Positions 1-64,000 of a DNA stretch of 64,000 nucleotides are shown piece after piece; positions within the stretch are counted from its first letter, which is position 1; each line of letters starts with the position of its first letter. The stretch is from Periplaneta americana (taxonomy: Eukaryota > Arthropoda > Insecta > Blattodea > Blattidae). The DNA lies in assembly GCF_040183065.1 (NCBI RefSeq), contig NC_091119.1, forward strand, positions 103,303,274 to 103,367,273, in the 5' to 3' direction. Under the pieces are notes generated by a model that ran no database searches, had not been told where the DNA came from, and worked only from the letters and a program-made list of their open reading frames with translations. The position numbers were made by a program, and so were the translations under genes.

Positions 1-165
1 TTATTTCAAAATCTCATCTCCATAAAAATCGCCTTACTGCAGGATTAGGGCCCTCTGAGAAGTGCTGTGAATATTGCGAAGCCTGCATAGATCTGAATAA
101 AATACATGGAATAATCCCCATTATCAGAAAGGCGTATTCAAGTGAGAATATGATAGCTTTCTAAA
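1..165 (+). pseudogene. Possible LINE C-terminal fragment
   Basis: An open stretch with no start codon runs from the window edge to a TAA. It contains HLHKNRLTAG followed by a Cys-rich part (KCCEYCEAC). This loosely resembles the gag-pol C-terminal end of some non-LTR retrotransposons, where a HLHR-type block precedes a CxxC cluster. The resemblance is weak and the upstream part lies outside the window. Confidence 0.2.
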
Positions 166-475
166 TTGATTTTAGCAAAAAGATTGGGTAAAGTCCTTTT
201 AGAAATGACTGATTTAATTACAGAGTTACTGTCTAATAAAAAAAAACTCTCACATAAATTACTCCAAGTATAAATAGTGCATCCAGTGCTTATGCTCACA
301 CGTCACTGAAACAGATGGCAGAATGCAATTAATTTTTAATAGGATTTTATGATAATATACCTTTCCATGACGTAGAATAAGTTCAATATAAAAATATTTG
401 ATTTTAGGTACTGGCACCATAGATAGCACATTCTTAAGTCTTGGAGAACTTTCACAAATAAATATCAAAGAAAGG

Positions 476-844
476 TTAATATTTGAGAAGAAAAATTCGC
501 TCCGGCACCGGGGATCGAACCCGGGTCCTTGATTCTAAATACCAAGCGCTCTGACTACTGAGCTATGCTGAATTCAATCCTCAGCACCAGATGGAAACCT
601 CCTCCTTCAATGTTTCCCTTTGTGGCCTGACTCCAAGTTAGGCATATATGTTGACGTATATGTCCAGTGTCAACTGCCATTATACTAGGAGTGCACTCAG
701 CTGAGTGACTTGTTTGGCCGGGAATCCGCAGTTTAGTGCACAGTAAGCTGTACAGAAATATGAACTGCAGCTATGAGAATATTATAGACTTATTAATTGT
801 CACTATTACAGATATTATTCTGTAGGACAAATTAATAAGTTTAT
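476..844 (-). mobile_element. tRNA-containing SINE-like insertion with 15-bp duplication
   Basis: The 15-bp sequence AATATCAAAGAAAGG occurs at 461-475 and again at 845-859, so the 369 bp between is a clear insertion. On the minus strand it carries a tRNA-like module (about 575 down to 497) with a B-box-like GGTTCGATCCC and a CCGGTGCCGGAG end. About 265 bp of non-tRNA sequence precede the module, so the tRNA part sits at the 3' side, unlike a classical SINE. A long target duplication is known for LINE-driven retroposition. At the other end, 783-844 forms a hairpin-like inverted repeat around TTATTAATT. Confidence 0.75.
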
Positions 845-859
845 AATATCAAAGAAAGG

Positions 860-2792
860 GGTAGTATAATGGAAACTCAGGGGTTCTGTAAATTAAATTA
901 AAACTCGTATGTAGGTTTAAACTTCGCTTCATACAATAATTTTATTCATATTTTGCATATTCACTTATTTCTAAGTTACGAACTATTGTACATTCTAAGG
1001 ACAAAGGGAGAAAAGCCAAACAAAGCATATCAACATAATACAAGAATAAGCAAACGCCATTACAAAAAAAAAAAAAAAATCTCTTAGCATAGAGTGAGAG
1101 TATTAAGAAAATAAATATAGACCTTTATTTTTCTCCTCATTCCTAAGTTCCATATTCATTTCAGGTTGTAAGTGATGCAAATTAGTAACTTCTGAATGAG
1201 TTTCATGCAAAAATACAGACAAGTCACCAGTAAAATGATTACAAGAAATGAGTGAAGCATTGCAGATTTAGCCCTGCATTGGAAAGAATCCCGCGACCAG
1301 ATATTTACTCTAACATACAGGCTCCATGTATTCAATTTACCTGAAGGGGTTAGGTACAGCTTACAGCAGTAAAATTTTGCAAATATTCAACATTTTTTCC
1401 ACCATTACTGTATCTTGTACAATTATGAAAATTAGTACGTGTAAAACACTGTCCTTCTAATATATGAAAAAATATTTTATATATATATTTTTTTCTAAAT
1501 TCAAAATGTTGACAGTTCACTGTGCAGTGATGAAGCATTTCTCTCATAACTAAAAAACTATCCAACATTTTGTGATGAAATTTGTTGTGTATGTATGCAT
1601 GTCATACCTACAATATGATGCAAAATCGCATCTCTACCTTTGATAGACTGTCTGATAAAAAATAAATTCATTTAAAGAAGTGGTGAATATAAGTATTTTT
1701 TTCTAACACAAAATAAAATATTATTTATTAAGGAATGTAGTTGAAAGAGCATGATATTGTAAACATGAGTTTCAGCAATGTAATAAAAGAGAGAACATTA
1801 CACTAAAGTACTACATTTCCAGTTTTTGTCCATTGTGCAACTCAAACCAAGAAATGGATTCGGAACACCTCAAATCTGTGCCTCATTAGCTGACCATGAC
1901 AATACATTTGAAAAATATTGGAGTGCAAGAGGTCAAATGACTTTATTGTCAAATGCCTGGCATTAGAAAACAACATTTCCAGCTTTTCATTAGGCCCTCC
2001 CCCTATTCTTTTCTTTCTAATTGTATTTTCTTAACATTTCCATTTCTAATAATAATTTTGCTTTTTTCAATTCATGGATCAATTCATTAGAGACTTCCAA
2101 GCCTAAATTAAAGACTCTGAATTAAATTTCTCTACTAATAACACCTTAATTGCATAGTTATAGACATAAGTGTAACTAAATTGCTTGAGGTAGGTACTTA
2201 AACCTCCATCAGGGAATATGTTCCAACTCAGGAACTACAGGTTCGATGAATGATGAATCCAGCAAAAACAAAAAAATAAATAAGTACCAGTAATCTGTCT
2301 TATAAATCAGCAAAACTCTTAACCGACATTAAAATAAGAAAAAGGAACACACACATATGTATAGAATTCACTAAACAACAATGTGAAAATAAAAAGTTGA
2401 AAACACTACTAGAGCCCAATATACAGTAATACTAATAGTCCTCAATCTGATGCAGTTGCCCCATTCAGCTTAGAAACTGGCCACAACTGTCCAGCAGCAT
2501 ATCTCCATCAAATAAACTTGTTACACTCATAACACTGTGTAGCATGCAACAACACAAATATAATAATGAACAAGGAATACTTACTACTCTACACCAAACT
2601 CCAGAAAATGATTGGGACAGAAGAATTTCAAGTTCCTATAAACTGCTGGGAAGCTGCAAGGAAATGAAGTAGACAAGAACTCAAGAAAATTTCACTACTA
2701 GTGCTACTATTACCATCACCACCACCATTACCACTACTACTAAGTTACATCTCTAGTTCTTTGATTTGTCCCAGATAATTTTTAACTTTGCC
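860..2792. other. AT-rich stretch, nothing recognised
   Basis: No coding, RNA or repeat signal that I can support apart from an A14 run near 1065 and short homopolymers. The short open frames here look like chance. Confidence 0.5.
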
Positions 2793-4317
2793 TTTAATAA
2801 TATTTTATTTCTAATAACAATTTTGTTTTCTGCAATTCATAGAACTTCTCATCACGTTTAATTTTTGGGCTTCATGCTTAGGAGGAACACTTCTTCATAC
2901 TCTGTCATTCTCGATGATCTTGCAGCAGAGTCCTATGGAAAGACGAAAAAAATGTTAATCATTTGCATACTACTGTACACAAAAGACACTACTTCTTATC
3001 AAAACTGTGAATTTTTTTACTTGTCTAAGTTTGAAAATTTATCAATTGTTTGAAATTATCCATTTGATCCAAACATGCAAGAAAATTTAATTTTCTGCAA
3101 AATGTACTATGATTCAAATGCATCCCACTTCATATTCCAGATCATAAATTTTAATTGTTATGAAGCACTTATACATTAATTTGTAGGTTGGGTTGGAATA
3201 ACTGTCATACAATGTATCACTCAATTTCTAGTATTCAAATTAATGTTCCCTTGTTTAACCGTTTCATATTAGTGATACATTGTAATATTATTGTTGCATT
3301 TAATATTTATGTCTTAATACTAACTAAACTGTCCTTCATTAAAGAAAAATAGCCATAATTTTTCATCATGTACACAGTTGTAAACTCCCATTCTGACCCA
3401 ATGGACTGCCTTGAAATAATATACAGTACACTGTATGATTATTATAAACCACAAAAAAGTAAATTAAAATCATCAGTACCAGTTGCAGAAGACACAGCTC
3501 TGCTGGATACATTAAGAAGATTGATTGATTGATAATATTGTAATCATAAATAGGCCTAGCAATATTCTTAGGTATGAATGAGATCTTAAACTTACCTGTT
3601 TTTGATTACTGTAGAGACTGTTAACGCCCATTCACCTGGGATTGTGGAGACAGGATTTATTGCAGACATACGTGGGATTGATGATGATGATGGTGCAATA
3701 ATGACATCCTGAAATAAGCATGTAAGTTATTAATATTAAATGAAAACGTAAACATAATACTTATTGTATTATATAGATCTTACATCAGCATTACAGCTAT
3801 GAGATGTGGAACAAGTAAATTAAGCAAATAGCCAAAATATGTTCATTAATACATAGTAAGTATTTAAAACATAATTAAACTATGCATCATTTTGCAAAAA
3901 TGAATATAAAGCAATTTTGTTAATTCTTTTCTAAATTTTTCCTCTTGACCCATCAAAGCTTTAAGATAATACATAAACAGTGAACGTTTTACAACAGCTG
4001 AGAATAATAGAGGTTAAATGGAAATCTAATTTGTCTTGTATTATATACACAGTGTGTTTAATATATCATAATATTATATTATGGATGTTTTGATTTCTGG
4101 GTTATTTGTAAGAAGTCGTCGCTGAACGATTCACATCGTTTATAGTTCACTTCTAGGGTATTGTTACACAACAAGATGGATGCACTGAACGATTCACATC
4201 ATTTATAGTTCACTTCTGCGAACGATTCCATTGTCTATTGTTACACAACACACTAAACCTGGAGTAATTTAAGCTTATTAATCAAATAAATAATTCTACT
4301 TACTGTTTTTTATATGC

Positions 4318-4745
4318 TCACCTGTATGTAATTTCTATTTTATACATATTTCATTGTTATTTTCCATCCGAAGGTCATTAAGAACGATGAATATTACTTA
4401 ATATCTCCTATCTTTCTTCAAATAGTGTTTATATGCCATTTTAATTTTCATTTGTTTTCATAAGTTAACAATGATGCACATTGGGAGCAACTTATAAGAA
4501 ATTATTTTCCTACACAATGCACGCTATATTCACGTTGTTTTGGAATTATTAATCGAAGATGGTTTGCTTATTGTTTATTACACGCACATTTGTATGTAAT
4601 TTCTATTCCATACGGTTTTTTTTCTATCCCAAGATCATTAAGAATGGTGAATATCGTTCATGCTTGTTTCTTGTATTTCTTAAAATAATGTTATGTGGCA
4701 TGTTAGTTTTTATTTGTCGTTATTTACGTAAAAATGATGCGCCAA
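4318..4745. repeat. Diverged tandem duplication, ~165 bp
   Basis: 4318-4480 and 4585-4745 share TGTATGTAATTTCTATT, then (A/T)TCATTAAGAA, then a similar TTATTT-rich tail ending near AAATGATGC. They are diverged direct copies inside the 2.2-kb element. Confidence 0.6.
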
Positions 4746-4988
4746 AAAATAAAAAATAATAATAATTTCGTACTCACTCCACATCCTATGTATTTACATT
4801 TGTTTTTCAGTAATTTATTAAAGAATGTACCGGTATTTAAAAGACTAATAATTTAGAAACATGTCACATAAATCATCCTTGTGCCAAAAGAGAATGCTCC
4901 CTGGACCAAATTATCGTATTTTGCAGTGGTCGTCAGTACTCGCTGAAATGGGTAATAATAATATAATAAAATAATGTTGTACGTAGCA
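4690..4988 (+). repeat. Left copy of ~290-bp direct repeat flanking the satellite
   Basis: This copy and 5735-6030 match through CGTTATTTACGTAAAAATGA, TTCGTACTCACTCCAC, ATGTACCGGTATTTAAAAGA and ATGCTCCCTGGACCAAATTA. A further partial copy is at 4989-5120. Each contains CAGTGGTCGTCAGTACTCGC, which resembles the left end of the hAT MITE found at 14908 and 38089. Confidence 0.75.
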
Positions 4989-5121
4989 TTTAGAAACATG
5001 TTACATAAATCATCCTTGTGCCATAAGAGAATGCTCCCTGGACCAAATTATCGTATTTTGCAGTGGTCGTCAGTACTCGCTGAAATGGGTAATAATATAA
5101 TATAATTGTTTTGCACGTAGC

Positions 5122-5678
5122 AAGCGGGGTATTGGGGCTGCAAGCCCTGATGATGATCCTACGTGTAGCACATGATGTAAAAAGCGGGGTATCGGGGCTA
5201 CAAGCCTCGATGATGATCCGACGTGTAGCACATGATGTAAAAAGCAGGGTATCGGGGCTCCAAGCCCCGATGATGATCCGATGTGTAGCACATGATGTAA
5301 AAAGCGGGGTATCGGGGCTGCAAGCCCCGATGATGATCCGACGTGTAACACATGACGTAGAAAGCGGGATATCGGGGTTGCAAGCCCCGATGATGATCCG
5401 ACGTGTAACACATGACGTAGAAAGCGGGGTATCGGGGCTGCAAGCCCCGATGATGATCCGACATGTAGCACATGATGAAAAAAGCGGGATATCGGGGCTG
5501 CAAGCCCCGATGATGATCTGACGTGTAGCACATGATGGAATTAGCGGGGTATCGGGGCTGCAAGCCCCGATGATGATCCGACATGTAGCACATGATGAAA
5601 AAAGCGGGGTATCGGGGCTGCAAGCCCCGATGATGATCTGATTTGTAGCACATGATGAAAAAAAAGCGGGGTGTCGGG
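5122..5678 (+). repeat. 60-bp tandem satellite, nine units plus a partial
   Basis: Units start every 60 bp from 5122. Each holds a 9-bp-arm hairpin ATCGGGGCT-GCA-AGCCCCGAT (loop 3 nt), then GATGATCCGA and GTAGCACATGATG. Because 60 is a multiple of three, four overlapping reading frames stay open on both strands. These are by-products of the repeat and not likely proteins. GC content is much higher than the surrounding DNA. Confidence 0.9.
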
Positions 5679-5734
5679 CACTTAAAAGTGCCTTTTCGAA
5701 AGCATGGTGATGCGCATTTGACAAACGCAGTGTA

Positions 5735-6030
5735 CTTACTTTCTAATAATCCCTTTTTATTTTTCGTTATTTACGTAAAAATGATGCGCCAAGAAATAAT
5801 AATTTCGTACTCACTCCACTTCCTATATTCACATTTGTTTTTCAGTGATTTATTAAAGAATGTACCGGTATTTAAAAGACTAATAATTTAGAAACATGTT
5901 ACATAAATCATCCTTGTGCCAAAAGAGAATACTCCCTGGACCAAATTATCGTATTTTGCAGTGGTCGTCAGTACTCGCTGAAATGGGTAATAATATAATA
6001 ATATAATATAATTATGTTGTACGTAGCAAG
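5735..6030 (+). repeat. Right copy of ~290-bp direct repeat
   Basis: Partner of 4690-4988 on the far side of the satellite, in the same orientation. It is followed by a unique stretch (6031-6240) that reaches the right inverted end. Confidence 0.75.
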
Positions 6031-6307
6031 ATCGATTATTCAATTGAGAAGATATTTTATGAGGTTGTCATGACTGAGATATCTATTGTCAATTGCTTTT
6101 ATTTGTCAGAAGGCCTTGACTGACGGGTATATAAGGACCGGCGCTCTTAGGGGTGGAGGTCGGGGTTTGGGATGGCCCACAAGTAACAAGGGAGAGAGAC
6201 ACCTAGTATTTTAAAGATTTATATCGTTCACTAGATGAGTTGATTCAACTAACCTGGAAATAATGTGAATCGTTCAGCGACGACTTCTTGTAAATAACCG
6301 ATTTCTG

Positions 6308-7118
6308 ACATGAAACATCATGTAGGCTACTCAAAGAAAGCCTAAGGTGGAAAATATTTCTTGCACTCCTGTCATTATTCTTAGGGCTTTCTATTGTAAC
6401 ACAATAAGAGGTAATCTATGTTTACATCACCACAATTACAGATTACATAGGCGTATGAGGTTTTGTCTTTTCAGTGCTGTAATAAATATGAGTTTGATAT
6501 ATATTTTATAAATCACTTACTAGCGTTCTATAAACACACAAGATAATGAAATTTTATAGCTGACCATCAATATGGATTCTACAAATTTCTTATGCTTATG
6601 TAGGTAATTCTAACCTCAAATAATGCTATTTCTTTTGACGAAGTAGAGAAAAGGATATCTCAGAAATCTCTAGGCGTTCCTACTGCCCTTTAAAATAAGG
6701 TCTCAGTTTTGATAATTCTTGTACACAAGATATTAGGCCTACGTTAAGGTATGATTGATAATTGTGTGGGTTGACATCAGATGTTTGTGGCCCAATCCCC
6801 TATGGGTATTTACAAAGCCATATTATCCAAACTGCATTTATGGTAGTTGAGTATAGGCGTAGCTTGCATTTTCACGATTGTTGTGAATTACATTTTACTA
6901 GCATTATCAGCTATATTCCTACAAGATATATTATTTACGTTATATTAATTAGGCTACCAAGTACCTATTCAGAGTAGCCTTAGGTGACATAATCATACCA
7001 GAGCCACATTAAACATTTACCATGAAGTAATAGGCCTATCTTACTTATAAAAACATGTCCTAAGAACCAAAAACACATACCTCATATGTTAACATTCCAT
7101 ATCGTTTAGTAGGCCTAC
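6308..7118. other. Flank of the 2.2-kb element, nothing recognised
   Basis: No supported coding or RNA signal. Two TAGGCCTA palindromes occur at about 6734 and 7031, and a third at 7110 borders the exon-like piece. Confidence 0.45.
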
Positions 7119-7642
7119 GTCATCAATTTCGGGAGCAGGACATCCTCCACCAGTTGTTTTTAGTTATTTCTTCAACTAAAAGTAAATAAATATATACTGA
7201 ATTAGAATAATTCACTCTTTGAAGTCCAATATTTCATAATAGTTACGTCTGGGCCTAACCTAAAAATATTACGTATAATATTATAACATTTCTACTTACA
7301 TTTTCGACATTTCTTCTTGTGTAGTCGAATTCCCGCACGCTGCCATGTATATTTCTTGCTTTTTTTTACCACAGAAGAAAAAACAAATAGTTTATTGTAG
7401 TTTAATATCGCCAATAACCTCACAAATAAACAGAAACGATTCGGAATCGCTTGCGTCTGAGCATGACAATTGCTAGTCTGCACATGCGCAGTAGCATTTT
7501 CAGCATCGTGTAACAGTTTCCAAAGCTAATACGCCGACTAATGTAGCCACTGATTAATCGGCGTCTCTGAATCCTGTAAAAGTAACCTGGCTATAACCGG
7601 GGCTAGTTTAGAACGCTCGTAGCATGGGCTAGCGCGATGTCT

Positions 7643-7656
7643 ATGAATAGGGCCCC
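7643..7656. mobile_element. Possible right end of the first Harbinger element
   Basis: On the minus strand this reads GGGGCCCTATTCATAGACAT, the style of terminus I know from Harbinger/ISL2EU-type elements. It lies 5' of the minus-strand Myb/SANT-like exons, as in the complete element at 21705-29828. I could not find the matching left end, which may lie outside the window, nor a clear 3-bp duplication. Confidence 0.35.
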
Positions 7657-7854
7657 TGGTCTTTTAATCCCGCCACACAGGAAATAACATATGCAGGAGA
7701 GCGCATGTTTTTTAATTGTAATATTATCTATCTACTTCCCTCCAATAGATGACGCAATAATAAGCACATTCATTTCACGGTTAATCTCCTGGTTGGAGAA
7801 CAGTAGCTACATGTTACACTAGTCAGACTTCAGATGCATAGAAACAATTTTATT

Positions 7855-7948
7855 ATTGTTCTTCCTCTGACACACATCGTCAAGTGAGATGTACTGCCTG
7901 ATAATAGAGGTAGCCTACATATCAGCCAGAACCTCAACCAGAGACATC
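7855..7948 (+). repeat. Repeat family C, partial
   Basis: TTGTTCTTCCTCTGACACAC and GTACTGCCTGATAATAGA recur at 37420-37510 and, inverted, at 50440-50985. It is directly joined to the truncated LINE that follows. Confidence 0.65.
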
Positions 7949-8254
7949 ACCTCATTGTATTCTTCACCTGACATAATTAGGAACATTAAATCCAGACGTT
8001 TGATATGGGCAGGGCATGTAGCACATATGGGTGAATCCAGAAATGCATGTAGAGTGTTAGTTGGGAGGCCGGAAGGAAAAAGACCTTTGGGGAGGCCGAG
8101 ACGTAGGTGGGAAGATAATATTAAAATGGATTTGAGGGAGCTGGGATATGCTGATAGAGACTGGATTGATCTTGCTCAGTATAGGGACGTATGGCGGGTT
8201 TATGTGAGGGCGGCAATGAACCTCCGGGTTCCTTAAAAGCCAGTAAGTAAGTAC

Positions 8255-8312
<58 letters not shown>
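7949..8312 (+). mobile_element. RTE-like LINE, 5'-truncated 3' end with (ATT)n tail
   Basis: The frame 7889-8236 contains SRRLIWAGHVAHMGESRNAC, then [20 protein letters not shown] and a C-terminal AAMNLRVP stop. This is the endonuclease-reverse transcriptase C-terminal tail seen in five other places in the window (20121, 39505, 41968, 46885 and, further upstream in the protein, 17570). Only about 110 residues of the tail remain. The 3' end is TTAAAAGCCAGTAAGTAAG followed by (ATT)n to 8312. The RTE assignment rests on the K-G-R-P-R-x-x-W block, short 3' UTR and microsatellite tail. Confidence 0.85.
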
Positions 8313-8313
<1 letters not shown>

Positions 8314-8975
8314 GCAAAACACACTAGTTCTGTGTAATTCGCGGGCCTATTCCAGTAGCGGGATATACTCTTCATAGGTTGACAGAGTTAGAAAGGCGGC
8401 CTAATATGTCCGAACTTTGTTATCGCATAGCAATATGTATGCTGTACGAATTTTTCCTATTAGAGAAACGAAATAATTTGGGATGAAGGATCACCACACA
8501 GCGCCTTTTATTGGTTATTTTTTTCATAGGTAGTGATTAAATGATCGCGGTAGTTCGAGGAGTCCTGAAGTACTCAACCGTGCGACAAGGCAACGGGAGT
8601 ATCCACAGACTTCTGGAATCGTAAAATCTATTGTAAAATCTTGTATGAAAGAATGAAGGGGTGGGTGTCTCGGCATGGCAAAATTTCAGACGGGTTTTAT
8701 GGAAGGTCGTAGCACAGTCGACAACATATTTATTTGGGATTCACTGAAACAGATTAAATGATATTTTTCATGTGCCATAATGGCGCTTACACATATTCAA
8801 GTTTCATCTTATTAATTTATTATCGATAACGTCTGTTTTTTAAAATTACAATTGATGAGTCTTAACAGAAATATGGGTCATTTCTGAGATTTCAATAAAA
8901 TGTTCAAATGGTACAAAAATAAAAATTAAAAAAAGTGTAATTATAACATAGGCTACTTGAATCGATAGTCATGAT
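8313..8975 (+). repeat. Repeat family H, copy 1, interrupted
   Basis: Matches 40222-40612: AACACACTAGTTCTGTGTAA, TACGAATTTTTCCTATT, CACACAGCGCCTTT, TGGCGCTTACA and the end ATAGTCATGA. Both copies are preceded by (ATT)n. This copy is split by an insertion at 8545-8751. Identity of the family is unknown. Confidence 0.7.
8545..8751 (+). mobile_element. LINE reverse-transcriptase fragment inside repeat H
   Basis: Bracketed by GATTAAATGA at 8535-8544 and 8752-8761, and absent from the second copy of repeat H. It reads LYERMKGWVSRHGKIS and STVDNIFIWDSLKQI, matching the region of non-LTR reverse transcriptases before the first catalytic block (KI.E.Q.GFR.G.STVDNIF). The lack of a 3' end with a bracketed duplication is odd for a LINE. 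Confidence 0.6.
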
Positions 8976-9070
8976 CAGTGGCGGCTCATACATATTTAAT
9001 GCATAGTGCCAAAATCAGTGGTATATCCAGGAAACCCTAAGAGGGAAGGTAACTCTTTTTCCTACCATAA

Positions 9071-9128
<58 letters not shown>

Positions 9129-9130
<2 letters not shown>

Positions 9131-10604
9131 GAGACGAGAATTCCATGCAAATGCATGTTTTTATAGGAACATAGGACATAGCTCAGACTTAGTACTTATC
9201 CATTTCATTACTTGCCGGTTCCAAATATGTGTACTGTTCTCGTGCATATTTGCATGTTTTCGACTTTTTAGGGATAAAAACATGCATAATGCATATTTAG
9301 GTAATTTTTAGCTTAATAATGCATATAATATACATTAAATTCAGTTTAAACGCATGTTTTAATGGTTTTGTGTGGACACCTTAGTTTCTCGATTTTATGT
9401 CCCATATTTTAGCTTCAGAAATCAGGATTGAAGAAAAAAGAAAAAAGAAAAACTAAATAACAGAAAAATTAAATAAAATGTTAAGATTTTCTCAATAAGG
9501 ACCTTTCCCTGGACGGAAGTCCACTTTTACAACACTCTACCGACGACCCTCTATACACTGCGTGTCATAAATGTATTACGTTGGATATTTTGAGAATAGT
9601 AAGTAGAGAGGAAATATAGAGGGTTCAAGGAAATTGCCGACGAATAATTTAGGTCAAAAGCATCCTCTTTCAGGGAGGTTGTAAATTCTCTTCCTTTTCT
9701 AGTACTAGCAGCAATTTAGATTCTTCTAAAATTGGAATCACCGTTAAACTGTGTTTGCAGTGTGTGAATATCGTAAGTTGTTAATGTGCTTGTTTATTCT
9801 GTTTGTGCGTGTTAATGTGGTTCTAATATGTTTCCAATTTAAAGATTCCAAAAGTGTACTCTTTGCACAGTGGATTACTGTAAAGGAAAAGATTTTATTA
9901 GATCAGATGAGGATGTCGTATTTTGCGACTGTTGGAGTAAAGAGTTAAGCAATGCTGTTCTGTTTCCGAATATTTTATACGACAATTGTTCTTTGTAAAA
10001 AAAATTACAAAACTTGTTCAAAATAATTATTAAATTACGATGTCCGTTTTTAAATCGTATCTAGGTAACCGTAAGGTCTATTATAATTTCAGATGAAATG
10101 TACTAAAAAATTTTAAGTCGACCAGCATGTCGCATCTGTTTCACATATAGCAAGAATGCAACAAAAGAAATAATCTTCAAAGAATTTCATAGATCCGTCA
10201 GTTATGCCCATGGGAAAGTGGATGTAGCGGCGAGAAACAAATTGGACAGGGTCATAAATGCTAACCCGGACTGCGGATTCTTTTGTTCAGTGGAGAAGGT
10301 TATTTGTGACGAAAACTGGAATGAAGAATTTGACTTGACACTGTCACAAATATGTTCATTCAAGTTTAAACCCGTAACTTCTTGCAATATAGAGACAAGT
10401 GCAGGAACCTCACAGAAACCAATTTAAAAATGTTATTAGGTTTTTAACTGTGCAAAAAAAGTGAAGTGAAATAAGACATTTTGAAACAAAAATAAAAGTG
10501 CATATTTTAATGTATTTTTCGCTTGATCATGAATATTTCATAGTTTGATAGTGCATGAATGCATGCATAGTTTGGGATTTTATAGTGCATAAAATTCTCG
10601 TCTC

Positions 10605-10606
<2 letters not shown>
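9129..10606 (+). mobile_element. CGGBP1-like hAT, 1.5 kb, decayed
   Basis: Inverted ends TAGAGACGAGAATT match on both sides and are flanked by one (TAA)n tract split in two (9072-9128 and 10607-10646), so its 8-bp duplication cannot be told from the microsatellite. Subterminal DNA is rich in ATGCAT and AATGCATAT. A transposase C-terminal remnant lies at 10207-10427. Confidence 0.7.
10207..10427 (+). pseudogene. CGGBP1-like hAT transposase, C-terminal remnant
   Basis: The frame reads GKVDVAARNKLDRVINANPD, then later CSFKFKPVTSCNIET. The intact relative at 53380-54864 has [14 protein letters not shown] and [16 protein letters not shown] at the same spacing, so this is the same C-terminal dimerisation region. 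It stops soon after the TSC motif and the usual ERSFS block is degraded (IETSAG). An upstream piece near 9903-9960 reads VVFCDCW, possibly the start of the zinc finger. It cannot be functional. Confidence 0.65.
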
Positions 10607-10647
<41 letters not shown>

Positions 10648-10832
10648 CACTCACCAAATATATACAACTGGAGCACTTGAGCACTTTTGTTGACCAGGTT
10701 AATATGCGCGATAGATAAAACCCATTCGCCTATTCTTCTGACTTGAAAATAAATCCATCATTTTTTTTTGTTGAAGTTGTCTATTTTGCAAACAAAACTC
10801 CTCAGATTCATCGTGCCCTCATAGTGCTAAAT

Positions 10833-11318
10833 CTAGTGCCCACAAAATCGTATACAATTTATTATTAAATTTAACACATATCTGTTTTTATCAACTTGCT
10901 CATTGTGTTTTGCAATCGCGAGTCTGTAGTGTGAATTTAACTGATTTTCAGTGTTCGCTTTACCCAGCATAGACAAACTGAAGACGTTATTTATATTAAC
11001 CTTTGACTTATGATGTGTTTTTATTTTACCCCATAAGTGTACTAAATCTGTCACACCCACTTTTGACCAGCTAAGTTCACCTCCGAACAGAACACACGAG
11101 AAAAAGAAGAACGCATTTTTCACATCACATCCACACAACCAGTTGTTTTTTAAATAAATATCTGGGTTGAATTTGCGAGATCTGTTAACTTTAGCACTTT
11201 GCTGCTTTTGATGAATATTTAAGTGCGGTGTTGGTCTGCCTAATTCTTTAACACGAAGTTTGTTTTCATATGTTAATGTTGAAAACTGAGATTTCAATAA
11301 AGCGCCAACCGAATTCAT
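10833..11318 (-). pseudogene. ZMYM1-like hAT transposase, N-terminal part
   Basis: 161 codons from an ATG close to the right end. The TTF-type zinc-finger region is visible as KNNWLCGCDVKNAFFFFSC and VLFGGELSWSKVGVTDL, followed by HKSKVNINN and YRLAIAKHNEQVDKNRYVLN, all typical of the N-terminal third of ZMYM1-like hAT transposases. The reading frame ends at FCGH and no DUF4371-type core, D/D/E residues or C-terminal dimerisation domain follow. The loss coincides with the side occupied by the nested hAT and (TAA)n. Activity is excluded; only DNA-binding capacity could remain. Confidence 0.8.
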
Positions 11319-11906
11319 TTTTTAACAGTACACAACACGATAACACGACCACTATTACGATGACAACCTCACGACTTAACACGTTCACACTACACTTGGT
11401 ACTGTTGGTAGAAATAATAAAGTGAAAACTTTCTCAAGCCAAGTTTTCAAGAAACCAGGAGAGATTTTATTATCTTATTGTTGCAGTCTTCGCTCTACGA
11501 AACTTGTTCCGACAAAGCGAAGGGCAGACAGAGCGCGAGGTAGTAAGGGATCGGCGTAGTAAATGGGGATGTATACAGTTTTACAAGCATTGCAAAGCCA
11601 GCGGCAATTTGTGCCTGGCACATTTCAGATCCTGCTTTTAGATGCTGAAAAGGACGAGCGAACATGAAGATTGCGCGCGCATCCCATTATATTTCTTATG
11701 GGATGTAGTGCCTGGCACAGATCCATCCTCCAAACACTGGTTACAAAGTGTTTCGCTGGAAAGATCATATTGACGGAAGAGTTTGTGTAAGCGTAACTTG
11801 TTTCTCTCAGATTTTGAGCGGAAAATATGAATACTCCTTTTCCTTCTGTATTCTGGTAGCGCCATGGCACAACGGCACTACCTCTAAAGCCGCCCCTGCT
11901 TGACAA

Positions 11907-13103
11907 CAGATTAGTTTAAGTCAAGTCCCTACAGTCTCGGGTGCGCGGAACGAGGAAACCGGGGCAAATTGAACGCTGCGCTTGCCGCCATGATGATGGA
12001 GAGCAGACGCATAATAGCAGTACGTAAATCACACAATTTAACGCCGTGATGATCTAAAATTGATAAATTATGGCCATTTTCGACGTTTAATGTAAAATTA
12101 GGACAAAATAAATATGTTCAACGTTTCATTGATATGGATCAGAGCATTAAAGGAAAGAGAATACGTACGCAGCAATTGATAGAAAACATGCTCATACATC
12201 CATAAATAGGCCTACACAATACACATTATAGAATGTATAATTTTACGTTAATCAGCATATTGTTAGGTTTCAGAGAATCAAAAATTATATTAACATACAT
12301 TACTCTTAGATCACAAGACGTAAATACATGCACCTTGATTACACAAGTTCTTATTATAATCAAAGTCTTAAGTGAAATAAATATGTGATAATCAGTATAG
12401 ACCTGTTGTTAAGTTTTAGAGAATCGAAAATTATTTTACCGGTACTTTTAGACCACAAGACATAAGTAACCACGCAAAATATAATGCGCAAAGGTAGCCA
12501 AATTACATTGAATTTATAAGTCATTTTTCAATTAATAAAGGCAATGCTATCAATTATAAAAAGTAGTCTACCAGTACCTAATACATTGCAAATAATAGGT
12601 AACATGAAGACCTAAAAACTAAACATAATCACATTATGCAAAATAAAAAAAAAAACTTACTTTTTATGAGTGAATTTCTTTACATACTGTATTGTTATTT
12701 TAAATAAATAAATACGTATCATTGCTTGCGGACTGATAGTATCTGAATAAGTTGTGTGAGAATGTTTTGTGTTTATTTGGTTCCACTTATAGATGTGAAC
12801 AGTTATTTTCTATTACGAAAATAAACAAATCTCAAACAGGAAATGATGGGCTTTTAACGGCAGTTCTTCGCATAGCTTGTTCTAATACAGTTTCTCCAAA
12901 TCTTGAGAAATTGAGTAATATAAATTAATGTGCAACAGACATGTTTTGTTTTGTGTTTAAGGAAGTGTTTCATTACTTTGTGTTCTTATTCAGTTTGATA
13001 AAATAACATTTTCTTTTGAAACATATATAGTACGTACGCAACTTGAATAAACCGGTTTTCCTGCACTCTGTAAGCACACTTCTCTCGTAGTAGGGCCTAC
13101 ACC
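11907..13103. other. Nothing recognised
   Basis: AT-rich, one TAGGCCTA near 12208. No supported gene. Open frames on the minus strand just before it (11625-11906) are the 5' side of the hAT. Confidence 0.45.
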
Positions 13104-13111
13104 GTGCAAGC

Positions 13112-13293
13112 ACAGTCTAGTATATACAGTCGCGAAGCTCAATACGTTGTAAATATGCAAACATTAGATAGTTGCTCACCACTAGGATCGCTAATATCGC
13201 CTCATTACAGGCAATGCAAAATAGTACCGTCACAGTCTATTGTTTCTAGCACCCTCAAAACTCAAGCTTCGTGACTGTATATAGTAGACTGTG
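13112..13293. mobile_element. 182-bp palindromic MITE, 8-bp TSD, copy 1
   Basis: GTGCAAGC flanks it at 13104-13111 and 13294-13301. Ends are near-perfect inverted repeats (ACAGTCTAGTATATACAGTC, and CACAGTCTACTATATACAGT on the other strand). The second copy at 39112-39293 is the same length and a third is split by an insertion at 31804-34694. The 8-bp duplication suggests a hAT or P-type mobiliser. If the first C is counted in, the duplication is 7 bp. Confidence 0.85.
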
Positions 13294-13897
13294 GTGCAAG
13301 CACAGAGTGCATAATTCTGCCCAACCCTGCTCTAAATCTCCTACATAAATACACCTTCAGTAATAGAAACTCCACACTAGATGGCATCAACAACGATGTT
13401 AATTCCGAGCATTGAAAAGAGGGTTTAAGCAGACGTTCCCTCAACACGACGCAGTTAACCAGCTTTGAGTGAAATCAACAGTAAACAGAGAGCAGTGAAC
13501 CGTCAGTCCAGTGTACCTACTTCAATTTTACGAACAATATCCGTATAGGTTAATGTTAATAGTGTTTTATTACTACAAAATATCACATCGACAATTCAAA
13601 AGTACGACTGAAGACGTGAATTAGATACAAGGTGAGCACTAAAATGACATATTATCTAGGACTAAAACTACATATTATCTGGCACTAAAATTATATATTA
13701 TCTATAGGCCTATATATTTGTGTGTCAATGCTTCCTCTATCTGCAAAGACGATATTCACATTGCATTTACGATACAACTGGGACAAGCCTCCGCTGCCCC
13801 CAAGATACCTTCGCCATAACCCTTCTATACAGACGTCAAAAACCAACATAATGCATAACAAACATAGATAAAATTGTCAGAGTTAACAATAATGCCT

Positions 13898-14152
13898 TCC
13901 ACACCTGTGGAGTAACGGTCAGCGCGTCTGGCCGCGAAACCAGCTGGCCCGGGTTCGAATCCCGGTCGGGGCAAGTTACCTGGTTGAGATTTTCCCGAGG
14001 TTTTCCCTCAACCCAATACGAGCAAATGCTGGGTAACTTTCTGTGCTGAACCCCGGACTCATTTCACCGGTATTATCACCTTCATTTCATTCAGACGCTA
14101 AATAACCTGAGATGTTGATACAGCGTCGTAAAATAACCCAGCAATAAAAAAA
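13898..14152 (+). mobile_element. tRNA-derived SINE, family A, complete
   Basis: AACAATAATGCCT is duplicated at 13885-13897 and 14153-14165. The head is tRNA-like (A box around GGAGTAACGGTCAGCG, B box GGGTTCGAATCC). The body contains AAGTTACCTGGTTGAG and GGACTCATTTCACCGG, and the end is ACAGCGTCGTAAAATAACCC plus poly(A). It should be transcribed by RNA polymerase III and moved by a LINE. Confidence 0.9.
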
Positions 14153-14699
14153 AACAATAATGCCTACGAGATTTGAGAGTAGTTCAAAAGTGGCACATGT
14201 GAACAGCTGGCATCTTCTACGCAATTACCAGACGCCCGCTCCGGTATTGTGCACTTAAGCCTACTATGATCTAAAGGTACGACCAGTATTTTATTCTTCG
14301 GACTTCGTACAAAATTACTGGGAAAGTATCACGCTTCAAGCAAAATGACATCATTACAATAAACTGCATCATAGTTCTGTTTAATAGTAAAGCTTAAAAT
14401 TTACTACGAGATATAAACTCCTAGTCATAAGAACTCTCACGACAATATTATGAGGAAGTATTTTAAAAAGATAATCATGAAAGCAAGTTTTGCTGCTATT
14501 CGATATTAACCTTTCGCTGTCAAAATGTAGGCTACGTCGAGCAATGTTATACAAAAACAACAATTATGATTTAAAAACTTTCCGCGTATCTGCATTACAT
14601 TCGTCATATGAAGTCTTCACGTTTAGCCAGGTTTTTTAGAAGAGTTCTACTCCTTGCTTTGCGATTTTGTTAGTCTATGTCAATCGAGCCTGTGTGTAA

Positions 14700-14860
14700 T
14701 GTGTCATGTATATATACACTGCACGCGAACATTAATATGGTTGTTTCATAATATCGCGCTACCCAAAATTATCTCATAGGCTATTTCCACGTAAACAATG
14801 AAGAGAAGAATTAGAATGCTTGGTTCTAAACCTCGGACGCAATATCAATACAGAGTATAA
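14700..14860 (+). repeat. Interspersed repeat shared with 16320-16740
   Basis: ACGCGAACATTA, CGCGCTACCCAA, ATTATCTCATA, TTTCCACGTAAACA and AGAATGCTTGGTTCTAAA occur in the same order at 16320-16425 and 16690-16740. The downstream copy holds an extra ~260 bp (16430-16690). Confidence 0.65.
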
Positions 14861-14907
14861 GGGGTATAAGTTCTGTCCTTTTCACAGTCGTTGTGGACAG
14901 TTTACAG

Positions 14908-15088
14908 CAGTGGTCGTCAGCACTCGCTGAATGTGCAAAGGGTAAGCGGTGCCGTCCCGTGAGCACCGTTGTGCAGCAGGAAGCGGTAGAGAGCATACCC
15001 GCTAGCAGCTACGAGTGCACCATGGTGCACTGTGTTTTCCGCGGGTTAGAGACGCTAGCCCCAGGGTGTTCTGCGCTGAGGACCGCTG
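14908..15088. mobile_element. hAT MITE, complete, 8-bp TSD
   Basis: GTTTACAG is duplicated at 14900-14907 and 15089-15096. Ends read CAGTGGTCGTCAGCACT and, on the other strand, CAGCGGTCCTCAGCG, a standard hAT terminus. It is GC-rich relative to the flanks and non-coding. Other copies are at 38089-38260 (complete) and 18100-18243 (cut). Confidence 0.9.
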
Positions 15089-15507
15089 GTTTACAGGATC
15101 AAAAATGTCCATACAACATAGGGTCAAAACTTGATATTTGTCCCAGAAAAAATATTTCTTTTTTATTTTATTTGCGTTATACTGCTTATATCTTTAGTAA
15201 AATTACGAAGACAAATAGGCTACATCAGTAGGTATATCTAGCAAAGAGTTAATATTAGTTTAAATAAATATTTGTTTGTTCCATTACGTTTTCGTGAAAT
15301 TAAATAAAAATGCATGCTTAAATTTGTTAATATTCTGGCGTGAGAGACGTAGCAACGAGTTCAGCAGGCAGTACTCTGCACAGACGTAAGTACGAGTCAG
15401 CTGAGTTCAAGCTCCCTGTGCATAGGTCTACTGCCGAGCGGATGACAGTTCGGTACAGGATATTCCATAAACAATTTACAATGTCATTCACAGTTTAGGA
15501 ATATCAT

Positions 15508-15695
15508 ATGTTATTAATTTATGGAGAAAGTCGTCGTAATTCAAGTAAGGCAAGAAGATATACCGTCAACGTTTTCCTCAAAGAAGGTTACCTAATCGGA
15601 GAACTTTTGTAGCAGATTCTCAACGATTTTTCAAAACTAGGAGTTGCTTACCCCATTTCCAAAGTCACACAACCAGGAATTTGTTTAAAAATGAT
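15508..15695 (+). pseudogene. Decayed DUF4817-like helix-turn-helix domain
   Basis: The start reads MLLIYGESRRNSSKARRYTV, and a shifted frame continues QRRLPNRRTFVADSQRFFKT. Together these resemble DUF4817, an insect helix-turn-helix domain often linked to transposons (pattern IYGE...N...A.R.Y..R.P.RR.P....F). At least one frame change separates the parts and no DDE domain follows. I cannot assign it to a particular transposon. Confidence 0.45.
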
Positions 15696-15719
15696 ACTGA
15701 TTTACGGAAGCGGGAGAGA

Positions 15720-17560
15720 TTAAAATGTTGCATTAGAAAAAATGTTTGTGTGATTTTGTCCAGAAAATCATTAGTTTATTTTTAGACGTACAATAAAAAA
15801 AGGAGCAATATTGTTACATAAAATGTAAATTTACCATAATGTTCTATTAATGACATTGAAAGTTTGTATTTGCTGCTCGTTTTATGTAAACAACAGTATT
15901 GTCACGGTCGCTCCTGCATTAGAACAAAGCATCTGTTGGATCCCCTTCACCCCGCTTGAGCTGTACTGGGTACTTCTAAACCACCTTCCACCCGCTAGAG
16001 CTGTACTATGTACTTCTAAACTCCCTCCTCCCCATCCAACAACGTTGCAAAACGTCTATTATTGTAAACTTATTAAATGTGAATCATAGGAACGCCATTT
16101 CATAATTTCAATTGAGAAACACGCCAAACGAATTATCTTTGCACAAAAAAGCGGATGCTCCCTGGACCAAAAATACACAAATTCAATCTTCTAACACGAT
16201 TTTTTTTAATACTTTAATTTTATAGTTTATTTCAGCGATTTTGAAAAAGGTAAGAAGTGGCGCTCCTGTAATTCACAATTACCATAACATGAATAATCAT
16301 CAGTTAAAATAGTGACACACTCTGTGTTTACCGTATGAACGCGAACATTATTATGTTTAGATTTCATCACACCGCGCTACCCAATATTATCTCATATTTC
16401 CACGTAAACAGTGAAGAGAATAGTGCAACCTACAACGTAAGACTGTTACGAATTGCTAACAAACTATGAAAACATTTGTAGAATATATCACATAATAAGA
16501 CACATTAAATTTCTACACATCTATCGTTAATAATGGAACATTGCAATACATTGGAATACTCATCTTATTTTCGTATAAATACAGAGATAAAAATTTAAAC
16601 AAAAGTTAATAAATGATACAAAGAATTATATTATTAAAAATATACTCGTCGCTTTTCTGAAACCACTAGCAATGTATTACATGTGGAAGAAGTAGAATGC
16701 TTGGTTCTAAAATTCGGACGCAGTATCTATCTATAAACGCAATACTAAAATTGCAACGTAATTATTTATGATATTCATGAACAATACTACACATCACTAG
16801 GCCTATGTCCTAATGACACAACATTTTTATGCTGTATTTTAACACTCAATATAATTTTTATCTATAAGCATAATGATCAAGGCATTGCATTATTACCTTT
16901 TAAGATCCGGAATCTTCGTTCCTTCCATTTTCAAATATTAATACACATAGAACAGTCTGTGTTATCTAGCACATAATAAATCAATATCCTTTATGGCGAC
17001 ACCCGCATCACAGATTGCTACTGGATAATTTTACTTACAAAATTCACAGAATTCAAATCTTTACAAGCACATTTATTCTAAGAATAATTAAACACTCCGC
17101 GCACCACACCGAACACGATACAGATGTGAGGAGAATGCCAATATAATTCCTGACATACGAAACTCCCTTCCTGCCTTTTAGTTTTTATGGGAAAAGTTGA
17201 CCTTGCAGCTTGCACAACTAGGATTCGTCTTATTTCGCTGTCTGTGGTGCAACTTCTAAACTACAGGGATAGCGATAACTGCCAGGCATTTAGTCTTCAT
17301 CGCAACACGATAACTTGTTAAGTTGCATTATATTTCTACTTTCATAAATAAAGTTCTCACTGTCATCGTACACAGAAGTACTTTGTTCGTTAATGCAGAT
17401 TTAGTCAAATTAACAAATATGATTATAAAGAGGTATATCACAATAACGTAATGTATTTATTTGCATAGGTTACGGGAATTGTATTGAAGTAAAAGACACA
17501 TATCGGCTGGTTCATCCCTGGTAGTTACTGTTATTTTACTTCGGTTTCCTTCAAAATTTA
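15720..17560. other. Non-coding stretch with minor repeats
   Basis: 15950-16025 holds a short direct duplication (GAGCTGTACT...TACTTCTAAAC twice). 16145-16180 carries GCTCCCTGGACCAAA, also found in the 2.2-kb element. 16320-16740 is the second copy of the repeat at 14700. Otherwise nothing recognised. Confidence 0.45.
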
Positions 17561-17569
17561 TTAACATCA

Positions 17570-18099
17570 ATAGTGATACTTTACTTGCTATTTGGGAAAA
17601 GGAAATTGTACCAGAACAATGGAAGGGGTCCATAATTGTAGGTACCTACCTTTAAGAAGGGGGGCAATATCTCTTTTGTTGTCGTCATACACAATTTTGT
17701 CGAATATTCTTTTGTGGAGGTTAATTCCATATGTAGATGAAATTTCTCGGGGATCATCAGTGTGGTTTTAGGCGTAATAGATCAACTATTGACCAAATAT
17801 TTGTATTCGACAGATATTGTAGAAAAAAATGGGAGTAAGTTAACCTATAAAATTACAGTACATCAGTTAGGCCTATTTATAATTTGAAAATGGCATATGA
17901 ATCGATTAAGAGAGAAGTTTTATATAATATTCTTATTGAATTTGGTATTCCCATGAAACTAGTTCGATTAATTAAAATGTCTCAGTGAAACGTACAGCAG
18001 AGCCTTTATAGGTCAATTTCTATCAGATGTGTTTCCAATGCACTGTGGACTAAAGCAAGGAGATGCACTATCACCTTTACTTTTAACTTCGCTCTAGAG
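17570..18099 (+). mobile_element. RTE-like LINE, internal RT fragment
   Basis: Broken frames read AIWEKEIVPEQWKGSIIV, then SSYTILSNILLWRLIPYVDE, and then nucleotide sequence matching 41990-42240 (AAGAGAGAAGTTTTATATRA, GAACTAGTTCGATTAATTAA-like). This is the fingers region up to QGDALSPLL. Several stops and frame slips are present. The right side is cut by the hAT MITE, whose insertion sits in the GCTCTAGA of the reverse-transcriptase gene, and the LINE does not resume. Confidence 0.75.
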
Positions 18100-18243
18100 C
18101 AGCGGTCATCAGCACAGAGCACCCTGTGACTAGCGTCTGTTACCCGCGGAGAACACACTGCACAATGGTGCGTTCGTAGGCGCTAGCGGGTGTGCTCTCT
18201 ACTTCTTCCTGCTGCACGACGGGGTACATGGGACGGCTCCGCT
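18100..18243. mobile_element. hAT MITE, truncated copy
   Basis: Begins CAGCGGTCATCAGCACAGAG and follows the 38089 copy to GGACGGCTCCGCTTA, where the far inverted end is lost. The 8-bp duplication therefore cannot be checked. Confidence 0.8.
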
Positions 18244-18829
18244 TAATATATAAATAGGCCTAAATAAATAAATAACTTAAATAAGTTAAACGCTACTGAG
18301 AAAGTCATGTCCGTACAGAATACTGACGTCGGCACATTCAGCGGAATAGAAATTTTCGTGTCTCTTCTAGCAGGTAGAAGTGTAAGTTCAAATCACAATC
18401 ATTTATGCTTGATATTAGATCTAATTACATAGGCTGTACACAATAATTGGGGACTCAATACGGTAAACGATTAAAGTGTCTCAAACAAAAGGTGTGGGAA
18501 TCTTGCCAAACAGTATTTTTCCATAATTCTGGCACTTTCATCGTTCACCATTTCCACATATTTTATTAAGGCACTTTCACCGTTCACCATTTCTACATAT
18601 TTTATTAAGAAACATATTTTATTGCACTGAAATAATAGCCTATAACTTATAGGCCTACTGTATATTGGTAGAATTAGGCTAATGAATAGGCTAATTGTTA
18701 TGAAAAAATAATGAGCATTAGGGATAAATGAATTAGGGCCTACATACTAAGATTTATTCTACAAAATTTTGTTATTTTACTTTTCGAAACCTTTATTTTA
18801 CCTTATTAGGCCTACAAATTTGTATTTTG
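18244..18829. other. Nothing recognised
   Basis: AT-rich. A short direct duplication, TCACCATTTCYACATATTTT, occurs at about 18543 and 18583. Three TAGGCCTA palindromes lie at about 18254, 18649 and 18805. Confidence 0.4.
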
Positions 18830-18838
18830 TATTAGACT

Positions 18839-19107
18839 AGAGCAGCTGGCTACGGACTGAAAGGTCCGGGGTTCGATCCCAGGTGGTGACAGGATTTTTT
18901 CTCGTTGCTAAACTTTCAGAACGGCCCCGAGGTTCACTCAGCCTCCTATAAAATTGAGTACCGGGTCTTTCCCGGGGGTAAAAGGCGGTCAGAGCGTGGT
19001 ACCGACCACACCACCTCATTCTAGTGCCGAGGTCATGGAAAGCATGGGGCTCTACCTCCATGCCCCCCAAGTGCCTTCATGGCATGTTACGGGGATACCT
19101 TTACCTT
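18839..19107 (+). mobile_element. tRNA-derived SINE, family S, complete
   Basis: TATTAGACT is duplicated at 18830-18838 and 19108-19116. The tRNA-like head has TAGAGCAGCTGGCTACGG (A box) and GGGGTTCGATCCC (B box). The body carries CCGAGGTTCACTCAGCC and ATGGGGCTCTACC, and it ends GGGGATACCTTTACC. A 5'-cut inverted copy is at 51090-51276. Confidence 0.88.
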
Positions 19108-19640
19108 TATTAGACTTAAAAATTCTGTAGGCTATTAGGCTACATTAAAAAAATAACAGATATCCCTCAAAACCAAACACGACAATTTGGATAAGGATGT
19201 AAGAAAAGCTGGATTTCTTAAACATCAATCACACAATAAAATAAGAAGAAGCCGGCCGCCCTTTCAACTACAAACGGCATCACGCCTAGCAGAGGCACTT
19301 CCAGCGTTCCCCAGTGTCACTCGACTGAGATAGGCCTTTTCATCATTAGGGAAATCTTACGACAAAAATTATGACTAAACCGGATGGATCTGGCACATTC
19401 CACGTTTATCAGGTTACAAAGCACGGCACATAGGTAAGCTTACTATCGTTTGATGCAAAGAAACAGAAATTGACATTGTGACACTTTCATCGTTTACCAT
19501 ATTCAGTCCTCAATTACTCGACGATCAAGCCTATCTCGTTGTTATATGGAAATGCATAGGCCAGTGATGTCAAAGCAAGCGCATTTTTCTGACCTTGACG
19601 TCTTGCGCGGGCAGCAAGCGCTAAGTATGGAAAGAGGGGA
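19108..19640. other. Nothing recognised
   Basis: Mixed-composition DNA between two mobile elements. No supported gene or RNA signal. Confidence 0.4.
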
Positions 19641-20120
19641 ATTTTTCTCCGTTCCATTACTCTTTCATCGTATGATGACGCAGAATATCTGCATGGAAAT
19701 ATCATATGTACTTCGGTACATTAAAATAATATATATATGACATGCGTAAATCACTTCGTGATTTAAGACGGCGCTTATTCCGTCGGATTCCGGCCAACTA
19801 GTCACTCATAACGAGTGCACCTCAGCACATGTGTGGACTTCAGTCCTACGTTCATAGACATCTATGACGTAGTGTAGAGGGCGGCCACTAGAGGGAACCC
19901 AAGAGTTGGAACTTAATCTGAGACGATTCTGTCCGACGCCGGGGTGGTATCCGGTGTGGCTTAGTGGATAAAGCATCAGCACGTAGAGCTGAAAACTCGG
20001 GTTCAAATCCCGGCGCCGGAGAGAATTTTTCTCCGTTCCATTACTCTTTCATCGTATGATGACGCAGAATGTCTGCATGGAAATATCATATGTACTTCGG
20101 TACATTAAAATAATATATAG
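19641..20120 (+). repeat. Tandem tRNA-containing repeat, ~385-bp unit
   Basis: The sequence starting ATTTTTCTCCGTTCCATTAC and running through CATATGTACTTCGGTACATT appears at about 19641-19735 and again at 20025-20120, so one full unit plus about 100 bp of the next are present head to tail. A tRNA-like module closes the first unit (GTGGCTTAGTGGATAAAGCA as A box, GGGTTCAAATCCCGGCGCC as B box and acceptor stem). The right side ends abruptly at a LINE. Confidence 0.75.
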
Positions 20121-20447
20121 AATGGAAAAAGTTACACAACACAGAACTGGATGCATTGTATTCTTCACCTGACATAATTAGGAACATTAAATCCAGACGT
20201 TTGAGATGGGCAGGGCATGTAGCACGTATGGGTGAATACAGAAGTGCATATAGAGTGTTAGTTGGGAGGTCGGAGCGAAAAAGACCTTCGGGGAGGCCGA
20301 GACGTAGATGGGAGGATAATATTAAAATGGATTTGAGGGAGGTGGGATATGATGGTAGAGACTGGATTAATCTTGCTCAGGATAGGGACCAGTGGCGGGC
20401 TTATGTGAGGGCGGCAATGAACCTCCGGGTTGCTTAAAAGCCAGTAA

Positions 20448-20492
<45 letters not shown>
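20121..20492 (+). mobile_element. RTE-like LINE, 5'-truncated, with (ATT)n tail
   Basis: The frame 20156-20437 reads [40 protein letters not shown], and ends AAMNLRVA stop. About 93 residues of the C-terminal tail are open. The tail is TTAAAAGCCAGTAAATAAG and then (ATT)n. Confidence 0.85.
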
Positions 20493-20495
<3 letters not shown>

Positions 20496-20845
20496 TAATA
20501 TTGTTTGTTTGTAATTTTCTTTATTTATAATTTTGCTCAATAATACGATATATCAAAATGATATCTCTGTTGGATTGTGGTTCTTTTCTTTGATATGAAA
20601 TAAATTTTGATCCATATAAACATGGAAAAACTTTTCTTCTCACTCAAGAGTCACTAGGATTGTCAGGAGGATCCTAAGGACAATGAAAAAAGAAAATTTG
20701 AAATGTAGTACCAAACCTATTGCAAGCGAGATACTCAAGTATTTTCATATGGACTTTAATTTCTGCTGGAAGAATTGTCTTCAGTACCTCATTCCACAAG
20801 CTGTAATAATTTAAATTAACAACTTTATGATATTCACTTATTCTT

Positions 20846-21073
20846 TTAAATAAATTATGGTTTATTTAACGACGCTCGCAACTGCAGAGGTTATATCAGC
20901 GTCGCTGGTGTGCTGGATTTTGAACCGCAGGAGTTCTTTTACATGCCAGTAAATCTACTGACGTGAGCCTGTCGCATTTAAACATTTAAATGCCATCGAC
21001 CTCGGTCGGGATAGAACCCGCAACCTCGAGCATAGAAGGCCAGCGCTATATCAACTATGCTACCGAGGGCGAC
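20846..21073 (-). mobile_element. tRNA-derived SINE, family B, complete
   Basis: TTCACTTATTCTT is duplicated at 20833-20845 and 21074-21086. On the minus strand a tRNA-like head (B box GGTTCTATCCC) leads to GATGGCATTTAAATGTTTAA and the end CAGTTGCGAGCGTCGTTAAA. It faces a second copy 90 bp away. Confidence 0.88.
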
Positions 21074-21161
21074 TTCACTTATTCTTGTTTCTGTTCTATC
21101 CTCACATCTGTCATTGCCATTTCCAGATCTGCTACGCATTTTCCTATAGTATCCATAGATT

Positions 21162-21306
21162 GGGCGATGGCATTTAAGTGTGTTTAAGTGCGACAGGCTC
21201 ATTTCAGTAGAATTACTGGCATGTAAAAACTCCTGCGGGACAAAATTCCGGCATATCGGCAACGCTGATATAACCTCTGCACTTGTGAGCGTTGTTAAAT
21301 ATACCA
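21162..21306 (+). mobile_element. SINE family B, 5'-truncated, inverted partner
   Basis: Starts at GGGCGATGGCATTTAAGTG without the tRNA head and runs to GAGCGTTGTTAAATATACC. With 20846-21073 it forms an inverted pair that could fold as a long hairpin in RNA. Confidence 0.8.
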
Positions 21307-21969
21307 TAATTTAATTTTTCATAGATTGGTCCTGAAAATAAAAATCATTGTGCTTAGGTACGAGGGCTCCATAGGCGTGGAGCCCAATTCAGATAATTGG
21401 TGCAAATGGCTTAGAGCCCGCCCAGGTCATTTTATTTTATAGTTACTTACTTAATATTAGTTACTTCATACACTGTACGTAAACAATACTGATATATCAT
21501 AATATTTCATCTACGATAATTTTGCTTCACGTAATAATATTATTCCATAATTGCATTTTGCACTGAAACAAGACTGGCAGACAGACGGTTTTTCACCTTT
21601 CAGTCTACCTGCAGTGCCTGCTGTCGTGATTTGGTGTAAAGAAGTTGCCTATCGCAATTCGCGGAATACCTTCACTTAGATAAAATTATTTTTTATTCTG
21701 CTAAGGGCCTGTACTACGACTCTCGGATAAAGTTCTAGTTTAAACTTATCCGGCAGATGGCATATTTATCCGGAAGTTGGGTTGTAATTGCGTACTACGA
21801 CTTTTGGTTATGTGCAATCTGGAGGCTAAACTTCCAGATTAGCAATCCGGGAGGCAGAGTAGCAGATTGGCGTTATCCGGAGGTTGGAACTCGGTGTTGA
21901 AATCAAGATGGCTGCACGTTGTACAGCTGGTGATTTGAAGGATCAATTTAATTTTGATACTGATTCTGA

Positions 21970-23052
21970 TGATAAGTTCTGGAGCAGATGCTTCGTTATA
22001 TCAGAACAGCAAAACGAATTAGGCCCCGTCCAAATAATTTTGAAGAATGGGATGACGAGAAATTTTTTAGACAGTTTCGAATAACGAAACCTACTACATG
22101 AAATCAATTATCAACTGAAACAAGACACAGCTCGTAAGTACACAGTTAATAATAAGCTACACTATTTCGGTAGGTATTAAATCAATATTTTGTATATAAT
22201 AGCACTATAATAATTACTTTGAAGTACAGTAACCTGTAATACAGTAGAAGTGAGGTTAGAATGTTGCTTCATACAGGTGTTCTGTTGCACTTACAAGGTA
22301 TGAAGGTGATTGATATAATAATATAGGGCAACCTACAATAATAACAGTTTCAAAATACTTTTATATAAAAAATAATAACAGTATATAATATATCAAAATC
22401 CTTTATATGGTAAACTACCATTTCTTCACAATTGCGTTACCACATTAAGATACAAATGTATTCACATATTTCGGTTCTAGTCAAGTCATATGTACCATAA
22501 ACGAAAGAAAAATTGAGTGCCGACACCAATTTCCCAAATAAAGGTGGAAAGTTGCTGTGAAAGTGGAGTGCGGTGGAGAGGTACGGGTAGGCGGGATCGT
22601 TCTATCGAGATAGAAGGGTAGGCGGCAGGGAAGGGCAACACATTCATTTCATTACTGTGTTTTCTTACTAATTAAAGGGAAAAGACAAGTTTTCGTAAGA
22701 TCGAGTTAGTGACAGGTTAGTATGATTTGCATATATTTACAATTTTCTAAAAAAAAATGTCAAAACTACATCCAAACCTCTCTCTTCCAGGCTATCCTGT
22801 AGGGAGTCCTTGCCTTCTTTTGGTAACGCTATTGTAAAGATTTACCGGTAAAGTTGTAACCAAATCTCATTGTTTATACATTTTTCCAGAAATAATGCCT
22901 TACCTCCAATGGACCAACTACTACTGGTATTGAGATTCTATGCCACTGGGAGAACATTGACAACAGTAGGAGATTTTTGTGGGGTCCACGAAGTTACAGC
23001 AGGAACTGTTGTCAATCGAGCTAGTGCTGCATTTGCTGCTTGGTTTAATTGA
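21970..23052 (+). pseudogene. HARBI1-like transposase, two exons, truncated
   Basis: Exon 1 contains LRYIRTAKRIRPRPNNFEEW and DDEKFFRQFRITKPTT, the N-terminal pattern of HARBI1 (R.R..P...FEE..D..F..RFR..K), followed in the same frame by a TGA. A donor GTAAGT begins at 22134 and an acceptor TTTTTCCAG ends at 22889, giving a 756-bp intron of compatible phase. Exon 2 starts NNALPPMDQLLLVLRFYATG and continues LTTVGDFCGVHE and TVVNRASAAFAAWF, the helix-turn-helix region, then stops. The DDE catalytic core is absent downstream. HARBI1 proteins are about 350 residues, so roughly a third remains. The nuclease function is lost. Confidence 0.8.
22433..22600 (+). repeat. Repeat family E, copy 1
   Basis: GCGTTACCACRTTAAGRTAC, TCTAGTC(A/G)AGTCATA, AATTTC, and TTGCTGTGAAAGTGG with GGAGAGGT recur in order at 37850-38020. 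It lies inside the HARBI1-like intron. Confidence 0.6.
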
Positions 23053-23244
23053 AGTGATGACTTTTAATGCTTCATTGGGAGTAGTTTTATTTGCTCCAGT
23101 AATTAAGTGCAAGGCTTATTCCCCCCCCCCAAGGGATTCTGTCTCTTTTTGATGCTGTTACGAATACTTCTGAATAGTATTTTAATACAGGTTTTATGTA
23201 TATATTATAGGTCTTGATTAAAGTTTTCCTAGAACTGTTTCATT

Positions 23245-23314
23245 TTGTGTCTGCTAGTTGTTTAGTCAACTCTCCGAAGATAGATTGGAATACCAATAAG
23301 GCATCACTCATGAG
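23245..23314 (-). repeat. Repeat family C, left part, split by hAT
   Basis: TTGTTTAGTCAACT and GGCATCACTCATGAG match the inverse of 32862-33075. The rest continues at 25246-25320 (CTCATGAGACAACT ... GGTAGGGTGCCAAGTT). The break is the 1.9-kb hAT. Confidence 0.8.
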
Positions 23315-25245
23315 TAGACATCGGATTTTTAGGCACTAAAAATTGCAGTTTTAGGCGCCTAAAATAAGCTCAAAATTTGTAAAATTAGGCTCTATTTTAA
23401 TGAAAATAGGCATTTTAGGCACATCAAGGTATCATACTTATTTCTTTCACTGAAATTTTTAGTTATACACTAAAATACGCACAAAAAAGTATGTTTAAAC
23501 ATTAAAAAAGAATACTATATTATATTTATAAACAGAGCTGCACAAATTTAATATATTGAAACTAATGAAATAATGATTATTGATATCAAGATTACTCATT
23601 TTAAGTTATTGAAACTCAGTTCCATGCTCAGACTTTATTATAATTATCTGCACAGTAAATTCTCCACAGTTAACCTTTGCCTTTTGTCACTGAGAATCAT
23701 TTTGAAAGCAGAAAAACTTATTTCAACCGAAACTGATGTGAGAGGCGCAAATTTTAAATTAGGTACAATAGAAACATCAATACTTACTGGAACATTTACA
23801 CTTTCCCCCGATATCACTCTTGATACCTTTTCCAACAATGAAAATCCTACATTCTTATTTTTAACTTTTTTCCCAGTTTCGCCCAAAGCAGAATGTATGT
23901 TCACTTGAGCTTCCTTTACTATTGCTATTTGGCTACAAAGAGATTGTTTTTCACTTTCTAATTGTTCAATGCTTGCAGGTATGAAAGAAAAGTTTGATGT
24001 TATGTAGGCAATATCGTTTTTCACTCGTGAGTCATTCAGACAATCTTTCACTGCTTTCACACACGCTTTCATGCAGAAGAAGCTAAATTAGTAGCGTGAA
24101 AAGCTGCCAGCTAAGCAATTAGAATATAAGAATATCATCCCGGCAATTGCTATCAAAGTTGTAAGGAAGAACTGAATATTATGAGTACATACGTTTGACT
24201 GGAGAATTCAAAAGGTTAAAGTGTAGTGGTCTTAAAAAGAATTATACCTCAGGATAGCTCGGTCAATGTATAAATATTATAGGCCTACTCATTAAAATTA
24301 ATAGAATTTATATATTTCAACTATTGTTGCATACCTGTTTACTACAAATCTTGCAGAATATTATTTTTCCATCATAAGTGAATTCTGAATATTCTGTTAG
24401 CCATTGCCGGATCAATGTAGATTTTGCACTTATATTTTTCGGCATTATCACGTTAAACTTCACAGGAAAACGTCCTACCGCTCAAAACTTCTCAACACAA
24501 ATAAGGTGAGGGAAAGAGCAACTGTTAACGAGCATTCAAATGAACCGCTGTTATTGAGATTCAATTGGACAAAAATACAAAGTTCCACTTATTGTTGCAT
24601 TTCCTGGTAGTGTTAACACTAGGAGGGCTTTCTTTTAAATATTTTGTAATGGTTTACCCTATTAATTCGCAGTTTTACGACTTTTCATAAGTATTTCAAA
24701 AACACTCTTTCTCCAAAAATTGTGATTTTATGACACTCTGAAGGGCAGTACAGCTAATCGGTTTCAGACCGAAAACAGTCATTTTTATAATATAGAATAT
24801 CTCTGAATCGGTAGCAGCACATGTTGTGATTGTTGCCTGCTTCAAAACTAAGGTTGGTTCTTTGTCGGCATTTATGCCTCCAAACATGTTAAATTCGGTG
24901 AAATCTATTGCGAGTGTCGTGAGATTCAAAACATTTTGTTTCCTTTATCAATGGTTTCATGGCCGGTGTGAAGCAAACTTTCCACTTTTTAAATGCCTTA
25001 AATTTCGCAGTGAATGCATGTATAAATTATAAAAAGTAAGAGTAAAATGCGAAACTTTACAGTGAGTTAGGCATTTTTAGGCGAATATTAACAAATTAGG
25101 CTCTAATAACCGTTTTAGGACATTTTAGGGCACTATAAAACTCTTTGAATACCTTTCAATTTCCATGAAACACAAATATTAATAATTATTTTTACTTTTC
25201 TCCTAAAGAAACAAAATAGGCATTTGCCCTAGAATCCGATGTCTG
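23315..25245 (-). mobile_element. CGGBP1-like hAT, 1.9 kb, 8-bp TSD
   Basis: CTCATGAG is duplicated at 23307-23314 and 25246-25253. Ends read TAGACATCGGATTTTTAGGC and, on the other strand, CAGACATCGGATTCTAGGGC. Subterminal DNA has repeated TTAGGC. The related element at 53143 starts with a comparable pattern (CAGGGAACGGATTT). Only the C-terminal part of a transposase is left (23644-24072). Confidence 0.88.
23644..24072 (-). pseudogene. CGGBP1-like hAT transposase, C-terminal part
   Basis: 142 open codons. VKNDIAYITSNFSFIPASIE aligns with [20 protein letters not shown] of the intact protein at 53380-54864, RVISGESVNVPVSIDVS with [17 protein letters not shown], and LKFAPLTSVSVEISFSAFKM with [20 protein letters not shown]. 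The SC of [10 protein letters not shown] is SV here and ER is EI, so the conserved dimerisation and putative catalytic Glu region is partly altered though the Glu remains. The zinc finger and both catalytic Asp regions are missing. Confidence 0.8.
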
Positions 25246-25755
25246 CTCATGAGACAACTGTCAGGAGATAATGTGGTAGGGTGCCAAGTTCCCTTCTCCT
25301 TCCTTGCATATATCGCTCACCAGTAGGAGTAGGCCTAACATATTTCATTAATCAGACTTAAGATATGCTTGCTATATACAGTATTATTATTTAACAAACT
25401 GTAACAGTTTATTAAATTTTAGACGTGACAGTTTTTCTTCATTTCCTGAAAGTTTTGGAATTGGCATTTATGTTTTGCAAGGGAGCTGTTTCATTCACGC
25501 TAGGCCTAGTGATTCATGTATGCAAACATATTCATATCGTTACTTTTTATATATATTTTATTGCTTGGATCCCTCACAGTGATGTCTTAACAGGCTAAGA
25601 TGATTCAAACACAAAGGTTTGATAAATACATTTTAAAAATTATGACCAGGTACACTGTAGGCTATTTAAAACAATAAAAATGCACTGTATCTGCAATTCA
25701 AATTTATTTTACATAAGCAAAATATGGTAAAACAACATTTTTCAAGAGGCACATT

Positions 25756-26014
25756 AATTGAAGCGTCGGCTGGAACAACGTTATAAATTATATTTGGTAA
25801 AATTTACAGGAGCTGCAAAAATGTGTATATGCGTACAACTTTGTTCTTATGAGGGTAGCAAACTTTTGAGTGGACAAATTTCACGTACTGCATTGATGGA
25901 CAGTTGCAAGCCAAGGAGTATAGCAAGGTAACATGACATACAACATTATTACACGGAAACACACCGAATGAAAATTTTGTAACTTACAACGTTGTTCCAG
26001 CTGACGCTTCAATT
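25756..26014. repeat. Foldback MITE-like inverted repeat, 259 bp
   Basis: AATTGAAGCGTCGGCTGGAA on the left is matched by the inverse CTGACGCTTCAATT on the right (arms about 30 bp, few mismatches). No clear target duplication. Flanking it, 25665-25755 and 26040-26140 are diverged direct copies of each other (TGCACTRTA.CTGCAATT, TTTTTCA.GAG.CACA). Confidence 0.6.
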
Positions 26015-26140
26015 GTATTCAGGTACTCTGTGAATGTGTACTTAAAGCAAGAGAGATGCACTATAGCTGCAATTAAATTTAAAATTTATTTATTTATTTT
26101 GTGTGAACAAAACACGACATTTTTCAGGAGACACAATAAG

Positions 26141-27145
26141 CATAATCATGTATTACATCCACTGTCTCATTATATATGCTATGGTACATGTCATATTTAC
26201 AAATTAATAATATACAGGCTAATACATAAGAGTACATAGTAACTGTAATTAAACACAACACAAATACATATGCAAATACACAAAACTTGGAAAACTGTGG
26301 CAGAGCCAACTTCAGCTATAATCCCCATTTGTTAGAGATCTGCACGGGCCATAATTCTTAGGCCCGGCCCGTCTCGGCCTGATCTGAACCAGACCCGAAC
26401 CCAACCAGAAACCTTAGATTAGTTAATAATTATCACCTGACTCGAACCTAATCCTGAAGACTAGCAGATAAAGCAGAGGCCAGAGACCACAGAGATCAAG
26501 AACAGCTGCAAGAGATTATCACTCCATTAGAAGGATGAGAAGAAGTAATCTCCCAGTCATCCAGGTCAAACAAATCTGGTCAACAAAATTAAACATATTT
26601 TTTGTTAAAACATAAAGAATGGGTCATTATTGTAGCATTTACTTTCTGCCACTAATTGAAGATGTCTTTGTAGATAGACCATTCATTAAAGAGGAGGAAA
26701 AAGTAATGTAAAAACTCCAAATCTTACTTTTGATATTCCAAACCCCATCTCTTTGCAAACATGAGGATATGACTTACTTTTATTTCAAATCATTCTATGT
26801 TATAATGTTAGATTCCAACTTTCAACTAATGTATTTTTTAAAGAAATCACTGTAATAGTACTGAAGTTCATGAATTTCTAACATCTCAAGTAAAAGTAAG
26901 TCAACATTAAACTTACAGTTCACAGATGGAGAAAGATTTTTCAATGTGGCTAATGCATTCCTCAGGGGCTTGCTTTTTCTTTCTTTCTTTTTTTTTTAAG
27001 CATCCTTGGGGTGTAACTCGATCAGCTATTATCCCATTATCAGCTGAAATATTTAAGAGAGGGATATATGCTTATATTCAGATCTTTCTGAGTTTAGCCT
27101 ACACTACCTACACTGAATAAACCAGTAATTTCACTTAAAACTTAC
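26141..27145. other. Harbinger interior, no clear gene
   Basis: A plus-strand open stretch near 26466-26535 reads ADKAEARDHRDQEQLQEIIT but lacks context. The C-terminal exon of the minus-strand Myb/SANT-like gene should lie here and I could not identify it. Confidence 0.35.
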
Positions 27146-28598
27146 TTTCATTACACTGTGAAAATACCCGTACAGTGGAAGACCTTCACCTGCTGCACCA
27201 GCTGACTCTGTAATATTTTAAGAGTGGAATTAATTCATAAGATATTTAATTCTGGAGAAAGATGATGTTTTATCATAAATGTGTGGACACTTCAAAGTCA
27301 GCAGCTGTAACAGTATTGTATTTTCTAACGTGCTATTAATCCAAACTCATTTTTAACAATAAGAAAGTGAAGCTGCAATAAAAAAGAGAGAGAGAGAAAA
27401 CCAAGCAAATAGTTCTATTGTAAATAGAGTGTAGTCAGTTTCTGTTTTACCTTATGAAAAGATATTTTTCAGTTTTTCTGTACACAAAAAATAATTCACA
27501 AGTTTCAAAATGAGAATCCTCACGGTAAAATTGAAATACAACTTAACATAATGTGGCCTAATCTAATTACAAACCCATTACAGAGAAATCTCAAAATAAA
27601 TTCTTCAGTTTAGTGTACTTTCTATTTTTAGGCCTACATTTATAAATTTCAAATTCCCACTCAAATCCCACATAATATTATAATACAATGATGTTTAGTT
27701 TTTATGACATCCATTTCTTGTGACCATTTCATCATTATGTACAATTTATATTTTAACATTTTTTTTTTTAACTTTTGCATCTAATTTATCTACTGCTTGC
27801 TGCAGATTTCATATAGTATGTGTGTTAGTTTTATTTTCAACATGTTGGCTGAAAATGTGTTTACATGTTACAGCTATTTCAGATTGGAAAAGGATCATAC
27901 GTAGAATGTGAAAGAATGTTTTGTAGTATAAATCAAATTACCTGGAGATATTGTTGGGATGTCCAGTTTCACTTCAAAAACTAGAGAATTGCACTGTGAA
28001 CCTGAATGGTAATAATAGAAATAATAGTATTATAAAGTAATACCGACATTAAATTAAATTTGTATAACAACTTTCAAGAATCTAATATTTTCTTTTATCT
28101 CTAAAGCTCATCATCTCTTCTTCTGACTCTTAATTCCTTACACACTAACCTCATTCGTGTTATTAGCTGCACTGGTATCAGTGGAACTTGGTTTAGTTAC
28201 TACTTCGGCTGTAACAAAAGTAAGTAAATAAATAAATGAGTGAATGAATGAATAAATAAATAAAAAGAATTCAAACTTGTGTTATACAATTTCCTCTGCT
28301 TATTATGTAATAATTGTATAAATTAACATATAAGTGAACTTATGCATTGAATATTAATAAAAATAACTGAGAAATCACTCAATTGATAGGAGAATTAAAT
28401 CACTTACCTTGGCTAAGTTTGGATTTGGTTTTGCTTCAGTTGGAGGGGCTCCAATTGTTTGTAGCCTGCATTGTCTCTCTGCAGCAGCAATTTTCTTTGT
28501 GTTCTTTTCCAAGAATTCAAATTTGCTTCTCAGCTGTTTTCAGGTCCTTGTATTTGTGCTGATGTTACTATATTCTTCCCATGCTTCATTCTATATTA
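27146..28598 (-). pseudogene. Spliced Myb/SANT-like gene of the Harbinger element
   Basis: Minus-strand exon-like pieces with splice signals. 28408-28598: EAWEEYSNISTNTRT, one TGA, then KQLRSKFEFLEKNTKKIAAA and ERQCRLQTIGAPPTE, the trihelix pattern W..I......T.RT..QLR.K...LKK..KK..A.ER; donor GTAAGT. 28150-28208: EVVTKPSSTDTSAANN, acceptor GTTACAG, donor GTTAGT. 27942-28001: SQCNSLVFEVKLDIPTISP. 27146-27207: SAGAAGEGLPLYGYFHSVMK, acceptor ATTACAG, donor GTAAGT. The last two join in phase; the first joins do not. An N-terminal exon may lie at 29100-29175 (MGRRHSNSFKKKRSLLL). In intact elements this protein binds the transposon ends together with the HARBI1-like transposase. Confidence 0.6.
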
Positions 28599-29831
28599 CT
28601 AAAAAGGAAGTAAAACTAGGTTAATTCCATATGCAACCTACAACATTAGAAGATATACTGTAATTCTCTTTTTCCCTTATCTAAGTTTCTATACTTAAAT
28701 AAGCAAGAGCTTTTAATGGACGATTGTCAGTACAATATCAAACATGACTATACTGTACATAGAAACTTTGGAAAAAACTGAATATCTTCTGTTTCTGTGT
28801 TATTTTACGAGGTGTTGAATGTGCATTACAGTGAGTGATTATAGTCGAACTGGTAGCAGCAACAGATATTGCATTTTAGTGGAAACGTCTCTCCACCTCA
28901 TGCTGTTCTTTTAAAAAATAATGTTAGGCCCTATCTGTGATCGAATGGTATTATAGGCCTAATACAAAATATCCGCCCATTTACTAACAGTAAAATACGT
29001 AGGCCTAACATACTGAAATATTGGTAATTTGCTAGGAACAGTGTACCTTGCTGTACTAATGTTGGTTAGAAATCCCAGGCCAAAAACAGCATTCATTATT
29101 ATCAGTAACAGTGAACGTTTCTTTTTAAACGAGTTACTATGCCTTCGACCCATGATTTGAAGCCGTGAGTACATTATTTCTAAACAAATTACCGAAATAG
29201 GCCCTATTCACTAATAATGTAGGCTATACAACAAACTGAAAGCACACTTAATATTAATTACAATACAAAAATAATTGCCACCTACACTTCTTGTGCAGTT
29301 ACACATGAATAAAACAATGATTATGGAGTCCCAAACGCACTTTTGCTGGAACCCGCACCCGTCCTCTTTAGGCCTACTAATTAAAACCAAAATATTATCA
29401 TATTGTAGGAATTATTACTATTCGAAAAGAAACATAACATTTAAAATCTTACCTTTTGCTTCCATGTAAAGTTTCTTCATACAGTATGTGTAAGTTTCTG
29501 TTCTTCACTCTGTTATTTTCTTGGCTGGAGCTTCAGCATTATAATAAATAATAACAATAATGCTTACAATAAAACCTCAAAATAAATAGTACCATATAAA
29601 CACGGAACATAAACATGAAATACGCGGGGAAAGGTATACCAACGCAATAAATTTCACTACATTTTCAGTAACTTCATTGCCAACGTAATAAAAATGTTAC
29701 TATATCTTCCGGATAACAATCCTGCAGTTAAAATCCGCTGGTAGTACAGAACAAAATATTTAACTTCCAGATTGCTAAACTGGAGTATACGAATCTGGAG
29801 CTTTAACAGGCGATCGTAGTACAGGCCCTAA

Positions 29832-31398
29832 ACCTCCCTTATATCCGAGTTACACACCACTGCGGGTAGGTTCACAAATTCGGACCTTCCTGAAAACGGT
29901 ATCGGCGTGACGCAGGGCCACCACCGCAGAGGTATCGCAGAACAATCACAAGACAACGGATAAACACCCAGTCCTGTGTTGGGAAGCATATGCGCTATAC
30001 ATATAGTCACAACGGCAGACACTTAGTGATAATATGCGATAAGAAAGATTTGTATTATTTAAGCATCGATTTGAACGAATAAATAGAATGAAACGTTCAT
30101 AGTTATAGCCTTGAAAGGTAAATTAAATAGCTAATAAAGATACTATTTATTATATGATTGGTCTATAATTTGATATTTAGAAGCTGCGAACAGGTTAAAT
30201 GCTGCACGCTACAGCTGATTCTCCTCTCTCCCATGCTATGATTTGACGCTCGTAACAATCGTGGCTGTGGTAGCCACATATGTTTCAATAATTGCTTCCG
30301 CATTGTATCTACGAAACAATTTTCTTTTTAAACTTATAAAACTAACGTAACAAATGAATACCCAGCTATTACATTTTAATTTAAAGTTTGTATTTACTGG
30401 GTTAATCTATTAATGATTTGCTTACGTTTCAATTCCTAAAATATTAACTGTAGGCTATTGCGTATGTTTTTACTTACAAAAAAGCAGAACGCAGAATGAG
30501 TATAAAGTTGCACCTGATTGGATGATGGAATGCAGTAGAAGTAGTACAACGATATGGCCAACTTAATATATTTGAAAACAACTCAGACAATTAGTAAATT
30601 ATCAAGTTTTCTTGGATGTTTAAAGGAATAGGAACATACATAAATGGAATTAACTGTGCTAATTATACTAATTTGCTTCATATGAATTTTCTTAGTGCAG
30701 CGCAGTGCCATTTTATTATTTTATTAGAAGCATGACGTTATTGGTACTTCTGAATGATGTCATACCGAACGAGGGAGAATCGTGGATGTGCAGTTCGTGA
30801 TTGTGACAGTGAAATGTTGTGCGTGTGGTTTAATTTTTGTGTTGGATAATGGAGGATATGAATAAATGTACGGCCTGAGAATGTCTTCGTGAGTTGAAAG
30901 GTTAGTTACACATTTTATTGTACTCTATATTTGATATTTTCTGAAGATGAGTGTTTCTTAAAATCTCACGAAAACTGTGATACGGTAGAATGGTAAAGTT
31001 AGTTCAGTATCATGTATTGCATTAGTTTGCTGCACAATGTAGCGTTTAAAAAATTTCGTTAGCCAGTTTTGCGTTTGTGTAAGAAATGATAATAGTATTA
31101 TGAAATACCAGTTAATTGGTCAGTTTATTGTTCCAATGTGGCTTCCTCAGATAGCTTATGATGGAATATCCTTTGATCACGAAAATAGGGGAGCCATAAT
31201 AAAATTAGGCCTGTATTTTGTACCAGTTTTCATCTTGATATATTTTTAAAAGATACACATTAATTCAAACGAGTTTATTATAATTTTTGTGGTTTTGGCC
31301 TACTACTCGTGTATATATTATGTAGTTAACATTCTATTTGTAAAATATAATGCAATTGTTATTCGAGATGCGCTCGTTTCACCTTAACATCATAGTGA
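29832..31398. other. Nothing recognised
   Basis: AT-rich. Around 30770-30900 a GC-richer patch ends in GAAAG followed by GTTAGT, which could be a non-coding 5' exon, but nothing else supports it. Confidence 0.4.
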
Positions 31399-31663
31399 GC
31401 CACCGATGTAGCTCAGTCGGTTAAGGCGCTTGCCTGCCGGTCTGAAGTTGCGTTCGGGCGCGGGTTCGATCCCCGCTTGGGCTGATTACCTGGTTTGGTT
31501 TTTTCCGAGGTTTTCTCCAACCGTAATGTGAATGCAAGGTAATCTATGGCGAATCTTCGGCCTCTTCTCGCCAAATTATCATCTCGCTATCACGAATCTC
31601 AACGACGCTAAATAACTTAGTAGTTGATACAGCGTCGTTAAATAACCAACTAAAATAAAAAAA
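31399..31663 (+). mobile_element. tRNA-derived SINE, family A2
   Basis: tRNA-like head with GTAGCTCAGTCGGTTAAGGC (A box) and GCGGGTTCGATCCCCGC (B box with paired stem), then GATTACCTGGTTTGG and CCTCTTCTCGCC, ending ACAGCGTCGTTAAATAACC and poly(A). No clear duplication. Near-complete, comparable with 36276-36535. Confidence 0.85.
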
Positions 31664-32807
31664 GTCTTAATGAAGTAAAGTGACGTCAAAAATATTTTCC
31701 TTTCATTTGTAACTACATAATATGTCCTAATTGTACCTATATGCACTGTAAAATATTACCATGGTAACTAAAACATGTTTAAGCAAAGCCTGCATGGTAT
31801 AGTCATAGTCTAGTGTATACAGTCTCGAAACTTGAGTTGTTAGGGTGCTAGGAAGAATAGACTGTGCCGGTACTATTTCGCATTGTCTGTAATGAGCAGA
31901 GTCCGTGGATATCCAGAGTACCGCAATCGTTTGAGCCGGCAAATGCCGACAAATCCGCCATTGTTATTCCAGCGCGCACTATGCAGTATACAGTTGTATA
32001 GGGAAAGAATGTAATTTAAATGCGAAAAAATGTAGTGCTGCTGTGTTCAGAACTGTTCACAGAGAACTGAAAAAAAGCGCACATTTGTTTTCTCTGTGAC
32101 AAGGTGAAAGAAATAAGGAAAAAGGAAAGAAGTGACTATAAATATAAAAAGGAACGATCCGCTACCTAAGCGAGCATACATTGTAAGATTAATGAATGAC
32201 TGTATATTGATATTCATATTTTCAAAATTTGGGCCCCAAAATATTTTTATAAATCTAATCTAGAATTTTAGTTGTTTCAGCAATGATATTTCTACATAAA
32301 ACAAATGAAAATCACGTACAATTAGGATCATTGTGAAATTTTTACCGTCTTCTCCTTTTCAAATCAAGCATTTATGAATTTAATCCTATTTGCTATTTGC
32401 AAGAATGACATAATATATTTGTGAAGTTCTGAATTCATTCTTGAGACAAGATTGTATTGTTTGGCTCGATTGGAAAATACAGAGACCGTAGAAACTAGAA
32501 ACCCTATTAAGGTTAGACTGATGTGAAATTTCAATTTTCTAAACTATTCTAGGTAGATATATGAAATTTTGTACTTTTAATTTGTAATTTTAAATTGTGT
32601 AAATTTAAGTTTTCAAAAATTGCTACTATTTTGGCCAGAATTTTTGTCTACATACGTGTCAGACCTTCAGAAACGAAACTTACTATACAATTTTCCTCTC
32701 TATTTTACTAAACAAATAATTAAAAATATTCAATGCACTAAAAGTGTAAAAACAGAAAAAATTCAACTCGAGCGTAAAAAATTAATATTAAAAAATATCT
32801 CTTATGG

Positions 32808-32812
<5 letters not shown>

Positions 32813-32859
<47 letters not shown>
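32813..32859. repeat. (TA)n microsatellite
   Basis: About 47 bp of uninterrupted TA within the 2.7-kb element, immediately before the repeat C copy. Confidence 0.9.
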
Positions 32860-32861
<2 letters not shown>

Positions 32862-32863
<2 letters not shown>

Positions 32864-33075
32864 GAGATGTGTCAGAGGAAGGAAAATTGTTTGTAAGCAT
32901 CTGAAGTCTGATTTAGTGGAATATGTAGCTAATCGGCGAAGTATGCATTGGAGGGGGAAAGAAACTTGCCACCCTACCCCATTACCTCCTGGCCTAGTTG
33001 TCTCATGAGTGATGCCTTGTTGGTAGTACTTATGAGGTTCAAACCTGTCTTCGGACAGTTGACTAAACAACAAAA
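32862..33075 (+). repeat. Repeat family C copy
   Basis: GATGTGTCAGAGGAAGGAAA, GCCACCCTACCCCATTACCT, GGCCTAGTTGTCTCATGAG and ACAGTTGACTAAACAACA match 50773-50985 in order. Confidence 0.8.
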
Positions 33076-33544
33076 AATGAGTGTTAGGTATAATACTGAT
33101 AGTAAGTTTTGTTAAGAACATATTCAAAAACCTCTAAAAAATCATGCATAAGACTTGTGCTCTCCTTTGTAACTGAATATCTTTTAAAGGAAACCAGTCT
33201 TTGAAGTAGGTCTAACACCTGTTGGATTCTATGAAGAAATATTTCGATAAGCTACACTGGCTCAATCGGAAATCTAATATAATAAATAATGTATGAAATA
33301 TAGCGTAATTTCCAAAATGGTCGCAGAATTCAGAGTGGAGGTCGTGAACGAAGAATTTAAATTAACAGTCAGAGCCCGCAGCCTTTTAAAAATGTGACCC
33401 TAAACAGCTGATAGACTGGTCGTATGGTCATGAAAATTGGCAGAGGGCATCTTTAGGTCATAAATGAATTTTTAAAGATAAAAACAAAGAAACGATTTTT
33501 TTTTACCAAAAATGACAAAATCTCACATCAGTGTATCCTTGGGG

Positions 33545-34155
33545 ACATTATACTGAAATTACTAACTTCCATATTTTTAAAGCTAAACTCACAAAATGTT
33601 TATCACTAGTATATCTGGTTGATAATAACACATGTACAAAATTTCGTCTCTCTCTATGATAAGTGGTTTGCATTTTATTAATAACTTAATTATATAGTGT
33701 ATTGCTTAATGCAAAAAGTCCCTTGCGTCACAATTTACATTATTTTTCATTGATATTCACTTATAAGATTCTTTATATACATTGGAACAAACATTACTAT
33801 TGGAATTTTCTGTACAGCGAATGGGTAAATTACTAGGAATTTTTATGATTATTATTTTTTTTATATTTTTTTAGATAAAAAATTCTAATAATTCACTTAT
33901 TAATTTTACTGCAAAACCTTATAGTAAGCTTTGATTCCATGTATGTAAGGAGCCATATAAGTGAAAATCACTTAAGAATAATGTCAATTGTAATGCAAGC
34001 GACTTTTTTATATAAAGCAGTTCAATATTTTAATAAAATAATTAATAAAATGCAAACCACGTAGCATAGTCAGATGCAATTTTGTACACTTGTCACTATT
34101 AAGCAGATATACCAGTGATCAAAATTTGGTGAATTTCGTAAGTATGGTAGTTATT
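33545..34155. repeat. Imperfect palindrome, arms ~240 bp
   Basis: 33545-33790 pairs with 33925-34155: TATCACTAGTATATCTGG with the inverse of CAGATATACCAGTGATC, GTGGTTTGCATTTTATTAAT with the inverse of ATTAATAAAATGCAAACCAC, and GTCCCTTGCGTCACAATTTA with the inverse of CAATTGTAATGCAAGCGACT. The unpaired centre is about 130 bp. It lies in the middle of the 2.7-kb element. Confidence 0.8.
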
Positions 34156-34828
34156 GATTTCACTGTTGTGAACTCTTAAAACTAATGAACTTCGAGAAAT
34201 TTCAGTATAGTGTCCCCTTATATGCGGAAGTCGGAGAGTTTGCACGAGGAATGCAGTTGGAAATGTTTAGATTTATTGTTATTTTATTTGCAACATTGTT
34301 GTTTTCATTTGTTACTTGTAATTTATTAAGTTCATGTTGCTATAATACCTATAACTGTGACGTTTATGAAGGAGTATATTGAACACTTAAATGTATATTT
34401 ATGCTGTAATAATTATTAAATGAAGTTTTTATACATTAGTACGTTGACTGACAATAATGTTCTAAAATGTAAGAAGATCCTTTAGAAGTTTTTGCCCTTC
34501 AAATTAAAAATATCTGAGTTTTAATTTAAATATTCCTATCCCACGCGTGTTAAAAAGGAATAACAATGGCGGCCGACTCGGTGATTGCGCTACTCTGGTA
34601 TATCCACGGACTCTGGTAATGAGGCGATATTAGCGACCCTAGTGGTTAGCAACTATCTATGGATGCATATTTACTACGTATTGAGCTTCATGACTATTCC
34701 AACAAACAAGGTAGGCCTACAATAAAAATGTAAGGAAAATGTTTTTGATACCGCTGTATTTCGTTCAACCGTACTAAGCGTCATTTCTCGAAATGCAAGG
34801 TTTATTTCATATCGAATTGTTTCATTCA

Positions 34829-35275
34829 TTTAGTGTTCTGCCCAAGGGCAGGTCTTTTACTGCAAACCCAGCTTTCTCCAATCTTTCCTATTTTCTGTCT
34901 TCCTCTTTCTGTCCTCATATGATCCATATATCTTAATGTCGTATATTATTTGATATCTCCTTCTGCCTCGAACTCTTCTGCTGTTCACCATTTCTTCCAG
35001 TGCATCCTTCAGTAGGCAGTTTCTTCTCAGCCAGTGACCAACCAATTCCTTTTCCTCTTTCTGATCAGTTTCAGCATCATTCTTTCTTCACCCACTCTTT
35101 CCAACACAGATTAAAGTCCTAGTACACCCCAAGTATTTGAAGCTGTCCATTTGCTCTACTGACTGTCTCATTTAGAATTTGCAAGTTTAACTTCTTTATT
35201 TTTCTTCCTACTACCATGGTCTTCGTCGTATTTGCATTAATCTTCATCCCACACTACTCACAGCTGTCATTTAGC
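34829..35275 (-). mobile_element. LINE family F, 3' fragment with internal deletion
   Basis: Minus strand: KINANTTKTMVVGRKIKKLN (the region after the YADD motif) is followed, after a missing piece, by MLKLIRKRKRNWL-like sequence and an open HWLRRNCLLKDALEEMVNSR and GRRRYQIIYDIKIYGSYEDR. The end is CTGCCCTTGGGCAGAACACT. The plus-strand relative at 58280-58810 carries the same tail. Confidence 0.7.
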
Positions 35276-35291
35276 TATTGGACTGTTTATC

Positions 35292-35332
35292 TTTTATTTT
35301 ATTGGGTTATTTTACGACGCTGTATCAACATC
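35292..35332 (-). repeat. SINE family A, 3'-end fragment
   Basis: ATTGGGTTATTTTACGACGC followed by TGTATCAACATC is the inverse of the family A end. Only about 40 bp remain, adjoining the LINE fragment. Confidence 0.65.
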
Positions 35333-36266
35333 TGAACTTATACTCCTTATGAAAAATATTTACTTAGATTTAGTGCTCAAGTGTTTGTTACGAGATAGTT
35401 ACCGTTAATAAAGCTTTATTAAGGCCACCATATGTCCGTAGAAAAGTAGGGTTGCTTTCGAGCCTCAGTGTCCGGCGTTTATAAAACCTTTGACGGTACA
35501 GTCATGTTTTTCGACGCTGTAAACCTGAAGTTTTTCAGAATAGAAACCAGGTTTTCGTACATACAGTCTATTCTATACAGAACTAGAAAGTATTGACAGT
35601 TAAACGGCTTCAAGGTGTCACCCTGGCAACCGCTGAAACCAGCCACCCAGAGCCCATGCTTGCATGTCGCTACTTTTTCACGTTAGCACGTGGTAGCCAG
35701 CTGTTTTGTTCGGAAGAATCGAATCACCGTTGAGTTTAGTTTTAAATTTAATTTAGCTGTGTGAGTATTTCTAACGCGATTTATAGTGTTCGTGCATTTA
35801 TAAAATGTCGCAAGGCAGTAAGCCTTTACTCCCTCAGTTAACGGCAGTTTCACAGAACAAACGTTTACTTCGTTATAATAATGATCCGAGGCACCACAGC
35901 CCATTGAGAACCACGACCGACCAGCCGGCTGCTGGCCTCACGTCCACATGCCGAAGCAGAGGTGGACGATCATCCAACCAGAATAGAGTTATCGTGTAGT
36001 TAATACGACGATCCCCCGGCCGTTATAGCTGGCTTTCGTAATTACTTAATTATATTTGGGAAAATAAATATTACCTGCGTGAAATTTTAAAATCAGTCTC
36101 CTTATTTTGAATTGCTTAATTTTATTTGGCGATGTGATCGTGAAGGGATTAATTTTATTATCTACCTTGTAGCATCACTATCAACTTTCGCTATATTTAC
36201 GTCATCAGGATAAACTGAAGTAGGCCTGATTCCGCGTCATTATTAGGCCTACTGATACTAGGCTAA
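35333..36266. other. No clear gene; one small open frame
   Basis: An ATG at 35805 (context TATAAAATGTCG) opens 64 codons with a basic end (CRSRGGRSSNQNRVIV). It resembles nothing I recognise and lacks support from neighbours, so I do not call it a gene. Confidence 0.3.
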
Positions 36267-36275
36267 TATCTGAAA

Positions 36276-36535
36276 GCCATCGGCGTTGCTCGGTCGCTTA
36301 AGGCGATTGCCTGCCGATCCGGAGTTGCGCTCGGGCGCGGGTTCGATTCCCGCTTGGTCTGATTACCTGATTGCGTTTTTTCCGAGGTTTTCCCCAACCC
36401 TAAGGCAAATGTTGTATAACCTATGGCGAACCCTCGGCCTCATCTCTCCAAATATTATTTCGCTATCACCAATCCCATCGACGCTAAATAATCTCGTTGT
36501 TGATACAGCGTCGTTAAATAACGAAGTGAAAAAAT
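36276..36535 (+). mobile_element. tRNA-derived SINE, family A2, with TSD
   Basis: TATCTGAAA is duplicated at 36267-36275 and 36536-36544. Head GTTGCTCGGTCGCTTAAGGC and GCGGGTTCGATTCCCGC, body GATTACCTGATTGCG, end ACAGCGTCGTTAAATAAC. Confidence 0.85.
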
Positions 36536-36792
36536 TATCTGAAACTCTTAGTTCGGGTAAACCACACACCCCACTATTTTTCTGTACTGTTTACTACACT
36601 GTAACATTCTGATTTATGTAGCCCTAACACTTCTATAAATTACGAGACATTATTAGCTGATCAGAGATTGTCCGTGCATCTCTCCTTGGTAACTGCAAAT
36701 TTATTAGCAGGAATTCTTGATTACGGTTTATATCATAGGCAAAGGCTATATTGGTTACACACTATGTATCATATTAGCATTCACTCATACTA

Positions 36793-36794
<2 letters not shown>

Positions 36795-36855
<61 letters not shown>
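36795..36855. repeat. (ATT)n microsatellite
   Basis: About 60 bp of ATT. No LINE end is attached on either side, unlike the tails at 8252, 20455 and 43087. Confidence 0.9.
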
Positions 36856-36856
<1 letters not shown>

Positions 36857-37419
36857 GTCAGATTCCGTATGATACAAATTATTACGAGATTGTCAGTTGA
36901 TCAGTTCCGCCCAGTGAACTCTGTGTATATTAAACAGGAGGCACTACACAATGCTTTAAAAGCGTGACGCGAATTCTTCTAACAGAGTTTTTTCTTTGTC
37001 TCTTTTGCTATAAATGTTACGTTATACAATATCAGTTTATTGTAATCTTCAAAATTATTTGCGGAACTCCAAACTGTTAATGTTTTCTATATAATGTCAA
37101 TGGAAGTTACCAAGTTATCAGCCTTGGAGTAAATGAAATCACAAAAATATTAAATAGGCCTACCGGTAGACCTACGAAGAAAAATAACATGGTTTCTAAT
37201 GAAATAGTGTGTACGAAACCTAGCGACGTCGAATTTGACTCCCAGCAAACTTTAAATGAACTGGATGTCATTTTCGTATTCTTTTTAGTACCGTACTATG
37301 TTGTCCTCAGGGAAAGACCTGGCATAGAGTTTATACGAGATTCTTTATGTAAAAATACTGTATATAGAAAAGATAATAGCGTACGCAGGAATTCTTTTAA
37401 AGGGCAAGGATTTATATAT
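36856..37419. other. Nothing recognised
   Basis: No supported gene; one TAGGCCTA near 37156. Confidence 0.4.
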
Positions 37420-37510
37420 TGTTCTTCCTCTGACACATATCAAGTGAAATGTACTGCCTGATAATAGATAGGCTGTAGGCCTACTGTACATATACGATAG
37501 AACTCAATCA
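37420..37510 (+). repeat. Repeat family C, partial
   Basis: TTGTTCTTCCTCTGACACAT, AAATGTACTGCCTGATAATA and CAATCAGAGG match 7855-7948. Confidence 0.65.
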
Positions 37511-37849
37511 GAGGTATATAAACTATAGGAGGGTTAACAATGTAATTTTTTTGTTTACAGTTATTTACATTGCCATTTTAATGCCATTGATACTAATTTG
37601 AGGACAAGTAAGATTTCAGGGTCAATTAATTTTGGCCAAAATAGCGCACAGGTAGTTCCATTCGTACTCCGCTAATACAACTCTATTGTTTTACAGCTGC
37701 TTCTTCAGGCTTGCCAACATAACTAAGCGTGACATTACGAAAGTTCCACGCTAGTGTACACTGGATTTTTTAAAGTTATGTTTTGTTAGATTACTAGCTT
37801 TGAATAGATTACATTAGGTTTGGTTAGTTTAGATATTTCTGTATTATTG

Positions 37850-38020
37850 CGTTACCACGTTAAGGTACAAGGTAATTTACATTCTTGGTTTCTAGTCGAG
37901 TCATACATATTATAAAAAAAAGAGAGAAAAATCTTCCGACTCCAATTTCACACCGAAAATGAGGGTCTAAATTTGCTGTGAAAGTGGTGGCTGGCGGAGA
38001 GGTGCGGGAATTTGAGACAG
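37850..38020 (+). repeat. Repeat family E, copy 2
   Basis: Counterpart of 22433-22600, here outside any recognised transposon. Confidence 0.6.
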
Positions 38021-38088
38021 GTTAGGTTAGGTTAGCTTTTCATATGCTTTGAATTTACGAATATGTGACAGGCCAGGTTAGTTTAGAC

Positions 38089-38260
38089 CAGCGGTCGTCA
38101 GCACAGAGCACCCTGGGGCTAGCGTCTCTTACCCGCGGAGAACACACTGCACCATGGTGCACTCGTAGCTGTTAGCGGGTATGCTCTCTACCTCTTCCTG
38201 CTGCACGACGGTGCACACGGGACGACTCCGCTTACCCTTTACACATTTCAGCGACCATTG
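38089..38260. mobile_element. hAT MITE, complete, 8-bp TSD
   Basis: GTTTAGAC is duplicated at 38081-38088 and 38261-38268. Ends CAGCGGTCGTCAGCACA and, on the other strand, CAATGGTCGCTGAAATG. 172 bp, non-coding, inverted in orientation relative to the 14908 copy. Confidence 0.9.
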
Positions 38261-38268
38261 GTTTAGAC

Positions 38269-39103
38269 TTTTGCTATGACTTACATGTTGCATGACTCGT
38301 AACTCCGAAAATCAAAATTTTAAAAGAGAAGCAAAAAACTATCTATATACCCAGGCTTTTAGGTATTCTTAACGAAACACTGCTATGTTGCAATAAAATC
38401 AGTCTTCATAATGATGAGGTATGTGATTTTATATTGCTGTTTCATTATGAGCCTGATTGCCGTACCTCTAGCAGGTTAAATAAATAAATATTAAATACAC
38501 ATACTCACCTTCATTATGACGCACTTCTCATTTGAAACGTAATTTACTACACTCTCGAACAATTCTTTTTTCTCCTAATAAGTATCGCTATGAAATGCAT
38601 ATATATCCAACTATATTTCCACAAAAAAAAAAAAAACCCTTACAAATTCCTCGTCTTTCACTTCAAAAATCACCAGAAGTACCTGTGCTGATTTCTCCTT
38701 AATTTTTATTGGCAATAATCTATCTGAAAATTGGCATTAGCCGATACGTTATGTCTCCCGCCAGGAAATTAAAAAAAAATAGGCGTTTTTGTTACGTATA
38801 CAATCCAAATTAGGATTGAGACATGAAGTGTATTATTTAAAGGCATACAGTTACAGACACAGCCGTCTCTCTCCTTTTATAATACACGTCAAATATTGTG
38901 GACACATTAGTTAAAAAAATATGTACCTACTGGTCTCAAGTGAGTTTTAAGTGACTTAATATATGTTTTCAAATAATATTTTTGTTTATTTTAATGAAAT
39001 ATTTTCTAAAATTTATGAGACAAAGTAAATATGGAATAATGTTTTATATTTATTAGAATAAATTACGTAGCCCTACAGCCACTGCTTATTGTTACTGAAA
39101 ACA
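38269..39103. other. Nothing recognised
   Basis: AT-rich with A11 and A8 runs near 38623 and 38770. No supported gene. Confidence 0.4.
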
Positions 39104-39111
39104 GTTGATCC

Positions 39112-39293
39112 ACAGTCTAGTATATACAGTCGCGAAGCTCAATACGTAGTAAATATGCGAACATTCGGTAGTTGCTCACCACTAGGATCGCTAATATCGC
39201 CTCATTACAGGCAATGCAAAATAGTTCCGTGACAGTCTATTGTTTCTAGCACCCTCAAAACTCAAGCTTCGTGACTGTATAAAGTAGACTGTG
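39112..39293. mobile_element. 182-bp palindromic MITE, 8-bp TSD, copy 2
   Basis: GTTGATCC is duplicated at 39104-39111 and 39294-39301. Sequence and length agree closely with 13112-13293, including CACCACTAGGATCGCTAATA in the middle. Confidence 0.88.
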
Positions 39294-39504
39294 GTTGATC
39301 CTTAAAATCTTTGATACAGATAGGTAGACATCTTTGTCTGGCCATTACACTGTTATTGTAGAATAGCATCTCTGTGAAACAGGCAAGGTACGACAGCCAC
39401 TCTTACAGAACGTTTTTACCCACTGTTATCAGATGTATAATAATAAGTTACAACTAAATTTTCTTAGGAATGAATGTGTCAGTGTTTCTATCTTCGACAT
39501 TATT

Positions 39505-40098
39505 ATTACTTACTTACAAATGGCTTTCAAGGAACCCGGAGATTCATTGCCGCCCTCGCATAAGTCCGCTATCAATCCCTATATTGTGCAAGATTAATTT
39601 AATCTTTATCATCATATCCCACCTCCCTCAAATTCATTTTAATATTTTCCTCTCATCTACGTCTCGGTCTCCCCAAAGGTCTTTTTCCCTCCGGCTTCCC
39701 ACTAACACTCTGTATGCATTTCTGGATTCGCCCATACGTGCTACATGCCCTGCCCATCTCAAACGTCTGGATTTAATGTTCCTAATTACGTCAGTTGACG
39801 AATAAAATGGGTGCAGCTCTACGTTGTATAACTTTCTCCATTCTCCTGTAACTTCATCCCTCTTAGCCCTAAATATTTTCCTAAGAACCTTATTCTCAAA
39901 TATCCTTAATCTCTATTTCTCTCTCAAAGTGAGAGTCCAAGTTTCACAACCATACAGGAGAACGAGTAATATAACTTTTATAAATTCTAAGATTTTTTGA
40001 AAGCAGATTAGATGACAAAAGCTTCTCAGCCGAATAATAACAGGGATTTCCCATATTTATTCTGTGTTTTTAATTTCCTCTTGAGTGTCATTTATATT
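39505..40098 (-). mobile_element. RTE-like LINE, 3' fragment
   Basis: Minus strand: TTAAAT.CAGACGTTTGAGA, GGGCAGGGCATGTAGCACG, GGAGACCGAGACGTAGATGA and the end AAAGCCATTTGTAAGTAAG. Upstream it reaches the CFTLRE/ENKVLRKIF region and the EIKHRIN-like part near 40070. Broken frames; 5'-truncated. Confidence 0.8.
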
Positions 40099-40127
40099 TC
40101 TTACTTATTTATTATTTATTATTGTTA

Positions 40128-40143
40128 ATATGATTTATTATTA

Positions 40144-40221
<78 letters not shown>
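40128..40221. repeat. (ATT)n microsatellite
   Basis: About 85 bp of ATT leading straight into repeat H. It lies at the 5'-cut side of the minus-strand LINE, so it is not that LINE's tail. Confidence 0.88.
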
Positions 40222-40222
<1 letters not shown>

Positions 40223-40612
40223 GAAAAACACACTAGTTCTGTGTAATTCGCTTGCCTATTCCAGTGTGGGATATCTACTCTTCATAGGTTGGCAGAGTTA
40301 GATAGGCGGCCTAATGTGTCCGAAATTTGTTATCGCGTAGCAATGTGCATGCTGTACGAATTTTTCCTATTTAAGAAACGAAATAATTTGGGAGGAAGGA
40401 TCGCCACACAGCGCCTTTCATTGGTTATTATTTTCATATTTAATGATTAAATGATATTTTTCATATGCCACGATGGCGCTTACATATATTCAAGTTTCAT
40501 TTTATTTACTATTGATAACGTCTGTTCAACAAAATGTTTAAATAGTACAAAAATAAAAACTAACCAAATTAAATTATAACATACTTGAATTGATAGTCAT
40601 GATAAAACCAAT
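40222..40612 (+). repeat. Repeat family H, copy 2, uninterrupted
   Basis: Shows the unsplit form of 8313-8975, with GATTAAATGATATTTTTCAT where the first copy holds the LINE fragment. Confidence 0.75.
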
Positions 40613-40907
40613 ACGTAAGAAAATTAACTAAAAATAGCGTCAATATCGATAGTAGAGATCTGAGATGTACTATTTCAGTTTTGGGGGGCTCTGACGGCGC
40701 CAAGGTACTACTTTTCAAGGTCTGGCAGCGCCAGGGCACTTTTCGGATTTTCTATTACCGTAAGATTTTGCAATTATATTAAAAAGTCATGTTTTATTCA
40801 TATTTAAGTTAAACAATTTCAAAGTAGGGTAAACTACAACTTTATCTAAATTTGAACCCGTGCATTACCTTCTGACATTCCACAAGTATTCCTGGGGAAA
40901 TGATTGT

Positions 40908-40966
40908 GGTGGCGGTGGTGTTGGTGGTAGTGGTGGTGGTGGTGGTGGTGGTGGTGGTGGTGGTGG
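40908..40966. repeat. (GGT)n repeat
   Basis: Purine-rich imperfect GGT/GGTGTT tract of about 60 bp in otherwise AT-rich DNA. Confidence 0.85.
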
Positions 40967-41145
40967 TACTACGGAAATTCGAAATTGCAGAGCCAGGGAA
41001 CTTTTTTGTTTAGAAACACACCATTGGTGAAGCTTACATTTTGAGTTTCATTTAAAATTAAAATTCATTGTGAGTTTTTGTTACACTGTTTTTCGAATGT
41101 ACACTATTAATTTTTTATTTGGTTCTTTAACTATTGTATATCAAT

Positions 41146-41372
41146 TACTGGGTTATTTGGCGTCGATGGAATTGGTGATAGCGAGATGGTATCTGGTGAG
41201 ATGAGGTCGAGGATTCACCATGTATTACCTGACATTCGCCTTACGATTGGGAATAACCTTGGAAAAACCCGAACGAGGTAATCAGCCCAATGCTGGAATC
41301 GAACCCAAGTCAGAACGCAAACTCGGATGACTAGACAAACGCGCTACTGCCTGAGCTACGCCGCTGTCTGGC
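41146..41372 (-). mobile_element. tRNA-derived SINE, family A2
   Basis: Minus strand: head with GTAGCTCAGGCAGTAGCGCG and GGGTTCGATTCC, body GATTACCTCGTTCGGG and end CCATCGACGCCAAATAACCC. Several differences from the other copies; no clear duplication. Confidence 0.8.
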
Positions 41373-41739
41373 ATTAAATTTAATGGTCACAATTTAATAA
41401 TGAAGTTACTATCCTCCTTGTCTTGTAATATTTAGACTCCTAGGCCTACTGCAATACTTCAATATTTTCAGTAGGCCTACATTTCTTTTCCTTGCTGACA
41501 TAAATGCAAGGGAGAGTAAGAAGACTGAGGAAGCAGACAGACACTGTAGTTTTTTATAGGCTGAGTAGCGTAATGTTTTCAAGCCGCTTGTAGACTACAC
41601 AGCTCTCTGATTGGTTGAAATGCCTGTGCTTCGTAACTCGAGAACGGCTGTGTGGGACAGTACAATGCGATGTTGAAACATTCATGTGAATTCTGAAAGC
41701 TAAAAACAGAGAAATGCCAAAATGTAATGCAAGCTTTTT

Positions 41740-41755
41740 AATGATGATGATGATG

Positions 41756-41795
<40 letters not shown>
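41740..41795. repeat. (TGA)n-(TAA)n microsatellite
   Basis: GATGATGATGATGAT passes into (AATAAT)n over about 55 bp. Confidence 0.85.
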
Positions 41796-41796
<1 letters not shown>

Positions 41797-41967
41797 TCTG
41801 ATTTTGTTTATTGCTCAGAATATTAATACAGTGTATTAAAGAACAGATAAGCACAGGATGGTCTAAAATCTGAGGGATGACAAATTTAAAAAATGGTATT
41901 GAAAGTCATTAAATATGTTGTTACTGTTGTCATGTATATTGTATTCTATCTTCATAATAATAATAAT

Positions 41968-43082
41968 CGACAGATAATGGAGAAAAAATGAGAGTATAAG
42001 GGTACAGTGCATCAGTTATTCATAGATTTCAAAAAGGCATATGACTCGGTTAAGAGAGAAGTTTTATATGATATTCTTACTGAATTTGGTATTCCCAGGC
42101 ATTTAGTTCGATTGATTAAAATGTGTCTCAGTGAAACGTACAGCAAAGTTCGTATAGGTCAGTTTCTGTCAGATGCGTTTCCAATTCACTGTGGGCTAAA
42201 GCAAGGAGATGCACTATCACCTTTACTTTTTAACTTTGCTCTAGAATATACTATTAGGAAAGTCCAGGACAACAGAGAGAGTTTGGAATTGAACGGGTTA
42301 CATCAGCTGCTTGTCTATGCGGATGTCGTGAATATGTTAGGAGAAAATCCATAATCGATTAGGGAAAACACGGGAATTTTTTGGAAGTAAATTCCGAAAA
42401 GACAAAGTATATGATTATGTCTCGTGAAGATTATATAGTACGAAATGGAAATATAAAAATTGGAAATTATCTTTTGAAGATGTGGAGAAGTTCAAATATC
42501 TTGGAGCAACAGTAACAAATATAAATGATACTCGGGAGGAAATTAAACATAGAATAAATATGGGAAATGTCTGTTATTATTCGGTTGAGAAGCTTTTATC
42601 ATCCAGTCTGCTGTCAAAAAATCTGAAAGTTAGAATTTATAGAACGGTTGTGAAACTTGGACTGTCACTTTGAGAGAGGAACATAGGTTAAGGGTGTTTG
42701 AGAATAAGGTGCTTAGGAAAATATTTGGGACTAGGAGGAATGAAGTTACAGGAAAATGGAGAAAGTTACACAACACAGAATTTCACGCATTGTATTCTTC
42801 ACGTGACATAATTAGGAACATTAAATCCAGACGTTTGAGATGGGCAGGGCATGTAGCACGTATGGGCGAATCCAAAAATGCATATAAAGTGTTAGTTCGG
42901 AGGCCGGAGGGAAAAAGACCTTTAGGGAGGCCGAGACGTAGATGGGAAGATAATATTAAAATGGATTTGAGGGAGGTGGGATATGATGATAGAGAATGGA
43001 TTAATCATGCTCAGGATGGGGACCACTGGTGGGCTTATGTGAGGGCGGCGATGAACCTTAGTGTTCCTTAAAAGCCAGTAAG

Positions 43083-43132
<50 letters not shown>

Positions 43133-43134
43133 TT
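41968..43134 (+). mobile_element. RTE-like LINE, longest copy, with (ATT)n tail
   Basis: A 5'-truncated copy in three frames. 42007-42354 holds the fingers and palm: [57 protein letters not shown], and [15 protein letters not shown], where the second Asp of the catalytic YADD is Val. 42482-42673 reads EKFKYLGATVTNINDTREEI, the thumb-proximal KYLG block. 42670-43071 has the C-terminal [20 protein letters not shown] and [20 protein letters not shown] ending NLSVP stop. No endonuclease domain. The Asp-to-Val change and two frame breaks exclude reverse transcriptase activity. KYLG, GHV.RM and a short tail with microsatellite suggest the RTE clade. Confidence 0.88.
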
Positions 43135-43164
43135 ACTGTTAAAGATTAATGCTAGATGCTGCAG

Positions 43165-43315
43165 GTAATCTATGAGATTTGGAAGCGACCCGGGTTCGAT
43201 TCCTGTTCAGGTCTAATGGAATTTGTGGTGGACTAAAGAGATATTGCACAGGGTTTTCTCTGGGTACACTCATTTACTTCTTTCATCCCACCAATACTTT
43301 CCATTTCCTATAAAT
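43165..43315 (+). mobile_element. SINE-like piece, tRNA head cut
   Basis: Starts GCGACCCGGGTTCGATTCCT (B box) and continues AATTTGTGGTGGACTAAAGA, GGGTTTTCTCTGGGTACACT and CCCACCAATACTTTCCA. I recall this as a separate insect SINE body. The A box side is poorly kept. Confidence 0.55.
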
Positions 43316-43329
43316 TCGTTTGTCATTCT

Positions 43330-44263
43330 ATATTATAATTGGAAAAATCTTTTCACAACAAATAGAAACCTCCAAAGGGTTGAGACAAGGCTGCAGCTTA
43401 TCACCAATACTGTTCAATATAGGCCTAAACATCGAACAGGTATTGAAACAATGGAAACAAAGCTGGCAAGGAATGGGAATAAAAATAGAAGGTAAATTCC
43501 TATTTAATTTACAGTTTGCAGACGATCAAGTAGTGATTGCCCAAGATCTTTTTGTTTTGGAATTTATGGTTAAAAGATTAAACAAATTTTATGAATCCTG
43601 GGGTCCCTCTATAAATTATAAGAAGACAGAATATTTGGCCAGTAATACTAAAAGTAGTGATAATATTGTTATAGATGATAAAATTGAAATTAAACAAGTT
43701 AACCATGCAAAATACCTAGGTACCTAAAGCAGAAGGTATTGGCGAAGAGGAATTAAAAAACTAAATTGAACAAAGTAAAAAATTATAACATGTTTAAATT
43801 CTGTATGGTGGCATAAACATCTTTGGAAGGATACCAAAAAATATATTAGCAAAATGTTAGTTGAGTCTGTATTAAACTACGGAAGTGAAATATGTGTAAC
43901 GAATGCATATTATAGAAAAAGAATTTTGGCCGTAGAAATGGATTATTTGAGACAAAGTGCTAGAGTCTCCCGCTTGGACCACATTAAAAATTAAGAAATT
44001 AGGCATAAAATGGATGCTGAAGAGACTGTGTTAAATAGAATAGAAAATAAGAGTTTGGTCATCTAATGAAAATTGGCGAAGATAGATGGCCTAAACAAAT
44101 GTACCAGTGGAAACCTCCATGAACAAGAGGAAGAGGTAGACCAAAAAGAACTTGGGACAACGAAGTAATGGAGGTAATGCACAAGAGAGGGTTGAAGATT
44201 GAAGACGCACAAGACAGAAGGCTTTGGAGGATTGGCACAGGAAGACGGCAGTAGCTGTAGAAT

Positions 44264-44330
<67 letters not shown>
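43330..44330 (+). mobile_element. LINE family G, 3' half with (TA)n tail
   Basis: 43320-43727 contains TSKGLRQGCSLSPILFNIGL, KFLFNLQFADDQVVIAQD (catalytic FADD intact) and NHAKYLGT. Downstream, broken frames give VESVLNYGSEIC, VEMDYLRQSARVSRLD, GEDRWPKQMYQW and GRGRPKRTWDNEVMEVMHKR, ending RLWRIGTGRRQ stop at about 44254. The tail is (TA)n at 44270-44330. The order RT, KYLG, Y.SE.., GRGRP..W matches an RTE-like plan but differs from the (ATT)n family throughout. The 5' part is missing. Confidence 0.8.
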
Positions 44331-44355
44331 TTAAGAGAGTAATAGTTACAAAATA

Positions 44356-44563
44356 GGAGTCGTTTGGGTAGCGCAGTCGGTATATTGCTGGTCTTTTGTG
44401 CACAAGCTTGCGAGTTCGATCCCGGCCCAGATCGATGGCATTTAAGAGTGCTCAAATGCGACAGGTTCATGTCAGCAAATTTACTGGCATGTAAAAGACA
44501 AAATTCCGGCACACCGGCGATGTTGATATAACCTCGGTAGTTGCAAACGTCGTTAAATTAAAC
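44356..44563 (+). mobile_element. tRNA-derived SINE, family B
   Basis: Head GTTTGGGTAGCGCAGTCGGT and GCGAGTTCGATCCCGGCC, body GATGGCATTTAAGAGTGC and AATTTACTGGCATGTAAAAG, end GTTGCAAACGTCGTTAAATT. It sits next to the (TA)n tail of LINE G. Confidence 0.82.
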
Positions 44564-44911
44564 AATTTAAAATTGAAGTAAAACTAGGCTGGGGTGATGT
44601 CTTCGAGTAGTATGAGTTTCCGATTTTGACTGATAATTATAATTAGAAACTCTCTGGCTTACCCCGAACAAAGACGATGTTCCGAGAAGAATTAATTATT
44701 GTGTGTAGTATTTCTGTATGTAGTAGTGAATTTATTGCCTCTTTTTATTGCAGTTCGTCCAACCAAATGACTCCTCGTTGGGACAATTTACTTGGTTGAG
44801 GTTTTTTAAGCATTTTACTCAACTGATTAAGAGCAAATGCTGGGTAACTTTAGGTGCTGTACCGTGGACTCGCTTTGCTGGTATCATCGCCATCTCATTC
44901 AGACTCTAGAT

Positions 44912-45744
44912 CATATCTGCACAAACAGCGCTCAACGAGCGCGCGCGCTCCGTCGGAGCGGGAGAGCTGTGTTTACCACTCGCCGAAACGGAGAGGAAGA
45001 TACATCAGACTTACATTAGAGGAGAGGGAAACGACCACTCAGCTATCTAGTGGAGTGCAGTGTGTGGGCCTATTCTCAGTAACTGTTTCACGTTGCTTAG
45101 CTACTGCTACAGTACAGTATGGAGGAATCTAAAAGACGGAACATAACATTTAACATTTAACGATTTACAGCCCGAACTTATTGATCTTCAATGTGACCTA
45201 AGGGCTAAAGATCGTTTGAATAATACTACTAGCCTGGTTGAGTTTTACAAGACTAAATATTAGCAATAATATCCACGACTACACAGGCTGGCTGTGAAAA
45301 TGATTTGCTATGTTTGGCTCAAGATTTGTATTTGTGAGCAACTGTTTTCTATAATCAACTTTAATAAAGGCTGACATCGAACATCTGTAACTGATGTTTC
45401 ATTACGATCAGTAGGCTACTGTTCCTTTCAGCTGCTAACAGCATAAAACCCCGTTCTGATAAATAAAAATATAACGAAATTATATTTTTACATATAAGTA
45501 GCTATAAAATTTCTATTATTTCTGTAAAATAAATATTTCGTTATTAATTAATATTAGTCCAAGATAATTTTGCAAACACTGAACAGGAATTCACTTCATA
45601 AACACTCGTAATAGTACTTCCTTTGTGTATATTTTGTACGAGATCACTCCTTCCAGTCCTCCCTTATACAGAGCGCAGCTAATATCTGCATTCCGCTCTT
45701 GAGCCGTGAGCCGGCTCGGAGAGCGCAAACCTTGTGCAGGCCTG
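44912..45744 (+). mobile_element. hAT element, 833 bp, internally deleted
   Basis: CTCTAGAT at 44904-44911 and 45745-45752. Ends read CATATCTGCACAA and, on the other strand, CAGGCCTGCACAA. Just inside are GC-rich AGCGCGCGCGCTC and GAGCCGGCTCACGGCTC palindromes. It retains the end of a transposase gene (45156-45400). Confidence 0.9.
45156..45400 (+). pseudogene. hAT transposase C-terminus (GTF2IRD2-like)
   Basis: Reads LQPELIDLQCDLRAKDRLNN, then LVEFYKTKY stop, then PRLHRLAVKMICYVW, ICICEQLFSIINFNK, and VTDVSLRSV. This is the C-terminal dimerisation region of hAT transposases of the GTF2IRD2/ZBED-like type (LQ.ELIDLQ.D..L, P.LR..A..M...FG..Y.CEQ.FS.MN.NK). One stop and one frame slip are present. 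N-terminal zinc finger and catalytic core are deleted. Confidence 0.8.
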
Positions 45745-46410
45745 CTCTAGATAATCACAGCAAATGTTAAAGCGTCGTAAAATAACCAATTAAAGAATTA
45801 ACACTCGCTTCTTAAAGAAGTGTCTGCTACCAGTTACAAACCTCTTTTGTTACGTGTAGCTTACATAGAAGGAAACAATGTCCAAGTGAAAAGGAATTTG
45901 CTCTTTAGTGTTTGTTCAAAAATTGTAACTCACTAATATGTTTCTTTAGATGCGTATGACTTCTGAATGCCAACTGGAATGTTAATTGCTAGTTAATCCG
46001 TACAGTTTAGAAAACGTCAAAACATAATGCTTTACTGATGAGTTAATAAAAATCAAATTTTGTGTGCAATCCAGAATATAGGCCAGGGCTGGGCACATTA
46101 CGTGATTCTGAGAAATGAGCGCTGTGAGCTTTAAAGAGTGCATCTTGCGAGCGCTGTGACGTAAGCATTCAGTGTCGGTGCAGTGGTGACTCTGCAGTAT
46201 GAGACGAACTTTGAAGACGGAGCTTCCGCTCATACACTAAAGCGGCCCGCTACTCCCAATGCTTTTAATGTATCATGGGAGGAGGAGTTCTTTTTGGTAG
46301 AGAGCAGTGGATTAGCAAAGTGTTTAATTTGGCATAAAACAACTCCAACTGGTTAAGAAGTTCAATATCCAACGACATTATTCTTAACATCATGCTACAG
46401 AATATGACAA

Positions 46411-46769
46411 ATATGATGGTAATTAATACAATTTAAAGAAAATGTTTCTCAGGTACATTATATTAGAGTATCTATTTGATATTTACATTGCATTATAAGT
46501 TATTATATATTTAGTAATATATCAATTTAAATTATACAAGTATTATGATATATTATAGTATAGTACATTACAGTTCATGATATAACATATATCATACTAT
46601 ATATCATGAACTGTAATACACTATACTAATCATAATACTTGTATAATTTAAAATTATATATTACTAAATGTACTATAATAACTTATAATGCAATATAAAT
46701 ATCGAATAGATACTCTAATATAATGTACCTGAGAAACATGTTTTTTAAGTTGTATTAATTCATGGTCAT
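46411..46769. repeat. Large palindrome, arms ~160-175 bp
   Basis: Centre near 46588-46592. Inner arms match closely (ATCATGAACTGTAATACACT with the inverse of AGTACATTACAGTTCATGAT, ATTATAAGTTATTATA with its inverse, TCTCAGGTACATTATATTAG with CTAATATAATGTACCTGAGA). Outer arms still pair through AATTTAAAGAAAATGTTT and TTGTATTAATTCATGG. The left outer arm is transposase coding sequence (YDGN...NLKKMFLR), so the right arm is an inverted copy of it. Confidence 0.88.
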
Positions 46770-46869
46770 ATATCATATCGTATCATATCATGTATCATAT
46801 CATATCATGTATCATATCATATCATGTATCATATCATATCATATCATATCATATCATATCATACGAGTA
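46766..46869. repeat. (ATATC)n microsatellite
   Basis: About 100 bp of TATCA/TATCATG units between the palindrome and the LINE. Confidence 0.88.
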
Positions 46870-46884
46870 TATCATATTATATTA

Positions 46885-47721
46885 CTTACTTATTTACTGG
46901 CTTTTACGGAACCCGGAGGTTCATTGCCGCCCTCACATAAGCCCGCCATTGGTCCCTATCCTGAGCAAGATGAATCCAGTCTCTACCGTCGTATCCCACC
47001 TCCCTCAAATCCATTTTAATATTATCTTCCCATCTACGTCTCGGCCTCCGCAAAGGTCTTTTCCCCTCTGGCCTCCCAACTAGCATTCTATATGCATTTT
47101 TCGATTCGCCCATACGTGCTACATGCCCTGCCCATCTCAAACGTCTGGATTTAATGTTCCTAATTATGTCAGGTGAAGGATAAAATGCGTGCAGCTCTGC
47201 GTTGTGTAACTTCCTCCATTCTCCTGTAACTTCATCCCTCTTAGCCCCAAATATTTTCCTAAGAACCTTATCCTCAAAAACCCTCAATCTCTGTTCCCCT
47301 CTCAAAGTGAGAGTCCTAGTTTCACAGCCATAAAGAACAACCGGTAATATAACTGTTTTATAAATTCTAACTTTCAGATTTTTTGACAGCAGACTAGATG
47401 ACAAAAGCTTCTCAACCGAATAATAAGAGGCATTTCCCATATTTATTCTGCGTTTAATTTCCTCCCGAGTGTCAATTATATTTTGTTACTGTTGCTCCAA
47501 GATATTTGAATTTTTCCACCTCTTCGAAGGATAAATCTCCAACTTTTATAGTTCCATTTCGGACAATATTCTGATCACGAGACATAATCATATACTTAGT
47601 CTTTTCGGGATTTACTTCCAACCCTATCTCTTTACTTGCTTCAAGTAGAATTTCCGCGTTTTCCCTAATCGTTTGTGGATTTTCTCCTAACATTCACGTC
47701 ATCCGCATAGACAAGAAGCTG
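46885..47721 (-). mobile_element. RTE-like LINE inserted in the hAT
   Basis: TATCATATTATATTA flanks it at 46870-46884 and 47722-47736, though this is low-complexity sequence. The minus-strand frame 46904-47440 is 178 codons open: [60 protein letters not shown], ending NLRVP. Frame 47472-47693 supplies VNPEKTKYMIMSRDQNIVRN and KFKYLGATVTK. The 5' cut lies just after the YADD motif. This is the best-kept C-terminal tail of the family in the window. Confidence 0.85.
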
Positions 47722-48305
47722 TATCATATTATATTATATTATATTATATTATATTATATTATATATTATGCATTAACAGGATGACAATAATGCATTTAGT
47801 GAATCGGCTGTGAGAATTAGCTACAAAATTTGCCACGAAATTGCTAAGGAATTGAAAACATTCAACGAAGGTGAATTCATCAAGCGATGTTTAATTATAC
47901 TGGCAGATGAACTCTGCCCACAGCAAGTAGGGGAAGTAGAAGCCATGCGCCTGTCTCGTAGAATCGTGGTGAGGAGATTGCGGTATGTGCGAATGGGTTA
48001 TGTAAATAAGCCTAATGATTTGTGTGTGTGCATAGAGGGAAGTTTATTTCACTAAATTAATAAGAGTATTATAAATTCTGTACTGTACAATGGATTGATG
48101 TAATATCCTTATAAACTATTATGTACTGACAGAATGATTAGAACAACCGTGGCTCTTGTTATATTAATGCAGGGAAGGTAGCTGTAATGCGAGTCCGCCA
48201 CTGCGTGAGCGTTCTGCGCTGGCTTGGAATTGAAGTGCCTTGCGGAGCGAGAGCAGCTCTGGCCGGCTAGACTGAGCCGCTCTCATGCCCGGCCCTGATA
48301 TAGGC

Positions 48306-48934
48306 CTACTAATTTTTCCGTCATTTTGCTGCGTAGGCCTAGTAAATTATATGATTTTGACCAATAGGTCAAGAAAAACTATAAATAGTGATGCGATTTT
48401 CAAATGAATCAGACCTGCTTCCAAACTCTTGAAATGTGAAAGTACAGAGTGATTCAAACTGATGGAAATTTGTTGTGTACACTTACTATAAAGAACAATG
48501 CAATAATATGGTGTGCATCTGTTGGCTAAACCTTCAATGTATTAACTGGCTCCTTACAGACACTGGATGTAAGTACTCTGTGCCACTTGGCACATCACGT
48601 AGTTATCAGTCCGATCGTCAAATTCTTGTCGCACTCTCCGTAATATTTACTCTTTATAGATACAATCACAGCGATATTCCTTTGCCTTACTTTAATGTTT
48701 GTTTTATAGTGTACAATCACAGACGCCATCCTTCATGCCCAAAGATGGAGTCAGGTCTGGTGACCTGAGAGGTCAACCGTGCGCTGTAGGCCAGACAGTG
48801 ACAGTAGATAGCATTTCCATTCCAACGATATAGCAGATGTCCAATGAGAGAAATGCGGACTTCATTTTAGAAATGAGGTCTAGAGCTGTATTGTTGGAAA
48901 GCGGAGAAAGTACGGACGAACCTTTGCATTGTTG
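48306..48934. other. Spacer between two hATs, nothing recognised
   Basis: Open frame at 48475-48768 has no recognisable features. Confidence 0.4.
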
Positions 48935-49059
48935 TTATTGAGCAGGCGTCCTCAACTGACCGTGGCGCTAGTTACGTGCAGCGTCTCGCCTGCTGTGTAG
49001 CGATGTCTGTGCAGGCGCACGGACACAGTTCGTTCTCTGTAGTACACAGTGGCGGATCC

Positions 49060-49309
49060 GAAACATCAGAAGAAGCGATGTCCGATAGTTCATCCGCGCC
49101 ATTGAATTTGTTATTATGGAAAGATTCATTTCTATTTGTTGAAAAGTCGGTAGTGCCCACGTGTTTGGTTTGTGGTAAAATTCTGAATAACAGAAGGAAT
49201 TTCAACTCACAACATTATTATTCGTCCTATCACTCAAATGATTATGAACAATATAAGGGAGAAGAACGAATCACTTTCATCCAAAAATTACTAATAACTA
49301 ATGTATTGT

Positions 49310-49314
<5 letters not shown>
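49060..49314 (+). pseudogene. hAT transposase N-terminus (GTF2IRD2-like)
   Basis: Open from an ATG at 48976. The recognisable part is SFLFVEKSVVPTCLVCGKIL, NNRRNFNSQHYYSSYHSNDY and EQYKGEER, a BED-type zinc finger with C-x2-C and a later H pair (QH...YH), with finger residues kept. The open frame ends at (TAA)n at 49312 with no catalytic core. Same transposase type as the fragments at 46277 and 45156, but the element ends differ, so these are distinct families. Confidence 0.78.

Positions 49315-49364
<50 letters not shown>
49312..49364. repeat. (TAA)n microsatellite
   Basis: About 50 bp at the internal deletion point of the hAT. Confidence 0.9.
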
Positions 49365-49366
<2 letters not shown>

Positions 49367-50439
49367 CTAAATATTAAACATTTTTTCCCTAACTCTATCG
49401 GTACAAAAGTAACTAATTTTTGCATTTCGTTATCTTAAAGTAAGATTAATAAGCTCGTTTGACATTTACTATTTTTCTAGAAAGAAAAAATGTTTGTTAG
49501 ATATACTGTACATTAAAACAAATCCCTTATATAGATTGTAGTTTGATGGAGAATAAATATTGAATATAGTTTATTAATTTTTATTACTTTATATTTGTGG
49601 CCTTTATTTTCATGTAATAATTTAATTTACGGTTGTTGAAAGAAGGAATAATTTATGTTAAACATAAAACTGAAGAAACTGTGTCTAGCTTTTTGAACAA
49701 AATGGGTCGTTAAACTCAGTGTATTATTTGGCTTATTTCAACATATTTAATGTGCACGGTTTGTTTACTAATTTGCCAGAAACAATTAATGATGGCATGT
49801 TTTAAATTCTTTAAGTTCTAGGATAAATTTTATTACGTATGTTTCAAATAGAAACACATGGAATTGTGCATAACCAATAGGCTATAAGAGTATAAGGGAT
49901 GTGGACAACTCTTGAATGACTGTACTGGTAGACCGCCACTGACCCGGATTCAACTATCATCCCTTCCCTGATCCTGCACAGCGACTGATTCACGTGTAGA
50001 CTTGTGCTCTGTGCAGCTCCTGCTAGCACGACTGTGCGGTCGGTTGACGACGCCTGTTATAGAGTTTGTCTTTGCTAGTTGAAAAACGCAAAGGACTTGT
50101 ATTGTGAAAACAGCATTTTTGCACTTTTTATCCCCTAGTGGCGCTAGTATGAAACAAATTTCCCGAATATGTAAAATAGAATCTTTTACAATTTAGCTAA
50201 GAATCGAGGCACATCATGTTTACATCATTTTGAATCGTGATTTCCGTGTCACCTTCTTAATGATCTTCATTTACGAGTATAACTAAATGAATGCGTATGT
50301 CACAGTTAAGTGCAGTTTATACAGCTTTACAATATTACATCAATTGAGGGACTGATAGTAAGGCACAGTAAATTGTAGAGCTCTGCTGTTATGTACTCAT
50401 AAATCCCAAATGTTAGAGGTGTGAATTATGCTGTTGGAT

Positions 50440-50985
50440 AGCATCCTCTGATTGAGGTTCTGGCTGATATGTTCATATATTATTAGGCAGTACATCTTAC
50501 TTGACGGTCAACTCCTGTGAAGTAACGGTTAGCGTCTGGTAGCGAAACCAGGTGGCTCGGGTTCGATTCTCGGTCGTGGCAAGTTACCTGGTTAAGGTTT
50601 TTTCCGGGATTTTTCCTCAACCCAATATGAGAAAATTCTGAGTAACTTCCGGTGCTGGACTCCGGACTCATTTCACCGGCATTATCACCTTCATCTCATT
50701 CAACTTAGACGCTAAATAACCTAAGATGTTGATAAAGCCTCGTAAAATAACCTACTAAATTAAAATCATTTGATGATATGTGTCAGAGAAAGAACAATTG
50801 TTTGTATGCATCTGCAGACTGACTAGTGTAATATGTACCTAGTCGGCGCTGTATGCAATGGAGGAGGGAAGGAACTGGCCACCCTACCCCATTATCTCCT
50901 GGCCTAGTTGCCTCATAGGTGTGTCTTCTTGGTGTCACTTGTGGATTTAGACCTGTCTTCGAACAGTTGACTAAACAACAACAAT
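50440..50985 (-). repeat. Repeat family C, longest copy, split by a SINE
   Basis: 50440-50507 (TCTGATTGAGGTTCTGGCTG, AGGCAGTACATCTTACTTGA) and 50768-50985 (GATATGTGTCAGAGAAAGAA, GCCACCCTACCCCATTATCT, ACAGTTGACTAAACAACA) are halves of one repeat, as the join in 37420-37510 shows. Confidence 0.75.
50508..50767 (+). mobile_element. tRNA-derived SINE, family A
   Basis: Head GAAGTAACGGTTAGCG and CGGGTTCGATTCTCGG, body GCAAGTTACCTGGTTAAGG and GGACTCATTTCACCGGCATT, end AAAGCCTCGTAAAATAACC. Confidence 0.85.
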
Positions 50986-51089
50986 ACATATCAGGATTTG
51001 TGGTATGTCCCCTTCCCTCAATTGTTTCTTGTAAAGAAAGTGCCCGTCTAACTGAATATCCAGCCTAGGGACATCAACTTCTAGGAAAA

Positions 51090-51276
51090 GTAAAAAGGTA
51101 AATGTATCTTCGTCACACGCCATGAAGGTAGCCTACTTGGGGGGCATGGAGGTAGAGCCCCATGCTTTCCATGACCTCGGCACTAGAATGAGGTGGTGTG
51201 GTCGGCACCACGCTCTGACCGACTTTCACCCCCGGGAAAGACCCGGTACTCAATTTTATAGGAGGCTGAGTGAACC
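51090..51276 (-). mobile_element. SINE family S, tRNA head missing
   Basis: CTTGGGGGGCATGGAGGTAG, GAATGAGGTGGTGTGGTCGG and AGGCTGAGTGAACCTCGG are the inverse of 18839-19107. It lacks the tRNA-like part. Confidence 0.85.
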
Positions 51277-52172
51277 TCGGCCAACTCCTAGGTATGAATT
51301 AGCCTATTATGGTCGAATCTCTGTATTTTGTTTCCATTATCAAATCTTATGTAACTGTAAATGTACCACATTACTGGTTCTAAATTTCATTTATATTCAA
51401 TATATTTCTATAGTTTATTAACATATAATTTCAATATGAAATTGATGACTTGAAGCAAGTAAGGATTTAAGAGTTACTATCACAATTTGGAGGAACTTGA
51501 GTCTTAACATACGTTGAAGCTATTGGAAAATACACGTCCCGCTGTATACGAACGCCAAATAAAACGATAAAGCAACGAATCTGGATTTAGATTTTTATTT
51601 TTGTTAAAGGGTTAGATAATACGGTAAGTTGTTATTCCAGTAAAACTGCAATTTTCACGAAAATGCCACTTCAAACCTATATTTACTTCATGTCTTCAAA
51701 TATCGAATGTTAGGAAACGGATTCATAAATAGAAAAATTGAAAGTACTGATTTAAAACCTAGAAGTGTTAAGCATATAAGCTTTCATATTCAGCTTATGT
51801 GGTCTTTAACATGGCTGTATTGTCTATTTATGATTAGCTAGATTCCGAAGGCGGAATTGTTCAAATATTTAAATAATATTAGAAAATTATTCTTTGTACA
51901 ACATTTACATTGACGCCAGTAAGTTTCACTTAAATTCACAGTTAAAACTTAAAATTATTACAGACGTGCGTGCATCGAACACTTCTGCCACTGATATGAT
52001 AAGCTGACGTGTCTCTTTATGATTGTAGTTCGAAAATCACTCACGAGTCTTGACATTTCTCATCATTAGTAGCCAATCATTATTCACATTGAATGATATT
52101 TCTACTTCTGCCGTTGATGTTCCAGTTTTGTAAGTTTTATGCGACCACTAATATTTTCGTACTTCATTTCAG
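51277..52172. other. Nothing recognised upstream of the exon candidate
   Basis: AT-rich, no repeat that I can match elsewhere in the window. Confidence 0.4.
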
Positions 52173-52245
52173 TGCCCCACATGGTTCATGGAAAGCACGT
52201 AGAAGGGGTTCAGTGGAGGAAAGACGGAGGACCTGACAACGAAAG
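52173..52245 (+). CDS. Candidate host coding exon, 73 bp
   Basis: A pyrimidine-rich tract and acceptor CTTCATTTCAG (ending 52172) precede, and donor GAAAG-GTAAGG follows at 52246. Of the three frames only one is open: after two bases it reads PHMVHGKHVEGVQWRKDGGP then DNE and two bases left over. Local GC is higher than in the flanks, as usual for exons in AT-rich insect DNA. I do not recognise the protein. No other exon is seen, so if real it belongs to a gene whose introns span most of the window. It could also be a chance open stretch of this short length. Confidence 0.3.
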
Positions 52246-53142
52246 GTAAGGAATATTATTTTACATACAAATTTATATTCGTTTTATTAAGGATATTGTG
52301 TGCGTAGAACACTTGGAGTTTAAATTTACTGCAAGAAGCTCAATTATAGCCTATTTTTAGTAGCTTCATCTTTTGTCGTAGCTTGTCTATAGATCTCTGT
52401 TAAAGACGATAAAAATTAAAAACATTCACAGAGAGTACATACAATTTTAAAATAAGGATTCTCTGGTAAAACTCTCCACAGTTTTTCACTCAATATTTAT
52501 ATTTAGAGCAGCACACTTAAGTTCACACTTCACTTTCTCAAAGATTGATGTAGAATCATTAAGCGACAATCCACACTTTTCTAGTTTCTGTATTTCTTGG
52601 AGCGGATTTTATAATTGTGCTTGTATTAAACTGAAGTTTCTCTGCAGTGCTTACTTTTCGAAATATTCTGTGTACGTTGAATCAAGAAAGTAACACTTGG
52701 GTTTAGTCGTAAACAGCTTTGTTAATCGCACTAAAATTCCCAGAATAAAAGAGAACAGCTTTAATCCACGCACGCCCAGCGGGTAAAACTTGGTTCCTGG
52801 GATAAAGAGATTTCAGGGAAGTTTTCCCTGCAAAAATTAAGTCGGGCAGGAATTTTTACGAACACCTTAATATAAGAATTCTGCAGTGCTTGGGGAAAGT
52901 GGCATAAGTCATTTTCCACAAACATTTTTCATTAATGTATTGACAACTTACGGAACATCTGCTTGCTTGGGATAAGAGACATAAGTATTTCATACAGAAA
53001 AAAATCAAATCGACATAAACCAGTGTGAAGACAGTTTTTTTTCTTCTTTTGTAAAATTAACATTTTGACTTCTGCCACTTTTCCCGATATATATTATTTC
53101 TTACTATCATCAGGTGAACAAATACTTTCTGAATCTAATAAT
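52246..53142. other. Nothing recognised downstream of the exon candidate
   Basis: AT-rich without repeats shared with the rest of the window. Confidence 0.4.
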
Positions 53143-55251
<2,109 letters not shown>

Positions 55252-55410
55252 CACATTGTGAAACATAAAGATAATGCAAAATATAAATTATATTAGCTTT
55301 ATAAGTAAATATGTATTTACATATAAATCCTTTCCCTGCTAATAATGTATCTCGTATGCGCCACATAATATTAAACCCATAATTGTTTTAATGAACATTT
55401 TTCATTTCTC

Positions 55411-55572
55411 TCAGCCTGGGTAGAGCAGTCGGTCTACCGCTAGTCTTCTGTGTTCGAGGTTGCGTGTTCGATTCCGGCCCAGGTCGATTGCATTTAAGTG
55501 CGGCATGCTCATGTCAGTAGATTTACTGACATTTAAAAGAACTCCTGCTTGACAAAATTCCGGCGAAAAAAA
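55411..55572 (+). mobile_element. SINE family B, 3'-cut
   Basis: Head CTGGGTAGAGCAGTCGGTCT and GCGTGTTCGATTCCGGCCC, body TTGCATTTAAGTGCGGCATG, then it stops at GACAAAATTCCGGCG and passes into A-rich and (TA)n DNA (55573-55615). Confidence 0.8.
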
Positions 55573-55574
55573 AA

Positions 55575-55616
<42 letters not shown>

Positions 55617-55747
55617 CACATATACAGTATAAGTCTTACGGAACAGCAGACTTAAACAACAGAGAAATTCTATAATATTTATCACTGTATGAAGTCAAAA
55701 GAGTAGTAACCCACCCTGAATACTACCTATGTATAAGTAGGCAGATT

Positions 55748-55847
55748 GCATTCTAATAAAATATTATAATTTCTACATGTTTGTGTGTCAGCATTTAGTT
55801 CTCGTCTAGCTATAATATAGCAACCAATTTTTTAAGTATGAACGAAG

Positions 55848-55904
<57 letters not shown>

Positions 55905-56070
55905 TCTTAAAGATAGAAGACGTGAAAACGTTCACATCTTTTATTGTATCGGTATTTCAACGTACCCGCGCGTTTCGGTATTCTCGTTCGACGTCATCAA
56001 CAATTGCCGACAGACACGACAAGACGGATCGTTTCCATGGAAACACTGTAGTTTGCCATTTTCTGCCTAC
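55748..56070 (+). repeat. Repeated module M, plus copy
   Basis: Matches the inverse of 61660-61935 over about 270 bp: GCATTCTAATAAAATATTAT, CATGTTTGTGTGTCAGCATT, AACCAATTTTTTAAGTATGA, GTGAAAACGTTCACATCTTT, CAGACACGACAAGACGGATC. This copy has a (TAA)n expansion (55849-55903) inside the shared reading frame MNEVNNN, then KIEDVKTFTSFIV, and soon loses the frame. It has an upstream TATAATATAGC where the other has CTATAAAATAGC. Confidence 0.85.
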
Positions 56071-56910
56071 GTCGTATTCCGGTTTCCTCACCAGCTTTTA
56101 TTCGCCAGCTAGTGGCTGGGCTGTCTTAGCTCTTTTGTGAGAACATTAATGTCTGTTAGGAATTGGACGTCTACGTAATATTATACAACTGCTTAAAATA
56201 ACTTAAATAAAAGGGCCTCGTTATATAACTAACTGTCACGTGATTTCCTCCCTTTTTACGACTCTACGACATAACCAGTTGGATGGACAGTAGATAGTAT
56301 GTCTGAATAATTTTATCTTTTCGGATCGGGCAGAAGTGAAGATTGAATTTACAGTACGTAAGGTACTCTTTATAGAGTAGGTACAGAGTTATTTCAACAT
56401 GAGTTACTAGTTACGAAGGACGAAACTGGTAATTCGGTTTAGGTACAATATCCACATTAGAACTGAAGCCTGTATCGAAATGAACGACCACCATTTTCAA
56501 AAATGTGTTTAAATATCCATATTTAGCCTATTTATTTTTCAATTTAACTTCGTTCTCTATATTGTACGCTAATGTACTCTAGACAGTATAATATACACTA
56601 CATAATGAATACCTCCATATGGACAGCTCAGTTCGTGAGTAAAAACACTCGCTGTTAATACTATACTGTATTTTCATTAAACAAAAACCTAATGAAAATG
56701 ATCAAACTCTATATAGCGCTATATTTCCTAGTTTACGTAAATGGATGAACTACTCTCCATCTCTCCTATACTTATTAAAGTGATTTGTTTGTATATTACG
56801 CCAGTATCATCGAACTCCAGTTGTGGAAGGGGGTAGCAAATGGCGTGGATCCAAAGGTATAGCCAGGTTAATATTAAAAATGTTTGTAAAAATAAAATGA
56901 TGTCCCTGTA
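56071..56910. other. Nothing recognised
   Basis: No supported gene or repeat apart from short AT-rich runs. Confidence 0.4.
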
Positions 56911-57115
56911 CAGTTGTCAAAAAGAAAGTGGCCGCACTCGTGAACAGCGAAAATTTTCTAAGTCCACTTCGGGTCACGGCGATGTTACACGATGCATGTC
57001 CTTGTAGAAGCAGTTCCGGAACTATATAATTATTCCATGTCTGCGTCTCATAGACCAGCAGTAGAGTGCTCGCTTAATGATTCAAAGAGTGTGAGTTCGG
57101 GCCTTGTTAAAGTTT
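56911..57115 (+). mobile_element. tRNA-containing repeat T, plus copy
   Basis: Starts CAGTTGTCAAAAAGAAAGTG and GGCCGC, has CACTTCGGGT and GGCGATGTTACA, then a tRNA-like part (AGCAGTAGAGTGCTC as A box, GAGTTCGGGCC as B box). The inverse copy at 59200-59408 shares this order. tRNA module follows about 120 bp of other sequence. Confidence 0.65.
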
Positions 57116-57126
57116 TCATCTTATTT

Positions 57127-57787
57127 TTTTTATTGTTCTTTAGTGATATAAATAATATTCAAATTATATTTTGTATTCTGTTATCGTTCTTTAGCGTTAC
57201 AAATAACATTCAAGTTAATAATTATTTACATTCTGTTATCGTTCTTTATGGATATACATAATATTCAAGTTATTTATATTTTGTTATCGTTCTTTTAGCG
57301 ATATAAATAATATTCAAGTTATAATTTTTTATATTCTGCTATCGTTCTTTAGTAATATAAACAATATTGAAGTCATCATTTGTAATCTGTTATCGTTGTT
57401 TAGTGATATAAACGATACTCAAGTTATTATTTATATTCTGTTAACGTTCTTTAGCGATATAAATAATATTCAAATTATAATTTACATTCTGTTATCGTTC
57501 TTTAGTGATATAAATACTCATATTTTACATAAATAATTATTTTAATATAAATAACCATTTTTCTCTGTAAAATAGGTTATTTTATTTAAATAATTAATTA
57601 TATTTTATATAATATCTTACATTAATTAAACAAACCGATATTTACCATTTATATTGTTATCGTTTTTTAGTGTTCCTGTATAAATAATATTTAAGTCATT
57701 TATATTGTTATCGTCGTTAGCGACATAAATAATATTCAAGTCATCATTTATATTCTGTTATCGTTCTTAAGCGACATAAATAATATG
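57127..57787 (+). repeat. Minisatellite, ~51-bp unit
   Basis: TTCTGTTATCGTTCTTTAGC and GATATAAATAATATTCAAGT recur with spacings of about 47-56 bp from 57127 to 57535 (eight units) and again at 57645-57787 (three units), with an AT-rich break between. It follows the tRNA-containing repeat directly. Confidence 0.85.
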
Positions 57788-58279
57788 AATTTAAAATTAA
57801 GTTTGGAACAATACAGTTGCATAACACTGGTGTTAGTTTTTTTCTTTTTATATTATCATATTATAAGTACTATCTTCAAACACAATATCATGAAAAGCAG
57901 TGGCGAGGAATTGAAACTGAGACGTTTACATCTAAATTCCGACGTTTTTCCGACTGAACTACGAGGGCACAAGTAAAGAAACATTTGCGGAAAAAGTGGC
58001 CCAATTCCCCTCCAAGATTTTCTAACGATTTGTGCAAGTTCGTCCAGGATGCGGTGGGCAAAGGCTAATTGGGATTTTCCGGTTCTGATCAGGTCAAAAA
58101 TCCTGATAGAACTAATATTTAACCCTTGCGGTGAATTTCGGTGAATTCCGGAGGGCCCAATTATTCAAATCAACTCTCTCACGCCACGCTTGAGCCCCTG
58201 TGATCTATTAAGATTCGAAAGAGACAGTGGTGTGAGGAAAGCAATGGGAAGTTAGCGCATTTATCCTTCCCAAGAAAAA
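57788..58279. other. Nothing firmly recognised
   Basis: A GC-richer stretch at 57990-58200 may be the body of an unnamed repeat. No coding signal. Confidence 0.35.
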
Positions 58280-58810
58280 TAGCAAAGATGAGCAAAGGAA
58301 GCTTTTAACAGAAAAATAGCAACTTCTGGGGACCTCTGGAAAAAGAACTAGGGAAGAGACTAGTGAAGTGTTTTGTGTGGAGTGTGACACTGTATGGGGA
58401 AAAACTTGGACATTACGATGAAATGAAGAGAAACGAATAGAGGCATTTGAAATGTGGATGTGGAGAAAAATGGAAAGTGTGAAGTGAACAGACAGATTAA
58501 GAAATGCAGTTGTGTTGGAAAAAGTGGATGAAGAAAGAATGATGGTGAAACTGATTAGAAAGAGAAAAAAGGAATTGGTTGGGTGACTGGTTGAGAAGAA
58601 ACGGCCTACTGAGGGATGCACTGGAAGGAATGATGAACGGGAGAAGGGTTCGGGGCAGAAGAAGATATCAAATAGTAGACGACATTAAGATATGTGGATT
58701 ATGTGCGGAGACTAAGAGGAAGACAGAAATAGCAAAGATTGCAGAATGTTGGGTTTGCATTGAAAGACCTGCCCATGGGCAGAACACTTATGTATGTCCA
58801 GGTTGCTTGT
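58280..58810 (+). mobile_element. LINE family F, 3' end
   Basis: Broken frames read KRIEAFEMWMWRKME, DRLRNAVVLEKVDEERMMVK and LIRKRKKELVG, then open 58579-58854 DWLRRNGLLRDALEGMMNGR and GRRRYQIVDDIKICGL. It ends CTGCCCATGGGCAGAACACT, the tail shared with 34829-35275. This is the C-terminal tail of an RTE-like LINE different from the (ATT)n family. Confidence 0.75.
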
Positions 58811-59199
58811 GGAATGTCGTGGCTGAGAACAGTCGCTATTTGAAAAGATTCTAGTCGATTCCATGCCCACTCGACTGCAAGATGTGATCGAGATGTGGGG
58901 AAGATAGAATCGTGGCTTTTTCTTGCTTTTTTTAAGCGATTAATTTTTTTAATGCTCTAAGGTAGACGCCACCAAGTTTGTTTTGTATATGTCACGAAAC
59001 AGATTTTTGTTGCGAATAAAATCTTTTTTCTTTTTATTTGCAGCCATAATGTTATAATAAATAATGATAAAGTCATGACATAATACATTCATGAACCTGA
59101 TGTTAATTACTAAAATAATCATAAAAGAGAAAGGAGCAATTATGTAAGCTTTGTATCTCTGTCTTAAAAACGAAACAAAAAAGAACATAAAAAGCACTG

Positions 59200-59408
59200 G
59201 GTTGTATTCGAACGCAGGACCTCATGCATAAGGGGCAGGAACGCTGCCATTACGCTATTAAGTAACACAAAGAATACTTAAATTATAACTATACATATCA
59301 GGCATCGTGGTACAACAACATGTAACATCGCCTGTCTCCGAATTGTAGCGAAGATACCCGAAGGGAATTTTGCTTCTGGAGAGCGGCCACTTTTTCTTTT
59401 GACAACTG
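59200..59408 (-). mobile_element. tRNA-containing repeat T, minus copy
   Basis: Minus strand: CAGTTGTCAAAAGAAAAAGT, GGCCGC, CCCTTCGGGTATC, GGCGATGTTACA, then a tRNA-like part (TAATAGCGTAATGGCAGCGT, B box GCGTTCGAATAC). Confidence 0.65.
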
Positions 59409-59657
59409 CACATACCCGTAGTACAAATAATGGCCCATGTCTATATAATTCGATAATAAAACTTCAGTTAGAATTGCCGTCTTGTAGTAATGAAATTTTC
59501 GATTCCAGATTTAAATAGTCATAGGACAGAGTTCTTTATTTTATATTATGTATCATGTATTTTAAAACAAGTTTATTTGTTCTCTGAGTACATTATATCA
59601 TTTCTCTCAATGTTATATTTTTGTTAATATATCTATATGATTTCCTGCTAATGACAC

Positions 59658-59707
<50 letters not shown>

Positions 59708-60522
59708 GGTACAAGTAAACTCATATGTGAATATGAAGCATATATTTTTGTAATTGTGACACACTGGCTTATTAAGCGTAGATTATTGTTATCAATTATG
59801 TAGTCCGACTGCACATAGATGTTATTTAAATGTGTAAAATAAATAAATGAACAAAATCCCACTAATAAAATGGTTTATTCTTCCTACTGAAAAAATTTAT
59901 ATTTTGCACATAGGAGATATTGTAGGAACAACGACGATAATGTTTTTGTTACATTCATCTTAAGCCAGAGCACGGCGGGTACAGGATGTAAGGGCGATCT
60001 CCTCGTGACTGCCATCTGTGCTGCAGGGAAGAGTGTTTCCGTCTGTTGGCAACTGCTACTGAATTCACTGCGATATAGCGATGTTTCCTAGAAACAAAAT
60101 CTATTTCTTACTAAATAAAAATAAAAAAAATGGAGAAGGAAGATTCTATTAGTTTTATCTTAAGCATTTAGTGCTTGAACTTACTGTTATTGAACATCTT
60201 CCACCCTATATAAATTTTTGTACCACCTTTCACAGTTGAGATGCAGCTCTTCGCTTGTTTCATTCTGTATGAACTGAAACAACCCAGAACTCACCACGTG
60301 GAGGTGGCTGCATGTCGAGTTCCGCCCTGCCCATCCCATCCACCCTACCATATGTGGGCAAGTGCAATCGCATATTAATTTTTGTGGTTTGCAATTAACG
60401 TCCATATTCTTAGACTTGAATCAATATTTACTTTTCCATTTTTATATTTTTTGGCCTCTTTTATAACAGTCACTTTTGGAATGATAGAGAAAGACGGTCA
60501 CTAAAAATTTGGTATATATATA
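59409..60522. other. Mostly unrecognised; one (TAA)n tract
   Basis: (TAA)n at 59659-59705. No supported gene; short open frames across the tract are repeat artefacts. Confidence 0.45.
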
Positions 60523-60748
60523 AATGTTACGTTTTATTTAACGACACTCGCAACTGCAGAGGTTATATCAGCGTCGCCGGATGTGCCGGAATTTTGTCCC
60601 GCAGGAGTTATTTTACATGCCAGTAAATCTACTGACATGAGCCTGTCGCATTTAAGCACACTTAAATGCCATCGACCTGGCCCGGGATCGAACCCGCAAC
60701 TTTGGGCTTAGAAGGCCAGCGCTATACCAACTCGCCAACCAGGTCGAC
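60523..60748 (-). mobile_element. tRNA-derived SINE, family B, near complete
   Basis: Minus strand: head GTCGACCTGGTTGGCGAGTT and GCGGGTTCGATCCCGGG, body GATGGCATTTAAGTGTGC, end CAGTTGCGAGTGTCGTTAAA. Confidence 0.85.
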
Positions 60749-60821
60749 TATATATTTTTTTCACATAATAATAAGTGTAATAATTAAGAAGTAGAATTGA
60801 CTCTTACCTCCTTTTGCTCCC

Positions 60822-61844
60822 CTACTTCTGCCCGCCCCCGCGGCTAGACGATGGTCCCGGTAAATCGTCATCATCGAAAGGTGTTTGTAGATCCCGAAGG
60901 ATTTTCAAAACCTTCATTCGATGCTTCTGTTCCCTGAGCCATGCGTCGATGCACACGTAGTCGTCTTGGTCTTCCCAGTCAGAAGGGTGCAATGGCCTCT
61001 GGCGCCACGCGTCCTTCATCGGAGGAAGAGGACGATCAGGATCCCATGGAGCAGCGTCGGTGCGCTGTCGGGGAGTCTTGCGTTTGCTCTTGCCCGGGGT
61101 TGCTTTGCCTTTCCCCTTCGTCTCTTGAGACTCAGGGGGGAGGTCAAATGTCACCGTCTTCTGAGGGCGACCGGGATCCCGATCTTCTTTTTTATCTTTC
61201 TTAAGGATAGAACGGGGGGGGGGGAGGTGGAGGTGGAGGTGAAGGTGAAGGTGAAGGTGAAGGTGAAGGTGGCGGTGGGGTTGGGGATGGAGGTGATTTT
61301 GATGAGGAAGGTGATGGGGTTGGGGGAATGACTGTCGTTTGACTGTGATTATTGGTGTAGGGGGTGCGTAATAGTATTTAAATTGGGTGACATACCGGGG
61401 GTGTTCTGGTTGTGACGAAGTGGGTGAGGAGGGAGTTGGATCAGGAATCTTGGAATCATTCCTGTCCGCTAGGCTACGACTATTCCATAGACAGTAGCCT
61501 CCTACTCCCACCGTCCCAAGCATCGTCACAATTCTGACCAATTCTGGTCTACCTAAGGAGAACCGCGTTGCGCCTCCCGAAAATTCTCGGCGTCCCGCAA
61601 TCGCAGATACTCCTTTCAAAACCGAAAGCGCCGTTCGCATCATTTCTAACTTTTTCGCAGAAAATGGCAAACCACAGTGTTTACATGGAAACGATCCGTC
61701 TTGTCGTGTCTGTCGGCCATTGTTGATGACGTCGGACGACAACACCCAAACGCGCGAGTACGTTGAAGTACCGATAGGTACAATAAAAGATGTGAACGTT
61801 TTCACGTCTTCTATCCTTAAGATATTATTATTCACTTCGTTCAT
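60822..61844 (-). CDS. Unrecognised 340-aa reading frame with PP1-docking-like motifs
   Basis: I do not recognise this protein. The first 65 residues come from repeated module M (MNEVNNNILRIEDVKTFTSF, ending CKHCGLPFSAKK with a CxxC). A second start at M68/M69 (MMRTALSVLKGVSAI) would give 273 residues with a basic start and a hydrophobic segment at about 101-119 (ELVRIVTMLGTVGVGGYCLW). Residues 135-210 are Pro/His-rich, with an HL dipeptide run (190-207) from a GGTGAA-type repeat. Then SILK (212-215) and KTVTF (229-233) occur 13 residues apart, the order of SILK and RVxF motifs that bind protein phosphatase 1. A basic block (KGKGKATPGKSKRKTPRQR) and an acidic, Trp-containing end follow. A splice-donor-like GTAAGA lies 13 bases after the stop. 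Codons look ordinary and the GC is high. It may be a transposon protein, a captured exon or a chance long frame in low-complexity DNA. Confidence 0.4.
   Translation of the reverse strand: MNEVNNNILRIEDVKTFTSFIVPIGTSTYSRVWVLSSDVINNGRQTRQDGSFPCKHCGLPFSAKKLEMMRTALSVLKGVSAIAGRREFSGGATRFSLGRPELVRIVTMLGTVGVGGYCLWNSRSLADRNDSKIPDPTPSSPTSSQPEHPRYVTQFKYYYAPPTPIITVKRQSFPQPHHLPHQNHLHPQPHRHLHLHLHLHLHLHLHLPPPRSILKKDKKEDRDPGRPQKTVTFDLPPESQETKGKGKATPGKSKRKTPRQRTDAAPWDPDRPLPPMKDAWRQRPLHPSDWEDQDDYVCIDAWLREQKHRMKVLKILRDLQTPFDDDDLPGPSSSRGGGQK
61203..61290. repeat. Purine-rich (GGTGAA)n-type minisatellite
   Basis: GGAGGTGAAGGTGAAGGTGA follows a G10 run on the plus strand. It encodes the HL run of the minus-strand frame. 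Confidence 0.88.
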
Positions 61845-61935
61845 ACTTAAAAAATTGGTTGCTATTTTATAGTTAGACGAGTACTAAATGCTGACACACA
61901 AACATGTAGAAAATATAATATTTTATTAGAATGCA
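61660..61935 (-). repeat. Repeated module M, minus copy
   Basis: Inverse of 55748-56070. On the minus strand it has a TATA-like CTATAAAATAGC about 20 bp before the ATG that opens the 340-residue frame. Identity with the other copy stops at TTGCCATTTTCTGC. Confidence 0.85.
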
Positions 61936-62011
61936 ATAAAACCCGTTTATCATACTTTGAGTGCATAGGCCTGAATACACTTTATAGCACAGTAAAATAT
62001 AAATAAAATAC

Positions 62012-62038
62012 AAATATTATATATATATATATATATAT
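62012..62038. repeat. (TA)n microsatellite
   Basis: About 26 bp of TA. Confidence 0.85.
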
Positions 62039-62113
62039 CTACCAAAAAATCAGAGGATTCTTGATGTAACTGCACATTAGTCTGGGTCAGTACATGACAG
62101 TAGGCCTACTATA

Positions 62114-62411
62114 TTAGATACCTGCCTTCAGTGTGCAAAGTTGGAAAATAATGAATATCCTAATTATTGTTTTATATAGGCCTAGTATCAAAAATCCCAG
62201 TAGAGAGATTATTTTAAGTTTGGAAGAGGAGATATCCTGTCCTGGCACTAGAAATGAGGGCGAAAATTCCTCAACATTGGCGACCATTGTAGCGACAGCA
62301 GTTCTGCACAACATAGCCAATGAGGTGGTAGATGTGCCTGTGGAGCCTGGTCGTTGCAATGGAAATGCAGAAAGAACAGCATTAATGAACACAGTGTTCT
62401 CCAAGCAGTAA
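62114..62411 (+). pseudogene. HARBI1-like transposase, C-terminal fragment
   Basis: Reads KRRYPVLALEMRAKIP near 62225 in one frame and, after a one-base slip near 62270, STLATIVATAVLHNIANEVV and ends NTVFSKQ stop. These match the C-terminal WKRRFP.L..G.R.K...A..I..A.AVLHNI region of HARBI1 proteins, which carries the last helices after the catalytic Glu. The rest of the gene and the element ends are not seen. It is a separate Harbinger remnant from 21705-29828, whose copy lacks this part, though a rearranged origin from one element cannot be excluded. Confidence 0.7.
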
Positions 62412-62734
62412 TTATATTTTTCATACCTTTATTTATTTATGTACTTTTTTACATTACAATATTAACTATAACCTAATTATGTATGAGAAAAGTTGCAAAA
62501 ATTACTGCAAGAAATACCGGTACTGAAATAATAATACTGTATACTGTGTATGTAATTATTGATTCAAAATAGTCAATTAATAATTTATTTAACTAGCTAG
62601 CTAGTGAGTACAAATTGAAATTATAAAACAAAAATGTTTCTACCAACTACTCTAAGGGGCAGGCTCGTGTACAGTGTGGTCCTAGTCAATAATGTAACAT
62701 TAAATTTACAAGGACAGTTTACTAAATAAGTAAC

Positions 62735-63530
62735 TTAATTCAGGCCATTAAATAACACACAAGAGCAAAAAAAAGAAGAAAGAGAGAAAGAAAAAAAAGC
62801 ATTTAATATAAGTTGACAATCAGACAGAAGCATTGAGCCGAAACTAGCACCATGTTCAAGAGCTGCACTTGTATGACATTTAGGCTTAATTAATGAGAAA
62901 GTAGACTTTTGTCTTCGTGTACGATATTCATGTCGATTAGATTTAAGTTTTATTTGATTTCTGTGGTAGTAAGTTAGTAAACTATATTTATAAATTCCTT
63001 CAATAGTTAATACTTCAAAATCTGAATAAATTAAATTTTTTGGGTAATCCATATTTTTGTTAGACAAATTTTTATTAATCTTCTGTGTAATAAAATATTA
63101 TTCTCAATTCCTGCTTAGTGATAAAATTTCGAAGGATTATGAATTAATAAATTGTCTTTCTTATACTTGTACACAAAAAATCAATTTGTTTATCCCAACG
63201 TAAATGTTGATCTATAATAATTCCTAAATATTTGACTTGTGCTGAAGGTGTTAGATGTGGCCAATTACAATCATTATTTGTTAATTCATTACACGTAATA
63301 TTATTTATTACTAAGTGATAATTATTCATAAGTGGAGGTAAACCTTCCGTTGTTAAAGAAAATGGAATATAGGTAGTTTTATTAGTATTTAAGGACAGGA
63401 GATTAAAGTCAAGCTAATTTTTCACTACGTTAATTCCATTGCTAGCATTTAAAAAAGTGTTATTCCAATTTCCCCCATTAAATGTTAGTAGAGTATTATC
63501 TGCAAAAGAAAATATATTACCACTTTATTT
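62735..63530 (-). mobile_element. Non-LTR retrotransposon fragment (CR1/Jockey/I-like)
   Basis: Minus strand: IFSFADNTLLTFNGGNWNN (FADN where FADD is expected), TNKTTYIPFSLT, then open 63144-63329 with VKYLGIIIDQHLRWDKQIDF, the block after the palm domain of CR1/Jockey/I-type reverse transcriptases. Frame 62735-63067 gives a C-terminal YKYSLLTYYHRNQIKL and HEYRTRRQKS. The catalytic change and several breaks exclude activity. Confidence 0.7.
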
Positions 63531-63814
63531 CTTAAAATATTACCTTAAAATATCTTCCTAGACTCTTTTGTTCTAAACTTTTATAATTTAACACACTGTT
63601 GTTACAACTAGTTCCGAAACATAATTTCTCATAAGTAGTTATCTGATTGTACGCATTACTGTATATTTCCTTTTAAACACTCAGTTTAGTGTTTCCAAAA
63701 CTTCTGCACACAATATTGCAGTAATTCAATACCGGTAATGATAGTTGTGTCAACTATAGTCTACGGTTCTCTGGTGTCGATTAATTTAATTGTCACATTT
63801 ATTTTTTAATTTTT

Positions 63815-64000
63815 CTGTAGAATATGCCATTAGGATCATTCAGGAAAACAAGGAGGATTTGGGATTGAAAGGGTTACATCAGCTGCTTGTTTATGCAGAT
63901 GATGTGAATATTTTAGGAGAAATATTACGGAAAACATGGGAATTTTAGTTGAAACAAGTAAGGACATTGGTTTGCAAGTAGATCCCGAAAAGACAAAGTA
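63815..64000 (+). mobile_element. RTE-like LINE, start of a copy leaving the window
   Basis: [20 protein letters not shown] and [16 protein letters not shown]: here the catalytic YADD is intact, unlike the 41968 copy. After a frame slip IPKRQS-type sequence (CCCGAAAAGACAAAGTA) continues to the edge. 5'-truncated at about 63815. Confidence 0.8.

Follow-up and report, generated by a model that had tools for sequence, protein, structure and literature searches.

Results

Organization of the window element

At positions 4100-6299 of the window (the whole 64,000-nucleotide stretch of Periplaneta americana DNA that was analysed) lies an element of 2,200 bp, bounded by 37-bp terminal inverted repeats (TIRs) that pair at 35 of 37 places. 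A perfect 8-bp duplication, the octamer GATTTCTG, abuts both ends. The interior is modular, with a subterminal duplication, a direct repeat at 91% identity and 9.2 units of a 60-bp minisatellite, and in both respects the element agrees with the original prediction. In the following list, families 1 and 2 are two Merlin families and M is a further mobile element, all three treated below.

4092..4099, no strand: target-site duplication, left copy GATTTCTG (window sequence)
4100..4136, plus strand: left 37-bp TIR GGTTATTTGTAAGAAGTCGTCGCTGAACGATTCACAT, GT variant at places 9-10 (its first 28 places recur across the genome)
4100..4250, plus strand: left end, of Merlin family-1 origin (93% to positions 1-146 of the autonomous copy)
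4122..4154, plus strand: 33-bp subterminal repeat, first copy, overlapping the TIR (repeat pair shared with the autonomous element)
4185..4217, plus strand: 33-bp subterminal repeat, second copy (pair shared with the autonomous element)
4250..6190, plus strand: interior derived from element M (found without the 60-bp array in L074, L075 and L076 at 84-93%, best pieces)
4275..4740, plus strand: worn internal duplication, 4275-4477 / 4546-4740, at 70% (absent from the original prediction)
4549..4589, plus strand: 41-bp stretch that stands directly before the 60-bp array in family-2 Merlin (95%)
4707..4988, plus strand: long direct repeat, left copy, 282 bp (91% to the right copy)
4816..4913, plus strand: single unit, 97/98 bases, of a further tandem repeat (95/98 bp) that belongs to element M
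4851..5106, plus strand: 137-bp tandem partial duplication, 1.9 copies (absent from the original prediction)
5122..5678, plus strand: 60-bp minisatellite, 9.2 units, 91% matches, with a 9-bp-arm hairpin motif
5754..6028, plus strand: long direct repeat, right copy, 275 bp (91% to the left copy)
6151..6190, plus strand: 40-bp stretch that stands directly after the 60-bp array in family-2 Merlin (82-90%)
6188..6299, plus strand: right end, of Merlin family-1 origin, with 21 bp at 100% and then 91 bp at 96%
6263..6299, minus strand: right 37-bp TIR, AC variant (matches the left end of the C15 autonomous copy at 37/37 places)
6300..6307, no strand: target-site duplication, right copy GATTTCTG (window sequence)

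The second 33-bp subterminal copy is followed by a third GAACGATTC at 4220-4228. An LTR-like reading of the approximately 290-bp direct repeats was rejected: there is no duplication at the pair, and the tandem partial copy occupies the place of the primer site. Open frames run across the array, the longest in the window having 244 codons; they were attributed to the 60-base period and not regarded as genes. Phage records gave no match, nor did viral contigs queried with the element end and with the 60-bp unit, and an Rfam search returned two tRNAs and nothing else.

Genomic copies, duplications and unoccupied sites

All genomic copies come from a single host assembly (3.23 Gb, 91 contigs). A pattern of 28 places of the TIR, with at most 3 mismatches allowed, matched 246 times genome-wide, and the reversed pattern used as a control matched 0 times; the element therefore has other copies. 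Fifty loci were fetched, among which L022 was set aside (it overlaps L021) and L038-L040 were counted as one. Both ends were present in 42, and five were incomplete (L018, L029, L037, L047 and L048), L018 and L029 being the same copies as L032 and L035, which were fetched longer. Because most of the 42 were retrieved with the whole element as the query, they are biased toward array-bearing copies. End-to-end copies range from 1,171 to 23,014 bp (n = 42), and full-length copies are 92-100% identical to the window element. The duplication is 8/8 in 36 of the 42 and 7/8 in four, the exceptions being L049 (5/8) and L036 (3/8). L041 and L042 have a common flank and are probably one insertion copied along with its surroundings.

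To look for unoccupied sites, we fused the two flanks of each of 40 copies, keeping a single duplication, and compared the products with 329 kb of window and locus sequence. Junction-spanning relatives were obtained for 10 of the 40 queries, one of which (L044) falls in its own locus. The octamer is present once and unchanged at two unoccupied sites (L027/L009 and L021/window 62577-62831) and with one change at the sites L016/L007 and L025/L042. The flanks of the longest copy (23 kb, see below) are continuous in two relatives within the window (42427-41963 and 18098-17731), where the octamer is altered. The window element's own unoccupied site was not found within the 329-kb sample. The ends, the duplications and the unoccupied sites are all direct observations. 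Neither of the two refuting conditions attached to the original prediction applies, since further copies with these ends occur and empty sites are present. Nothing was found in favour of the idea that the octamer pair and the inverted ends arose by chance; the 246 matches against 0 in the control, the mostly perfect duplications and the existence of unoccupied paralogous sites already refute it, and we consider its probability negligible.

The window element is a non-autonomous Merlin

One copy (L031) contains the remnant of a coding sequence, and this led to transposase relatives elsewhere in the genome; by itself this remnant gave no IS1595 match and just weak unrelated ones. Three copies with family-1 ends, of 2,164 bp (C16), 2,168 bp (C15) and 2,161 bp (C14), are flanked by the duplications AAATAAAC, TTCAATTC and GATGCATC, respectively, each 8/8. 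Their transposase frame is open in two of the three (332 and 334 codons) and contains a stop in the third, and the family-1 transposases match PF12762, DDE_Tnp_IS1595 (5.9e-18 and 4.4e-19). A PDB search with the transposase returned nothing below E 0.6. Candidate D, D and E residues (in EVDESH, CTDGWKSY and VERMW) align between the family-1 and family-2 transposases and would be the catalytic residues. The autonomous copies match the window element at its positions 1-151 (93%) and 2110-2200 (96%) and contain no 60-bp units. The search for an autonomous partner, which the original prediction had proposed, thus ended in three directly observed 2.16-kb copies with the same ends and a DDE_Tnp_IS1595 transposase.

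Merlin transposons are marked by TIRs starting with GG, 8-bp duplications and a DDE_Tnp_IS1595 transposase, according to the part of PMC8101967 available. Here both ends start with GGTTATTT, that is, with the GG of Merlin, and the duplication has a Merlin length (8 or 9 bp), being 8/8 in the window copy as in the 36 copies counted above. The window element has no transposase itself, the IS1595 domain sitting in the same-ended partner. From these GG ends, 8-bp duplications and the IS1595 domain of the partner, it is therefore a non-autonomous Merlin. The original prediction had been unable to match the element to a named family, and that statement gives way to assignment to a named superfamily; its description of a complete, TIR-bounded non-autonomous element is borne out by the other copies, the unoccupied sites and the partner. 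The family-1 transposase would move the window element in trans, for which the identity of the ends alone speaks.

Several other classes were rejected. hAT elements have CA/TA ends and an nTnnnnAn duplication; the ends here begin with GG, and of 40 duplications 10 have T at place 2 and 8 have A at place 7. Helitrons have no duplication and no inverted ends, and here inverted ends and 8-bp duplications are both present. MITEs in the strict sense are short, usually under about 0.8 kb, and the window element measures 2,200 bp, with copies between 1,171 and 23,014 bp. A foldback element of the Tetris type was rejected as well: the ends are just 37 bp long, and the array is central rather than inside inverted repeats.

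The interior comes from another mobile element

The autonomous copy has no match to window positions 4250-6190 apart from 21 bp near the right end. Three other loci (L074, L075 and L076) bear the interior of the hybrid without the 60-bp array and without family-1 ends, and they contain at least two units of the 95/98-bp tandem repeat. As judged by sequence, this interior belongs to a separate mobile element, here named M. The 3' end of M has 1,622 genomic matches (control 0). Ten M loci were compared, eight of them fetched for the purpose and the other two being L068 and L074 in extended form. All ten terminate at an identical base on the 3' side, and the 5' end is readable in seven. The ends of M are imperfect inverted repeats starting with GGT (GGTCAATGT / GGTGAATGT). 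Of the seven copies readable at the 5' end, three have an 8/8 duplication, one has 7/8 and one 6/8, and two (M copies on C1) have none. M may itself be a Merlin. No transposase of its own was found for M among the coding relatives of the L031 remnant, where it was looked for.

Inside the hybrid, the M part is trimmed at both ends and lies between the family-1 ends. The interior of the window element stems from M and not from family-1 Merlin, and the foreign interior is observed directly. The element had been described as built around a hairpin-bearing satellite; it is instead a hybrid with its middle taken from another mobile element. As a separate point, the 95/98-bp array beside L037 was rejected as a product of the window element, because 506 matches to the junction of this repeat occur at many sites elsewhere in the genome.

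Formation of the hybrid

In L042, a less derived family-1 copy, the joint between family 1 and M falls within ATGGCTGC, and CTGCCA at this left junction is read in the autonomous copy and in M alike. The right junction is not interpretable because L042 and the window copy differ there. By what we consider the most likely route, an autonomous family-1 copy would have had its interior (about 1.87 kb) replaced by the minisatellite-holding interior of M during repair of an excision gap, with template switching at this short match; we infer the route from the one 6-bp match.

In the main alternative, a whole M was inserted into a family-1 copy by transposition, and later deletions took the M ends and the family-1 interior. 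Nested insertions are indeed common: the C15 autonomous family-1 copy itself sits inside a family-2 element, and a LINE and other transposons sit within copies L031, L033 and L036. However, in the copies examined closely, neither M end and almost none of the 1.87-kb family-1 interior remains. Nested insertion would reach this state only by two or more deletions with endpoints close to the M boundaries, and we regard this history as rather unlikely. After replacement by template switching, the hybrid would have spread by cut-and-paste, with 8-bp duplications, to the order of 120 copies. Its 60-bp array would be a passenger, gaining and losing units through slippage and unequal exchange; in one copy it would have reached 356 units with a 4.9-kb block itself repeated.

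The 60-bp unit in other elements

With a unit pattern of 35 places, array places were tallied from C1 to C2:37 Mb. Perfect matches on C1 fall at 16 places. Seven of these have family-1 ends, three adjoin family-2 Merlin transposases, three are M-like without family-1 ends in the fetched sequence (L063, L065 and L068), two (L064 and L066) fall in a small unrelated transposon whose ends read AACATGGATTGCACC, and one lies in another repeat context (L067). The small transposon has 391 end matches, and the unit is therefore present in just some of its copies.

Family 2 has 77 end matches and open transposase frames of 326 (L057) and 331 codons (L062), and its transposases have 53% of residues in common with those of family 1. 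Among its seven loci from C1 to C2:37.05 Mb, four contain a perfect unit match and three contain none. The array lies between the 3' end of the transposase frame and the left end of the element and is followed by the last 120 bases of M. Family-2 Merlin is thereby weakened as the source of the array, the flanks of its array being the 3' part of M, and M or a piece of M probably carried the array into this family too. An identical unit consensus was obtained from 307 units at 33 family-1 hybrid loci and from 12 units at three family-2 Merlin loci.

The array could also have passed from one element to another in the form of free satellite DNA, such as circles, and not inside M. One or few units without M flanks are present in the small transposon (L064 and L066) and in L067, as such spread would have it, but 13 of the 16 C1 array loci adjoin M-like, family-1 or family-2 sequence and the listed range (C1 to C2:37 Mb) showed no long free array, which makes it distinctly unlikely.

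The hairpin and the question of function

The hairpin consists of ATCGGGGCT, 3 nt and AGCCCCGAT. One unit folded as DNA and compared with shuffles gave z = -2.87 (plus strand) and -2.63 (minus strand), against z = +0.73 for a control 60-bp stretch of the window element. The 9-bp-arm hairpin that the original prediction placed in each unit is thus real, but all nine pairs are whole in just 449 of the 659 units counted across 41 loci, a single copy contributing 314 of these 659. Among distinct family-1 and family-2 units, changes in the nine pairs comprise 55 G-U, 30 broken and 1 restored, and several of the most-changed unit positions fall at the five CG steps. These counts gave no sign of selection on the hairpin, and the pattern fits a young passenger. 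The further proposal of a protein-binding hairpin found no support either in the pair changes or in a comparison of the unit with four transposon ends, in which common words did not go beyond the shuffled-unit level.

If the hairpins bound a transposase or a host protein, or enhanced transposition, a functional array would account for its occurrence in several transposon families. The identical consensus in families 1 and 2, despite transposases only 53% alike, is in keeping with this, as is the presence of the array in seven of the eight family-1 loci listed on C1. On the other hand, autonomous family-1 copies have no unit, so the array is not needed; five of the 42 end-to-end copies have no unit either, and three of the seven family-2 loci in the listed range have no perfect match. 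With the chance-level words and nearly all hairpin changes being one-sided as well, we find a functional array very unlikely and infer that it is without function. Its growth would have followed insertion.

Array size and the satellite question

The observed number of units per family-1 copy (n = 42) is 0 in five, 4 to 18 in thirty-six and 356 in one, so that the proposed count of units per copy yields 0-18 in 41 copies and a single extreme. This copy (C7:8501909-8524922) measures 23,014 bp end to end and has an 8/8 duplication. Its units are unbroken over 21.2 kb, the longest array examined, inside an element, and a 4,907-bp block is repeated at 99.6% over 7.9 kb. The 356 units amount to about forty-fold growth of the repeat. 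Some of the length of the 23-kb copy could be due to misassembly of the tandem array. A second long array, with 38 consecutive perfect matches (C2:6957681-6959944), lies beside a family-1 right end at C2:6961918; the left end of its element was not found.

Genome-wide, the 35-place unit pattern with at most 3 mismatches has 1,710 matches (control 0), 317 of them in the 23-kb copy and 320 in 33 family-1 loci; by our estimate the remainder would fit other family-1 and family-2 copies. The 60-bp unit DNA totals at most about 100 kb of 3.23 Gb, and therefore no abundant satellite has formed; a classical satellite DNA, with abundant long arrays, was rejected on the same 1,710 matches. Of the suggestion that the element may seed a satellite, the part that stands is a long array within an element (356 units, intact 8-bp duplication), and the part that does not is an abundant free satellite.

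Discussion

We consider it highly probable that the window element is a non-autonomous Merlin moved in trans, with an M-derived interior acquired by replacement and an array carried as a passenger. No Merlin or minisatellite hybrid in cockroach was found in the open-licence literature. A role of transposons in propagating minisatellites in rice was reportedly described by Inukai in 2004, for elements and a host other than those here. As far as the available parts of the two papers go, tandem repeats inside Merlin (PMC8101967) and growth of an array within an element (Tetris; PMC4079207) were already known.

The available text of PMC8101967 describes internal tandem repeats in several Merlin families and proposes proto-satellite spread. 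The Merlins in it resemble the elements studied here in their GG ends, 8-bp duplications and DDE_Tnp_IS1595 in autonomous copies. Their repeats occur in transposase-bearing families of protists and in Repbase entries, whereas the repeats here occur in a non-autonomous hybrid with a foreign interior and, unlike those of the Merlins in that text, have one unit common to several transposon families of one genome. Growth to 356 units within an element is likewise seen here and not met in the available text of that paper.

In Drosophila virilis, the internal repeats of Tetris grew to kb-sized arrays, some between element ends, according to the accessible portion of PMC4079207. Tetris is, like the window element, a non-autonomous DNA transposon with internal tandem repeats and with ends common to another element (DAIBAM in its case). 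That portion places the Tetris repeats in long foldback inverted repeats and reports its transposase as not found; unlike Tetris, the window element has a central array and 37-bp ends, and its autonomous partner was found. The bivalve MITEs pearl and DTC84, as presented in the accessible part of PMC5139131, are also modular and non-autonomous, with a central tandem repeat occurring elsewhere in the genome, and they differ from the window element in ends and hosts.

The origin of satellites from transposons is usually argued from end states. Here one genome gives a series: M with the minisatellite, a hybrid taking it over, copies with 0-18 units, and a copy with 356 units, block repeats and intact ends. 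Both partners (M and the family-1 Merlin) and autonomous copies have been identified, so each step is testable. The occurrence of one consensus across transposon families is a caution against using array sequence as evidence of element kinship, and the 23-kb copy shows a step by which a transposon can start satellite DNA. A more speculative reading, which we hold to be improbable, is that the 60-bp unit is a recombination-driving module whose hairpins stall gap-repair copying, so that arrays grow within an element and are also copied into unrelated transposons, to be carried genome-wide by the transposases of the latter. If this were true, the 23-kb copy would represent a nascent satellite that its transposon still encloses.

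Mobile elements associated with family-1 copies and with element M

One copy of family 1, the Merlin group sharing the 37-bp ends of the window element, is directly adjoined by an array of 98-bp units; this tandem repeat belongs to element M, the source of the window element's interior. Another family-1 copy holds a nested, pogo/Tigger-like open frame, and at C15:39870732-39875215 an autonomous family-1 copy is nested in an element of family 2, a separate Merlin group of this genome.

L037 3324-4825 (C7:183659323-183660824): 98-bp tandem repeat, 15.3 units (97%)
L033 1174-3201: nested open frame, 676 codons, with DDE_1 and HTH_Tnp_Tc5 domains
L068, extended (C1:209552000-209556700): 12 of the hairpin-bearing 60-bp units, in an M-like interior

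Judged by eye, ACAGATGCATTATAGGGGCC flanks the M-like interior of L068 on both sides, and this interior appears to sit within yet another inverted-repeat element.

Other features of the window

The window also carries the following features:

499-572: tRNA-like match, anticodon TTA, which may be SINE-related
14908-15088: hAT-like MITE, 181 bp, ends CAGTGGTC.../CAGCGGTC...
19950-20021: tRNA-Tyr-like gene, flanked on both sides by repeats
53380-54864, minus strand: 494-codon frame with a DUF659 match (2e-12)
57130-57786: 51-bp minisatellite, 7.5 plus 2.2 units

The DUF659 domain is frequently linked to hAT-like transposases. The MITE is enclosed by a perfect 8-bp duplication, GTTTACAG, and its relatives lie at 38084-38254 and 18092-18245. 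The direct repeats of the window element contain, three times, a 25-bp segment from the left end of this MITE (96%).
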